Origin: Agroathelia rolfsii
Lineage: Eukaryota; Basidiomycota; Agaricomycetes; Amylocorticiales; Amylocorticiaceae
Assembly: GCA_018343915.1 (NCBI GenBank)
Contig: JABRWF010000001.1
Span: 2,852,001-2,916,000, forward strand
Direction of reading: 5' to 3'
DNA: 64,000 nucleotides
Shown: one piece after another, positions 1 to 64,000 of the stretch
How positions within the stretch are numbered: position 1 is the stretch's first letter
How the letters are laid out: each line of letters opens with the position of its first letter
Notes under the pieces: generated by a model
What the model saw: the letters and a program-made list of their open reading frames with translations, nothing else
The model's database searches: none
What the model was told of the DNA's origin: nothing
Position numbers and translations under genes: made by a program

Positions 1-542
1 TAACAAGACTCGAGTCCGAGCTAGCAATCTCGGTCTAGTAAAGTTTGACTTGACAATATGCCAGTGGTCTGATGCCAATGATCGAACCGCCTAATAGACT
101 TCCGGCTCTCCTGCTCGCATAGCTTGCGTTGAATAGTCAACAGATACTGGGTCATGTTAATAATCTTTATACTTAACGTAGTGTTGCCACTGGTACTAGA
201 CACGACATGCATGGCGCAGTGGAGTGCCCATTTAGGCAAGCCGTGGCTGTGTTGATGTGTGGCTGTGCTTATTGACCGCTCGAAGTAAGCCAGGTTCATT
301 GAGGCTGATACGCTCAACGTTCTCTGAAAGACAAGGTAAGACCGCTATGCTGCCAGTTTGCTTGTGTGTATCGTCCTCTGGAGGCTATATTATCCCTTTC
401 TCTCCAATTTGAACTGCTCGAATCCGGCGTTGTGGGGATGGATGGCTCAGATGCACCTGGGATGACTATGAATCAAAAGGACTCTTATTGACTTGCTCTC
501 GACTGCTCTTAGGCTCTGCTCCTTCTCTCCTTCTATCCAAAA
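1..542. other. Intergenic region upstream of RPS18
   Basis: I see no convincing gene here. The reading frames present are short, lack recognisable motifs and show no intron structure. The last 150 bases are pyrimidine-rich, as expected for a ribosomal protein promoter and leader. Confidence 0.5.
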
Positions 543-1172
543 ATGTCCCTTGTCGTGCCAGAGGCCCACCAGCAGTTCCAGGTCCGTTCCCCAGATGTTT
601 TGTCTCGAGATAATTACCGACTTCGTACATCATAGCACATCTTGCGTCTGCTGAACACCAACGTTGATGGAAAACGCAAGATTATGTACGCCTTGACTGA
701 GATCAAGGGTGTCGGTCGTCGCTACTCTAACATCGTCTGCAAGAAAGCCGATGTTGACCTCAACAAGCGGCACGTCGTCCCAAGATGCTATTTAGATATC
801 AATTTTTACTGACTAAGGTTTAGTGCTGGCGAGCTGAACTCTGATGAGCTCGAGCGCCTTGTTACTATCATCCAGAACCCCACACAGTTCAAGATCCCCA
901 CATGGTTCTTGAACAGACAAAAGGATATCGTCGATGGCAAGAACTCGCAAATCCTGTCCAACGGTGTTGACTCGAAACTCCGTGATGACTTGGAGCGCCT
1001 GAAGAAGATCCGCGCTCACAGGGGTCTCCGTCACTTCTGGGGCCTCCGTGTCAGGGGTCAGCACACCAAGACCACTGGTATGTTTTATTAGAACGCAAAT
1101 CGGGCGGCTATCTTACCTTTCCTTATAGGTCGTCGCGGAAAGACCGTCGGTGTGTCGAAGAAGCGTGGTTAG
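543..1172 (+). CDS. RPS18: 40S ribosomal protein S18 (uS13)
   Basis: This is the small-subunit protein uS13, which sits in the head of the 40S subunit and contacts the 60S subunit and P-site tRNA. Four exons (543-581, 636-769, 824-1077, 1129-1172) join to 156 residues, the usual length. The central helix-two-turn-helix part and the basic tail ([20 protein letters not shown], ending [14 protein letters not shown]) are clear. The start is the first ATG and gives the standard N-terminus [13 protein letters not shown]. Intron 2 (770-823) begins with GC rather than GT: only this donor gives the conserved KRAGEL junction, and the intron has a good branch point (CTGAC) before its AG. The first and last introns use GT. 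Confidence 0.97.
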
Positions 1173-1596
1173 ATTCGCTAACGGCTTTTACTCGACTTTG
1201 TGGTTGTTTTATTTCGCATATGCATATGACATATCTCTTACAATGCGTATCATGACATATGGCGGAAAGCGCTTCTCGCCCTTTGCATCCTGTACTTTTT
1301 GAGCCAATGCACTCCAACAAAAGTGGACACAACATGTGTAACTGCCAAGCGTACTACTTGACATTGCGTGATAAACGACCAGATTGCATATGTGTAATGT
1401 GAGGCAAGCGCCATGGTCTACATAAAATTATGTGGTGAATAATTTAGTAGATATTTCGACTATTATGTAGTCATGACGATCTCGATCAGAGCTAATAAAT
1501 TTTGATTTGTGTCCCAGAAAGAGTAGACACCGTCAGGCAATAAGTAGCTGGGGTCTTTTAGAGGGGAAGAAATGTGAAACTAACCTCGGCCATCAC
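1173..1596. other. RPS18 3' region and spacer before tRNA-Leu
   Basis: AT-rich spacer with no supported gene. It should hold the RPS18 3' UTR and the 5' flank of the downstream tRNA gene. Confidence 0.5.
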
Positions 1597-1686
1597 GGCG
1601 AGATGGCCGAGTGGTCTAAGGCGCTAGTTTCAGGTTTTATAATCTACTAGTCTTTCGGGGCGCGAGTTCGAATCTCGCTCTCGTCA
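1597..1686 (+). tRNA. tRNA-Leu (CAG), intron-containing
   Basis: This is a type II tRNA. The acceptor arm is GGCGAGA pairing with TCTCGTC, with one G-U pair. The A box is TGGCCGAGTGG, a long variable arm follows, and the T-loop GTTCGAATC forms the B box. The anticodon stem CTAGT/ACTAG encloses 17 bases, which means a 7-base loop with anticodon CAG (1631-1633) and a 10-base intron at 1635-1644, directly after position 37 as expected for eukaryotic nuclear tRNAs. No CCA is encoded. The other tRNA in the window (13473) is a leucine isoacceptor with near-identical arms. Confidence 0.92.
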
Positions 1687-2088
1687 TGTTTGTTTTGTGT
1701 CCCTGCAATGTAACGGGTACAAAGTTGCTCATCCCATCATGTGAGAATATTTTTAATTATGAGTCATTGCGGTATGGCGAAAAACACAAGCTCGATCATC
1801 TGCTCTCATTCGGCTCGCAGACGCAACAAGTTTGTATTGGATGGCGGTGCGATGGAGGACGATTGCGGGGGGCTGCGGAGTGCCGCACCCGGCATGATCC
1901 GGTGCCGAACCGCCGTCCGCTTGCGTAAATGGCAAAAGTCCTCGGAGAATGCCTTAGTAAAAAGAGACCAAGTCAAAGCTGCCCCTGCACGGATATCCAG
2001 CTCTGTCTGTTCTTCACAACTGAACACCAGCAGCAATACCACCACCAGCTGCTAAGTCTGCGGCCCCCAACATTCTCCATTGGGCATC
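1687..2088. other. Spacer and promoter of the PPR gene
   Basis: No supported gene. The stretch around 1850-1925 is GC-rich and the last 100 bases are CA-rich, as in a promoter and 5' leader. Short overlapping frames here have no family resemblance. Confidence 0.45.
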
Positions 2089-5000
2089 ATGCTGCCCAAG
2101 GTCGCTAATCAAATATTACACGCTTCATCGCGAGCAGTCGCTGCTGCTCAGTATCAGTCTCATACACTTCGCAATGTCCTTCAACTTCAGACTTCCTCCG
2201 GCCAGTCTTCTTCAGGTAGCATCTGGAACGGTGTAGGCTCTTCCAGCTCCAGCTGGGGTAGCAATGGAAGTGGAACAGGCCCAGGTGGTCACAAATTCAA
2301 TCCCGGCAGTCGCTATTATAGCAGCTACGCTGTTCGTGTACCCAATCTCTTCACTGGACATGACCCCAATGCTAATTAAAAAAATTTCTTACTTGTTGTT
2401 ACCAGGCCGCTAGCCGTGCTGTCACACAGGCCAACGTGTCCTCTTCAGACCTCGACGGTTCTTTTGTCGAGTCTGATGAAACTGAGGAAGCTCAAACACG
2501 TCCTTCTGCTCGCTCTCGTCGTACTGGGTCTGGGCTACGTGGACGAAGCCATAGCATTTCCCTTGGCACGCGTGATCATTCAGAACGCTCAGAACTAGGT
2601 GTACTCAAGGCGGTTCAACTGCATGCTCGTGCCAAACATACACTCCTGGGTTCCCATGTCGAGGAGAATGATTCGATACCCCAATCTGTCCATACCCGTC
2701 ACAACTCTACTGCCACTGCTTTCGCCGACATTGACTTATCCACGCTATCTGCCGCTGAAGAACTTACCACCGTCGTATCAAAGGATTCCCCCGCCTCTCG
2801 ATCTAATTCACGCATACCTGCGCTCCCGGAAACCGCCACTATTCGAGACATCAATTGTGCTCGTCAATCGGGTGATTATGCTGCCGTCCTGGATGCGGTT
2901 GGGCGCCTTCGTCTCTCCCCAGAGTCGGTCACGGTACACGAATTAAATGCCGCCCTCGACGCGATCGCAGCTACGAAACCTTATCTCGAAACACTGTCGC
3001 CACTGGTTCAACTCTACAATGATTTCGTCACTGGTGGCCAATCACAGATTCTGCCCAATGGTCAAACGTATGGTATCATGCTCCTTGCTTTGGGATCGCA
3101 AGATCACAAGGCGCGGGGTGTCATTGCGTCTCACGAGTCGGCCATCCGTCGTGCTCGGCTGTTAAAGTCTAAGAACGAATCTGTCTTGGAATTGCAGGCC
3201 TCGATCAAGCAACTCATGGAAGAGTCACAATCGGTTTATTCAATGGCTATCACGCTCTTCGAAGCAGCGTCTGCACGCAATGCCATGATACCCATCGAAG
3301 TTTATACGTCCATGTTGCGGTCATGCGCTCTCCGCGGGGATATTGACAGGGCCATCACCGTATTCGCTCAACTGGAAGCCCAAAAAACTATCCGGCCCGC
3401 TGCCATCGTTTTCGCGCATCTCATAACCGCATACATCAACGCTCGTGATCTTGCCGGTGCCCGCTTGGTTTTCAAGGAGTTCAGAGAGGCTTCGCAACAA
3501 GGGCGCCTCATTTGGAGCACGGACACAGCTTCCGCACGACTTGCACGCGAATTCGTTTGGCACAAAATGATCGATGCTCACTTTGCGTGTGACGATGCCC
3601 CTGGTGCCCTCGACCTACTGGAACAGATGATGGACTCCCCAGAGATGAAATACAGCTCTGATAAATTCGTCCCCGGCAATCCTCCCCTTCCTTCGCAGCT
3701 CACATTTACACGCATCATTACAGGATTTTGCACCGTAGGCGACTATAGCTCGGCACTGGTCTGGTACAAGCGTTTGCTGGATGAATCGACTACTTCTTCG
3801 GCTACCTCTACCAGTTCGCGCGATGCCACCCTACTGGAGCGTACGGCTTGGACCCATCTTTCTAATGGCCTCCTAGAGGAAGGCAGGGTTCCCGAATTTT
3901 TGGATCTTTACAAGGCGATCGTACTTCGTGCACCGAGTTTTTTGGACAGCGATGATCGTTATCTGCTTGCCTTACATGTTGCTTGGTATGTTCGCGACAA
4001 CAAGGACTCGCTCGACCGCGCTGAGGCCATCTCCATGCTGAACGTTACCGCTGATTTCTCGCTCGTCACCCGTGTACATCACAAGGACAAGGATGCTATG
4101 TACCTCGTGACAATCATGAACATTGCCGATTTCCTTCGGAAGGCTTATTTGGCTCTTGGGGAAGTCGAAGGTTCAGTTGCCCTTGTCGAAAAGGCTCTTC
4201 TGGTCGCTCGTGTTCAGATGATGCATGGGTCAGTCGACGAACAATTACCCGCAGCTCAAGAAGCCGCCTCCGGCGCAGTGGCCCTTGTCAGCAGGACCAT
4301 CACAGGTTTCTCTACCCGTCAACTACAGCCATTAACGTTCGCCCTTGGTGTCAGGCTCTTGCGTCTTGCCGCAGCTGTCGCTTTGCAGCCCGAAGCAAGC
4401 ATGGCCTCACTCTTCTATCATAACGTCTACCAGCAGGCTAATACGCAGGATTTCAACACGCTCACCAAACAAGAATGGCATTCACTCATCCTCTGCGCGA
4501 ATCTCGTCGATCTTTCTGCCCTTGCCCACGTTCTCAAAGATCTTTCGCAATCCCAAGCGGCCGCATCCTTCTTCCAGGACGCGGAGATCGTTGCTAGTGT
4601 GGCAGAAACCATTCATAGCATCCATAATAGTGATGATTTGGCTAGGGTGCTGTCCCAACTCCCCTCTGACCATGAGGCAGCACTGAAGCGTCGAGAGGAG
4701 GATACCGATTCGGTCGTTTCTTCTTTGCCCTCGGACACGCTAGTGGGAAGCTCTGATCCATCATCTCCCGTAGTCTCGTCATCGATCCAATTTGATATCG
4801 CAGCTAGCCGAGCCATCGACGATGCATGGAAATCCGGCAACTTTGACGCCTTCGCTACGTACAGGCAAATCGAGGACATGCTCGCCAGCGGTAGGCACCC
4901 TACCCATGTCGCCATCAGCCGCACCATCAACTCTCTTGGCCGTCATGGCGCTATCGACAAGATGCGCCGCTTGTACGAGGTCGCGCAGGTGATTTTGGCT

Positions 5001-6447
5001 GTCGCACCGAGAAAGCTTCGCTTCAAGTCGTGGTTGATGGTTGAGTGTCAAATGGTCATCGGATATGCCCATGCGGGTAACATGGACGCAGCCCTCATGC
5101 ATCGTGCTCGCATTCTGGAGCAAGGGCTGGTGCCCACCTCGGATGCCTACGGTAGTCTGATCCAGAACATCAAGGATACCACAGACGACGCCTCCAATGC
5201 CTTGGGTCTGTTCCAAGAGGGTCTTGCGCACGGTCTCCAGCCCAATACGTACCTGTATAATACGATCATCTCCAAGCTGTCCAAGGCGCGCAAGGCGGAC
5301 CAAGCGCTCGAACTGTTTGAGCAGATGAAAGCACAGGGTGTACTGGCGTCGAGTATTACCTACGGTGCTATCATCGCCGCGTGCTGCCGTGTTGGTGATG
5401 CGCAGTCGGCGGAGACGCTCTTCGCGGAGATGACTGCCCAGACGAACTTCAAGCCGAGGGTGCCCCCGTACAACACGATGATGCAGCTCTATGCGCATAT
5501 CAAGCCTGACCGTGAAAGGGTACTGTTCTACTTCGACTCGATGGTTCGGAATGGTGTTTCTCCTACGGTTCATTCGTACAAGGTATGTCTTTTTGGTACT
5601 GATACCTACTTTGCCAACTTACCCTTCAAATAGCTGCTTTTGGATGCCTATGGTACCATCGAACCCGTGGATATCAACGGCATGAACAAGGTCTTGAAGG
5701 ATATCGATGCCAACGTCGGGCACATCCAGGGTGTGCACTGGGCGTCGGTCATTAACGCCCATGGCTGCGTCAAGAAAGATCTCGACCGTGCCATTGAGAC
5801 ATTTGAGAATCTCCAATCAACTTCTTACAACAACCCCCTCCCCGACGCAATCACGTTTGAGGCGCTCTTTAACGTTCTTGTCACCCACCGTCGGGCCGAC
5901 TTGTTCCCCCACTATCTTGAGCGTCTTGAGAAGTCGGGTATTCACATGACGGCCTACATTGCCAATCTCGTCATCAAGGGCTATGCTCTGGGTGGCCAAC
6001 TGGATAAGGCGAGGGTCTTCTTTGAGGGCCTGTCGGATCCGCCTGAAGGTGTTGCCGCGCCCGGTAATCACGCTCCCCATGCAGGCGAGGTTTTGGAACA
6101 AGTACCTGTCTCAGCACCTGTCTATCGTGAGGTTAGTTGTATCAGCCATATACAGTGGTTCAAAATTGCTGACATGATCACACGCGTAGCCCTCAACATG
6201 GGAACACATGGTTCGTGCTGAACTCGGCGCTGGTGAACGTGAAAAGGCTATTGCTCTCTTAGAGAGACTCCAAGCCAGGTACGTCCTAATGCCTTTCCAG
6301 TCTCGCCGAACAATGCTTTTCCTAACATACATACCTTATAGAAAATTCCCTGCTGCGGTCTACAATCGCATTAGTGGCATCATGCTCGACGATGACACCG
6401 TCTCCCCCTGGCCAGCTACCCCGCTGCCAGGCGTGACTGTGGCATGA
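2089..6447 (+). CDS. Pentatricopeptide repeat (PPR) protein, probably mitochondrial
   Basis: Five exons (2089-2331, 2406-5582, 5634-6131, 6190-6278, 6342-6447) give 1,370 residues. The N-terminus is rich in A, S, Q and R and lacks acidic residues for about 50 positions, which suggests a mitochondrial presequence. A serine/glycine linker follows. PPR helical hairpins are spread over the rest, for example EVYTSMLRSCALRGDIDRAI, NTYLYNTIISKLSKARKADQ and SITYGAIIAACCRVGDAQSA, with the typical 35-residue spacing. Fungal PPR proteins of this size bind mitochondrial transcripts for stability or translation. Which transcript, and whether this matches a named yeast protein, cannot be said. The ATG chosen is the first in frame. 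A TTG nine bases upstream is not a likely start. Confidence 0.9.
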
Positions 6448-7340
6448 AAGAACATGGAAAGGGATTACTACCACGTATTGGGATCTTGTTTTGATTTATC
6501 GGCCCTGTTATCATTCGTATTTTGCCTTCAAAACGCTCGTTTTCTGGCTTTGCGCTATTCGTTTGATTCTTTTGCTAGTCAATAGCGACTGCTTTTTTTT
6601 TGTTTTTGTCTTTGGCTTTATCTTACACTTCACGAACTTTGTACGATTACGATTAGATTATCACTGTATCATAGCTTACATACATACTAGAGACACACAA
6701 TTAGTAATCATTGAAACGGTATACATGTCTATAGTGCATGGGAGGCGATATGCACTGTGGATATTGTCGTTCGACTCTTCAGAGACAAAATAGGTAGGCA
6801 GAATAACGTGACGCCGTGACAAAGATGGTAAAAGGAACTTAAAGGGACTGCAATTCTAACTTCGAGTTTTTGAAATACTCTAATGCTCCTCATTATCTTG
6901 TGAAGTCAAGGTTGCGTCATTTTGATACTGAAGCACCTCATGGTCATTTATCAAGACGAAGACCTCAGACCATCGGCTAGAGTATAATGCATACATTATT
7001 GACGAGATGCACAGATCGAAAACCGAATAGAGATTACCATGTGATGAATCTTTTTATTATTATTATTATTATTAATTACGTTTGTATACCGCATCATGTA
7101 CTGAAGACAAACTACGGTGTAAGTAGTTGAGAAGTAGGGTTAAATAGTAAGGGAAGTATGGCCATGTGATGAATCTGGCCCCACAACTGGAAGAACAAAA
7201 ACCATTGTCGCCTTCGTCATGATCTATGGCGCAATTAGTACCAACAGATCGTCATCCACAGGAGGGGTTTTATAAGTGTGAAAAGACTGGACTCCCTTCA
7301 TTAGGTTTACTGTATACTCAGAAGTCAAACAGCTGCTCTC
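6448..7340. other. Long intergenic region with a TTA microsatellite
   Basis: Nearly 900 bases, AT-rich, without a supported gene. It contains a short run of TTA/ATT trinucleotides around 7050-7075. A TATAAG element near 7271, about 70 bases before the carbonic anhydrase ATG, may be that gene's TATA box. Confidence 0.5.
7271..7276 (+). promoter_or_regulatory. Possible TATA element of the carbonic anhydrase gene
   Basis: TATAAG lies 70 bases upstream of the ATG at 7341. The distance fits a TATA box with a short leader, but the surrounding DNA is AT-rich and chance occurrence is likely. Confidence 0.25.
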
Positions 7341-8003
7341 ATGTCTGCGCACACCGAATTCGCGAAACACAATGACGCCTATGTGGCTAATTTCGGGGAC
7401 AAGGGCAGTCTGCCCCTGCCTCCGGCCAAGAAATTAGTTATAGTTACATGCATGGATGCACGCATAGAGTAAGATGATGCAATTGTGCCCATGAATGTAC
7501 GCTAGACACGATGTACGTACACAGGCCAGCAGTACAGCTTGGAGTCCATGAAGGAGATGCCCACATTATTCGTAATGCAGGGGGTGTTGCGTAAGATTTA
7601 ATCACAGTTTGCTGTGTGAACCGACGACTCAGAGTAGTTCCAGCAAGGATGCCTTGAGGAGTATTGTGATCTCCCAACGTCTCTTGGGGACGCGCGAGAT
7701 CGCCATCATCCATCATACAGACTGTGGAATGCTGACATTCGACACACCGCACTTACGGGAGATAGTGGCATCGTCTACACCTGCTGCCAAAGAGGAGGTG
7801 CAAAATATAGACTTCCTGGAGTTTTCGGACCTAGAAGAGAGTGTTCGGAACGACGTGAAGTTCCTTAAGGAAAGCGAACTTGCTCTTAAAGAGACTACGG
7901 TCACGGGATGGATTTATGAGGTCGAGACGGGAAAGGTGCGTATTGTAGTCTCCTAAAATGGCTAAAACAATGACGACTTCAATAGATTCGCAAGCTGGTG
8001 TAG
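7341..8003 (+). CDS. Beta-class carbonic anhydrase
   Basis: The enzyme interconverts CO2 and bicarbonate at a zinc site. Four exons (7341-7468, 7525-7590, 7644-7935, 7986-8003) give 167 residues, the size of the short fungal beta-CAs. The zinc and catalytic signatures are present: CMDAR (zinc cysteine plus the Asp/Arg dyad), the RNAGGV segment, and HHTDCGM carrying the zinc histidine and second cysteine. Splicing of the second intron at CAG 7641-7643 restores the conserved AKDALRSIVISQ helix. There is no presequence, so a cytosolic enzyme is likely. The last exon adds only five residues (IRKLV). Confidence 0.93.
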
Positions 8004-8285
8004 GATACACATCGTACTAGTGAAATAGTAATAACCTGATGTTGTATGATTAGCTCGCAGTGTTACCAATCTAGAGTAAAACGAGTGCATAGTTGTCAAT
8101 GTGAAGTGTGTGACATTTGGCCGTTTTTGTACTGGCATCGTGTCTTTACGTGGCAAGACTCGGACCAATCCCCAAGGAATTTAGTCCGAATTGCGCAAAA
8201 GAAGTCGCCACGTCTTCACTCCCAACACTTCTTAAACACATACCATCCTCCTCGTCCTGTTGTTCACGGTTTCTGTTCGTTCATC

Positions 8286-10037
8286 ATGAGCGGCTGTGGG
8301 TTTCTGTTTCTTGTGGTATTATCCCAGCTACCCAACTAACGTCACTTGTCTAGTTCGGTTTCTGAACCTCGTCCGACCTTTCTTGCCTATCCTTCCTGAG
8401 GTTTCTTCTCCAGACCGCAAAGTGTGTTTCTCTATTGGTGCGCTGCATGGAACTATTTCCTAATATCTTTCTAGGTTCCTTTCAACCAGAAGGTGTTATG
8501 GACTGCTGTAACTCTCCTCATCTTCTTGGTTTGCTCCCAAGTCCCTCTCTATGGCATCATGTCGTCCGACTCTGCTGACCCGCTTTACTGGATGCGTGTC
8601 ATTTTGGCGTCCAACCGTGGGACGCTCATGGAGTTGGGTATCAGCCCTATAGTCACTAGTGGAATGATCATGCAGCTGCTGGCCGGTGCAAACTTGATTG
8701 AAGTTGACTTCAGCTTGAAGGAGGACAGAGCTCTCTTCAGCGGTGCTCAAAAGCGTGAGCGCGTTCATTCCTTTTTTCACGAAATCAAATCTGATTTGTT
8801 TTCATGAACAGTCTTTGCGCTTATCATTTCGCTCGGTCAGGCTACTGTTTATGTCCTAACGGGTCTTTATGGACAACCTAAGGATCTCGGCGCTGGTGTC
8901 TGCCTTCTTCTCATTATCCAACTTGTCACCGCTGCCCTTATCGTCATCCTCCTTGACGAACTCCTCCAGAAGGGATACGGCCTTGGCTCTGGTATTTCGC
9001 TCTTCATTGCCACGAACATTTGCGAATCCATTGTCTGGAAGGCTTTCTCCCCTACCACCGTCAATACCGGTCGTGGCCCTGAGTTCGAGGGTGCACTTGT
9101 TGCCCTGTTCCACCTTCTCTTCACTTGGAACGACAAGGGCCGTGCACTTCGTGAAGCCTTCTGGCGTGACCGTCTGCCCAACGTTATGAACCTCATTGCC
9201 ACAGTTGTCATCTTCGCCGTTGTCATTTACCTCCAGGGCTTCCGCATTGAGATCCCCGTCAAGAGCAACAGGTTCCGTGGTCAGAGGGGCTCCTACCCTG
9301 TTAGGTTATTCTACACCTCCAACATGCCCATCATGCTTGAGAGCGCTCTGACCAGCAATGTGTTCATCATTTCCCAAATGCTCTCCTCACGCTTCCCCGA
9401 TAACTTCTTGGTTAGGTTGCTTGGTGTTTGGGAGGTAATTGATTTCTCCAGATCATGTTATGCCTAAACTAATAAATATATAGCCTCTCCAAGATTCTCC
9501 TCAGCTCGCTGCTGTTTCTGGTATTGCTTACTACATGTCCCCTCCCCACACAATGAAGGAGGCTCTACTTGACCCTATCCATACCATCGTCTACATCGCT
9601 TTCATGGTCTCTGCTTGTGCGTTATTCTCCAAGACTTGGATTGAAGTCTCTGGAAGTGGACCCAGGGACGTTGCCAAGCAGCTTAAGGATCAACAACTCG
9701 TTAGTCAGCATTTCGCTTATCCTTCATCACATTGTTTATGCTAGTTTCAAGGTTATGGCCGGTCACCGTGAGGGCTCTATGTACAAGGAACTGAAGCGTA
9801 TCATCCCGACTGCTGCGGCTTTCGGTGGTGCCATCCTTGGTCTTCTTTCCGTTGCTGCTGACCTTCTGGGCGCTATTGGCAGCGGTACCGGTATCCTTAT
9901 GGCTGTCACTATCATTTACAGCTACTTCGAAATCGGCATGAAGGTGAGCATATTATTCCCTGAAATAGACCACGGCTCGCTAATGCTCTTCACAGGAGTC
10001 TTCCCCTGAGATGGCTGCCTTCTCCGACCTGTTATAA
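8286..10037 (+). CDS. SEC61: Protein transport channel Sec61 alpha subunit
   Basis: This is the pore-forming subunit of the ER translocon, a ten-span membrane protein that passes nascent secretory chains. Seven exons (8286-8295, 8354-8421, 8475-8754, 8812-9434, 9484-9699, 9752-9943, 9996-10037) give 476 residues, the standard length. Recognisable stretches are the N-terminal FLPEV-like segment, [20 protein letters not shown], the ribosome-binding cytosolic loops ([20 protein letters not shown]) and the C-terminal [19 protein letters not shown]. The first coding exon is only 10 bases (M-S-G plus one base). It was chosen because the GTGGGT donor at 8296 gives [13 protein letters not shown], matching the family start. 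The downstream neighbour PRP19 is convergent. Confidence 0.96.
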
Positions 10038-10275
10038 ACCACTTGTAATGTGGTGACAGAGTAGTCTTTTCCGGCACGGGGGCTTGGCACACAGAAAAAG
10101 GGTATTCATGTATCATCCCTACGTAAAATTGTTTGCATGACGCACCTACTTGCTTCATACCCCTAATTATTGACTCGTACTTCACATAATTATGAAACGC
10201 GTATAATGGATGGGAATCGCAAATGCAACCATTGTTTCAAGTACATACACGATGATATCAGTGTCAGATAATATT

Positions 10276-11904
10276 TCAAGCAGCGGAGCCCCATATTCTG
10301 ATTTCTCTACCACTAGCACCCCAAATTTCTTTCCCTTGCTCTCCAAATACCAATGCGGAGACCTCTCCCTCTTGGAAGTTTGCAAGAGGCTCCCATGTTT
10401 TATGTGCGAAGACCTTGACACCTTCGTTGCCAGCTACGCCAAGGTACTGAGCGCTATAGTCATACGAAACAGCGTTCACCTTGAAGCTGTCGCCAAGGTC
10501 AATAGTGTTCGCAATCTTGAGTTTACGCAGATCCCAGACGGCCACGGTGGAAAGCGAGCTGGGCGCCAACAGGTGGTATCCGTTCTCAGAGAAGGAAAGT
10601 GTGTTGACAGTGAAGGGTACGCCTTCCGAGGGTGTCAAAGAGGCAGCCACGCCTCCTGAGCGGACGTCATAAATTTGCATGGTCGATGTGGGCGTTCCGA
10701 GACCAATGAGGGTACCGTCGGGATGGATAGATAGAGAGGTAAAGCCCTCCTCATGAGGTGCACTGCGGAACACTTGCTGGAACGAGCTCAGGTCGTGCAG
10801 CGAGTACGTTTTGTCGAGGGAAGATAATGCCACGACGGCTGATGAGGGGTGCACGGCAAGACCAGTGACCTCGCCTTTGTGTGTCCTGATGATCGACTTG
10901 GGGATGTAGTCACCCGAGGCAGTGTCGTGGGCCCAGATTTTGGCGACTTTGTCGGCGGATGCGGACAGGAGCAACGTAGACTCGCCCTCTCGCTCGCGGA
11001 AGGCGACCTGCGTAATCTTTTTCGTGTGTCCCTTCAACGAGACGACGACCTTGTCCGTGCTACGATCATACAGCTGCACAACCTTATCGTTGCCGCCAGT
11101 AAGGAATTGTGAGGGATTGACAGAGGAGACGGCGAGAGTAGTAATGCCTGAAGGAGATGGGGAATGCAGGGAGGGAATGACGTGTTTCTGCGCGTATGTC
11201 TTGACCTCGTCTGCCGTGGCATAACCTTCGGGGGCCTTGCGCTTCTTGCGCTTTGCAGAGAGAGTAGCATGGGTTTCGTCAATCTTTGACAGAACTTCTG
11301 CGGGCAGTGTGGTTTCCGAGGCACCATTTTCCTCCATCTCGACGTCTTCTGCGCCATTTGAGGGTGCAACGCCCATGCTGGCTTGAACGCTCGCCAGTGC
11401 ACTAATGACACACATGAGTAAGGTTCAACAACGGAGAAAATTGCCATGATAACATACTCTCGGGCAGCATCTCTTTCACGAATGAGACGCGCAACCACCC
11501 GTGTTGCAGCATCCTGAGAATAGAGCGCATTACTCAATTCTTGACGCGTTGAGTTGTACTGTTGGCGCAGCGAGAACATTTCGAGCACAAGTGCATCCCA
11601 CTCATTTTGAAGGGTGTGCAATAATGCTGGGATCGAGGATTGTGTAGGTGGACGTGGGGGCGCAGTACTTGGGCCTGACAACAATAATGTTTAGTACGAA
11701 TATAACGTGTGAAAGCAATCCAGGCATATGCGTACTGGCTTTGACTGAGACAAGGTCAGATTCCTCGAGTTTCTCGCCCGTCACAGGATCCGTCCCGTTT
11801 TCGGTAATATACTTGAGGATGAGGCGACGCTCATAAACATGTCCAGACTTGTTGGACACCACAGGGTCCTGAGGAGGCTCGCCAGAGATTGCGCAGAAGA
11901 ACAT
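10276..11904 (-). CDS. PRP19: Pre-mRNA-processing factor 19, U-box E3 ligase
   Basis: Prp19 is the core of the NineTeen complex, which activates the spliceosome and has ubiquitin ligase activity. Three exons (11736-11904, 11458-11674, 10276-11401) give 503 residues, the usual length. In order: an N-terminal U-box ([20 protein letters not shown]...), a coiled-coil tetramerisation segment (residues about 75-130, [20 protein letters not shown]), a linker with the basic KRKKRK patch, and a seven-bladed WD40 domain ending [10 protein letters not shown] longer frame begins 14 codons upstream, but [11 protein letters not shown] is the conserved start. It is divergent from SGT2 with 173 bases between the two ATGs. 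Confidence 0.96.
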
Positions 11905-12077
11905 CGTTGAATGAGGAGGAGCGCCGTGACGAAGGAAACGCGTCACGTCCTGTGACCACGTCCTTCCTTGTCGATTTCACAAGCAACAAAGTCTGCAAGC
12001 TTCCAATCCAGTCTCCAGATTCCTAGCAATTTCGCAGCAACTCCCGTAACACCCCTCAAGTCCTCACTGCAACAATC

Positions 12078-13319
12078 ATGTCCGAGAGGCAGAAAAAACT
12101 AATCCTGTCCATTATCGAATTTCTTAATCAGTCCATCCAGGATGGCACCGTAAAGCAGGATGATAGGGAAGGCCTAGAAGTTGCTGGTGCGTCGATTTGT
12201 CATTCCGTCTGATACGCATCTGTACTAATTGTGTTTACACCATTAGTCCAGGCGATTGGTGAAGCATTTGGCGTAGACCCAGAAGATCAGGCTCAGGTCG
12301 ACCATCTTAGTATCAAACCTGCAACTCTTCCATCCATATTCGACGTATTTCTCCAGACCCGCGATAAGGCTCAAGTGCCTTCTTCAGTGTCCGCTACAGA
12401 GGCCTCATCAGTGAATTCACCTAATTCCACTGTTGATAAGGCTGGTGCAGAGAAACTGAAGGCGACCGGGAACGCTCACATGACTGCCAAACGATACGAT
12501 GATGCTATCGAGGCATATACCAAGGCCATTGATCTAGATCCAGAAAACGCAGTATTTTACTCCAATCGTGCGGCCGCCCATTCTAGCAAAGGAGACCATG
12601 AAAACGCAGTCAAAGATGCAGAAAAAGCCCTTGAAATTGATCCCTTGTTCACCAAGGCATACCATCGGCTTGGGTGCGTAGGAGGCATTTCCCTAGTATC
12701 AATGCCATTATTGACTTAATTTAACAGTCATGCTCATTACTCACTCGGAGACTTCTCGGCTGCTGCAGAAGCTTTCCAGGGTGGACTAGAATTGGACCCA
12801 TCAAACCAAAACCTCAAGTCTGGCTTACAAAATGCCAAGAGCCGTATCCCCACCGTTGAACGTTCTACGTCGCCTGCGACGACCTCGTCTCCTTCCGGCA
12901 CTCCCGATGTCGGTGGCATGGCCGACATGCTGCGAAACATGGGAATGGGTCGAGGCGGAGGTGCCGGCGGCGGCGGTGGCATGCCTGACCTTGCTGGCAT
13001 GATGAATAATCCCATGTTCATGAACATGGCACAGCAGATGATGGCAAACGGCGGCTTGGAACGTCTCATGTCGAATCCTGCTGTGGCAGATATGGTGAAT
13101 ATAAATTTTCATGAAGTTTCCTGCGCATCTGGATCAAAGTATTAATCTTGCTTACCAGATGAATCGTGCCCAGAGTGGGAACATGCCATCGATGAGCGAG
13201 CTCATGTCAAACCCTGCCCTGCGCGATCTGTAAGTAAACTTTTCCGGTATTGAAGATGCACATACTCATCAGCTCCTAGTGCTAACCAATTTGGAGCCGG
13301 GAGAGGAGGTGGTGCTTAA
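12078..13319 (+). CDS. SGT2: SGT2/SGTA-type TPR co-chaperone
   Basis: Sgt2 receives tail-anchored membrane proteins from the ribosome and hands them to the Get3/Get4-Get5 pathway for ER insertion. Five exons (12078-12186, 12247-12673, 12728-13094, 13159-13229, 13280-13319) give 337 residues. The parts are an N-terminal homodimerisation/Get5-binding region, three TPR motifs (about residues 105-215, with AEKLKATGNAHMTAKRYDDA at the start), and a methionine/glycine-rich client-binding tail (NNPMFMNMAQQMM, SMSELMSNPALRDL, GAGRGGGA). All splice junctions keep frame. It fits with SEC61 nearby functionally, but the neighbourhood is probably coincidental. Confidence 0.94.
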
Positions 13320-13472
13320 AGAGCTTTCATCGAGGTTTGGCAGAATGACTACTGCTTCAGTGATAGACTCCCCTCTAGTTATATATTAGTTATTGCATAT
13401 ATTTTTGGTTAAACAATTGTGAACAAGAAGTGACTATCTGGCTATGATACTCAAACTTTATAAATGTGGCAT

Positions 13473-13583
13473 GGCGAGATGGCCGAGCGGTCTAAGGCGC
13501 CAGACTAAGGTAGACCAACCTGCCTTGCAGGTGATTACACAATCTGGTCTTTCGGGGCGTGGGTTCGAATCCCACTCTCGTCA
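13473..13583 (+). tRNA. tRNA-Leu (AAG), intron-containing
   Basis: Type II tRNA with acceptor GGCGAGA/TCTCGTC, A box TGGCCGAGCGG, a variable arm, and B box GGTTCGAATCC. The anticodon stem CCAGA/TCTGG surrounds a loop with anticodon AAG (13507-13509, read as IAG after deamination) and a 31-base intron at 13511-13541. The intron contains a small hairpin (CCTGC CTT GCAGG), typical of the tRNA splicing endonuclease substrate. TTTTT-like T runs follow within 30 bases. Confidence 0.94.
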
Positions 13584-13864
13584 TTTTTGCATGTTTTGGC
13601 TGTACTGATCATTTTTTTCAGCCTGCCGGATCAAACATGTTAATGATGCCGCCAATGCCGAGCCGCTGCCGAGTTCCGGTGGGAGAAGTAGACGGTGGAT
13701 TGATGTCACTTGTAACGTCTGGCACTCTCGAGTAAGCGTCATTTGTGAACACTGCTGGCATAGTACTCTGGAGCAGTGGCGACCCTTCTCACAGGCCTGA
13801 AACTATAATATGATAAATCGCCCGCTAATCCCCTTCTTGTTTCTGTGATACAATTCCATCCACA

Positions 13865-16800
13865 ATGATATCTGCAAAGAAGAGGCACGCCCTCTCTCCT
13901 AGTCTCTACACACATCCCGAGCGATCACCATCCATAGATGAGGAATACGATGAAGACGAGTCGGACTGGCAATCCATGTCCCTTACGCATTCCTCGTCTC
14001 TGTCCAGCTCCTCCAGCAAGCGGTACGGTACCCGTCGTCTTCTTACACGCACGACCAGCAGTGGTAACGCTTCTGTGCCATCAAATTCGACCTCAATCAC
14101 AACTCCCCGTTATGCCGACGTCTACGCTAGCTTTCTTGACAGATACAGGAAACGCCCATCAACAGATGACAACAAAGAAGACCTCAGTAGCAGCCACCTC
14201 TTTCCAAGAGTCCTCGGCCATCTTATAGATGGTGGGGACAGTGATGACGAGGACCTGAACCGGGTATCTATCGCGGAAAGCATCTCGCCTCTGGCTGAAT
14301 CTGAGTTGCCGCAGCCTCATACGTCCGAAGAGAGGGAGCGTCTGGAGTGGCAGATTATGCTTGCTTCCGTTATCGAGGGCGACGTTTTGAAGTCGGAAAA
14401 GACACGTATTGCCGTCGCAATGGAGCAGTCTGCCGAAGAGAAGAAGAGAATCGGGCAAAGCATCTGGCTTGGCATTCGCGCACGCTTCAACGACGTTTCT
14501 CCTGAAGAAGAAATGAAGAGATTGGAGGAGCGTAGAGTGCGCATCGTTGACCCCGTCATTGACGAGATCTTGGAATTCCATGCCGAGCCCTCGAATGAAG
14601 GCGATGGCCACACACATGTGCTCAACCAGGTCTTGGCCCTAATTCATAAACTAGAAGCCGCCCGCGCACTCTATCCTAGCCTTCGAGCTTTCTACGACGA
14701 CAAACCCGCTGCACTCGATAAGGTGTTCCAGGCACGAGTAGATGCCCTCAGCACTTGGTCCACGGTCTATCAAACGCTCCGAGCGCACATCGCGTTCATA
14801 CAGAAATGGACAGGCAGTAAAACACTCGATGTTCTGCAGCCAAACACCAGCGGCGAGATCCCCATAGGCTCGACAACGGGGCGCAGTGCCAATGGATCGG
14901 CTGAAGTTGGCGACGGGAGCACCTTTGTAGAACGTTTGCTGAAAGAAGATTCTCTCCAAAGGACGTTTGAAAAGGGATTCTTGATCACTATCCACGCATT
15001 CATCGGTACCATTCGTGACGCCCAGGTCAATATGGCAAACATTTTCAAACAGATGAAGCTTCCCTCATTCGAAAACGACCTCGTTCCGCTCGTCTCGTTC
15101 CCTACGACCCTCGTTCAGGCCAGCTTACGTGTCCGTTTGGACTACGTGCAAAAGCTGAAGGACCCCGAACCATTGATAATTGATCAGACCATCGATGACC
15201 TCAAGCTTAGTATTGGCTTAGCATGCATGCTCAAGCGCCAGTACCAAGCATTTTTGTATCCCGATCCTGGCGGTAACTGGAATCTACCTCAAAGTATTCA
15301 TGAGGACTATGATCCTACCATCTTGGAGGGTCTCGCCATATTCTTCCGTCTCATTCACTGGAAATTGAAGAGCAGCAATAAGAGCATCTATTTCAAGGAG
15401 ACAGATGTCCTCGAGGCTCATTGGGCTACCTTTAACGATGTCAGCTTGACTACGACCGGCGGTTCGGCCCTTGTTGCAGAACAGCTCTGGTACGTATCTT
15501 CTCGCATTTGTATGAAGGCCTCATTTTTAAATGCTTGCACAGTGGCTTAGTCAATAAACTGATTGTTCGTATCACAAATAACTTCGCTGCTCAGTTACAG
15601 ACACCTTCAAACCTGGATTCATCCATCTCTTCCAAGCCTGGTATCATTAGCCAGCTGGATTCGCTGGAGATCGGAAACCCCCGAGCTATGGCGCCAGAGG
15701 CAATGATCGCATGCTATAGCAAAATCCTGGATAACGTTCGTTTGCGATACCGCAAGCTACAACGGTTTGCGAGGTAACGAGACTTCTTCGGACCCTTCTA
15801 TGTAGCTTCGTTTTTTTAATTTTCCTTTTTTTTTTTTTTTTGTCGCAGGGTGCTTGCTGGCAGATTTGGCAACTGTGCGGAGTACGATCTTGAGGGCGTT
15901 CCATTTGATATGTTTGTCACAGCTCTCGTGAATACCGACCATTTCCTGGTATATACCAAATCTTTTGAAGAAGAGGGCACGTATATCGTTGCATCTAGCT
16001 CCCTACAAAATCGACCAGAAATCATTCGTAGACTGCTTACCGAGGCTTTTCACGTCACCGAGGTCTTGACAGAGGATGGCTTCCGTATCGTGGATACTGG
16101 CATCGAGGTAGATGATAGCGAATTCGACGAATCCAGATACCTCCTCGTCCTCTCCCCTCGTTCTCAGTTCATCTGGGACGGCATGGTTCTCATGCTCGAG
16201 ATACCTAGAATTGATCTTGAGCTCAAAGATAACCGCGTCAGGCTCATAGCTGATGGCACACAACGCCGTTTAGCTATGGCGAAACAAGAGTTTACGGAAA
16301 TATCGATGGTCTACGACAATGATGGCAACGCGTTGAAACCGTATTTCGAGCCCTTGAAATGCATGGATGAGCAAAAGGCGCACCTACCCAAAGTCAATCG
16401 GGAGCTCCGCAAGATTACTAGGTCGACTAATCGTTTGGCAGAATCGATTTTGTGAGCCCCGCTATTTCGTCTTTCTGAGTGTTCTAACTGATCGATAAAT
16501 GTTTCCAGGGAGTCCGTTCACGTAGTAAGAGGCCGACTTCGTGGAGCCCCAGGAAGTCAGGACCTTCTGGAAAATTGGTACCTCTTTGCGTCTGAGCACG
16601 GTCAGCACGCCCAGAAACTGATGGACCGTGCGACGATGGCGAAATTCGATCGCTTGCTGATCAAGTTGGCCATCTCATGGGTGTCTTTCATATGCGACGA
16701 CTGCGACCCTGCAGAGCGGAGGACGTTCCGTTGGGCTGTCAACGCGCTCGAGTTTACCTTATCTCGGACTCGGCGGGACAATATCCTTCGTCTCCCGGAA

Positions 16801-18477
16801 GAAGAGTTCAATCAGATGCGAAGCAAGGTTGCGAGTTGCATGACGCTCCTCATCAGCCATTTCGATATCCTCGGCGCCAGATCGAACCTCGAGGCTAAGC
16901 GCGAAAAGGAGCGGTTAAAGGAAATGGTCCGCCTTCATTCCACCGAATCAGAGGCCGATTATAAGTCGCCTTCTTCCAGCCCAGATGATGCGATCAACTA
17001 CGGTCCATACGCGTACATCGACTCCGGCGTTCGCAAATTTTGGGACAAGATATCCGTCAGCTTGCACCATCTGGACGCTAGTCGTGCAGCATTAGGCTCT
17101 GAGCAACGCGTCGTCGGTCGAGTCCTCGATAATGAGAAACCCGAGGATCGCTCTCTTGTCTTCCTAGCCTCTTCGAGTTCAAACATATCGATACGCTGGC
17201 AACAAGGAAGGTTCATCGGCGCTGGTGCCTTTGGATCTGTCTACACTGCTGTTAACATGGACTCGGGCTCTCTCATGGCCGTGAAAGAAATCAAGTTCCA
17301 GGAGCTAACGGGCATCCATAATCTTTACACCCAGATCAAGGACGAACTCCGCGTCATGGAGATGCTGCATCATCCGAACGTAGTCGAATACTATGGTATC
17401 GAGGTGGGTCTATTACATGGCTCATTTGTACTTTCATCGTAATGACGTTTGTTTCTAGGTGCACCGAGATAAAGTGTACATCTTCGAAGAATACTGTCAG
17501 GGCGGCAGTCTAGCCTCGCTACTTGAGCACGGCCGAATTGAAGACGAACGCATCATCCAGGTGTATACCATGCAGATGCTGGAAGGCCTAGAATATCTGC
17601 ACTCCCGAGGCGTTGTTCATCGTGATATCAAACCTGATAGTAGGTGAACTAGGAAAAAGAAGTTGTTCATCTGTGCTGAACCTGTGATTTTCTAGACATC
17701 TTACTTGATCATTTGGGTGTCATCAAATTTGTCGACTTCGGTGCTGCCAAAGTTCTGGCCAAGAATCAGAAGACGATGCAAATGCGAACTCGCCGGATGA
17801 TGGGTGATCGTGATGGAGATAGTGCGACAGGCTTACAGGGGAACAGCCTCACTGGTACACCCATGTATATGTCACCTGAAGTCATCAAAAACGACAAGCG
17901 TGGCCATAGTGGTGCTATGGACATCTGGTCGATGGGCTGCGTCGTCCTGGAGTGTGCCACAGGGAGAAAGCCTTGGAGTAATCTAGATAATGAATGGTAT
18001 TTTTATTTCCACGCATTGCATTGTACTTATGTTGTTGCTAATTTTCGATATCAAGGGCCATCATGTTCCATATTGGTATAGCCAAGAAGGGGCCGTAAGC
18101 ATCTCTATTGAATACCCTTCCTAATTCTTTCACTGATAATATATTCGTGAACTAGACCATTGCCGGAACCTGACCAACTAAGCGAGTTGGGTATTGCCTT
18201 CATAGAGAAGTGTCTGACGATCGACTCTATGCTCCGACCGACGGCACAAGAACTGCAGGAAGACCCATGGATGCTTGATTTCCGTGAGACGTTACGCAAC
18301 TATGAGGCAGCGGAGCTGGCAGTCGATCCACCGGCCCAGATCCCTCCCGAAGAAGACTTTGAGAACGCCAAAGTTGCCCGTCAGGCCGCGATCTTACAAG
18401 AGAAGGAAGTCGAGCGTATACAATCCGAGTCTCCCTCCGGATCTCCTGCTGCAGAATCAACGCCTTCGACGCCATGA
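13865..18477 (+). CDS. SSK2: SSK2/SSK22-type MAP kinase kinase kinase of the HOG pathway
   Basis: MAPKKKs of this family activate Pbs2-type MAPKKs in osmotic and oxidative stress signalling. Eight exons (13865-15489, 15543-15773, 15849-16451, 16509-17403, 17459-17639, 17696-17996, 18056-18094, 18156-18477) give 1,398 residues. The long N-terminal half starts with an acidic and serine-rich segment and holds the conserved regulatory region of the family. The kinase domain lies near residues 1015-1330: glycine loop GAGAFGSVY, lysine in MAVKEIKF, HRDIKPDNILLD, then the magnesium-binding DFG, activation segment GTPMYMSPEV, and the substrate lobe. A charged tail follows. Exon 7 is only 39 bases. 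The Ssk1-binding part should lie upstream of the kinase but I cannot delimit it. Confidence 0.93.
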
Positions 18478-18906
18478 GCGTGCATCCATCACAATCTATG
18501 TCATTCCTAACATACCTAACTACCTTTTCGTATTCTCAATTATTTATTGTTGCCATAATATACCCATTTCAATATTACTGACAGCTTCCGAGTTGATAGG
18601 ACAGTGTCGCTGAAACATTCGCCTTTTTTTCTTGTCTTTTTAAATCATGTTTTACAGAAATTGTTTGTAGCTATGACTCCATGGAAACAATTTATATACG
18701 TTATCTACAAATTCGCGAGCGCAAGAGCGAGTGTAGACAGACAGAAATCCATTTATTTATAGTGGTAATGTCAGGCCTAAAAGGCCTATGCTACCACTGC
18801 TACGTGTGTTTGGTTGTACATAGGTAGACATGGTTGTAAGGTGGGTTAATAAGGTGGACTTGTGACGATACCGAGGAGCGAGTGTAGAGAAGTCCCAGCT
18901 TTCTAT
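18478..18906. other. Convergent 3' spacer
   Basis: AT-rich region between the ends of the MAPKKK gene and the minus-strand membrane protein gene. No supported gene. It should hold both 3' UTRs. Confidence 0.5.
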
Positions 18907-20434
18907 CTACTCAATAACCCAGCGTTTGTAGCGGCCAATGGAATCTGAACTGTTGCTACTCGACGTACTACCTTTGGAGCTCTGACGGGTCAATGCGGCA
19001 CCTGTGACTGCGGTTGTATTTGAGAGATCCGGTTGTGTTTCAAACGGAGCTACATCCGGATTGAAGAAACGGGGGCCCATTTGTCGTGGTGCAAAGCTCA
19101 TCTGGGCCGGAGGTGGGACGGACAAGCCTGACCCAAATGTGGCGGAGAAGGTTGGCACAGGTCTGTTGGTGGACGGGAAGTCAACCTTCTCTGGGTCGTC
19201 GTATGGCATGGCCGAGACGAAATTGTCGGGGATGGGTTCTTGGGCATCCACTTCATCGGAAGAACATCAGCAAGGAGGAAATTGAAATACATGGAAGTGA
19301 GGTTAGCTTACAGAAACGGCTCAAGTTGAGACCAAAGTTGAGACGGCAGATAAGACCCAGTATAAAGGCTAATAGGGTAAGCCCCACTGAAGCAACGGAA
19401 ATGATGCTGAAGAATCGCCACTGCATGAACGTCCATCGGAATGTGGGTGCCACGAACATCAACGCCCATCCGCCCATGTACAGGACACACAGTGCCAAGA
19501 AGACAAACATAAGCATTTTGACTTCTCTCCTGGAACCAAACCAACCCTACATTGTAAGATGTTAGTATTGACAAAGGCAAATGCATGGCTACATTGGAAC
19601 GAACCGTCATCAACCAAGGGATCATCATCTGCAAAAATGCATGTATAAGAAACCTTGTATGAAATAGTGAATATGATTCACTTACAACAATAGTTGTGAT
19701 GAATACAGCTTTGTAAAGACCCATGAGTGATGCATAACGAGCAATGGATCCATTCCATAGCTGATCCAACCACATTCCAATAGTTGCAAGCATGAAATAG
19801 AGCGACAGCTGAATAACAATTGACAAGGTTAAGACAAGTTTGTAGTATCGGTTGATTGGTAGCGATGCGCCGACACGTTTGAAGGTTTGCCATCCGAACA
19901 GCTGTGACAAATTATTCAGTATGACTAGCGAAGATATCAATGAGATCCAAGGGAGACACACCTTGATCAGCCTCCAGGAAAAGAACATAGAAACAAGCAA
20001 TGCAACAACATTGAGTACAAGGAGAGGCACCTCTGCCCGTGCACGATCTGTCCAATAAGTAGGAAGCAGATTATTTGGTTTACAAGCCCCATTTGTGATC
20101 ATATAGGAGAATTGTTTATGAAAATCTGCTGTGTCCACGAGTTGAAAACCAGCCCAGCCAGTTGCCAGCATGTGGGTCAATAGCGTTGCAAGCCTAGAAA
20201 TATTGTGTTATTTCACATCAGTTAAGATTTGCACATGCAGCACATACGTATGAGGAATCGATTCATTGAGGATCTGAGCCATGTTTTAGCACAAGAAGCT
20301 ACTCATGTATCTGATCGCGAATCACTTACTGCAACAAATGACATGCCAAGCACCCAGATCTGGAACGCGATGAAGGCCAAGTCTTCACGTTTGGTATTTG
20401 ACAACCTGCAATTTTGCAATCAATAAACCTTCAA

Positions 20435-20485
<51 letters not shown>

Positions 20486-21386
20486 AAAAAAAAAAGGGGG
20501 GGGGGGAGTTGTGCATACTGTTCAGCAGGCCAATTGAGTGCTGTCACACATGTCTCCGTAAGGTTGAGGATATTGCTGTCTATTTCTTTCTGGATGTCGA
20601 CATCACTCCTAGGCTCTCGGAAGAAATTTGTAGCGGAGCGTTTTCCAAGCTAAATCAGAGGCACAAAATCAGCCTCCGGAATGGTTAGTTAGGTATAGGA
20701 TGACTTGCAAACACAGAGTTCGATGGGAAATCATCATCTTTACCAAGGTCGTCATCATCAATATCAGGACTAGGTGTCCCTGAGGTAACAAAAACAGTCA
20801 CGGTGGTGGCGGGGGCGTGTGTCATTGCCGCGGCCATTTGTGCACTCTGAGGCAGTCTTGACACGGCAGGAGTGACCTGAGATGATGAAGACGAAACCTT
20901 GGAGGCAGAGAGACCCGCAGATCCGGAAGTCGATTGTATGAGATTGGCAGAGGTAGCCGAAGCAGAAGGCGATGGCGAGGAATAGGACGACACTTGTTGA
21001 GATGTGGTCACTGAAGATGAACCTGAGTCAACAGCAGCAGCATCGTCTGCTCCAAGGTTATTTGATGGACCCCATACGATGGAGCAAGATGAAGCGTCAA
21101 CATGAGCAGGTACCGTAGTACATTGCCGAAGGTCTGGTCCATCGGCGACAAAAAATCCGGGAACCTTGGCGTTTCTTTGACGGATATAACTGTCGAGCAA
21201 AATCTCTGATTCATTGTTGACAATAAATGCCTGGCTTTGGAACACCACCTGGAGTATACAGTGAACCAGTGAAAAGATAACATAGAAAATCGATATCTTT
21301 GAGGCGGTGATACGATCCCACTAAGATTAGACACAATCAATATAACTGCTCAGGTTTACGGTGGCTGATGGCCAAGACATGCCCAT
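18907..21386 (-). CDS. Multi-spanning membrane protein of unknown function, intact copy
   Basis: I do not recognise a named family, although the layout resembles uncharacterised basidiomycete membrane proteins. The likely start is ATG 21386 (MGMSWPSAT), joined to an exon beginning WDRITASKISIFYVIFSLVH, the first membrane span. Then come a non-membrane segment ending in LRQC, a long serine/threonine/alanine-rich stretch with an acidic patch (DIDDDDLGKDDD), and about seven further hydrophobic spans (for example VPLLVLNVVALLVSMFFSWR, YYKLVLTLSIVIQLSLYFML, MLMFVFLALCVLYMGGWALM). The tail is hydrophilic and proline/serine-rich and ends YKRWVIE. Around eight to ten introns are needed. One of them (20406-20518) is swollen by a CAA microsatellite. 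A decayed paralogue lies directly upstream (22215-24144). Exact exon borders in the middle are less certain than the overall model. Confidence 0.75.
20438..20506 (+). repeat. (CAA)n microsatellite followed by A12 and G11 runs
   Basis: About 16 CAA units, then 12 A and 11 G. On the plus strand the repeat can be read as poly-Gln or poly-Thr, but it sits inside a minus-strand intron of the membrane protein gene (donor GTATGC at 20518, acceptor ending at 20406). Without it that intron would be about 44 bases instead of 113. Confidence 0.9.
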
Positions 21387-22214
21387 GTTATGGTACACAT
21401 GCTCGGCCATATATTTGCAACGGGGATATTCGAAAGAACGCTTACGATTAGCCTCAACATGGAAGGGAGGGGAAAATAAGTCCAGATTTGCTTGACACGC
21501 ATAATGAACCAAGTTGTGTTTATGCAACTAAAGCAGCTGGCGACTGAGTAAACAGAGAGCCTAGACGCGATCACCATTACACATACTTTGACGAGAGGAG
21601 AAAACGAAAGTACAGAAAGATGAAGGAATGAAAACGCCGCTGGGGCAAGTCGAAGAAGAACAGATGGCAAACGGAGAGCAGCGAGAGAAAGTAGAAAAAA
21701 GCAAGGACCCGCCTGAAGGGAATGGAAAGAGAGAGCAAAGCTCAGAACTGGTGGGACACCAACGACGCTCGCGGTTGACCAAAAGTAAGCAGGACAAGAG
21801 GGTTGGGGTACACTGCTTGGCTTGATTCAGGTCGCCAAGCCAGCGACCGTTTGTTGTTGCTTACATCATGGCGAGCAGTGATCATAGTGATCATCATGAT
21901 CGCCAACCATACACCACAACTGGGGGACCTCATTATATATAAGGGCAAGACAACACAAATAGTAGCCTGTGATATTGTGTGTAGTGTATATTATGAGGTA
22001 AATTACAAAGACTTTGTTTACTACAATATACTCACTATCCATGTCTCAAATGAGGTTTTCAAGTCCCAGCATCTTGGAGCCGGCTATATCAAGGGTATCA
22101 CGTTAAATATAGGAATCGCTTAAATCATTGATGGGGCACGTCTTTTGGTTGAGCTCCGAGCTCTCTAATCCGCGGGTACATAGCCCGCACTAGCTATGCA
22201 AAGGAATAATCATC
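21387..22214. other. Promoter-side spacer between the tandem membrane protein copies
   Basis: No supported gene. It includes the upstream region of the intact copy and the 3' flank of the pseudogene. A purine-rich stretch at 21590-21740 opens several frames, but these have no recognisable motifs or splice structure. Confidence 0.45.
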
Positions 22215-24144
22215 ATCAATTATCGATAATCATTCAATAGCCCAACGCTTGCCAGGGGTAGAGCGCTCATCCCGTAAATGACTGAGCGACGAGCTATTCC
22301 GGGATGGCTGACGGCTAAGAATAGGTAAGTTTCTTCCAAAGGGATCATCATCCGCCTCCAACGGATAATTACTAGATAAGTTGTCGTTTGAAGGGGCTAC
22401 GACACTGCTCAGGTCTGTACCAGACCTGTGCACACCGCTCGCTTTCAGGAAGTTGCCTGGGTGAGACCATTGGCGACCACTGTAATAATAATGCGCATCA
22501 ATACATGTGGACATAGAGAGAAATCGTGCTATACTTGTAGATTTTCACCGAAATGAAACTGGCAAGTGAAACCTCTTCCAAAGGCCATCAATATAAGCAG
22601 CGCTGATGCTGTGGATATAGCATTGAAGAACGGCCATTCTACGAATACCCAGAGGAAGGCTTTAGAGGAGAACATCGATCCACATCCTGCCATATAAATC
22701 GTGGACAAGACTAAAAAGATCATCATGGGGAGATGCAACTCCCGGTGCGATGAAACCCAACCCTAATAACAAGTAGCTATGAATTGAGACGGATCTGTGT
22801 GTGTTATCCAAGGTACAAGCATTTATTATATTTCATGGCTCAATTCTCTGAGAGACTTCAAGGCAATGTCTGACGTACGATAGCAGTTACTATAAGGATG
22901 ACTCGATTTAGGGTCATGAAGTTGGCTAATTTACCAATAGCATCGTTCCGAAGCTGGTCAATCCAAAGCAAAATAGTTACGATGATAAAAAAACAAGGAG
23001 AGCTGAATGATGATGTCAAGACTTAGGACAAGCTTATGAAATCTATTAATTGCGAGGTCTGCTCCAACACATTTAAAGGTTTACCATCCAAAAATCTAGA
23101 AATAAGGTTCATAAGGATCTATTCATCGTAAAGAAAACTGACATTGCTCAATTCCCACGCAAGCAAAACCGATATGCAAAATGAACCACCATCGATAGCT
23201 AGGATTGCAATGTCTAAACTTCGACGCTTTCCCCAGAAGTTCCGGAGTTTTGCAAGCCCCTTCGGTTATCGTTTCAGAGAACTATGACTCAAAACGAAGA
23301 GTGTTGAAGACTGTACAAGCGGATCAGGCAGTAGCTAAGACATGGGTGATCACGGCACCAAGCTGCAGAGCATGATTCATGCTTTAGACATCCGCCTATG
23401 CATATCTATCAACATAATCTTACACATCAGGAGTAGATTCACGAAACAGCTAATGGATCCAGTCAATGGATCATATTCTCACTAATGACAATATATTACT
23501 TACAGCAGAGATGGACATTCCACATACCCATACCTAAATAGCGATCAGCACCAGGTCTTCATGCTTTTTACTGATCAGCCTGGGTATCCGTTGCATTAAC
23601 ATACGAAGCAAACTATTTGACCCTTTTGGGTGTTTTCAGGGCAGAGTTTTGAAGGATATTATCAGCGATAGACTTCGGGACCTTCTCCATTAGATGTATT
23701 ATCTATCTCAAATACAACCTCTTGCTGAGAAGTAATAGTACGAGTGGGCAGAGAACTGATATGTTTGGGGATGGTCAAAATCAAATCTGCGACAGCCGAG
23801 ATTCCTGCGGCAAGTTCATCCGAGGGAGCCGAGTAGTATGAGTGGTGGGATTCCCAGATGATAGCACAACCGCTCGTATTGACCGTACGAGGAATCTTTT
23901 CGCACTAACGGAGATCAGAATCGGGGCCCAGCACGGGAAAGCCTAGGAGGGTGACGTTTTCTTAGTCTACAGTACCACGAATAGTATTAAGAGCCGCTGA
24001 ATCGTTCAGAATTATCCCGGTTTGCAGCAGTATTTGTACGATGCAGTAAAACATAGAGAAGGCCAGGAAGAGAATAGTGGTTTGAAATATGCGGGAACGA
24101 GTGGGCTGAGAACTATTCAAAAAATATTCATCTTCTGTACTCAT
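22215..24144 (-). pseudogene. Decayed tandem paralogue of the adjacent membrane protein gene
   Basis: The same domain order as the intact copy can be followed on the minus strand. The N-terminal span is SRIFQTTILFLAFSMFYCIV. The middle segment INRFHKLVLSLDIIIQLSLF matches INRYYKLVLTLSIVIQLSLY. Next comes LPMMIFLVLSTIYMAGCGSM, and the tail ends GKRWAIE against YKRWVIE. It is broken at several places: TAA at 23962-23964, TAG at 23905-23907 where the intact copy has Gln (LRQC), TAA at 23081-23083 where the intact copy has Gln (GWQTFK), and a frameshift at an A7 run around 22987-22993. No intron model that I tried removes all of these. A fragmentary transcript cannot be excluded. Confidence 0.85.
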
Positions 24145-24766
24145 TGAGTATATGAATTTCTATATGCTCACCAGAAGTTGCTAAATGCATTCATGGAAAT
24201 TATGCATCGCAAAATACTCTAACGGTGACTCGAAGGAATGAGATGGTATGTCAGATAACGCGTGTACGCTAGGTTCACCGCCAGGTCAAATCATGGGGAA
24301 GTCACTTCCCGCAGGATTTCCAGCAACTGTTCGAGGGGGAAAGGAGTGATTCAGAAAAATGTGTAAGAGGCACTGCACTTATGCTGCCACTAGCAACGAA
24401 ATAGATTCGGACGGCCAGACAAAATTGCTCGTGGCGAGATGGGTCATTGCACAATTCCGGGCGCTCATCTGTCTAGCAACGAAAATGTAGGGGTGTTAAT
24501 CACAAAGGAATGTATATTAAGTAATATTGAGTGATGGCAGCATGCCAGTGGCGGATGAGAACAGTTGCATGTCAACGGTGACACCCAGGCAGAGTTGTTC
24601 CCATCATTGGAACATCATAGCATGTTCTCTCGTCTCCTGATTCATTGACTCGGAAGCTGTCAACTGGATACAATAATTACAGAGCAAAATACGAATTGCT
24701 ACTACTTTGATTGTTCATAATTAGCATACGCCTGCAAGAAATATGGATTCATTTTCCTGTATTCCC
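24145..24766. other. Spacer upstream of the pseudogene and downstream of TFC3
   Basis: I see no gene or repeat here. It would hold the dead promoter of the pseudogene and the 3' UTR of TFC3. Confidence 0.45.
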
Positions 24767-27700
24767 TTAAGCTGCATGATACCAGTGTCTAGATCCATGC
24801 AGGAACCAAAAGGTTGCCTGCTCCTCTTCGTCGTTCAGGGGCCGTTGGCAATAATCACTAGGAGAGCGTTTGTCAGTCAAGGCAGTTCGTGGTTCGGCAA
24901 ATCCCTCTTCTACAAGGTAACACATGATTTCATGTATTTCTTGTCGATCGTAAGTGTCTCGGAGGTGCCATCGCAATTGAGCCTACGGGGAGGTACCAAC
25001 ATGTCAGACGTCAACAACAGATTGAGGGGTTGAAATGATGACGGACATGAGATATTCCTGGATGAAGTAGTATAACGCCCACGTGTGCACGAAGTGCTGC
25101 TGTCCATATATCCATCATCTTTTCACCGTTTAGGTTCAGCCAACGACGAGGAAAAGCCCGTGAGGGAGGAGCGTTGGGTGCAGAAACGGTGACTGCCCAT
25201 GCCGAAAGAAACTCCGATGATACAAGTACGACGTTTGTATAACCCGTCCAGAAGAGAATAGGGACTGGTGCCGTAACCAGATGGTTGACGATGTTATTTC
25301 CGTCATCGGATTGGAGGATTTGCCGAAGCTATAAAGAAATCAGCCTACTGCGGACAGGGTGGAGAGAGATAATTACATCTGGATGCGTTGAAGACACTCC
25401 ATCAGGTCCAAACATCTTCACAGTTTCTATAACAGCGAGATATTTTGCCTTGGTCTGCTCGTCCTCGATTTCATTGATTATTCCTGCCGTTTCATCCTGA
25501 AGGCACACGGGACAGTCAACGAGGCACATAGCTCCACGCTTGCAGCATTTATTGGTCCCATGTATAGATAATGAAGTAGCTTCGGCGTTCGCGCTCGAAG
25601 AAATGGTTTCCGATAATGGTGGGCCAGAATCATCCTCCAAGTCGGACCACAGGGACAAATCACGAAAGCGTACACTTAGGCCAATCTCAAGGTGAATGTC
25701 GTCTGTGGGCAATAATTTCAATACTGATAAAAAAAATTTGCTGATGAATTTATATCACGCACCGGCCTTCTTACTATTCCAGTCCAAAACGACTCTACCG
25801 ACTTGCGCATCACGCGTATCAATTTTGAAGTCCATCTTTGGAGATGAGGCACAAATCCAAACGTCATGGGTTGAATTTCATACCTTATCTTCAGAAGTCA
25901 GTTGGATGACTACTGCAAGATCACCATCCGCTGCAAGCAGAGACCAGTCGCGCCATTCCCCTTCATGATCGGCAGATATTTCCTCCAATGTGCTGGCGTC
26001 TTGAAAAATATCTTTTGAGATGGGACCTCCCATCATTTTTTGATTCCTAATATACTTGTCTGTATAATTCGGTAATATAACCAACGAAGTATACGTACGG
26101 TTCAGATATCCTCATGAGTCTTCCAGGATGGGGCTTCCAAGACACTTTGCTAAGCACGTTATTGTCGGTTAAGCGTGACATGGCAGTGTTCATCTCATGT
26201 TCTTTTAGGTCTCGCGCAAGCAAAGAGCCTGCATCGGCAGTGTAAGACGAATCGGGTGCACTGAACAACATCTAAGTAACAGTTTTCAGTAAACCAAAAT
26301 AAAATATGTTCAATCGAGAGGCAAAACCTTTAGCGCCCCTTCCGTGTATAGGGTAACATTGTCGATTATATCTTCTTGTGGAACAATCTCAGACTCCATG
26401 ACATTGGGATGCTTTAGCAAGCTCTTCTCGCGGCCCTCTTCAACGAATGATTGCCACATGAAATCATACACAGGAGATGTAGCAATTGGCTCATCGATCG
26501 TCCATTGATCATATAACGCGTCAATATCCACTGGAATCTTGGTTACGAAGTCTTGGTCATTCAATACAAAACCAACACGACTACTTGTGGTCAATATAGT
26601 CATCCTACATTGGTAGGTGTCGAATACTCACAGTGCCGTCTTATCCACATGCCTCCTCAAAAATTCAAGATGAGTTATAATATCGAAGTTGGAGGCGCTG
26701 TCTTGATCCGGATCAGGCAAGACGTCAGTACCCCGGTGTGCGATCCACAAATCGTGCCAATAATCCTCTAGTCGTTTCATATAGGCATCCGTGACGGAAT
26801 TTTCTCTCAAAGAAGTAACTCGTTGTCTGACACTGTTTCGAGGCACTGCTGGGAAAATGATCTCATAAGCGCTAAGATCTTGTTTTCTGGAGTAGCGCCA
26901 GCGCGCACGAATGATTGCGGTAGCATCAAGCGCAAGCTCGTCGTACTCTGCATTCCAATGGAAACGTGTTCTGCGCCTTGGTTTGTGCAAATCGGCACCT
27001 CTCTCTGGAGCTTTTGGGATATCAGACGCTTTGTAACTTATACGGTGTAACCAAACGTACCGGGATTTTCATCGTTACCGTCTTCAACATTTTTCTTCTT
27101 ATCCTTCTTTGCTCTCGACTTCGTAGGCCTACGCTGTAACGCTGGCCCCTGTTGTCCGATGAGTGTTCTGACAGATTTAGCACCGGCATTCATGATGGGA
27201 GGCGGTAACGGCTTTTGGGGCGCTACTCTTGGAGGTTTTGCCATCATAGACGTAGCTGCTTGTGTCTCCCGAATTGCGTTCAAGATTTCTGCCCTCCATT
27301 TAGGCTGATCTCCCCTGCCAGTACTAGCGCGAAGATAACGATTCCACACATGTGCAAGACGGGAAGCCAATGACCCCTCTATCGGACCTGGATGTACCTC
27401 ATTCACCAAAGCTTCCCAGTCCGCCTTCTTCTGAGCCTTGTCACGTGTGGCGCGGGTAGCGAGGGGAGACGTTGCGTTGTCACCATTTGCAGATTCCGTC
27501 CTTACTTGTTGTGCCTTCGTCCTTACAGATTTCGTCCTTGACTTCGATATGTCCCTGATTATCGACGCCTTTTCTTTGCTGAAGAAATTCTTGACAGTAT
27601 CCAGAGGGGCACTGATAACCCATGCAATTTTGTTGAGCAGTGTTTCTCCGGCGCCTTCATCTGAAAGGAGTTCTCCCGTATTTCCTTCGATAAATCTTCG

Positions 27701-30700
27701 CATGTAACGACGCTGAAGCCAAGTAAACGAATAGTCCGACTTCCATGAACCCTCTCGGCGTATAGCCCGTGCAGTCTTCGAAGGATTATAGAGCCGATCA
27801 TGGGAAGTGCGAACATCATGTGTAGGACACTGGACTGGAGTGGCATCAGCCAAGCTCATGTGGACGGATTCACGTAATTCCTTCCAATAGAGCTCGCCTT
27901 CTTGAACGCTGCTAACCGATAGAGTCTTGTATAGCGGAGGGTCGGTTTGGGATAGCGACCATAGATGAATTGGGGCTTGAGTGTTGAACATCCATAAATT
28001 GATAGAAGAGATATCGTCTGTAGCAGTTGCATAATCGAAAGACAAATTTTCACCGTTCAAGTGACCTTGAACGTCGAAGGTATCAGAGGTCGAAGGCTTC
28101 AGGGGGCGTACTAGGTCTAGGCCCCATAGCAGCTCTAGAATATCCTGAAGGCGAGCACGGCCCCTAGACCTGGCTAATTGCAAAGCGTTCCGTATCGAAG
28201 GGGGAGCGGACTTGAGAGGTATATGACTACTATCGGGATTGGAAAGGAACTCTACGAGACCGGGTTCATAGACCTGGAGCGCTATGAATGCGCACACCTG
28301 AGCTACACTAAGTTCAGTAGTGAGGTAATCCAAGTGAACAATTCGATGAGGGGCCGAAGTTATCCCAGACTGGTTTGTTTCCCTTTGAAAGGCATCAAGA
28401 AGGTCAAGGTGGAAACGTCGGGCACGGGAATAACGTCCGATGATAAAACCGTAAAGTTGTGAAAGTGTTGTATGTTCACGAAGTAGTTCTTCACGAATCA
28501 TCGCATCATCCTGACGAAATAGTGCGTCGGCTGTGTCTTCGTCCTGATCCCAGTGCTGATTGACGTGCATGACAGTAAGTGTTTGATTAGGTAGAGGCGA
28601 CAACGTTGTAGGTTGAACGGATGGGGTCACACGCATCACAACGTTGTCGGGTACTTGCGATATCTTTCTCGAAAGGGAAGGATCGGTAGATGGAGGACGA
28701 CTTAGCTCTCCAAGAAACGTAGCAATGGTATCCTGATTGGTATCGGGTAAGTAGACGAGATGGACCTGCCGGATAGAACCAGCTGGAGTAGAAATAGTTG
28801 TTTTCAGTGATTTCAATTTGCCTTGATAAATCATCCTGCCAATTGTAGATTCAACGGTACGCTTGTCCAATTTGGCATTGAGTGGGGTGCTTGTAGGCTC
28901 TCCTGCTCGGATTTTTGTTGCAACAAGGGATTCGTGTGTCTCAACTATGCTTTTGTTGTTGACCTGAGCTACACCACCAAGACGCAAAACCACTTCGAGT
29001 AGCTCGTTTTCACGGCGCGCATGAGATACATTGGTCCTACTGCGTGCTTCATTGCCATGCCCTGGTTTACTTCGCTTCCGAGATGAATCGAGCTCCGCAT
29101 CGATAAGATCTCGCTTGAGATTTGAACGGCCAATAGGAGCGATTTCCTGGGGCAAGAGAAGAAATAAGAAACCTAATGTGACAGAGAACTGCCTAAGTGT
29201 ATACCCTAGCGTTAGCGACAGAAACTGGATCATAGATACTATCATCAGCATGGCTTTCAGCTGGATATTCGACAGTACTCGAAGCCCTTTCACTTCTATC
29301 AGGTGTATTCGAGTATATTGTGGGTCGTAGGGAAGCATTTGAATCGGCTTCAGGAGCATCGATTTGCATGTTGTTACGACCCACAGCTGGGTTTAAGGCT
29401 AAAGAGATGGCATTTTCAGGGTCCAAGGGTGCGGATACGCCTTGACTCGTTTGGATCTCGTCAAGGGGAGGGATAGCGGAATCGTCGTTTTCAGCGAGGG
29501 TCGAATTATCACGATCTAATATAGTATGAGAATGCTCATTAGCATCATGTAAAATCAATACGCACCATTGGGTGCTTGGGAAGAAGTTTGGGTATGGTTT
29601 TGTTCTTCGGTAAAAGGTATGTTTAATAATGAGGTTGTCAGCGGTAGGAAGCCATTATTACCGTGATTAAGGGTGTGTCCCTCATTTTCTGGATTTGTGG
29701 CCACTTCGGGCTTCTTAGGGGGACGTCCTCGTCGCTTGGGTGTTTGAAGCGAGTTACTTGGAGCTGTCGTGACTGGGGCTGTTGCAGTTACATCATCCGG
29801 CTTCTTCTTCGGAGGTCTTCCGCGTTTTCGTTTTGGAAGCACCTCACTCGGACTTGCTTGTGGGCCATCAGTAGGTCCATCTAGGCCTTGTCGTTTGCGC
29901 TTGTTCCCAGCCTTTTTCTTGCTGCCTCTTTGAAACTCATCTTGAAAGCGGTGAAGAGCGGAGTCATTGGGATAGAATGCATCCGCAGAGATCTCGGCGA
30001 ATTCACCGATGTGAGAAAGGTCAGCGGTATACCATTCCTGTTTTTCCTGCCCTAGATTCTCTCGCTCGTTGACTTCCCTGGCTGAACCCAAAGTATAAAA
30101 ACGATGTCTATGCTCCCGGCCCTTGGTTTCCATGAGACCCACCACGGCGAGATCGAGAAGATGCTTCGGAGGGAGTGAATTTTCCATTCCTCTCCCGAGC
30201 AAGAGGAGTTCAAATATGCGCTTATCTAAATTGCCAAGACAAGCCGATAGTTCCTGATATGTAGATTAACGCGAATACACTTCCCAAATGATTTATTTCT
30301 TACGGAAAGCGTAAGGCCATTACATCCAGAGGCTCTCAAATGATCCAATATTTGCACGTGCAGAGTTGATTGCGATACCATTGTACTCCCTGTTGAGACA
30401 AGCGTACCATTAGCCAAAATCCAAAAAGGATAAATCATCATTAACCATCAGATCCGAATAAGGATGAATGAGAGTTTTGTTCGTCGCGGGACTCGGGGAT
30501 AGCGATGAGACTAGCATTGCTGAAATCCTTCGTGTCAGATTGTAGTAGGCGGATATAACCAGGAGAAGCGCTCGATTTCCCGGGTAGAGAGATACGTTCT
30601 ATCACTCCATGATTTTCGAGTTCCTTCAGACGAGTTGCGAAAAAGCGGCGATCCGTTTTAGTTGGATTTTGGAATCCCTGAATCGGCCGTTGGTAATGTA

Positions 30701-31881
30701 GTATGAACGGCACTATAATTTGAAACCCACCAAAGTAAGGATGAGATTATTAGTCTTGCACATATGATCCTCAGACTTCTTGAGCAAGTTGACCAGTCGC
30801 GCTTGGATAAGTGGGAGGCTCGAAATATGACGTGTGTCGATTGGGTCGAATTGGGGCTGTTCTCCCGGCGTAATGGGCTTATCACTCCCATCCTCTTCCA
30901 TGTCGTCCCCCGCTTGAGCGATTGCCTCTGATGTTTCCTCTCTGATCTTCGACCATACAGGGCTTCGTTCGTAAAAATACTTGTGAAGGCACAAGTTCGC
31001 ACCAATACCAGCGCGTCGCAATTTCACACTAAAATCAAAGTCAGCCAAGGTAATACGCCTTTTCCGAGAACTGAATTACATGAGGCCCAGCTCATCAAGC
31101 TGCTTAACCAAATAGAAGCAAGTTTTTTGGTCATACCCAGATCGTTTGCCAAGATCTACAACGCTCATGCCGGATTCTCTGCCTCGTGTGATGAGTTGAA
31201 GAGCAGTATATACCATCGGAGTCAATTTTGGAGGCTGTATGCGAGTGAACAATCAATGTTTTACGAAAGAGGAACAATGATACACAGTCATTTACCCGGA
31301 AAGGTGAGCCAGTAATGGATCTAAAAATTGTGTGGGGGGACACTGCAACCCGTAATGTATCCCCATATTGTGCAAGTAGTTCTCTCAGGGGTACGCGGTG
31401 CGCATTTTGGAGTAACTCCAACGCAGGAAGTGCTTGCTCTTGTTCGACCTCGCCGTCTTTTTTAACTTTTTTCTTGGCACTTTGTTGAGGTGCTATGTAC
31501 ACTTCAGAAGTGTTCCAAGACGGGACGGTCCCGACATACACATCGGGTTGTTGCACTATGATAGACCAGACTAGGGCAGAGAATGGATCATCAACAACCT
31601 GTTTAGGCGTTGACGGTTCTTTGGACTCTTGTTCGTAAAATCCCGAAATGAAATCCTTTAAGCGAGAAATGCTGGATCCTGTTGGATGATCAGCTGTGTT
31701 TTCATTTTCTCAAAGAAAAAGGTACAACGCGGCGACGCTGGGATTCGAACACGCCTCCAAACACCTTTGCCTAACCAATGACCAGAGGCCTTATGACGCT
31801 CATAACTCATAGAACAAACAACGTACCAAGATCACCATCAAAAGCAAGCTCTTTCAAGCAATGCTGCACCAGTTCATCCAT
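24767..31881 (-). CDS. TFC3: TFIIIC B-block-binding subunit
   Basis: This is the largest TFIIIC subunit (tau138/TFC3). It recognises the B box of tRNA genes and recruits TFIIIB and RNA polymerase III. The gene has roughly 20 introns and should encode about 2,000 residues. Exon 1 (31827-31881) reads MDELVQHCLKELAFDGDLG and is followed by an unusually long 133-base intron (31694-31826). The B-block-binding winged helix lies near residues 150-200 (VYTALQLITRGRESGMSVVD ... GYDQKTCFYLVKQLDELGL). Two AT-hooks occur in the middle (KRKRGRPPKKK and PKRRGRPPKKP, about 29700-29840). The segment around 26650-26990 is SANT-like (RRRTRFHWNAEYDELALDAT). The C-terminal part ends LRDTYDRQEIHEIMCYLVEE then HWYHAA. 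I inferred the exon chain from frame and splice sites. Some of the small 3' exons (24980-26300) are uncertain. Confidence 0.88.
31716..31784 (-). other. tRNA-like A-box/B-box element with T5 run inside TFC3 intron 1
   Basis: Read on the TFC3 sense strand, the intron contains an A-box-like TGGTCATTGGTTAGGC (31784-31769), then TGTTCGAATCC (31751-31741), which matches the B-box consensus GGTTCGANTCC at all but its first base, then TTTTT (31720-31716), a pol III terminator. The acceptor and T stems do not pair and the box spacing (33 bases) is shorter than in a tRNA, so this is not a functional tRNA. It could be a tRNA relic, a tRNA-derived SINE fragment, or a TFIIIC-binding site. Confidence 0.35.
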
Positions 31882-32195
31882 TTTCTTATCAACTCAAGTG
31901 GTGGGAGTTCGTCCAGCGGGAGATGCGAAGTATGGTCAATTTGTCATGTACTTGTCAATTCCCTTCTATCCCACGTGCTTAGATAAAACAAATGTAGATA
32001 TCCAAAGAACGTCTTTACCAAAATCAAGCTTGTAGAACAGGATGAAAAGTCCTTGGAATGTTTTTGAACGTCCGGAACAGCTGGAACAACGCGAGGATGA
32101 CTGCCCCACTGCGTGACGGTTGTGAGCTAGGCCTGTCACACGAGCCTCAGGCTATTTGGCCAGGCAACCCCGACCGAGGAAATACTGGAATAATA

Positions 32196-33092
32196 CTACA
32201 AGAATTGCGAGAAGTCCCCAACACCAGCATGAGCGGCGAGTACCTGAATCTGGTTGTCTAAGAGGTCTATGGAAGCGTAAATACATGTAGAATATAGCGT
32301 AAGAATAATCGTCAAACGAATGGCAGCCTTGGAAAGGGCAATTTTCGACCCATGGGCGGTCGTGTAAAGAGGATCCATCTAGAAATTTCCAACAAAAAAC
32401 CCAGTATGAAAGCAAATTCTATGGCCCTCTCCTTACACAGCCATGGCCTGCCGGTCCTGCGATTCATACATTTGTCGCAAGACGTTCGTGAAACCGATTT
32501 TGCCAAGCTGCGCGTTTTGCTCAAATCGCTGAACCAGCCAGTTCTCCAGCTTATCGGCAACACTTCGCCATAGAGCCATCCGAGCTTGGATTTCGGCGGT
32601 TTGCAAGAATTCTGTCCTTTGGCTATTTGGCATTGGCGAGTATCGGATTTGCTCGTAACATGTTGCGAACTGGGACAGGGATAGGTTGACAGAGGTGATG
32701 GTAGCGGTTTGCGTCGCGGGGTCAACGAACGAGATTTCTCGTACAAAAGCATCCTCGGAGCCGCCAAAGAGCTACAAGCCATGGTTATCAGTGTGGAGTA
32801 AGCTACAAATCCACCAATCCCAATGGCTTACCTTGACAATCCAAACCGGCGCCTTCTGCTTGCATCCCAATATGCGCTCTGTCCGTATGACGCCTGTCTT
32901 TGGATCCACAGAACGATCCAAGACATCTATTGTCACGACGTGGCTACATTGAGGGTTGGGATATTTATGCCACATGCCGTTCACAACATGTGTCCAGGGA
33001 TGACTAGGAGAAAGCCCAGTAAGTCTCAAGCATCACACAAAGCAGAGCAAAATCGATTACTCGTAGCTATATTTCTGAGAGAAGAAATGCAT
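32196..33092 (-). CDS. UPS2: Ups2/PRELID3-type phospholipid transfer protein of the mitochondrial intermembrane space
   Basis: PRELI/MSF1-domain proteins carry phosphatidylserine or phosphatidic acid between the mitochondrial membranes with Mdm35. Exons 33061-33092, 32832-33003 and 32439-32771 give the full PRELI domain: MHFFSQKYSYD, HPWTHVVNGMWHKYPNP, IDVLDRSVDPKTGVIRTERI, then LENWLVQRFEQNAQLGKIGF. The IDVLDR and CKQKAPVWIVK segments are closer to Ups2 than Ups1. If the third exon is read through, translation stops at 32433 after 180 residues. A GTGTAAGG donor at 32438 and an ATTTCTAG acceptor at 32379 define a 60-base intron that would instead add an exon (32196-32378) with a hydrophobic segment, giving 239 residues, close to yeast Ups2. 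I favour the longer form but both are possible. Confidence 0.85.
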
Positions 33093-33455
33093 TATGACAG
33101 CAAAGAGCAAGAGTATAGGATACTAATGCCGATGTGAGAGATAGAGTACAAGGAGAATATGGAGCGGAGCGGTGTCTACAAATCCGACCTGTGATTCCTA
33201 CTCCGTAAGTCCTACGGCATTTGTAGAACTCCGCTCGGGCCGGCTAAAAACACTTATTGATTGGCCAATCCCAAGCGCTGTAATTCTCAATTCACTTGTG
33301 CTGTCGGATATACGCTCCAACTATCTGAAATATACACTCGTAGTACGACATCAGAAAAATGATATTAAGCTTAGCAATACAAGTCATTCATCTCTACAAT
33401 CGCATCTAGTAAATATTACTCGAACATATTTCTAAATAGCTGTGAGCCAATAGCA
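33093..33455. other. Promoter of UPS2 and 3' flank of the metallo-beta-lactamase gene
   Basis: No supported gene. AT-rich between 33280 and 33440. Confidence 0.45.
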
Positions 33456-34916
33456 TCAACGATAGGTGTTGTCAACAACAGTGCCATCTGGTGATATCAG
33501 GATGCGAAGACCATCATGAGCTGGACGCAGCCAGATTGACTCCCCATCTTCGACCAAGTCAATCCCCTTTCTTTCGTTATCCGAAAGATTTGGATAAAGC
33601 TGCTCCCGCTCCTGGGACTCCATGCCGACTAGCTCACCAATAGTGGTATACTCTTCGTGAGATAACTCATGAGAGAAACCAGTGAGATATGTCCGCTGAG
33701 CGCCAAGCCTCCTTGCAGTAGAAACGGACTGAGAAAGACCTAAATGAGATGTATGTTTTTGCAGTCTAAGGCAGTCCAATATAAACACTGGTGTGGTCGC
33801 TTCTTCAAGTAGAAGGCTCCAAACATTCTCAGGTATATGAGAAGTGTCGGATATGTAGACAAAATCGCGGAATTTGAACCCTAGGGAAAAGTAAGGAGTG
33901 ACAGCCGTAGCAGATACAGCCTGTAGTTTAACGTCGAGTTCGTTTGGAGCGGCTTCCTGGGGATGAGCGTTCTCAGGTGGTGTGGGCACAGTGCCGGTGG
34001 ACGGCGTATGAGCCGGGCTAGGAAGGTATGTGACTTCAGGAGTCGGACAAACAGAGAAGACCCGACCGTGATGTACTGGTTGGGTCCAGGGTGCCATGAG
34101 AAAGCGGCAATGATAGAGATGACAACACACACCAGAAAAGGGGGTGACCATTATGCCAGTATCAGCTATTTCAAACGATGTTTGATCATCAATAACATGC
34201 CATTTGAATTCGGGAACCTAAAAGAACTTAAGAAATAGCCGGTAGGAAGATTTATGTACGTACGTCTCCACCACCCGAAGCATATTCCTTTGCAACCAGG
34301 TAAGGGAATGATCTTTGAACCTCAGTAAATGTCGAGCTAGACACATATAATTCAATGTGCGACTGAATGTTATTGTGAAGCGTCCAACCTATAACGAATT
34401 AAGCTCAAGAAAGATCGGAGTCACGATCATCATGCACTTACCACGCAGGTCATCAAGACCATTCATGGCTATCAATTTTTTTATTGAATTTCGACGGGTC
34501 ATCGAGACTACAATGCCGAGCTTACCATCAGCATGTGCATGGGTTATAAGGACGGCATCTATCTTTCGAAGACCGTACTCAGGAAACCACTCAATTGCAG
34601 CTTCACGAAAGTTTTTCCCGACATCTATGACAATTGTTCTGAAGTTTCTGAATAAGCAACCATCATTAAATCAGGCACTGTGATATCGTTATACGCACAC
34701 GGGTTGACTGTCCTTCCCTTTACATCTCACGACAGCAGACGTATTCCGGCGAATGTTTTTCTTTCCCTCTGGCTTACGAGTAGAGAGACAAGTTTGGCAT
34801 GGCTTAGTGCCAGGCAGTGCGGTCAAGCATTCGATGTTGGGAATACTAGAAGAAGTGCCGGTGCCGAGGAAGATAAGCTCAGTATTGACAGAGTTCGTGA
34901 AGTTAGTCGAAGACAT
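33456..34916 (-). CDS. PhnP-like metallo-beta-lactamase-fold hydrolase
   Basis: The protein starts MSSTNFTNSVNTELIFLGTG. The metal-binding HxHxD motif is spread over an intron (ITHAHADA joined to MNGLDDLR), a signature of the PhnP/cyclic-phosphodiesterase branch of the metallo-beta-lactamase superfamily. Further matching segments are GTKPCQTCLSTRK (a CxxC in the N-terminal loop, as in PhnP), FVYISDTSHIPE (bridging Asp), and HTSHLGLSQSVSTARRLGAQ followed by TYLTGFSHELSH (C-terminal histidine motif). Such enzymes cleave cyclic phosphodiesters, but the substrate in fungi is not known to me. The start is the first ATG before the first beta strand. About five short introns are required and the exon borders are approximate. 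Confidence 0.85.
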
Positions 34917-35448
34917 GGTAGGAGAAAGCGTCTAGAGACAATAGCCGGCAGTTGGGGCCTCCCACATACACAGATTGTACATGGGGTTTATAAATCATTT
35001 TCGTGATCCCTTGATGGGTATTTCAGCTTATCCGAAACAGGTAACCGCGATCGGAAACGGGCAATCGCCGTGGCGTAATTATATGCCACGCAACGCCATC
35101 TGAGTAATGCTGTGAATGTAGCGCGATGATATATTTGATTGCGAAATACAGTCATCATCAACATGGTCGTACGATCGAAAGATGAGGAGAGGTCGAGGGT
35201 GACATATGACATCCTCGAAGCATTCGCCCTGCCTAGCTGTCAAGGACCGAACAGACAAGCTAGTGAATATGGCACTTCTCCCGGATTGGAAGTATTTTTC
35301 AGCTTCTTATCATAATCATGGGTCTTATCATGATGAACGATGGTTCAAAAAGACCTCGACCAGGAACTGCATCATTACGCCGCCGGTAATTCATTTATAA
35401 TTCTGATCCTACACATGCTACATCGAAACAATAAAAAAAAACCTTCCC
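34917..35448. other. Spacer between the hydrolase promoter and the DRG1 3' end
   Basis: No supported gene. A 64-codon plus-strand frame at 35206-35400 has no recognisable motif, and I treat it as chance. Confidence 0.45.
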
Positions 35449-37621
35449 TTATTTCGTGAAAACTGTATCGGATTGCATTTGAGTACTCTCTGTGTAGGGT
35501 ATGGACGAGAGTGCTCACTTGATACGACATCTTCGTCTTGAACAAGATGGTTGAGACTGACTTTTTGAGCATGGGGAGAAAATTTGGATGATTTTCCCTG
35601 TGATAATCTACGTCAGAATGACCATTATACATAGTACAAGTGTATATTTCGCCATACCCTAGAAGTAATAGGTGGTTAATCATCTGTGAAGGAGATCATA
35701 TAAAAAGAGAGACTTACCAGACAAGGCCATACTTGAAATTTTCGGCCAATGATCGGTGAATACCATTGCACACAGTCTATATCAATTCCCATCAGTAAAT
35801 TTTTTGGAAGGGAGCTATCAGGAACCGATTGGGGCTGACTTCAATGGTAGCGCCCTTCCTCAAACACACAGGGTCATCTAGATCAGGGCGAGATCCGCGT
35901 TTCTTAGTATATACCTTGACGAGTCCTAATTCTGCCCACATGCGTTCTACCAGGTAGTCCAAACTACGAATACAAACGATAATTGAATCCCAGAAGCGGA
36001 AGGATTACGGGACACTTACTTGAGGTCCATTTCACAGCTAATGACAACTGTGTATGGTTCACGAGCCAGTTTATCCATCTGTTCCAAACTAATGGCATCG
36101 ATTTTGTTGTAGACATCTATAGGGAAATTTTAGGGGATTGGCTTGAGTGAAAAAGTTCAAGATATTACATAGACAAGGAATGTATTTTCGTGTTCCTAGG
36201 TGCAGATAGTAAGGCATCGTATAGGTAATATATAAGATTCGGATTTACCGATGAGAACATCAATGAACTCGTCCGTCGTGATCTACTCACAAGATGAGTA
36301 AGAAGCAAATCCATATAAGGATAAACATATACATCTTCTCGAATCATGATATCGCAGTTATGCAGTTTATCTGAAGGGAGTGGACCTGAGCAATGATGCA
36401 TCGAAGAACTGGACTACTTACATCCTGCAAGGATGGTACGGATAGTTTTTTCATCGGTTTTGGTCAGCTTTACTGTCGTGTTCAGCTAAGAATATATGTT
36501 AGTCGCCAAGTGTTCAAATATTCATATCGATTCCAATAGCCTCACAGTAATCTAAAAAAATGGTTAGTGTGATTGAAATTCTTAGGTGTCAAAAAACCAT
36601 ACCCCGCCAGTTGTCTTTTTCTTGAACACGACGTCGGGTTTCCTCTTATTTAACCGGATACCGACCGCATCAAGCTCCTTTTCGAGTAGGAAACGCTGCT
36701 CCTCGGATTTGGTGGCGTCCAGCATAATTAGGATTAGATCCGCCGTCTTTGCAGCTATTGCATATTTAATATGCATGTTTCCATAAAACCAAGTTTGGAG
36801 ACTCACTGGAGACTACTTGCCGACCACGGCCTCGGCCTAAAGCCCGAGATTATTAGTCACAGTAATTGTCATGAAAAATGCTGCGATCATGCCTTCTGAG
36901 GCTCCTTCAACAATACCAGGCAGGTCAAGTAACTGAATGCGAGCTCCTTGATATTCGATAACACCAGGAATGGCCTAGAGAGTACTCTTGAGTGATAATA
37001 CTCTAGAGTATGCAACAAGTAACAAGCGCTGACAGTCAAAGTAGTGAACTCGTATGCAGCAGATTCGGATGCGGTGTGTGTTGTCTTGCTTAACAAGGTA
37101 GACTGATATTGTTTACAATTAATATATGACAATCCAGATAAGAATATTTTTTACTCTACCTTTCCGACAGAAGGGAATCCTATCAGCGCGACTCTTGCAT
37201 CTCCAGCTTTTTGAACATCAAAGCCAACGCCAACAGGTCCTGATTTCGACGTAGGCTCTAGTAGCTGTGCACGATAACGTGCAAGCTTGGCTTTCAAAAG
37301 ACCAAGATGGTACTCAGTAGCCTATGCACATGGCATGAAATGAGGCGATGGTGATGAATATAAGATCTAATCCACAAATAACCTTGTTCTTCTGTGCTAT
37401 GGCGGAAGAGTCAGATCTTACTCTTGAGAATTAGCCCAAGACCTTACTTCGAGCCATCTCGGCTATGAATGCACGACATATCAGACACAAATTCTCACTC
37501 ATTGGGAAAGCTTCATACCTTCAATCTCCTTGATCTGAGCATAGTCATTAGTGTACATCGAAACCGTGACAATACTCAAATCGATAATCTTGTTTCAATT
37601 TACTTTTTCTACCACGCCCAT
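35449..37621 (-). CDS. RBG1: Developmentally regulated GTP-binding protein 1 (Rbg1/DRG1)
   Basis: This TRAFAC-class GTPase associates with ribosomes and helps translation with its partner Tma46/DFRP1. Twenty exons join to 366 residues (human DRG1 has 367). It begins MGVVEKIKEIEAEMARTQKN. The G motifs are GFPSVGKST (G1), DLPGIVEG (G3), NKIDAI (G4) and the SCEMDLNLDYL region (G5). The TGS domain is split over the last exons and ends DEDVVSIFTK. The gene has 19 introns of 50-69 bases in 2.2 kb and several tiny exons: 16 (37519-37534), 15 (37448-37462), 14 (37383-37396), 6 (36546-36551), 1 (35658) and 14 (35449-35462) bases. The frame closes only if the single base at 35658 is an exon. Intron 7 (36837-36892) is GC-AG. 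A one-base deletion or assembly error is the main alternative. Confidence 0.93.
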
Positions 37622-38038
37622 AGCTCTTGAGGTATTTGGACACTATAATGAGTATTTTATGGCTTTGAAGTTTGAGGAAGACGTATGAATCGGGTTAGGT
37701 TTAGCAGGTCAAGTTCAAGTGAGTTGGGCAGAATCAGAATGAGAGGAATGCCAACTGAATGGCCAGCCTTTGCTTCCGTTTAAATGTATACCGAAGTGAA
37801 CACTATGCTATTACGTTAACGCTACTAATATTACCAAAACGCTATTTTCCGTATCGAACAGGGTATCCATGCGTCATTGATGCAGTAGTCCCAATCCCAA
37901 AAACATTGGTGCCAATATAAAATTACGAGACAACATCTTACTTCTAAAGATTTGTCAGAGAAGATCGCTGCTAAGCTCCAAGATTTGTAGGTCGATGCCT
38001 TATAAGCCGTCTGCACCTCTTCCTGTAGGAGTTGGAAA
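37622..38038. other. DRG1 promoter and PTH2 3' flank
   Basis: No supported gene. A 61-codon minus-strand frame (37831-38016) has no recognisable features. Confidence 0.45.
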
Positions 38039-39120
38039 TTACAGTAATTTTAGATGCCCTGTCACGCGATTGATCAAGCTCACGGGTCCTAGAGTAACGA
38101 AATTAGTTGAGGCCATAAACAGTCGAATTCCCGAGTTACCTGGGCCTATTCCAAGAACAGTACGACTTCCTGGTGCGACTTGTGTCCTTCCACTACAAAT
38201 AAATAATTCATAAATGGGTACATAATAGACGGTTTGTGGCTTCACTTACGCATCCTGTATTGAACGGGCGCATAGGTTAAGGCTTTTTGCAATTGCCTCT
38301 AATTCTAGTAAATCATCCTCCGAGTTTGCCTTCAAGCAAACTTTTGCTTGCCTAAAATGAGGTAAGGAAGGTCACTACGTATCCTCATTTATATCAAAAA
38401 GAGACACATTACCCCAGTCGCTCCCATTGTTTTATTATCTGGGATATTGTATGTAAGCCGAAGTACTTGAACAAATCGTGAATTGCGTGTATGACACACC
38501 TGTGGGTTTTTCTTGACTAATGTCTTATAACAGGCAAGCGTAGCATGACTTTTCGGAGTAAATTTCAACTCGAAAATGCACCAGATAAGCATTAGCCAGT
38601 TTACCTGCATCTAAAAATGGATTAGGACAAGTCGGTAAATGTATCAAAGGATACATACTGGGCTGCGATTTTGCCAGGTGTCATCTTGAGATCTGTTCTG
38701 ACAACAAGGACCTGTACAGAGGTGAAAGGGTCAGGAACATATCCCCACAACCATCCTTAAAATAATAACCAGGCTTACTAATTTGCATTGTTCGAAAGTA
38801 GATGCCTTCACTGCTTCAAGGGAGCCATCAGCAGCTTCCTCCTCGTCTTCATCCTCACTAGCTTCTGAGTCTTCTTCCGCATTATCCTTCTTTAATTCTT
38901 TGCTAGCAGCTTCATACGCGTGGGTTGTGTCTAGTTGCTTCTGCGCGCGCACATTATGGGAGCCCAAGTACCAGCCCAGACCAACAGAAGTGGTGACCAC
39001 AGCAAAAGTGGTAAATAGTATGGGTGGTGTAAGAAGAGCTAGATGTCCAGAGCTTTAGAATCTTGAAGTAGCCTGAATCTAAAATAGCAACACACAGTCT
39101 GAAACATGTAGATTCTCCAT
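38039..39120 (-). CDS. PTH2: Peptidyl-tRNA hydrolase 2, membrane-anchored
   Basis: Pth2 releases peptidyl-tRNAs from stalled or drop-off translation. The eukaryotic protein is often anchored to mitochondria. Nine exons (39096-39120, 38779-39038, 38659-38711, 38605-38610, 38500-38548, a 26-base exon near 38400-38425, 38250-38351, 38140-38192, 38039-38088) give 207 residues. An N-terminal hydrophobic segment ([20 protein letters not shown]) is followed by an acidic linker ([14 protein letters not shown]) and the Pth2 fold: [20 protein letters not shown], then [53 protein letters not shown] and VTGHLKLL. The 6-base exon ATGCAG restores the conserved QCSHA motif. The PTH2 and HAS1 ATGs are 264 bases apart and divergent. 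Confidence 0.93.
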
Positions 39121-39383
39121 GATTACGATTAAAAATGACGAATATGACCAGGAAATGTTAGTTCAGTTGCCGCCAGTGGTACGGCGAACGCGGTTCCGGT
39201 ACTTCGTTCGGAAGCAAAATCAGGAATATTTTGAAAAGTTCTTGAAGATTCATTTCACAAGTTGTTCACCAAACGCACCAACGGCTACACCACCGACAAA
39301 TACACAAGCTCAGACGATCTAACAATTCATCAGCCCGACATCAAAAGGAACGAACATCTGATTCTACCAATTTGTTGACGATT

Positions 39384-41379
39384 ATGGCTCCCGTAGACGA
39401 GTCCTCCCAGTCTACCTCCGCTTCTACCTCCAAACAGCCTGCAAAAACTAGTGATGCTGGCCAAGAGCGACCATCTTTCTCCTCGCTCGACCTTTCTGAG
39501 CCCACAGTAAAGGGTCTCGCCGACATGGGCTTTACGACAATGACTCAGATCCAAGCAAAAGCCATTCCTCCACTTTTGGCCGGCAAAGATGTTTTGGGCG
39601 CTGCACGAACAGGATCAGGCAAAACTTTGGCATTCCTCATTCCCGCTGTAGAGCTTCTTCATAGGTTGAAGTTCAAGCCCAGAAACGGTTTGTCTCCATT
39701 CGTTGCCCATGATTGGGGAGCGTTGCTTATTTGATTATCTAGGTACTGGTATTATCATCATCTCACCGACCCGAGAGCTCGCCTTACAAATCTTTGGCGT
39801 GGCCAGAGATCTTATGGCTCATCATTCGCAGACATTTGGCATTATTATGGGTGGTGCGAACTTGAGAGCAGAGCAAGATAAACTAGCTAAAGGTGTTAAT
39901 CTGCTTGTTGCGACCCCCGGTCGTCTGATGGACCATCTGGAGGTATATTTCTTCTTTCAACCAAAATCATGGACTGCTCATCTTATGATAAACAGCGAGG
40001 TGGATGGGTATACAAAAACCTGAAATCCCTCGTTATTGACGAGGCCGATCGTATTTTGGAAATTGGTTTCGAAGAACAGATGCATAAAATTATTTCTATG
40101 CTGCCTAACGGTATGAATATCTCTTCTCACTGCCTTTCGTCGCTCATGTACCAAATTGCTGTACAGAGGGTCGCCAGTCCATGTTGTTCTCTGCCACACA
40201 AACAAATAAAGTGCAGGATCTTGCGCGCATATCGCTTCGTCCCGGCCCCCTCTACGTTGATGTCGACAAGGACGAAGCATCCAGCACAGTCGCAACGCTC
40301 TCTCAAGGATACGTCGTTTGCCCATCAGATCGACGTTTCTTGCTCCTTTTTACATTCCTCAAACGGAATCTCAAAAAGAAGATCGTAGTTTTCTTCTCTT
40401 CTTGTAACTCCGTCAAATATCATGCGGAGCTGCTCAATTTCATTGATGTACCAGTACTTGATCTTCATGTAAGTGCAATATATCCTTCTAAACGTCCTTT
40501 ATTTAATTCCGTCTTATCATAGGGCAAGCAAAAACAACAAAAGCGAACACATACCTTTTTTGAGTTCTCAAACGCCGAGAGCGGTATTCTTCTGTGTACT
40601 GATGTTGCTGCCCGAGGTCTCGATATTCCAAAAGTAGACTGGATCATTCAGTACGGTTAGTAACAACTTTTATTAATACTTGGACTTCTGGATTTATGCG
40701 TTTCTCTAGATCCCCCCGATGACCCAAGGGACTATATTCATCGTGTAGGGCGTACAGCTAGGGCAGGCAAAGTTGGAAAGAGCTTGCTTTTCCTACTTGA
40801 AAGTGAGCTCGGCTTCTTGAGATACCTCAAGGACGCCAAGGTGCCCGTAAATGAATTTAGTTTCCCAGCGAATAAGATCGCCAATGTTCAGAGTCAGGTG
40901 CCTACTCCTTCCAGTTGCGTTATCTGTTCTTGGCTTACAACTGTTTTCCTTTCTAGCTCGAGAAGCTCTTGCAAAAGAACTACTTCTTGCATCAATCCGC
41001 TAGGGATGGTTATAGATCCTACTTGCAAGCCTACGCATCATACTCACTCAAGAAGATATTCGACATTAATGCTCTCGACTTGACAAAGGTTGGCAAGTCC
41101 TTTGGGTTCTCTGTACCACCACGTGTCAACGTGAACATGGGTGGCGGAACCTCTAGCAAGATCAACCACAAACGTCCTCGCGAGATCGATGCTGATGGTG
41201 ATGATGAAAGTGGGTCAGATGCGGAAGTGGAAGATGCCGGGGAGGAGGAAGTTTCGAGAAAAGCCGTCCCTAGCAGAAATGATGGCAAGGCAAGGAGGAT
41301 AGAGGTGCACGGGAAGAAAAAGGTCTCGAAGGAGGTGTATAGGAAGAATAATGACCGACAGAAGGGGTGGAGCAGATGA
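39384..41379 (+). CDS. HAS1: DEAD-box ATP-dependent RNA helicase Has1
   Basis: Has1 acts in the nucleolus in biogenesis of both ribosomal subunits and releases snoRNAs from pre-rRNA. Seven exons (39384-39687, 39743-39942, 39996-40110, 40167-40468, 40523-40655, 40710-40897, 40957-41379) give 554 residues. The motifs are a Q motif ([13 protein letters not shown]), AARTGSGKT (I), PTRELALQ (Ia), GG and TPGR (Ib), VIDEADRIL (II), FSATQ (III), FFSSC (IV), TDVAARGLD (V) and [10 protein letters not shown] (VI). The C-terminal [20 protein letters not shown] extension is typical of Has1. A basic and acidic tail ends [11 protein letters not shown]. It lies near UTP13, another ribosome biogenesis gene. 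Confidence 0.96.
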
Positions 41380-41696
41380 GTATAGTTCGTGCAATGTATC
41401 TGCCACGCTTTATGGTTTTTTAAAATCTTTATTGCTGCTGGTATATGGTTCTCGCTTGCGCAGCAAAGTGCGTGCGATGCAATGCAGTAAGTTATGTCGT
41501 AATTTGCCCATGAGATCATGATGAGGGGCTTCTGTGATGTGATGTAACGAGTCGTGACGTTCGTTATCCCAGGTCACGCTGTTACGTAGATGCGCGTGCT
41601 GTCCTCACAACCTTGAAAACGCTTGACCTTTTCTCACATCTCTTGTTTCACCACCACTGTTGACGAAGAGTCTCTCTTGACTTCAGCGTACGAAAG
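41380..41696. other. HAS1 3' flank and POM33 promoter
   Basis: No supported gene. It includes the presumed terminator of HAS1 and the promoter of the TMEM33-family gene. Confidence 0.45.
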
Positions 41697-42878
41697 ATGG
41701 CAACCACGCAGGTCTGTAACTAGCTTCTACCTTATTTTCATATTGAAAAATTCCTTTTAATATCCTCCCCTTTTATAGCACTATGTCTGGGCCACCGGAC
41801 ACTTCCTTCTTCTCACATGCGCGTTGCGCTACTTCTTGGCCACAGTAACCTTCAAGACTGTGTCTCCATGGTGGTACAAAGGTGAGCTATACATGTCCAC
41901 TGCTAATTTTTAGGTCTTAAACACTTGGTGTGATTTTCCTAGCCAGCTTCACAGGCGCGTTGGTCAGCTATTCTATCGTTTGCTCGTGAGTGGCATTTCC
42001 TTTCGTAAGAATGAAATGGTGTCTAACTGACAGGGTTTGACTAGCAAATCGCTCGGTGTAAGAAAAGAAACGCTCTGGATCTTTGAACCTGGCTAACGCG
42101 CGTTTGAATAGACTCCTCAACCCAACTTGGCGTTCATTAACAATGCTCTTCTGGACGAGGTACATCTCATTTATTAAGCTTTTGCTGCTGAATAACACTC
42201 ATTATGAATTTTTTTTAGAATGTCCAATACTTCCTACTGGCTATTTTCTGGTGGACCTCCAAGCCTGTCCAGGGTACGCGCTGTTAGTTCAACTATATCA
42301 CTGAGGTCGATGAACTAAGTCGATTCTAGTTGCTCTCCTTCCCTACGCGATTTTCTCTCTCTTCCATGCTTTGACGTTCACTCGCACGACGATTATGCCC
42401 AACTTCCTTCCTCCTGGCCCGCCCGCAACTGCTGGAGGACCTCCCGCTCCCCATCCTCTTGCCAAGAAGCTCTCTGTTTGGGTAAAATGTGAGGACTCTT
42501 TTTTTAAAATCAGTCATCCCTCCCGCTTACCCTTTTTTTTATTATATCTAATCAGCCAACTATGACTCTGCTATGCGTGTCGTTGCCTACGTCGAGCTTG
42601 TGATACTCCTTCGCGTTTTGCTCGGTGCTCTGACTTTCCAAAACTCGCTGTTGGCACCCATCATCTTTGCGCACTTCCTGAGACAGCGCTACTACCACAG
42701 TGCCTTCACTCGCAACGCCGTCGCCGTCGTGAAAGCGCGTCTTGATGGGTACATTGATAACGATGGTGTTCCCCCTGTTGCCAGGCAGGTCTGGACCCAG
42801 GCTAAGAACCTCATTGGCAAGTGGGGTGGCTCGATCCTGGTGCCTGCGGACGCGCAGGCAGCTCCCAGGAGACAGTGA
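41697..42878 (+). CDS. POM33/PER33 (TMEM33-family) membrane protein
   Basis: Members of this family shape the tubular ER and help distribute nuclear pore complexes. The first exon is 15 bases (MATTQ) and is joined to HYVWATGHFLLLTCALRYFL. Hydrophobic helices follow (WWYKASFTGALVSYSIVCSK; YFLLAIFWWTSKP; LLPYAIFSLFHALTFTRTTI), then the best conserved part AMRVVAYVELVILLRVLLGA and APIIFAHFLRQRYYHSAFTR. A weakly charged tail ends AAPRRQ. About six short introns are needed, and frames agree across the ones I checked. Length is about 250 residues, which fits. The fungal names Pom33, Per33 and Tts1 all apply to this family, so I do not choose a symbol. Confidence 0.87.
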
Positions 42879-43189
42879 TTGGATAAAGTTAGATTTTGGA
42901 GCTAGTCTCGGTTGGGTTTTTGTTTTTGGATGTAATTCCTCCAAGTCTACAGATTGAAATGACATTAATGTGTGTTTGCTACACTGCGTGCGGCGAAAGG
43001 AGTTGCCTGTGAAATTTTAAACAAATAAATAAAACGTGGTCCGCACATGGCAAATGCATCATCATCATTGGCGTGTCGGGCGGATGAGAGACTGTGCCGA
43101 GTTCCGAACCGACGCGCTTCACAAGCAACTACAGTCGACTTTTGGACGAGCAGCGGCCACTGGCAGCTTCCACTTCTAGTACATAGTAC
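42879..43189. other. Promoter of the CBS-PB1 gene
   Basis: No gene seen. A GC-rich block at 43085-43150 precedes the ATG at 43190 and may be promoter sequence. Confidence 0.45.
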
Positions 43190-45666
43190 ATGTCCCGCAT
43201 CCCTGTGCCTACATCCCACCACTCTCTTTCTCCTTCTGTTTCTTTCCCAGACCGTCCATCGTCGCCATCGCCCTCACCTCTAAACCCCGCTCGCACAGCG
43301 CAATCACCCATGTCGACCCTCTCCGGTCATGCCTCATCCGTCCATGACACGCGCAAGAAGCAATCCCGACGAGACGAGGTATGTTTTGTTTATTATGCAT
43401 GCGTACATCCACTACACACCAGAACCGCGCACTATCTTTCAGTAAATTTTAGTGACGGCTTGGGCGTGTACACGCGGGCATTCCATATTTATTGGCATCC
43501 TACTGACAATTATATACTCCTCGTGACTTCTTTTAATAAAGGCAATCCGCAAGAAAATCGAATCCGAGCTCTCTCGCAAGAGAACAATTTCCACAACGCA
43601 CAATGCAGGTCGTAACAAGCGCAAAGTAGCTGTGACCAAAGGCACAGTCGCTGCTCTCAAACCGAGCCCTGCACTCACTGTGCCCGAGAACATCACCGTG
43701 TCCGAGGCTAGTCAGCTCTGTGCTGCCAAGCGGACTGACTGTGTGCTTGTCGTTGATGATGAAGAGGGTCTAAGCGGTATCTTCACTGCAAAAGATCTTG
43801 CGTACAGGGTGAGCGCAATAATAGGTCTCTTGTGTATTGCTATAATGCTTATGTTGTAATCCAGGTTACTGCTGAAGGCTTAGACCCACATACTACTCCT
43901 GTCAGTGCTATCATGACTCGCCAGCCTATGGTCACTCGCGATACTACGAGTGCAACCGAGGCGCTTGAGCTCATGGTCACTAGACATTTCCGTCACCTAG
44001 TAAGCCTCCATGATCTTTGCTAATGCAGTTGTGTCTAATCTTATCTATATAGCCCGTCTGTAACGAGGATGGAAATGTCGTTGGATTGCTAGATATTACA
44101 AAAGTCTTCCACGAGGCACTCGCCAAGGTCGAGCGCAGCTCGTCCGCGTCCGAGAAGCTTTACAGTGCTCTGGCCGGTGTGCAGACTGAGCTTGGTGCTG
44201 GTATGGCATCTAACCCCCAGGCTGCGGCCATGCTTGCCTACGTTGACGCTCTTCGCGAGAAGACTGCACTTCCGGATCTCACCACCGTCATGGACCTGCG
44301 TACTCAACCTGCAACAGTTGGCCCGAGGACAACTGTCCGCGAAGTGGCCAAGCTCATGAAAGAGCGTAGGACAACGGCTGTTTGTGTTATGGATAGCACT
44401 GGCGGTGGTGCAGCAAGAATTGCTGGTATCTTCACTAGCAAGGATATCGTCTTGCGTGTCATTGCTGCGGAATTGGATGCTTCTAGATGCAGCGTTATCC
44501 GTGTCATGACACCTCATCCGGATACTGCCCCGCCTACTATGACAGTGCATGATGCCCTTAAGAAGATGCACAGTAAGTCTGAACAGCCTTGATGAAGGAA
44601 CTACTATCTCATGTAACCTAACCTATAGACGGCCACTATCTCAACTTACCCGTCGTTGAAAGCGATGGCCGCCTCGTAGCCATCGTTGATGTCCTTAAGT
44701 TGACTTATGCGACCTTGGATCAGGTAAGCTCTACTTTTGTCCAGATTACAAGAATGTTATTTACCTTCTGTCTAGATGAACAACATGACAGTCGACGCCG
44801 CGGGAGGTGCTACTGAGCAAGAAGGCGGTCCCTTGTGGGGTCGCTTCTTTGACTCTCTTCATGGTGACGACACAGAATCAGCTTTGTCTGGGTCTCATCA
44901 ACCAGATACATCCTACCGCAGCCTTTCTATCGTTCAATCTCCAATGTCCGAGCTTCACCCCAATGACTCGGCATCTGTCGCAGACGATGAGCAACACTCC
45001 GTTTTGGAGGGCTATGGCAAGCATCATAGCGGAGCTCTGCCTTCTATCACTGGTATGTCATCCTCGGCCCTCCCCGTTGACGATGGCACCTACGTGTTCA
45101 AGTTCCGCACGCCATCCGGCCGCACTCATCGTTTCCAGGCTCGTCAGGATAACGTGGAGAACCTCCGCGACATCATTTCGGGCAAGTTGTCCAGTGACCC
45201 ATTCTTCACCGAATTCGCTCCCCATGGCGATAGTGATGCTAAGCCCGATCCATTGGACTATGCTATTTCTTATACTGATACCGACGGCGACACTGTACTC
45301 ATTACGAGCGACAACGACGTTGCTGATGCCGTCAAGATTGCCCGTTCGTCTGGCCAAGACCGTGTAGTGCTCTACATCCAAGGCGGCAAAGGCTGGGCTA
45401 GTGATGCAGAGAAGAGCGCATTCAAGGCCGCCGAGGTTGCCGCTGCTGCGCAGGAGGAGGCCAAGGAGATCGCCAAAGCGGAGGAAAAGCTACCCGAGGG
45501 CGTGAATATCACCGAGCCTACTCACCCACACGCCCATGTTCCTCCTCCTCATCAGGAAGAGGATATCTTCGGTATTCCTAAGGACCTTCTCCTGCCTGCC
45601 AGCATCGCCGGCTTGGCTGCTGTCATCTTAGGCGTGTTCACTATCTCGAGGTTGACCTCGCGGTAA
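43190..45666 (+). CDS. Four-CBS plus PB1 domain protein with C-terminal membrane anchor (mug70-like)
   Basis: In order: a serine/proline-rich N-terminus (SPSVSFPDRPSSPSPSPLNP), a basic segment, a first CBS pair (VPENITVSEASQLCAAKRTD ... VSAIMTRQPMVT), a second CBS pair (TTVMDLRTQPATVGPRTTVR ... VIRVMTPHPDTAPPTMTVHD), a PB1 domain (YVFKFRTPSGRTHRFQARQD, then the OPCA-like YTDTDGDTVLITSDNDV) and a hydrophobic C-terminal segment (LLLPASIAGLAAVILGVFTI). This arrangement is that of fission yeast mug70. CBS pairs bind adenosine nucleotides and PB1 domains pair with each other, but the role of this protein is not established. The first intron (43379-43540, about 160 bases) is long for this genome. 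The other introns are about 50-60. Confidence 0.9.
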
Positions 45667-45973
45667 ATAGGACGAAAATCCTTTCTACATAGCTTTGCAT
45701 AGCGTTTAGCTTTTCATATCTAATGACTTTTTTGGTGGATTGGAATTACTTTTCACTAGCTTCTTTTTGACACTTAGACAGTATAAATGATATCTTGATT
45801 CAACTAATAAATATTCTCCCTGGATATTGTGGTTCGGCATATTTATTACGGCGATGATTGCTTGTTTGAGAAGTCATCAGTTGTGCATAAGTAGTCATGT
45901 GATGTAAAGAAGTCTGTCTGTGCATGGATTCGGATGGATTTTTCCGCAACACAAACTTTTTTCCAAGTCCAAA
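45667..45973. other. Spacer between the CBS-PB1 gene and UTP13
   Basis: AT-rich, no gene seen. It holds the 3' UTR of the CBS-PB1 gene and the UTP13 promoter. Confidence 0.45.
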
Positions 45974-48925
45974 ATGGCTGAAGCGTCCAGCTCAAGAGCC
46001 AAAACATCGTGAGTAGAGATTCAACCTCCAATCTGTTTTACTCATTTCCAAGCTCATGAAAGGTTTAAAAAGGCCCGTCTTATCAAGCCGTTGCATACCG
46101 GCGGCCCCGTCTCTCTCACACCAGATGGGCAACACATCGTCACCTGCATTGGTGAAGAGGCAATTCTGACCGACATCTCATCTGGCACGGAAGTGTGCCG
46201 CTTTGCTGGGGTGCGTGATCGTGTGATAACTAAACAACTCGCATGCTTAAAGTAAGGCGCATCTAGGATACAGAAGATATCACCGCATTGTGTATCTCGC
46301 AATCGTCAAAATACCTCCTCTCTTTCACATTATCGCTATCCTTGCGCATCTACGAGCTTCCATCTCTACCCTCTCTCGCTTTAGGCGTTATCCAACCTAC
46401 TAATGTCGTTGGGCGTGCCCATGATGCGCCAGTCCACGTTTGCAAGATAGACCCGACGTCAACTTATCTCGCTTCCGGCTCCGCAGACGGCGTCGTCAAA
46501 ATATGGGACATTGCCAAAGGGCATATCACTCACGTATTCAAAGGCCATGGTGGCGTAGTCAGTGCACTGGCGTTTAACTTCCCTCGGAACCCCGACTCTG
46601 TCGTTCGCGATTACAAGATGCAGCTGGTGACTGCTTCGGTGGACACACGTGTGCGCATCTTCAACCTTGTCTCGCAGGGTCCTGATAAAAGCAAACCTGA
46701 AGCTGTGCTAGAGGGACACGTTTCTGTTCCTCGTGCGCTGGATGTGACACCGGATGGCAAATGGTTGATCAGCAGCGGGCGAGACTCTGTTGCTCTCATT
46801 TGGGATTTGTCTTCCCAAGCCAAGTCTGCAGATAAAAAAGGCAAAGGGAAGCTGGTATCACCTTCTTTGGTTACTACAGTGCCTATCCTGGAGCGTGTCG
46901 AAGCCGCCGGGTTCCTCCATGCCGAAAATGAATCCGGGAAGCTGTTATTCTATACGGCTGGGGAGAAAGGTGCCGTCAAGATCTGGGATGCTCGTCAAGG
47001 AAAGGCAATACACCAACTCGGCCACGAACGATTAACTACGGATGAAGAGCAAGAGGAACAGAGGCAGATTCTCGATGCAAGCTATCATGCTCCCACATCC
47101 ACAATCATTTCTGTCCATGCCGACCAAAATATCCTCTTCCATTCAGTTCGTACACACGGATTGATTCGTCAGCTTATTGGTTATAACGACGAAATCGTGG
47201 ATGCTGCGTTTTTGTCTTCTACTATATCTACTCCTGATAGTCATATTGCCTTCGCCACCAATTCCTCTCTCATCAGGGTCTACTCCATGTCTTCATTGGA
47301 CTCGAGACTCCTGGAAGGCCACAGTGAGATCGTCCTCTCCCTGGACCGGTCTGCTTCCAAAAGCGTGATTGCTAGCGGTAGCAAAGACAAAACAGCTCGG
47401 TTGTGGGCACCACTAGTTGGTGGTAGTGCCGGCGCTGACGCGAACAATTGGGGATGGGGCTGCGTTGCTGTCTGTGAAGGCCATGCAGAGAGCGTCGGCG
47501 CCTTGGCCATGTCGCGCACGGGCGAGCCGTTCATGTTCACGGGAAGTCAAGATCGTACGATCAAAATGTGGGATCTATCTCAAGTGCCAGATCAATGGCC
47601 TGGTGATGACGACGCATCATCATCATTGGCCGTTGTACGATGCCATAGTCTCACGACGCTCAAGGCGCATGACAAGGATATTAACTCACTCGATATTGCC
47701 CCCAACGACCGACTGCTCGCTTCCGGCTCGCAAGATCGAACGGCGAAGGTGTTTGAAATCATTCATCATGGTGGTGCTGGTGTTGCTTCCCGGGGCGAAA
47801 TAAGACTATTGGGTACTTGCACGGGTCACAAGCGTGGTGTATGGAGTGTGCGTTTCGGGCGTGCGGAGCGTGTCTTGGCGACTGGTGGTGGTGACAAGAC
47901 TGTGCGGTTGTGGAACCTAGACGATTTCTCGTGTGTCAAGACGTTTGAAGGGCACACAAACTCTGTGCTTCGAGTAGACTTTATTTCCCAGGGTATGCAG
48001 CTCATCAGCGCTGCAAGTGATGGGCTTGTCAAACTCTGGAATGTACGTGAGGAGGTCTGCGTGGCGACGCTAGACAATCACGAGGATAAGGTGTGTTAAT
48101 GTTTTTTTTTTGTAATATTTAACATGTTGAATACGAATACACTTTTACAGATTTGGGCATTAGCCGTTAGCTCCGATGAGCAAACCATTGTCTCGGGAGC
48201 TGCAGATTCTATCATCACGTTCTGGGAAGATTGCACTGAGGAAGAAGAGCTCGAAAAAGAATCCAAGCGAGCGGAGACGGCACTAAGGTTTGTTGCATGG
48301 TTAATTAGATTTTTGGCATTTACGCTTATAGCTGTTACACAGGGAACAAGATTTCATGAACTACCTCGCGCTTCACGACTACCGAAGAGCTATCGAACTT
48401 GCACTGGCCATGGACCAACCCGGTCGCTTGTTCTCGCTCTTCAGGGACGTTGTATCGAAAGCAGCAGCTAGTGGTGCACAAGCAGGCTCATCTGTCGAAA
48501 CCATCATAGGCCACCCGGCTGTCGATCAGGTCATTCGAGAACTGTCCGAGCCCGATCTTGCGAAGCTTTTGCTGCACATCAGAACCTGGAACACTCAAGC
48601 GAAGTCCAGCGAGGTTGCTCAGAATGTTCTTTTTGCTATCATTAAGCTACGAAGCGTGGATGACATTATGCAAGCATTTAATCACGATTCTACGCTGACG
48701 GCCGATGCAAGGTCTAAAAATCAAGGGGGTTTGAAGGATTTGCTCGATGCCCTGATTCCATACACGGAGCGCCATCTTGCCAGGATGGAAAAGTTGGTTC
48801 AGGAGAGTTATGTCGTCGATTACATTCTTGGTGAGATGGACGATGGCATGCTAGAGGATGAAATCAGCGATGATGCAAGGGACGGTATGGATGTAGAAAC
48901 TGTTCTAGCGGTAGATGCTCGGTAG
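45974..48925 (+). CDS. UTP13: U3 snoRNP (UtpB) WD-repeat protein Utp13
   Basis: Utp13 is part of the UtpB complex of the small-subunit processome, needed for early 18S rRNA processing. The first exon encodes MAEASSSRAKTS, and two short introns lead into a very long exon covering most of two WD40 propellers. WD repeats are clear, for example CKIDPTSTYLASGSADGVVK, LSLDRSASKSVIASGSKDKT, NSLDIAPNDRLLASGSQDRT and KLWNVREEVCVATLDNHEDK. The C-terminal Utp13-specific domain follows the propellers (QDFMNYLALHDYRRAIELAL ... DQVIRELSEPDLAKLLLHIR). The product is about 900 residues, slightly longer than the yeast protein. Two late introns interrupt the last propeller blade and the start of the C-terminal domain. 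Confidence 0.94.
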
Positions 48926-49059
48926 TAGTAACTGACTGTCCAAATGAGTAACTGCTACATATCAGTACATCAATGACGTTGTGACATGGTGCGCGTGCGT
49001 GAAACCAAGGAAACAAAAAGGAGAGAGGAAGCAAGAAAAATATAACAGATCGTATAGTA

Positions 49060-50125
49060 CTAAGTCGAAACTACTCTAGCAATGCGACAGCCCTGGACGC
49101 CGTTGAACAATAATACCCATTCGTTTTCTTCAATTGAATCTCTGGTTAGTTCACCATCTACACTTTCTCGTATTCGATTTTGCTCCAGGAGCCATCGCCG
49201 AATAACCCCTGGCAGACAGCCAGTCGAGAGTTGAGGTGTGACCCAGCGCGATGATCGGTAGAAAGCAACATTATATACACTGGTCTCCGTTATATAACCC
49301 TCAGGATTGTAAAGGATGACATCTGATAAGGGAAGAGTGGTGGTATTGCCGTCTGTTATGGGCGGGATGGATGACCTTGTGCGCGCTTCGTTATAAATAT
49401 CGCGGTGCGTGGTTTTGGTGCGAGTGAATAGGGAGGTCGGTGTTGGCTGCGTATCCAGTCGTACAGAGTAGTATGGTTTGAAGTATGACGGATTGTCTGC
49501 CAACGGGTTGAAGAAAGGAGCACCGGTGGGATCGGCAGTAAGAGGACGAGTCGAGGACGTAGTGGCATTCCAATCACCACTTTTGGATAACGTTATACGG
49601 ATCTAGGTTAGTGAGACTAAGAGTCTGAAACAGAAATATAGGATGAATCCAGGCGATGTGAACCAACCTTGAGCGCACCCGGGTTGCCCTCGACACGAGC
49701 CACTGCCGCATCGCAGAGGGTCTTGAGCCGGTCGACAGTGACATGCTGTCTTAGGTGTTTCCATCCATGTTGCTCGATTGCTTCCAGAAGGCGATCCCTA
49801 TGGTATTCGAGCAGGAGATATGGGGATGGATGTCCATTGAGCTTGTTCCATGAAAAGTTTTCCAGGAAACGATCGAAGCGGAGGGCCGTAAGCAAACGGT
49901 AGTCTATCTACAATGTGTAGCAGAAGACATCGACCTGGGTTATCGTAAAGCCGAGAGAAAGGGAGGTTGGAAGCATTCCATACCGAAGTCATGTAGGCCA
50001 GTTTGTGATTTACGGCAATAAACTGATTTTGCAAGAAGTGCTTTGCCACTGCCGCTGCCGATCACAAGTGCTGAAGACGGCAGTGCCAGTGCCAGGCCAT
50101 CACGTGATGGGGCTAATGGGCGCAT
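49060..50125 (-). CDS. ABZ2: 4-amino-4-deoxychorismate lyase (PLP-dependent, class IV aminotransferase fold)
   Basis: The enzyme releases pyruvate from aminodeoxychorismate to form p-aminobenzoate for folate synthesis. Segments matching fungal Abz2 are LLTALRFDRFLENFSW, YHRDRLLEAIEQHGW, FTRTKTTHRDIYNEAR (probable PLP lysine in the TKTT motif), LYNPEGYITETSVYNVAFYR and PQLSTGCLPGVIRRWLLEQ. The stop is at 49060. The 5' end is less sure: exon 2 starts at 49903, and the only upstream frame that joins in phase is 49984-50125, giving a start MRPLAPSRDGLALAL at 50125 with an 80-base intron. That extra N-terminus is unusual for the family. An alternative short first exon cannot be excluded. Confidence 0.82.
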
Positions 50126-50354
50126 GGCTTACCCAATGAGCAATGCCTTCACCTGCTGTGACTATTATAGGGCAATTTGATGGTAGGTTTTTTGGAGACA
50201 ATTGTGTATCAGGTCGCCGGACTGGATAAATACGTAGCAACGGTGTGGAGTCCTGTGCGTCGGAATAGTCACGTGAGCGGTATATCATGTGATTTACGGC
50301 ATATGAGGATCCTGACTGCGCCAACGCTGCGCAAGCCCTTTGCATTTGGCATCC

Positions 50355-53300
50355 ATGTTCACTGTCAAAGCAACCTACCGCAACGAAACACGCAAGCTGA
50401 CCTTTGCTGGCTCGTTTCCTTCGTATGATGAGCTCACTGTTCAGGTAAATGTTTTACAGCTCTCTTGTATCTCCTTATCAACCGATATTGACACCCTTGT
50501 CAAGCTGTACCGTGTCTTCCCCATAGGCACCTTTTATTTATCCAAGGTGCGTTGATAATGAGCGCCTCATGCGCAGCTCATAGAACCCTTTTCTAGGTCA
50601 TCTTTAGCCCACAGAAAGATACCCGCGTCTTGATCTCCAGCGAGGTCCACTCAGCCGAAGACTATAACAAGGCCATTGCGCCTTACGCCAGCCGTGTTCA
50701 TGCCGACGCATCGCTCAAGTTTACTCTCTATGAGGAGGCATCAAACAGGGAAAGTCGCCAGATGCTTCCCACATCTTCAGCTGCTCCAAGTGGAATGTCG
50801 ACGCCGGCGCCAACAGACATTTCATCATTCTCCCGCCACTCTACGTACTCTATCCCGCCACCTCCTATCCTTTATAATACTGTAGCTCCATCCACACCCT
50901 CGGTGTCTACTCTATATGCACCGATTCGACGTGAATCACAACCGGTCTTAGCTGTACCACTGCCTACAGCCCCCACATTCACTCCTGTGTCTTCCTCTAC
51001 CTTCGATACCCCTTCTCAGGTCCTTCAAACCGAGCTGGATACGATTGTTGACAACTTAAAGAAGGACGTCGGTCGTCTTCTTGAGAACGCATCGACAAAT
51101 GGCTCCAGCATTGCTTCTCACTCTGATTCTGGCTTGACTGGTAACACCTCTGGTTCTTTGGCCACTGCAGAGATGCCAATGGAGACCACCACACCGGTTA
51201 TTCCGCAGGCCAATAATAGCACGTATCTCGGCCGACTGAGTAGCTTCGGTGGTCAGGGCACCTATCCCACAAACTCTCAGCCAGCACCAGCTCACTATAA
51301 TCCCCAATCATCTACCACTATACCCGCACCTTCAACCGCGGGCCCAAGTGCAGTCACGCATTATGGCATTGTCTGTGATGCATGTGAGCAAGTACCCGTA
51401 GGCGTGCGTCATAAGTGCTTGGACTGCCCAGATTATGATTTATGCGACAAATGCATTTCCTCGGGAGCTGCCGCTGCTCACAATCCCTTCCACGAGTTCT
51501 TTGACATCGAGGAGCCTGGCCGCGTCATTGTTCACACCATTTTCAGTGGTGGAAAGGAGGAAGGATCTCGTACCTCAACCTCAACTACTGAAAATAATCA
51601 GCCTAGTGTCCCAGAGCCTGCCCGACCAGCCGCTCCTGAAACCAATATCCCGCCTCCATTGGAGAGGCACAATGCATCTTGCAACATGTGTGAATCAAAC
51701 ATTCGCGGAGTCCGCCACGTATGCCATTCCCCGCACTTCCTAAGATTCCTTTGCTGATTTCCTGCTCTAGAAATGTCTTATTTGCCCAGGTATGAATCTC
51801 ACGATCATCCCAAGAATGTGTAATATCCTTATCTATGCGCAGACTATGATGTTTGTGAGAATTGCTACAGGCGAGCAGTACATGTACATTCTTCTAATGA
51901 CTAATATTAACTTATTCTTATTACGTAGCATCACATCGGTCCAGCATCCTGGCCATGGCTTCGCCCACATTAAATCGAAGAATGATCTGAGCGTGAGTAC
52001 CTTACGTCTAGCTGCATCATCTTACTGAGAGAACTATTTTTTCCCGAATAGATCCGTGACATGCCCACCAGGGGAGACAAGCACTATGCCAGATGCGACA
52101 GTAAGTCGTTCCGCAGACGCAGGTATCTATTATGCCTGATCACACTTCTCCCTAGGCTGTTTGAAGAGGATTTATGGTGTTCGATACAAGGCAAGGTGTT
52201 TCGTATTTGCTCTTTTGAACCAGCTAACATCATGCATGAATATAGTGCATGCACCAAGACTGTAAAGGTTAATACTTCGTACCGGCTCATTTGAGAACAT
52301 TTGATCTTACTTGCTCATTCCAGACTTCGATCTTTGCGCAAACTGCGAAGCCCTGCCCATTCCAGTTCACCCGGTTTTACACCCGATGCTCAAGATCAAA
52401 AGTCCCCAGACAGTCATTCCTACAGTTCTTAGGACCAAGACATCTCCACTGGCGCGGAGCCCCCCTGCTAAGGAAATCATTCCGACGCCGGCAATCGTGG
52501 AACCTGTTGTTGAGGCGAAATCGCAGTTCTCCCATATCCAGGCAAGACATGAGGAAGAAGCCCCCAAGGGCGTAGAGAAAGTGGATGTCAATGGCGAGAA
52601 GCCGAAGACCGGCCCTTCTGATCTGCCAGGTCCTTACTTGACCATGAATCCAAATGATGCTCTCTTTCAAGGAATCTGGCCACGCGTTGCTACTGAACTA
52701 CGCATTCTTGCCCAAGATATGTCTCTCCCCCACGTAGCGCCAGAGGCTCAGCTTGCAGCACCTATATCCGCCAATTCGGACGAGGATGTCTTTCTCTCAC
52801 CCATGAGTTTTGGCCAGGTCTCTCTTGCGCAATCAGGCGTCGCATCTCCTATCCAGCCATCGGACATCAACGCACCCTCTGAAGCCGCACTTCGTCAGCT
52901 CATTAACAATATCGCGGTCCCTCAGGCAGTGGTAACAGCACCTGGATCTCCCTTGAACCGTGTTGATGCAGCTTCTCCCTCCCCCACTGAAGCTGAAGTG
53001 CCTCAAGTTCTTGGTGCATCTTTCGTCAGCAATACCACTGTTCCCGACGGCCAGAACTTCCCTCCCGGTGCCGAGTTCGTTAAAGCATGGCGTATTCGAA
53101 ATATTGGCAACAGAGACTGGAACGATAACACTGAGGTAGTATTTGTAGCTGGTGAACGGTTTGGAGAGCAGACCAGATTTACCGTGGGTAAAGCATTGGC
53201 CGGTGAGGAGATTGATATCTGGACAGGAGGATTGAAGGTATGTGCAATAACCTTTTGTTTTTCTTTGATTAGAGTAAACTGAGATTGTTCGTCTTTAGGC

Positions 53301-53797
53301 TCCCGACGCCTATGGCAGATACATGGGCTACTGGCGCCTTTATGATCCGAACGAAGGATTGTTTGGTCACCCCATTTGGATCGAGTAAGTTCTCTCTAGA
53401 GCAGCTTAATCAGTATATTCATTCCCCTTTCCCTTCAATTAGCATCAACGTCGTCGACAGCACTAATTTCTCAGATGATGATACGATTCATTCTCTGTCT
53501 TCGTCTGCTATCATAATGCCTCAGGCAGCACCTATTCAAGTCTCCACACAAGCCGAACCTCAGGGTGTGTCGCCTCGTACGGCTGTCACAGCTCCCTCAA
53601 CGCGCTACGCCGCCTCTGATGCTGGCTCTGACGTGTCTTCCATTTCCCTCGTTAGTGTGCCACCCTCTACCGATGACGAAGATGCGGCGGAGTGGGAGGC
53701 CAGTAGGGCTCATGTTCAGGGCACATCTGCAGCGCGTCAGGGACCGTCCGGCCTTGAGTATGTTGTGCTCTACGACGACTCTTCGGATGAAGAGTGA
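50355..53797 (+). CDS. NBR1: NBR1-type selective autophagy receptor: PB1, three ZZ fingers, FW domain, LIR
   Basis: The product carries an N-terminal PB1 domain (FTVKATYRNETRKLTF ... FPSYDEL), a long Ser/Thr/Pro-rich linker, three ZZ-type zinc fingers (CDACEQVPVGVRHKCLDCPD; CNMCESNIRGVRH with KCLICPDYDVCENCY; CDSCLKRIYGVRYK with CMHQDCKDFDLCANCE) and the Nbr1/FW four-Trp domain (FVSNTTVPDGQNFPPGAEFV, KAWRIRNIGNRDW, YMGYWRLYDPNEGLFGHPIW). The acidic C-terminus has EYVVLYDDSSDEE, which fits an Atg8-interacting motif (YxxL with acidic flank). The ZZ fingers are cut by many short introns. The intron at 52191-52245 begins GC (AAG followed by GCAAGG). NBR1 proteins deliver ubiquitinated cargo or vacuolar hydrolases to autophagosomes or the vacuole. 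The start is the first ATG giving a complete PB1 strand. Confidence 0.92.
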
Positions 53798-54055
53798 AAC
53801 CGGAGACGGTACTGCTGTTGTATTTATTCGATGTTCTGCATGTATATTAATTCCACACACGGGTTGCAAATTTCATACATATGGTCTTTACTATTCTACG
53901 TCCTCAAGCTCTGAAATACATACATACAAGGTGAACGACGCCTCACAACCACCAGACACATCCAAAATGTCTATCAACAAAAAGAAGAGCATGTAAACAA
54001 ATTATACATTTGTTTCATATCGCTCGCACGTCATTGGCGGGATGGCAGGCATTGA

Positions 54056-55761
54056 TTATAAGCCGCCCCCACTGAGGATGTATTCGATTGCGGAGTGAAC
54101 GTTTCCACCCGTGGCCAGCAGTGCACGGATGTTCTGTGAAGCGTTGGTGAAACCCATGTCCTGTAGTTGCTGTTCAAGTATGTACTATCTTAGTATATTG
54201 GTCCCGTACCAGAAGTAAAAAAGATAGAGGGACAAAAAAAAATAAGCATACCTGGAGCTGGACCTGGAATCGCTCCTCTGGTGGTCTCGTATCCGCTGGT
54301 GCTGCCGCCGTGCCACCAGCACCAGCACCGCCAGGTGCGGGGATACCACCGAAGCCACCGAATGGACTCGCACCGGCACCTCCGAAGCCTGCGAGAAGCT
54401 GCTCCATCAAGGCCGGGTTGAATCCAAAGGGATTGGCCGCACCACCGGCGCCGGCACCGGCAGCAGCACCAGCACCCGGGTTTTGTCCAAACAAAGATGG
54501 GAAGCCACCAAAACCTTGGTTGGGGACTCCTGCGCCTGCTTGGCCAGTAGTCCCATTGTTGTTGGCTGCAGATGGAGAGGTGGGTTGGGCAGTGGAGGGG
54601 TTGCCTGGTGCGGGGAAAGAGGATGCACCGCCAGCACCACCGAAACCGAACGGATCCCCACCACCCATAAGGTTTGCCATTTGCATCATCGTACGTAACG
54701 ATTCGGGGTTGGACCTGGTAGGTATCGTACATTTTTTTTTGTAGAATCCGGTAAATAGGAAATCCAATAACAACTGAGTTTGCACGTACATCATCTGACG
54801 GAATCTCTCACTCTGGAAAACTTCCCTCACTTGAGGGCCCATGGCTGCTAGCTGGCTGATAGAAATCAAGTAAATCTAGGTGAACGGAAGGTTGATAATG
54901 GAACTAAACCCTACGGATTAGATGCGATAAGTTGGTCCAGTACGGCAGGATTAGATAAAGTGCTGGACATTTGCTGCAGGAAATTTGGATCATTCATAAG
55001 ACCTTGCATCTGAATTTTGGGACACAGTACATGAGTATAATGATTGGTAGAACTATTCAAATTTGTACATTACCATGTTAGGATCATTCAGGTTCAAACC
55101 CATGTCGTTGAGCTGTTGTCCTACTCTGGGAAGAGCGCCAAAGCCCTGATGACTGTTGAGCAACGTGAGGGGATCATGAACATTTTGGCCTGTCTAAAAT
55201 CCAGCGTCATCGATAATGAACCATTGTTGTGGTCTTGAAACAAGCTTGCCTGCATGGTGGGAAGTGGCTGTGATTGAGCCGAGCCGCTTGACGAAGACGT
55301 GCTGGCTGGAGAACGTGCAGCTCCTTTAACCATGTGGATTGTATGCGACGCTTGGATCTTGTAAACGGAAAGCTGATCCTCGTCCTGTTGATGATAGGAA
55401 ACGAGGTTATATCTCTGTCAAATAAGATAATATCCTTAGACAAACAAACCTTCAGGACACGGCCTTCAAGGTGGACATTGATATCAATGAATATACTATT
55501 TAAAAGTTTGAACATGAAATATGCGGAGCTATGACAAACCAGAATAAATCAAGCGTTGCCTATCAGCTTCTACATTCGACTTCTCAGCTATGGCCTGTTT
55601 GAGTTCGAGCACCGTCTTGTCGGTAGAGATTGTTATCTGGAGCTTTAACTCGCTTGGGCCTGCAGAGTGGAAGAGAAGGTCGCTATAGTCGAATTCCCAG
55701 TTAATTTCACATGCAATAACGCGCCTTTAATGTTTATCTGAATCTCGGATGACTCTGACAT
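54056..55761 (-). CDS. DSK2: Ubiquilin/Dsk2 proteasome shuttle factor
   Basis: Dsk2 links ubiquitinated proteins to the proteasome. The first exon encodes MSESSEIQINIK. Joining at 55725/55659 through a GC-AG intron (55660-55724) gives the ubiquitin-like domain (GPSELKLQITISTDKTVLEL, KQAIAEKSNVEADRQRLIYS, GRVLKDEDQLSVYKI). Then come STI1-type repeats (NPAVLDQLIASNPQL, MGPQVREVFQSERFRQMMSN), a low-complexity glycine/alanine/proline-rich region (GAGAAAGAGAGGAANPFGF) and the C-terminal UBA domain (LQDMGFTNASQNIRALLATG, ending YILSGGGL). The gene is convergent with NBR1, another ubiquitin-linked cargo factor. Intron borders in the middle are approximate. Confidence 0.9.
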
Positions 55762-56036
55762 GGTGGTTGGTGGATGAAGTTGTGGGGGAGTGAGCTGGAA
55801 ATGACGCTGGATCTGATTGCGCCTGCCAGTGAATTCGACCGACGGCGCTCCCGAGCCGAAGACCGAGCAATGCAATACTGCCTCTGGCTTACTCAAGTAT
55901 CTCGAGTGTTCTAGAGCCTTCTTGTTGATTTCAAATGTGTAAAATGATATACGTGCAAGCGATCGTAGGTAAGTAGTAGTAACATGTTTTACAATAAATT
56001 ATGTTAAAAGAAGCGAAAAAAAAAAAGAAAAAAAAA

Positions 56037-58108
56037 TTAATTAGCAACTGAAGGAGCTGAAGGATTCCGAGCCAGTGATCGTGCTGGTGGCCTTGACACT
56101 GCCCTTGGTGGTCGAGCAGGCGGTTTCACTTTTTCAATGGGCGCTACAGTGGAGTCACTGGCCTGAGGGCGTACGAAAAGGGAGCGTACGCGACGAATGC
56201 CACGAGTGACCATCACGCCGCATTGATGTACAGTAAAGACGACATACTGCAATCCAAGCATGATCCCAACAAATACGCACATGACAACTACCGCCGTAGG
56301 CCAAGTCGACCAAGCCACAATGAGGAGGAATAGCATGAGTGTTAAGGCGGTAATGAGTAGCATGAGCGCTGGTAAGCGAGCAGTAATGCAAAAGAAAAAG
56401 TAAGTGCCGAAAACGTCTAATGCTTTAAGCTGTTTCGTCAAGGCATAAGTGGTATGGATATGGAGGGTGGAAAACACACTTACCCTGAATTTATCCGCAT
56501 TTGCCCCTGAGTAGGAAAAGATTAACCAGGAATCAACCAAGATGCCCAAGCCCGACGCAATGCTGCCAACAGCGACCATGCGGATCGCCAGTTCGTTGAT
56601 AGTGAACAATGTACCAGAAGAGAAACCGAAAACAGCAGCAAAAAGACTATCATTGTAGGCAATGTCAGTAAAATCCTCAGAAAAAAGCTCTTTAATCCAC
56701 TTACGCAGATAATGAAACAAGCTAAAGAGGCTACCATTAGCAACTCCACATGAAATGGTATACATTACACTCACCGAAACACCGACATTCCACCATTCAG
56801 ACTGTATCTTGGAAAGTACATCCTCTACGGCAGAATCATCCCTAGCGCCTTTGAGATGACGATAGGGAGATACCTTTTCAATTACAACCTCGAACACGCT
56901 ATCCTGGGACCGAATGCTGTCCGTATCAAGGGAGTACTGAGGAAGTTCTGAGGCATAAATCTCTTCGACTCGTCCAATCCTAATATCATCATCCTCGCAC
57001 ACCACGCCGCTCACTATAAAATCAGGGATGGACCAAAAGTCTCTATTGGGGACAGGAGGACAGGATTCCGAGCTATTACACAGTCCCTCAGGCCCCAATA
57101 ATGGCTTTTCGGCCTCTGGCTCGGATAATAGCGAAAAATCGGACGAATGATCCTCTATATCCGACCATAACTTGAAGCCCTTCCGACGACGCACGCGTCC
57201 TCGAGACGGTCGCGCGATACTGTCACTATGTTGGCTCTCCTTAACCGACTTCCAAAGCGCTTCCTCAGGATGCACAGACGAAATGGGTGACATGGGTTCT
57301 CTGCCACCTACGCAAAAACATCCATTCAGAAATTGAGGGTAGCTCTAAGAAAATCCACTCACTTGCAAAGTCTCGTTCGCTAGAATGAGATCGTGAGGAC
57401 GATGTAGAAGCAACCGGCACCGTGGAATGTGACGGTGGAGTGATTTTGAGGATGATGTATGCTGCATTACGAGCATTGGATTGATTCTGGCGTTTGACTT
57501 TGGTTGCCGTATCGCATGGACCTAATTTCACTTCACAATCTGGTCTTGCGGTATGAACATACAATTTACGAAATTGCAAGACAATAGTGTATACGTACGA
57601 GACTCAGTGCCTTGTCTCTTTGCAAGTTCCGCCAAAGTGATGTTAGTCGCACAGACGAGCGAGCGTCTGCGACCTTTCTTTTTTGATTGGCCTTGAATCC
57701 AGATCTTGATTTGTAATTGCATGAACTCATGGACGTCATCTCTGTATGAACATTGTCAACCGTTGGACCCCAAATGCAATTATCCCACTTCGGTCATGAC
57801 TCACAGAATAACAGGGACCTTTTGATTAGGATTCTCCCCATTAACACCAAGGACAAGTTCGCGATCAGCACAATCCCGAGGAGTGAGTGTGAGGATAGGC
57901 CTCCATGACTTCTCGCGCCGTAACGTAGCGAGGCCCTGTGCACGAATAACTGGATCGAAATTATAAGCGCTTATTCACGGGCTAGAAGACGGACATGTGA
58001 AGTGAATCATACCATTTAACTGCCATGATCTGTGATATGCATATGTCAGTTCATAGAGTCTAAGTCGCTAAACGTGACTAACCCAGGTGGATAAATCTCG
58101 CGAGCCAT
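56037..58108 (-). CDS. C2-like domain protein with C-terminal membrane spans, function unknown
   Basis: The start is ATG 58108 (MAREIYPPG). A 17-base exon leads to a beta-rich segment resembling a C2 domain (VIRAQGLATLRREKSWRPIL, VPVILRDDVHEFMQLQIKIW, CEVKLGPCDTATKVKRQNQ, AAYIILKITPP). A serine-rich linker follows, then a charged region with a basic cluster (RGRVRRRKGF) and a long acidic/serine part. The C-terminal third carries four to five hydrophobic helices (GFSSGTLFTINELAIRMVAV; YFFFCITARLPALMLLITAL; TLMLFLLIVAWSTWPTAVVV; FVGIMLGLQYVVFTV) and a proline/arginine-rich tail. I do not recognise a named family. A tether or membrane contact protein is possible but not shown. Confidence 0.75.
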
Positions 58109-58698
58109 AGTTTATACCCGGAATAGTGGGCAGTGCTGGCAGCTGTATGGCGACGAGTAGGTAAACAGACCGGCGACGCTACGTCCAGCTAATTTTTACG
58201 CCCAACAATGGAGCTTGAGAGCTTTAGACAGGAGTCGGTCGAGATGGACTGCGGTGCCTAATAAACAGCTGTACGAGCACAGGTGACTGTACAGCATTGC
58301 ACTGCCGACCAATCGCATCATCATCACAGTGCACAGCAGATGATGCTGAGGAGTCCCTCCTCCAAATCTCTTATGTAATATCCCTGGTCCAAGAGTTATT
58401 CAATGCCAAAGTTGTAAATTGGTTGTACCCCAACTCTTACACCCAGTTACTGTGGCAAAGAATGTACCTATGAACAGAGAAATAGGCACAGGTCCCTCAA
58501 TGTTGTCACTTAAAACCTTCGTAGAGCCATTCAAACAATATATTTCTTGTTAGCAACCTCTCATGGCAGCGATCAAGCTAAACCCGACGAAGATACAGTG
58601 TACTACTAGTACACTCAGAGAACAAAGAACTGAACTGAGATCCGGTCAGAGTCATTATTATACAAGTTTGGTGATGTAGGCTTCCTATTCGGTTCATT
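58109..58698. other. Spacer between the C2-like gene and DAK
   Basis: No supported gene. It contains the promoter of the C2-like gene and the 3' flank of the dihydroxyacetone kinase gene. Confidence 0.45.
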
Positions 58699-61239
58699 TC
58701 ACTTTGAAATCACTTGTCTTATTCCATCCAGTAATGCCCAAACACCCCAAGCACCTGCCAAGGATAATAATATTAGAACACCTCGATCAGCTTTGACATC
58801 TCACAGCCAACCATACCTGGATCTGGTATATCAGATTCACTAAGTCCACTCTGCTCGACATATGCAGCTCTACCGGCCTTTGCCTCTAATTTCCGGGTCG
58901 CTTCAGTAGCATTTTTGGCCTGATCTACCGCTAAACCGAAATCGTTCGGAGAGGCTTTAAAGGCCATCACGAAAGCATCCAAAGGATCTACAAGGGTTCT
59001 TGAAGGTGGCCGCGCGCGAGTATATTGATACAGTGCCTGCAAAGCATAATTGGCTGCTGCTGCCCACACTGGAGGACTGGTTACGGCATGTTGACCATTT
59101 TCTTGTGCATAGGTGCGTAATGCAGAAACGAGGCCATTAAAATAGATGGAATACAAGGCACCGGAGGTCCCACCCATGACTTCCTCGACCTATGTCAGGA
59201 CAGCGCATCAAATTACTTTACGATGTACTTCGGGCTCGGGCTGCGATACTGACCTCCGTGGCGATAGAAAGTATTGATACAATGATGTCCTTACCATCTA
59301 TCCTCCCAGACGATAATGCAGTAAGGATGGCTATACAATATTTCATTATTTTCGTGGATTCCGGTACTCGGATCGAAAACAATCTCCCATACCTTCCGCC
59401 CCTGCACGTAAAGTCAGACCAGCATCACCATCACCCGCTATGGTATCACATTTTGTTATGTACGGCTCCGCAGCAATGACGCTTCGACAAGCTGCTGTAA
59501 TGACAGCTACCACTAATTCGGGGTCGCTTGCTTTTGAATATTGAGCTTTAGCGACAATATAGACGAATACAGGATCCATACCAAGTAAAACGGTCTCCGG
59601 AGCGCTTGTTTCAATATTCCCTTGATTTTTGGTTTGCGAGCGAGAAGTTGAGGGACTATCAGCAGAGCCTAATGATTCCTTCTCAGTGCCAAATCGCCAT
59701 TTCGAGCCTGGATCTTTTTCTTCGAGCAATTCAAGGATTTCAATTGACGATAAACCCGACGCTGAGTCTTTCCTTGGGAGTACAAGTAGAGTGAGAGAGA
59801 ATCCGGGCATGTTAAGAGATGTCTGAATTATAATAAATTATTTCCTTGTCACGATTCATTCCCAGATCCAGTCCTACATACCATGAATGTGCCAACCAGT
59901 GTTTTGTTGACAGAAAGTCTACTCTTCTGCTCTAGCCATAGGAGGGCGTCATTTGCGACACTCCCAAGCTCCAATTCGCTTAGGCCGCCGAGATTGTTAA
60001 CAAGGAGTACAACCTTATCATGTCCATCCTCTTTGAGAGACAGATACGATCTCTCAGGATCGTCTGTTGCCGTAAGCATAGTCATCATTTTGTCAATGAC
60101 CTCAAGCGATGATGGAATAGGGCGGATCCGAGCGAAGCCGGGTTCATTATGGATTCCTATTCAAACGTAAGAAGAGGGAATAGACGATGACGGAAATAGG
60201 TCTGCACCCATTCCGATTTCCATTTCATCGGGTGCGAGATGAGTCTCGGAAATATCCGTTCCAGGAAGCTGAAAAAATCGTTGAACATAGATTGAAATCG
60301 TTCAGAACCATGGTCTCAGAAATTATCACGCACATGACAGTGTCCGAGTCCAACGGCTACCGTGCCTACGTTTTCGGCAATATATTTGGCCGTGGCTTCA
60401 ACCTGATCGATATTCGCACCTCGGCTCGCAAGAGCACCAGCAATTTTATATACGAGGACCGTTCCAGCTAGGCCCCGACGACCTACAATTGCTGACTGGG
60501 ATCGGGGCACAGAGCAGTCGTCACCGACAATCAAGAATCTCACAGGAGCCGAAGAGGACGAGATGGACGAAGCGGCGTGTTTTTCCTTGACAAGACCAAA
60601 GTGTAATACTAACAGGTCAATCGTCAGATCTCTTTAAATATCTGATGTCAGATAGTCATCGCTGGCGTACCGTCGCCGGTATAATTCTTGACAATTATCA
60701 GTGTCCTGGAACACGAAGTGAAGTCAACTGTAATTCTTGACTACTAGGAATGAAAATAGTTACCCTGCAGAATTGGTCACTAGCTCAATTCCTCTGCTGA
60801 TCTGTCGTACGTTTGGAGAAGCAAATACATTGCCTAGATGACAACGATGATCTCAAATGAGACTAGTTCATAGGTTGCTCATGCGCTCATAGTACCTGTG
60901 ACAGCAGCAGTTAATATTCCAGGAGTCACCCAACCCGAATGAGCAGGTTCATGGCCTGCACCGCCGCCCGACACTAGGGCAACCTTGGAAGGATCTTGAT
61001 TCTTTAGATAGACAACTGAATTGGAATCAAGGACTCAGAGGTTTCGCATGGTGAGCCAAGACAGATTAAAGACCTCTAGATTCCTTGTCCAGCAGAATTT
61101 TATCATCTACGCGTACGAGACCACTTAGAGAGTCCAAAACGAGCTTGCTAGGGTCATTGACAATGTGCTTATCTAGGTAAATATTAAGAGCATGTTTAAC
61201 TTGAAGTATCAGCTTGAGCAGTTAGCTATACGAACCCAT
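58699..61239 (-). CDS. DAK1: Dihydroxyacetone kinase (DhaK-DhaL fusion)
   Basis: Dak phosphorylates dihydroxyacetone with ATP and so detoxifies or assimilates it. The N-terminal DhaK domain (MDKHIVNDPSKLVLDSLSGL, SGGGAGHEPAHSGWVTPG, NYTGDVLHFGLVKEKHAA, RGLAGTVLVYKIAGALASRG, and GLGHCH with the His that binds substrate covalently) is followed by the DhaL nucleotide domain (CDTIAGDGDAGLTLRAGA, ALSSGRIDGKDIIVSILSI, VEEVMGGTSGALYSIYFNGL, WGVWALLDGIRQVISK). Length is about 590 residues. The first coding exon is only four bases, ATGG at 61236-61239, with a 63-base intron (61173-61235). No other in-frame ATG joins in phase. The gene is divergent from DPM3. Confidence 0.92.
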
Positions 61240-61507
61240 ATGCACAGTTTACGTTAGGGATAATGCTATGTGATAATATGGTGACTGTCCTCTACCAAGA
61301 GAGAGTTGAAGCTCAGGCAGGTGGATGCCAGTCCTCTATCGTCATAAGTCATTTGACTCCGAAACATCCACGTCGCCGGAAGCACTCATCGCGAGCTACA
61401 CAACTGTCTTCTCTGGTCCCAACCTATCACACTCTTCACGAGTTCTTCCTAAACCACTCCTTAGTTTTTCTCTCCTATCAAATAATATCCTTTTGAAAAC
61501 CCAAGTC

Positions 61508-61972
61508 ATGTCGCGTGCAACACGGGTTGCTGGATTCGCTGCTTTCGCATCAGCACTCTATTTGCTTCTCTTATTCTCCGTCCTCCCTGTGCCTTTCCTA
61601 GACGCTACTGTAGTTGAACAGATCCTTCCTGTTGTACGCTGTCACCTTGTTTCTCATAGCTACTCTGTACCTGACATGATCTCATTCCTTTAGATGCCCT
61701 GGTGGCTGCTAGTCTCTTTTGGCTCATACTCGCTGTACTCCCTTGGCTGGGGTCTATTCACATTCCGTGATTGTCCAGATGCATATACTGAGTTACTAAG
61801 TGTACGTCCAATATTACATGAATCACATCAATAATCATTTATTATATTATCCCTCCATATTCGCCCGTGGCTCTCCTTTAAACGCTGCATAATTGCAAAA
61901 TGTCTTACTTTTACGCAGGAAATAACACAAGCCAAAAACGAGCTACGTTCCAAGGGTATTTCTGTAGATTAA
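61508..61972 (+). CDS. DPM3: Dolichol-phosphate mannosyltransferase subunit 3
   Basis: Dpm3 anchors and stabilises the catalytic subunit Dpm1 in the ER membrane for synthesis of dolichol-phosphate mannose. Three exons (61508-61633, 61694-61801, 61919-61972) give 95 residues, the usual size. Two hydrophobic helices (AAFASALYLLLLFSVLPVPF; MPWWLLVSFGSYSLYSLGWG) are followed by the conserved LFTFRDCPDAYTELLSEITQ and KNELRSKGISVD. The sequence upstream of the ATG remains open but is poorly conserved leader. It shares a 268-base divergent promoter with DAK. Confidence 0.92.
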
Positions 61973-62089
61973 ATTGTTGTATCGATCATGTCTCGTACAA
62001 CAGGGGAGAGGGAGAGCGTTGTCATTGTAGCCAGGAAATCTCGATAAAAATGATAAAATAGACCTATTGGCCTGATTATTTGAAATAAT

Positions 62090-62975
62090 TTAGCCTGGAA
62101 GACCAAGGCTTGCCCTCTGGAAGAAGATGAGAATATGGTTTGCATGTCTTATATATATGAATGCGAATAGGCCACATACCACTTGCAATACATTTGCACG
62201 GTCCTGAGGAGGGAGCTGTCGTATTTCGTCTGGCGTCATAGAAATGACACGCAGGATCATTGCCTAAGCAAGAGGTCTCTCAGAAATGTTGTGGTTGATT
62301 ACAATTACGATTGCATACGCACCTTTTGATCGTCAGGCAGAGCTGCAAGCGCGTCAGGTAGCTGGTTCATGGCAGCCGGGGCACGGGGTGGTTGTGGCCC
62401 TGATGGGTATGGATTGGATCCCGGCTGAGTAGGTGGCTGTCTAGGATACCCATTGGCGAATGAGGGCTGCTGCGGGGCAATTGGTGGTGGGTGTTGGCTA
62501 GGAGATCCTATCCTGTTGGGTCCGGCCAAGTGAGGCGGTACGGACGATGCTATGATGGGTGCTTGTGGATTAGCAGGCGAAGTTGCCGCATGTCGTGCGA
62601 GTGTTTGCTATTCGTGCATGTTAATCACAAAGATGGATAGAGTGCCTGAGAGGAAATGTTTCGCACATGAAGAACTTCAACGTTCACAGCGTTGACTTTG
62701 ACCATGAGCGTAATGAGCGCATACGCAATTTGAGGCTAATGTGTCAGTTATGGGTAATAAGTCAGATATTTCCGCTATGTCCCATGTGCGAAGATAATGG
62801 TATCCAACCTGTACGTTCAATATAGCCCTTGCTTGCTCCGGAGTGGTCTTCTACTAGCAATGATATGAGAACATCATCAAATCGCGCAGTAGTATTGCTC
62901 CAACCAGCCAAGGCGCACTTTTAGTTGGACTAGCAGCTGCAAAAGCTCCTCTTCGGGTAAGGTGGGCGCAGACAT
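62090..62975 (-). CDS. CstF-64-type hinge and C-terminal domain protein without an RRM
   Basis: The protein starts MSAPTLPEEELLQLLVQLK. Splicing to the second AG of TAGTAG gives KTTPEQARAILNVQPQIAYA then LITLMVKVNAVNVEVLHQTL, the CSTF2 hinge that binds CstF-77 or symplekin. A proline/glutamine-rich linker (QPSFANGYPRQPPTQPGSNP) leads to the C-terminal three-helix domain (LPDALAALPDDQKAMILRVI, then TPDEIRQLPPQDRANVLQVR, ending ASLGLPG). CstF-64/Rna15 normally has an RRM in front, and it is absent here. The gene is only about 0.9 kb with a clean start. It may be a Pti1-like or stand-alone factor in pre-mRNA 3' end formation. Confidence 0.85.
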
Positions 62976-63267
62976 GGCTAGTCAGTCAGAGTAAACGTGT
63001 TCCAAAAGCCGGTGCAAGATGATGGTCAATAAATCAGTTTTTGTCATTCGAGCTGCAAGGCAACGGTCGGACTAGTTGTCGAAATGACAACATGACTTCA
63101 TCTTCAATATAATATTCGCTATATGGTGCGTTCATGTCTTACTGTTCGTACTTGCAGTATATTTATCATTGGACAGATCATTATTTAAGCCAATCAACTA
63201 ATTTACAGATGAGACCTCCTGGACATAGAACTAAATTGCCGCAGATCCAAGGAGGCGAAAAAGCTTC

Positions 63268-63990
63268 TTACGCAGACACCAGTTCAGCCAGTTTGCCCTG
63301 GCGCTCGAGAGCGGTGACAACGTCATTACCTATTTTGATAGGGGAAGGGTTATCAGTGAAACTATATAAAAATAGTGCACTGGTTTTTGATATATTCCCA
63401 CTAACCTCCAATGTGCTTTTGCCCTATGTGTAATCAAGGTGTTAGGATATTACACGATATCATAAGGTAAAGGAAGCTGACCAATGAAAATATTAGGAAC
63501 GCTCCGTATACCTGTCTTGGACATGAGATAGTCCTGTATTTCTTGTTCCTCGGGGAGTTCGTCAATCCTAATTAGCACTATAAGCATCTCAAATACAGTA
63601 TCATCGAACGAAGGCAACGTACTCAAGTACTTTGACCTGAGCATTGGGGTACTTGGTTGCAAATAGTTTCTTGCTGCTCTCGCTGAACGGGCACCAGCTC
63701 TAATTCGAAGAAATTAATTGATTATCCTGATATTAGAGAAGATCAGCCATACCTTGGAGAAGATAGTGATATGGTTATCTGCAATCGCAGACTAGTAATA
63801 TCTATTAGTCCTTTTGGAACACAAGAAGTCAGGAAATGGGTAATGCACGACGTACTTCAACGGTATCTTTGACAGTCATGTTTGCTTGTATCGTACTAGA
63901 GGATGAGGTAGACGTAGAGAAGAATGCGCCGGTAGATCGTGAGGATGTTATAAACAGCGAAGCAGTAGCGTTATAAAGGCGAGAGAGCAT
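63268..63990 (-). CDS. Mitochondrial-type glutaredoxin with CPFS active site
   Basis: The N-terminus (MLSRLYNATASLFITSSRST ... STSSSSTIQANM) is basic and serine-rich with few acidic residues, as for a mitochondrial presequence, and lies before the conserved internal MTVKDTVE. The thioredoxin fold follows: HITIFSKSWCPFSESSKKLF, VKVLELDELPEEQEIQDYL, GIRSVPNIFIGQKHIGGND and ALERQGKLAELVSA. The TVP-like cis-Pro (SVP) and the GG glutathione site are present. The active site reads CPFS instead of the usual CPYC, so it lacks the second thiol. Four to five short introns, one exon of 18 bases. The window ends 10 bases upstream of the start codon. Confidence 0.9.
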
Positions 63991-64000
63991 CGTAGATCAT

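Follow-up and report, generated by a model that had tools for sequence, protein, structure and literature searches.

A very probable single-nucleotide exon in the DRG2 gene of Agroathelia rolfsii and its likely conservation in Agaricomycetes

The DRG2 locus and its second copy

The window considered here is a 64,000-nucleotide stretch of the Agroathelia rolfsii genome. On its minus strand, from 37621 to 35449, 20 joined exons make up a coding sequence of 1,101 bases, that is, 366 codons and a stop. By sequence comparison the product is a DRG2/RBG2 GTPase, closer to RBG2 than to RBG1: its top relative of known structure is RBG2 (7nrc), with 475.9 bits against 401 bits for RBG1, and the name DRG1/RBG1 given in an earlier note on this DNA was thus wrong. 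Pfam recognises a GTPase domain, its C-terminal extension and a TGS domain. Wherever the names of the listed relatives carry a number it is DRG2 or RBG2, and the best named relative among the matches listed is that of Mycena crocata (92%). A DRG-like paralogue of 43-52% identity (G000:C3:4880834-4882209), found once, with DRG2 on two contigs, is a likely candidate for DRG1.

Towards the 3' end of the gene, exon joining places exon 17 at 35718..35776 on the minus strand, where it closes with ..CTTGTCTG at 35718, its last bases being the TG of the Trp336 codon. Intron A follows (35659..35717, 59 nt, GTAAGT..TTCTAG), and then a single G at 35658, the third base of the Trp336 codon TGG, which is assigned as exon 18 by exon joining, a listing of splice solutions and a second copy of the gene. 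Beyond it lies intron B (35598..35657, 60 nt, GTATGG..TCACAG). Exon 19 (35519..35597) opens at 35597 with GGAAAATC, its first codon being that of Gly337 (GGA, then AAA TCA), and exon 20 (35449..35462) includes the stop codon.

Other features of the gene and window may be recorded here. Exon 10 (36546..36551, minus strand), recognised by exon joining and through annotation errors in relatives, is a 6-nt microexon (ATTACT) that is present in both copies and constitutes a second hot spot of such errors. Intron 7 (36837-36892, minus strand) has a GC donor, GCATGA in the window and GCACGA in the second copy. A 111-base tRNA on the plus strand at 13473-13583, scored at 49.5 bits by Rfam and absent from the ARAGORN list, is possibly intron-bearing.

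The assembly (37.7 Mb in 8 contigs) holds one further close match to DRG2, on contig C2, which is ~91% identical to the window copy. It has the same 20 exons and the same AG-G-GTATGG arrangement, with introns A and B of 59 and 61 nt. Between the two coding sequences there are 47 differences, 44 at third and 3 at first positions of codons, none of which alters the protein. All four differences that lie 3' of the single base are silent with the G in frame, and each changes a residue without it. The 47 silent differences, together with this frame-specific silence, argue that both copies are under selection for a protein that requires the G.

Around the gene, window positions 5000-6500 map to C2 2762060-2763558 (93%), 33065-41071 to 2790000-2798000 (90.3%) and 58000-59500 to 2814943-2816456 (85%). 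Given this collinearity, C2 and the window's own contig, C1, look like two haplotypes. The interval 5000-6500 additionally matches contigs C6 and C7 at 69-70%, and the assembly looks like two haplotypes with a further related pair (C6, C7).

A single base between two introns

The earlier note proposed that the G at 35658 is an exon in its own right, flanked by introns of 59 and 60 nt in a gene whose 20 exons sum to 1,101 bases. These coordinates and sums are correct, and exon joining likewise returns lengths of 50-69 nt for the other 17 introns, as the note had stated. In both copies one base sits between the AG of intron A and the GT of intron B, and in both that base is required for the reading frame of the conserved protein.

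Splice solutions (ALTERNATIVES) were listed by removing one or two introns of at least 30 nt, running from GT or GC to AG, within 15 nt of the gap ends. Twelve solutions in the window and 14 in C2 restore the frame free of stops. YGLVWGKSS is obtained from one of the 12 and one of the 14, each time the solution with two introns and a one-base exon; the remainder insert or delete residues. Support for the single-G reading thus comes from its being the sole listed solution with this peptide, from its occurrence on both homologous contigs and from the annotations of relatives, which break at the same codon. The arrangement also exceeds chance expectation: an AGGGT cutting the gap into two introns of 48-70 nt arose in 1.4% of 20,000 dinucleotide shuffles, and in none of the 20,000 did the donor B and acceptor A of such a split equal or exceed the observed scores.

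Splice sites were compared with those of the gene's other introns in both copies, a set that is small and not independent, as it comes from the same gene. Two sites are weak against it: donor A, scored with CTG before it, is surpassed by 33/34 donors, and acceptor B by 32/34 acceptors; donor B ranks 20th and acceptor A 29th (17th in C2). Because of this weakness, splice-site scores were given no weight as support. The CTGAC put forward earlier as a perfect branch point is indeed present in intron B, 16 nt before its end, but the YTRAY pattern is non-discriminating: it is missing from 9 of the 17 other window introns and is thus uninformative. Scanning for YTRAY in intron A of C2 likewise gave no match within the range covered.

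The Trp336/Gly337 junction in related fungi

Listed relatives numbered 120 of 7,857 above threshold. Ninety-five were taken as genome-derived and 22 as transcript-like, the latter term denoting, on our reading of the labels, a source of lgn or jgi only, a contig shorter than 5 kb and an uninterrupted frame. P0012, P0014 and P0021 were excluded; the contigs of P0012 and P0021 measure 14.9 kb, and these two records may not represent transcripts. Among these listed relatives, annotation breaks at tiny exons, and most of all at the one-base exon. The Trp336/Gly337 junction is disrupted in 45/95 genome-derived and 1/22 transcript-like records, compared with 0-11/95 and 0/22 at ten interior junctions (5-8, 11-16). 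At the junctions flanking the 6-nt exon 10 the genome-derived counts are 21/95 and 24/95 (transcript-like, 0/22), at the last junction 28/95 (1/22), and at the four N-terminal junctions 10-26/95 (3-4/22).

The 117 named DRG2 annotations, 115 of them from Agaricomycetes, comprise 61 that are disrupted at the Trp-Gly boundary, 49 that are exact and 7 without the exon-17 peptide. Unnamed records within P0001-P0144 number 27: 25 exact ones, P0014, which does not reach the site, and P0074, which deviates. LVWGKSS is therefore read in 25 of the 26 unnamed, mostly transcript-like records that span the site, records whose gene structures are unseen. P0074, from jgi on a 1,378-nt contig, runs for 336 residues to LVW and ends after a further VSCLKQHAC; it looks like a product from which intron A was removed and intron B retained, but could also come from a species with a lone, retained intron after TGG. 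Exact and disrupted records occur side by side in six species (Agaricus bisporus, Agrocybe pediades, Abortiporus biennis, Lentinula detonsa, Mycena citricolor and Pisolithus croceorrhizus), and both records from Mycena chlorophos are exact. A search for DRG2-related loci found no relative among viral contigs, and among genome contigs 12 archaeal and no fungal ones.

The 61 disrupted models can be sorted by the kind of error, each reading being made back from the protein records, not from the DNA of the relatives. In 12 models (type a) an extra residue gives W-X-G, where X is Y, C, S, W or L and is encodable by TNN in 12/12, an outcome with a chance of ~3e-8 by residue frequency when species are treated as independent, which they are not. 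It is as if the donor were a GTNNGT right after TG, with the predictor shifting four bases to mend the frame. Ten models (type b) lose Val-Trp through use of the GT of the Val codon. Another 14 (type c) read W-V-x, where x is S, R or C in 11 models and L or M in the other three, all from Pisolithus species, as if a GTNNGT donor lay right after TGG. Four (type d) pass from W into apparent intron A, and in two of these, P0042 and P0085, the last residue ahead of GKSS is R, which is what AG+G would encode. Three (type e) stop at W, and 18 are of other kinds.

Taken over P0001-P0144, a residue other than G follows W in 36 records, 32 of which match one of two donors. These errors fit a predictor bypassing one missing base and point to two donors, TG/GTNNGT and TGG/GTNNGT; a lone intron at either position would need no such repairs. 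Within Lactarius, P0071 is of type (a), and P0048 and P0082 are of type (c), with an insertion running from V to Q before GKSS, as would be seen with a retained GT..CAG.

Type (a) errors are found in Agaricales, Boletales, Russulales, Polyporales, Hymenochaetales and Gomphales, and type (c) additionally in Sebacinales and Cantharellales. LVWG is normal in all eight named basidiomycetes outside Agaricomycetes, namely Calocera, Phaffia, Mrakia (with the upstream exon garbled), Mixia, Naganishia, Dioszegia, Kwoniella and Kockovaella, the last seven of which we take to lie outside the class. Disruption in 0/8 outside the class compares with 61 disrupted and 47 exact annotations within it (Fisher P 0.002, the species not being independent). 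Of the 108 Agaricomycete annotations in which exon 17 is kept, 47 are normal at the site, Tulasnella, Hydnum and Clavulina included; these 47 may be RNA-guided, or may come from species with simple introns or without the one-base exon. With so many mushroom gene models wrong at the same spot, the exon is probably old, shared and widely mis-annotated. Judged from the protein records, it is likely to be ancestral to Agaricomycetes and conserved across the class, and there is a good probability that it is kept in the DRG2 of each of the orders just named.

Alternative readings, splicing and known one-base exons

The sequence, the frame, the second copy and the junction-specific annotation failure in relatives are direct observations. 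We consider it very probable that the G at 35658 is a real single-nucleotide exon of DRG2 between two ordinary U2-type introns.

That the base is instead a regulated exon, skipped at times to produce a different C-terminus, is improbable. The frame that results from skipping is open through exons 19 and 20 (35449-35597, minus strand), so that a form with another C-terminus could be made, and this form, when typed out, still matches TGS in part (40.2 bits, compared with 66). However, each of the four sites 3' of the base at which the copies differ would alter an amino acid if the base were skipped, whereas all four are silent in the normal frame, and the skipped form is absent from the 26 unnamed sequences that cover the site. 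Read by eye, the skipped form would terminate beyond the normal stop.

An assembly or sequencing error, in which a G has dropped out where exon 19 begins and only one intron, of 120 nt, is removed, would suit the short run of G then A at that junction and would require only one pair of sites, donor A and acceptor B. This is nevertheless very unlikely, as the independently diverged C2 copy has identical bases, relatives from many genomes break at the same codon, and an intron of 120 nt would be an outlier beside the other 17. It is also highly doubtful that the gap is a single 125-nt intron whose donor is the GT of the Val codon. Such an intron restores the frame in both copies and is the model adopted by 10/117 named annotations, but the protein would lack Val-Trp (YGL-GKSS), whereas VWG is kept in 25/26 unnamed, mostly transcript-like relatives covering the site and in 8/8 basidiomycetes outside Agaricomycetes, and RBG2 of known structure reads LVWGSSAK. 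A 28-nt cryptic exon adding nine residues (VWRNIHLYY) between intron A and a 33-nt intron is extremely improbable, for although it is stop-free and in frame in both copies, it calls for a 33-34-nt intron in a gene whose remaining introns measure 49-69 nt, and inserts nine residues into a conserved junction.

If the G is a one-base exon, its splicing can be envisaged as follows. Introns A and B are both short and complete, and each could thus be recognised across its own length by intron definition. U1 bound at a donor spans positions -3 to +6. On donor B it would mask the AG of acceptor A, so that the two introns could not be spliced simultaneously and would be removed in succession; the same argument is made by the APC11 authors (PMC4674806). 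Removal of intron A first would leave CTG/G/GTATGG, from which removal of intron B would give TGG GGA (Trp-Gly); removal of intron B first would leave TTCTAG/GGGAAA. Either order would keep valid splice sites. On balance intron A may be expected to go before intron B, given its GTAAGT donor and its earlier completion in transcription. The splicing itself, the order of removal and the age of the exon are inferred. G is the favoured base on both flanks of splice sites, a point raised for the AGGGT of Fusarium (PMC12940212).

In the literature searched, nuclear one-base exons are those of plant APC11 (PMC4674806) and VPS55 (PMC8831610) and of CYP621A in Fusarium (Nelson and Syed 2026, PMC12940212). 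The earlier note correctly cited APC11 as known; it was aware of no fungal case, whereas that of CYP621A is already in print. The CYP621A exon, too, is a G between AG and GT (AGGGT) whose two short introns were read as a single long intron (139 nt in F. graminearum), and it is needed for the frame in a conserved motif and was missed by annotation. The two cases differ in gene and phylum, the base being the middle one of a Gly codon in CYP621A, from Ascomycota, and the third of a Trp codon in DRG2, from Basidiomycota. CYP621A is known from one genus and confirmed by RNA reads, whereas the DRG2 exon is predicted from DNA and protein records and would be class-wide.

The plant exons, reported as deeply conserved in land plants (PMC4674806, PMC8831610), resemble that of DRG2 in being constitutive or conserved, in keeping the frame and in being widely mis-annotated. 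In APC11 the base, an A, sits inside an intronic stretch of 422 nt and has been put to the test by mutation, whereas in DRG2 it lies between two short introns and the case is sequence-based. Fungal stwintrons (PMC5639578) are likewise pairs of neighbouring U2 introns that have to be spliced one after the other and may pass for a single intron, but there a splice element of the outer intron is interrupted by the inner one. Membership of that class was rejected for DRG2, where each intron keeps its GT and AG intact and one exon base separates the two. A one-base exon is also reported in mitochondrial cox1 of placozoans (PMC5436844), and the shortest reported exon of a Phanerochaete P450 is 6 bp (PMC1184071). 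No nuclear one-base exon in Basidiomycota was found in the openly licensed literature, mostly titles and abstract openings, and no report of a DRG2 microexon, or of a DRG exon in Basidiomycota, in the openly licensed literature. As far as these searches show, the DRG2 exon is not the first in fungi but is the first in Basidiomycota.

One-base exons reveal how little exon the spliceosome requires, and that of DRG2 would, if true, be the most widespread known in fungi. A class-wide exon could escape notice because the Trp-Gly codon is modelled wrongly in roughly half of the public annotations; in practical terms, 61 of the 117 named DRG2 models examined need fixing there. If it is shared by mushroom-forming fungi, it would offer a natural series of many species, in a conserved and intron-dense gene, in which to compare the order of removal, the strength of the signals and the loss of either intron. 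Where one intron had been lost, the other would be left at TG/G or after TGG, and the outcome would appear as a one-base intron slide.
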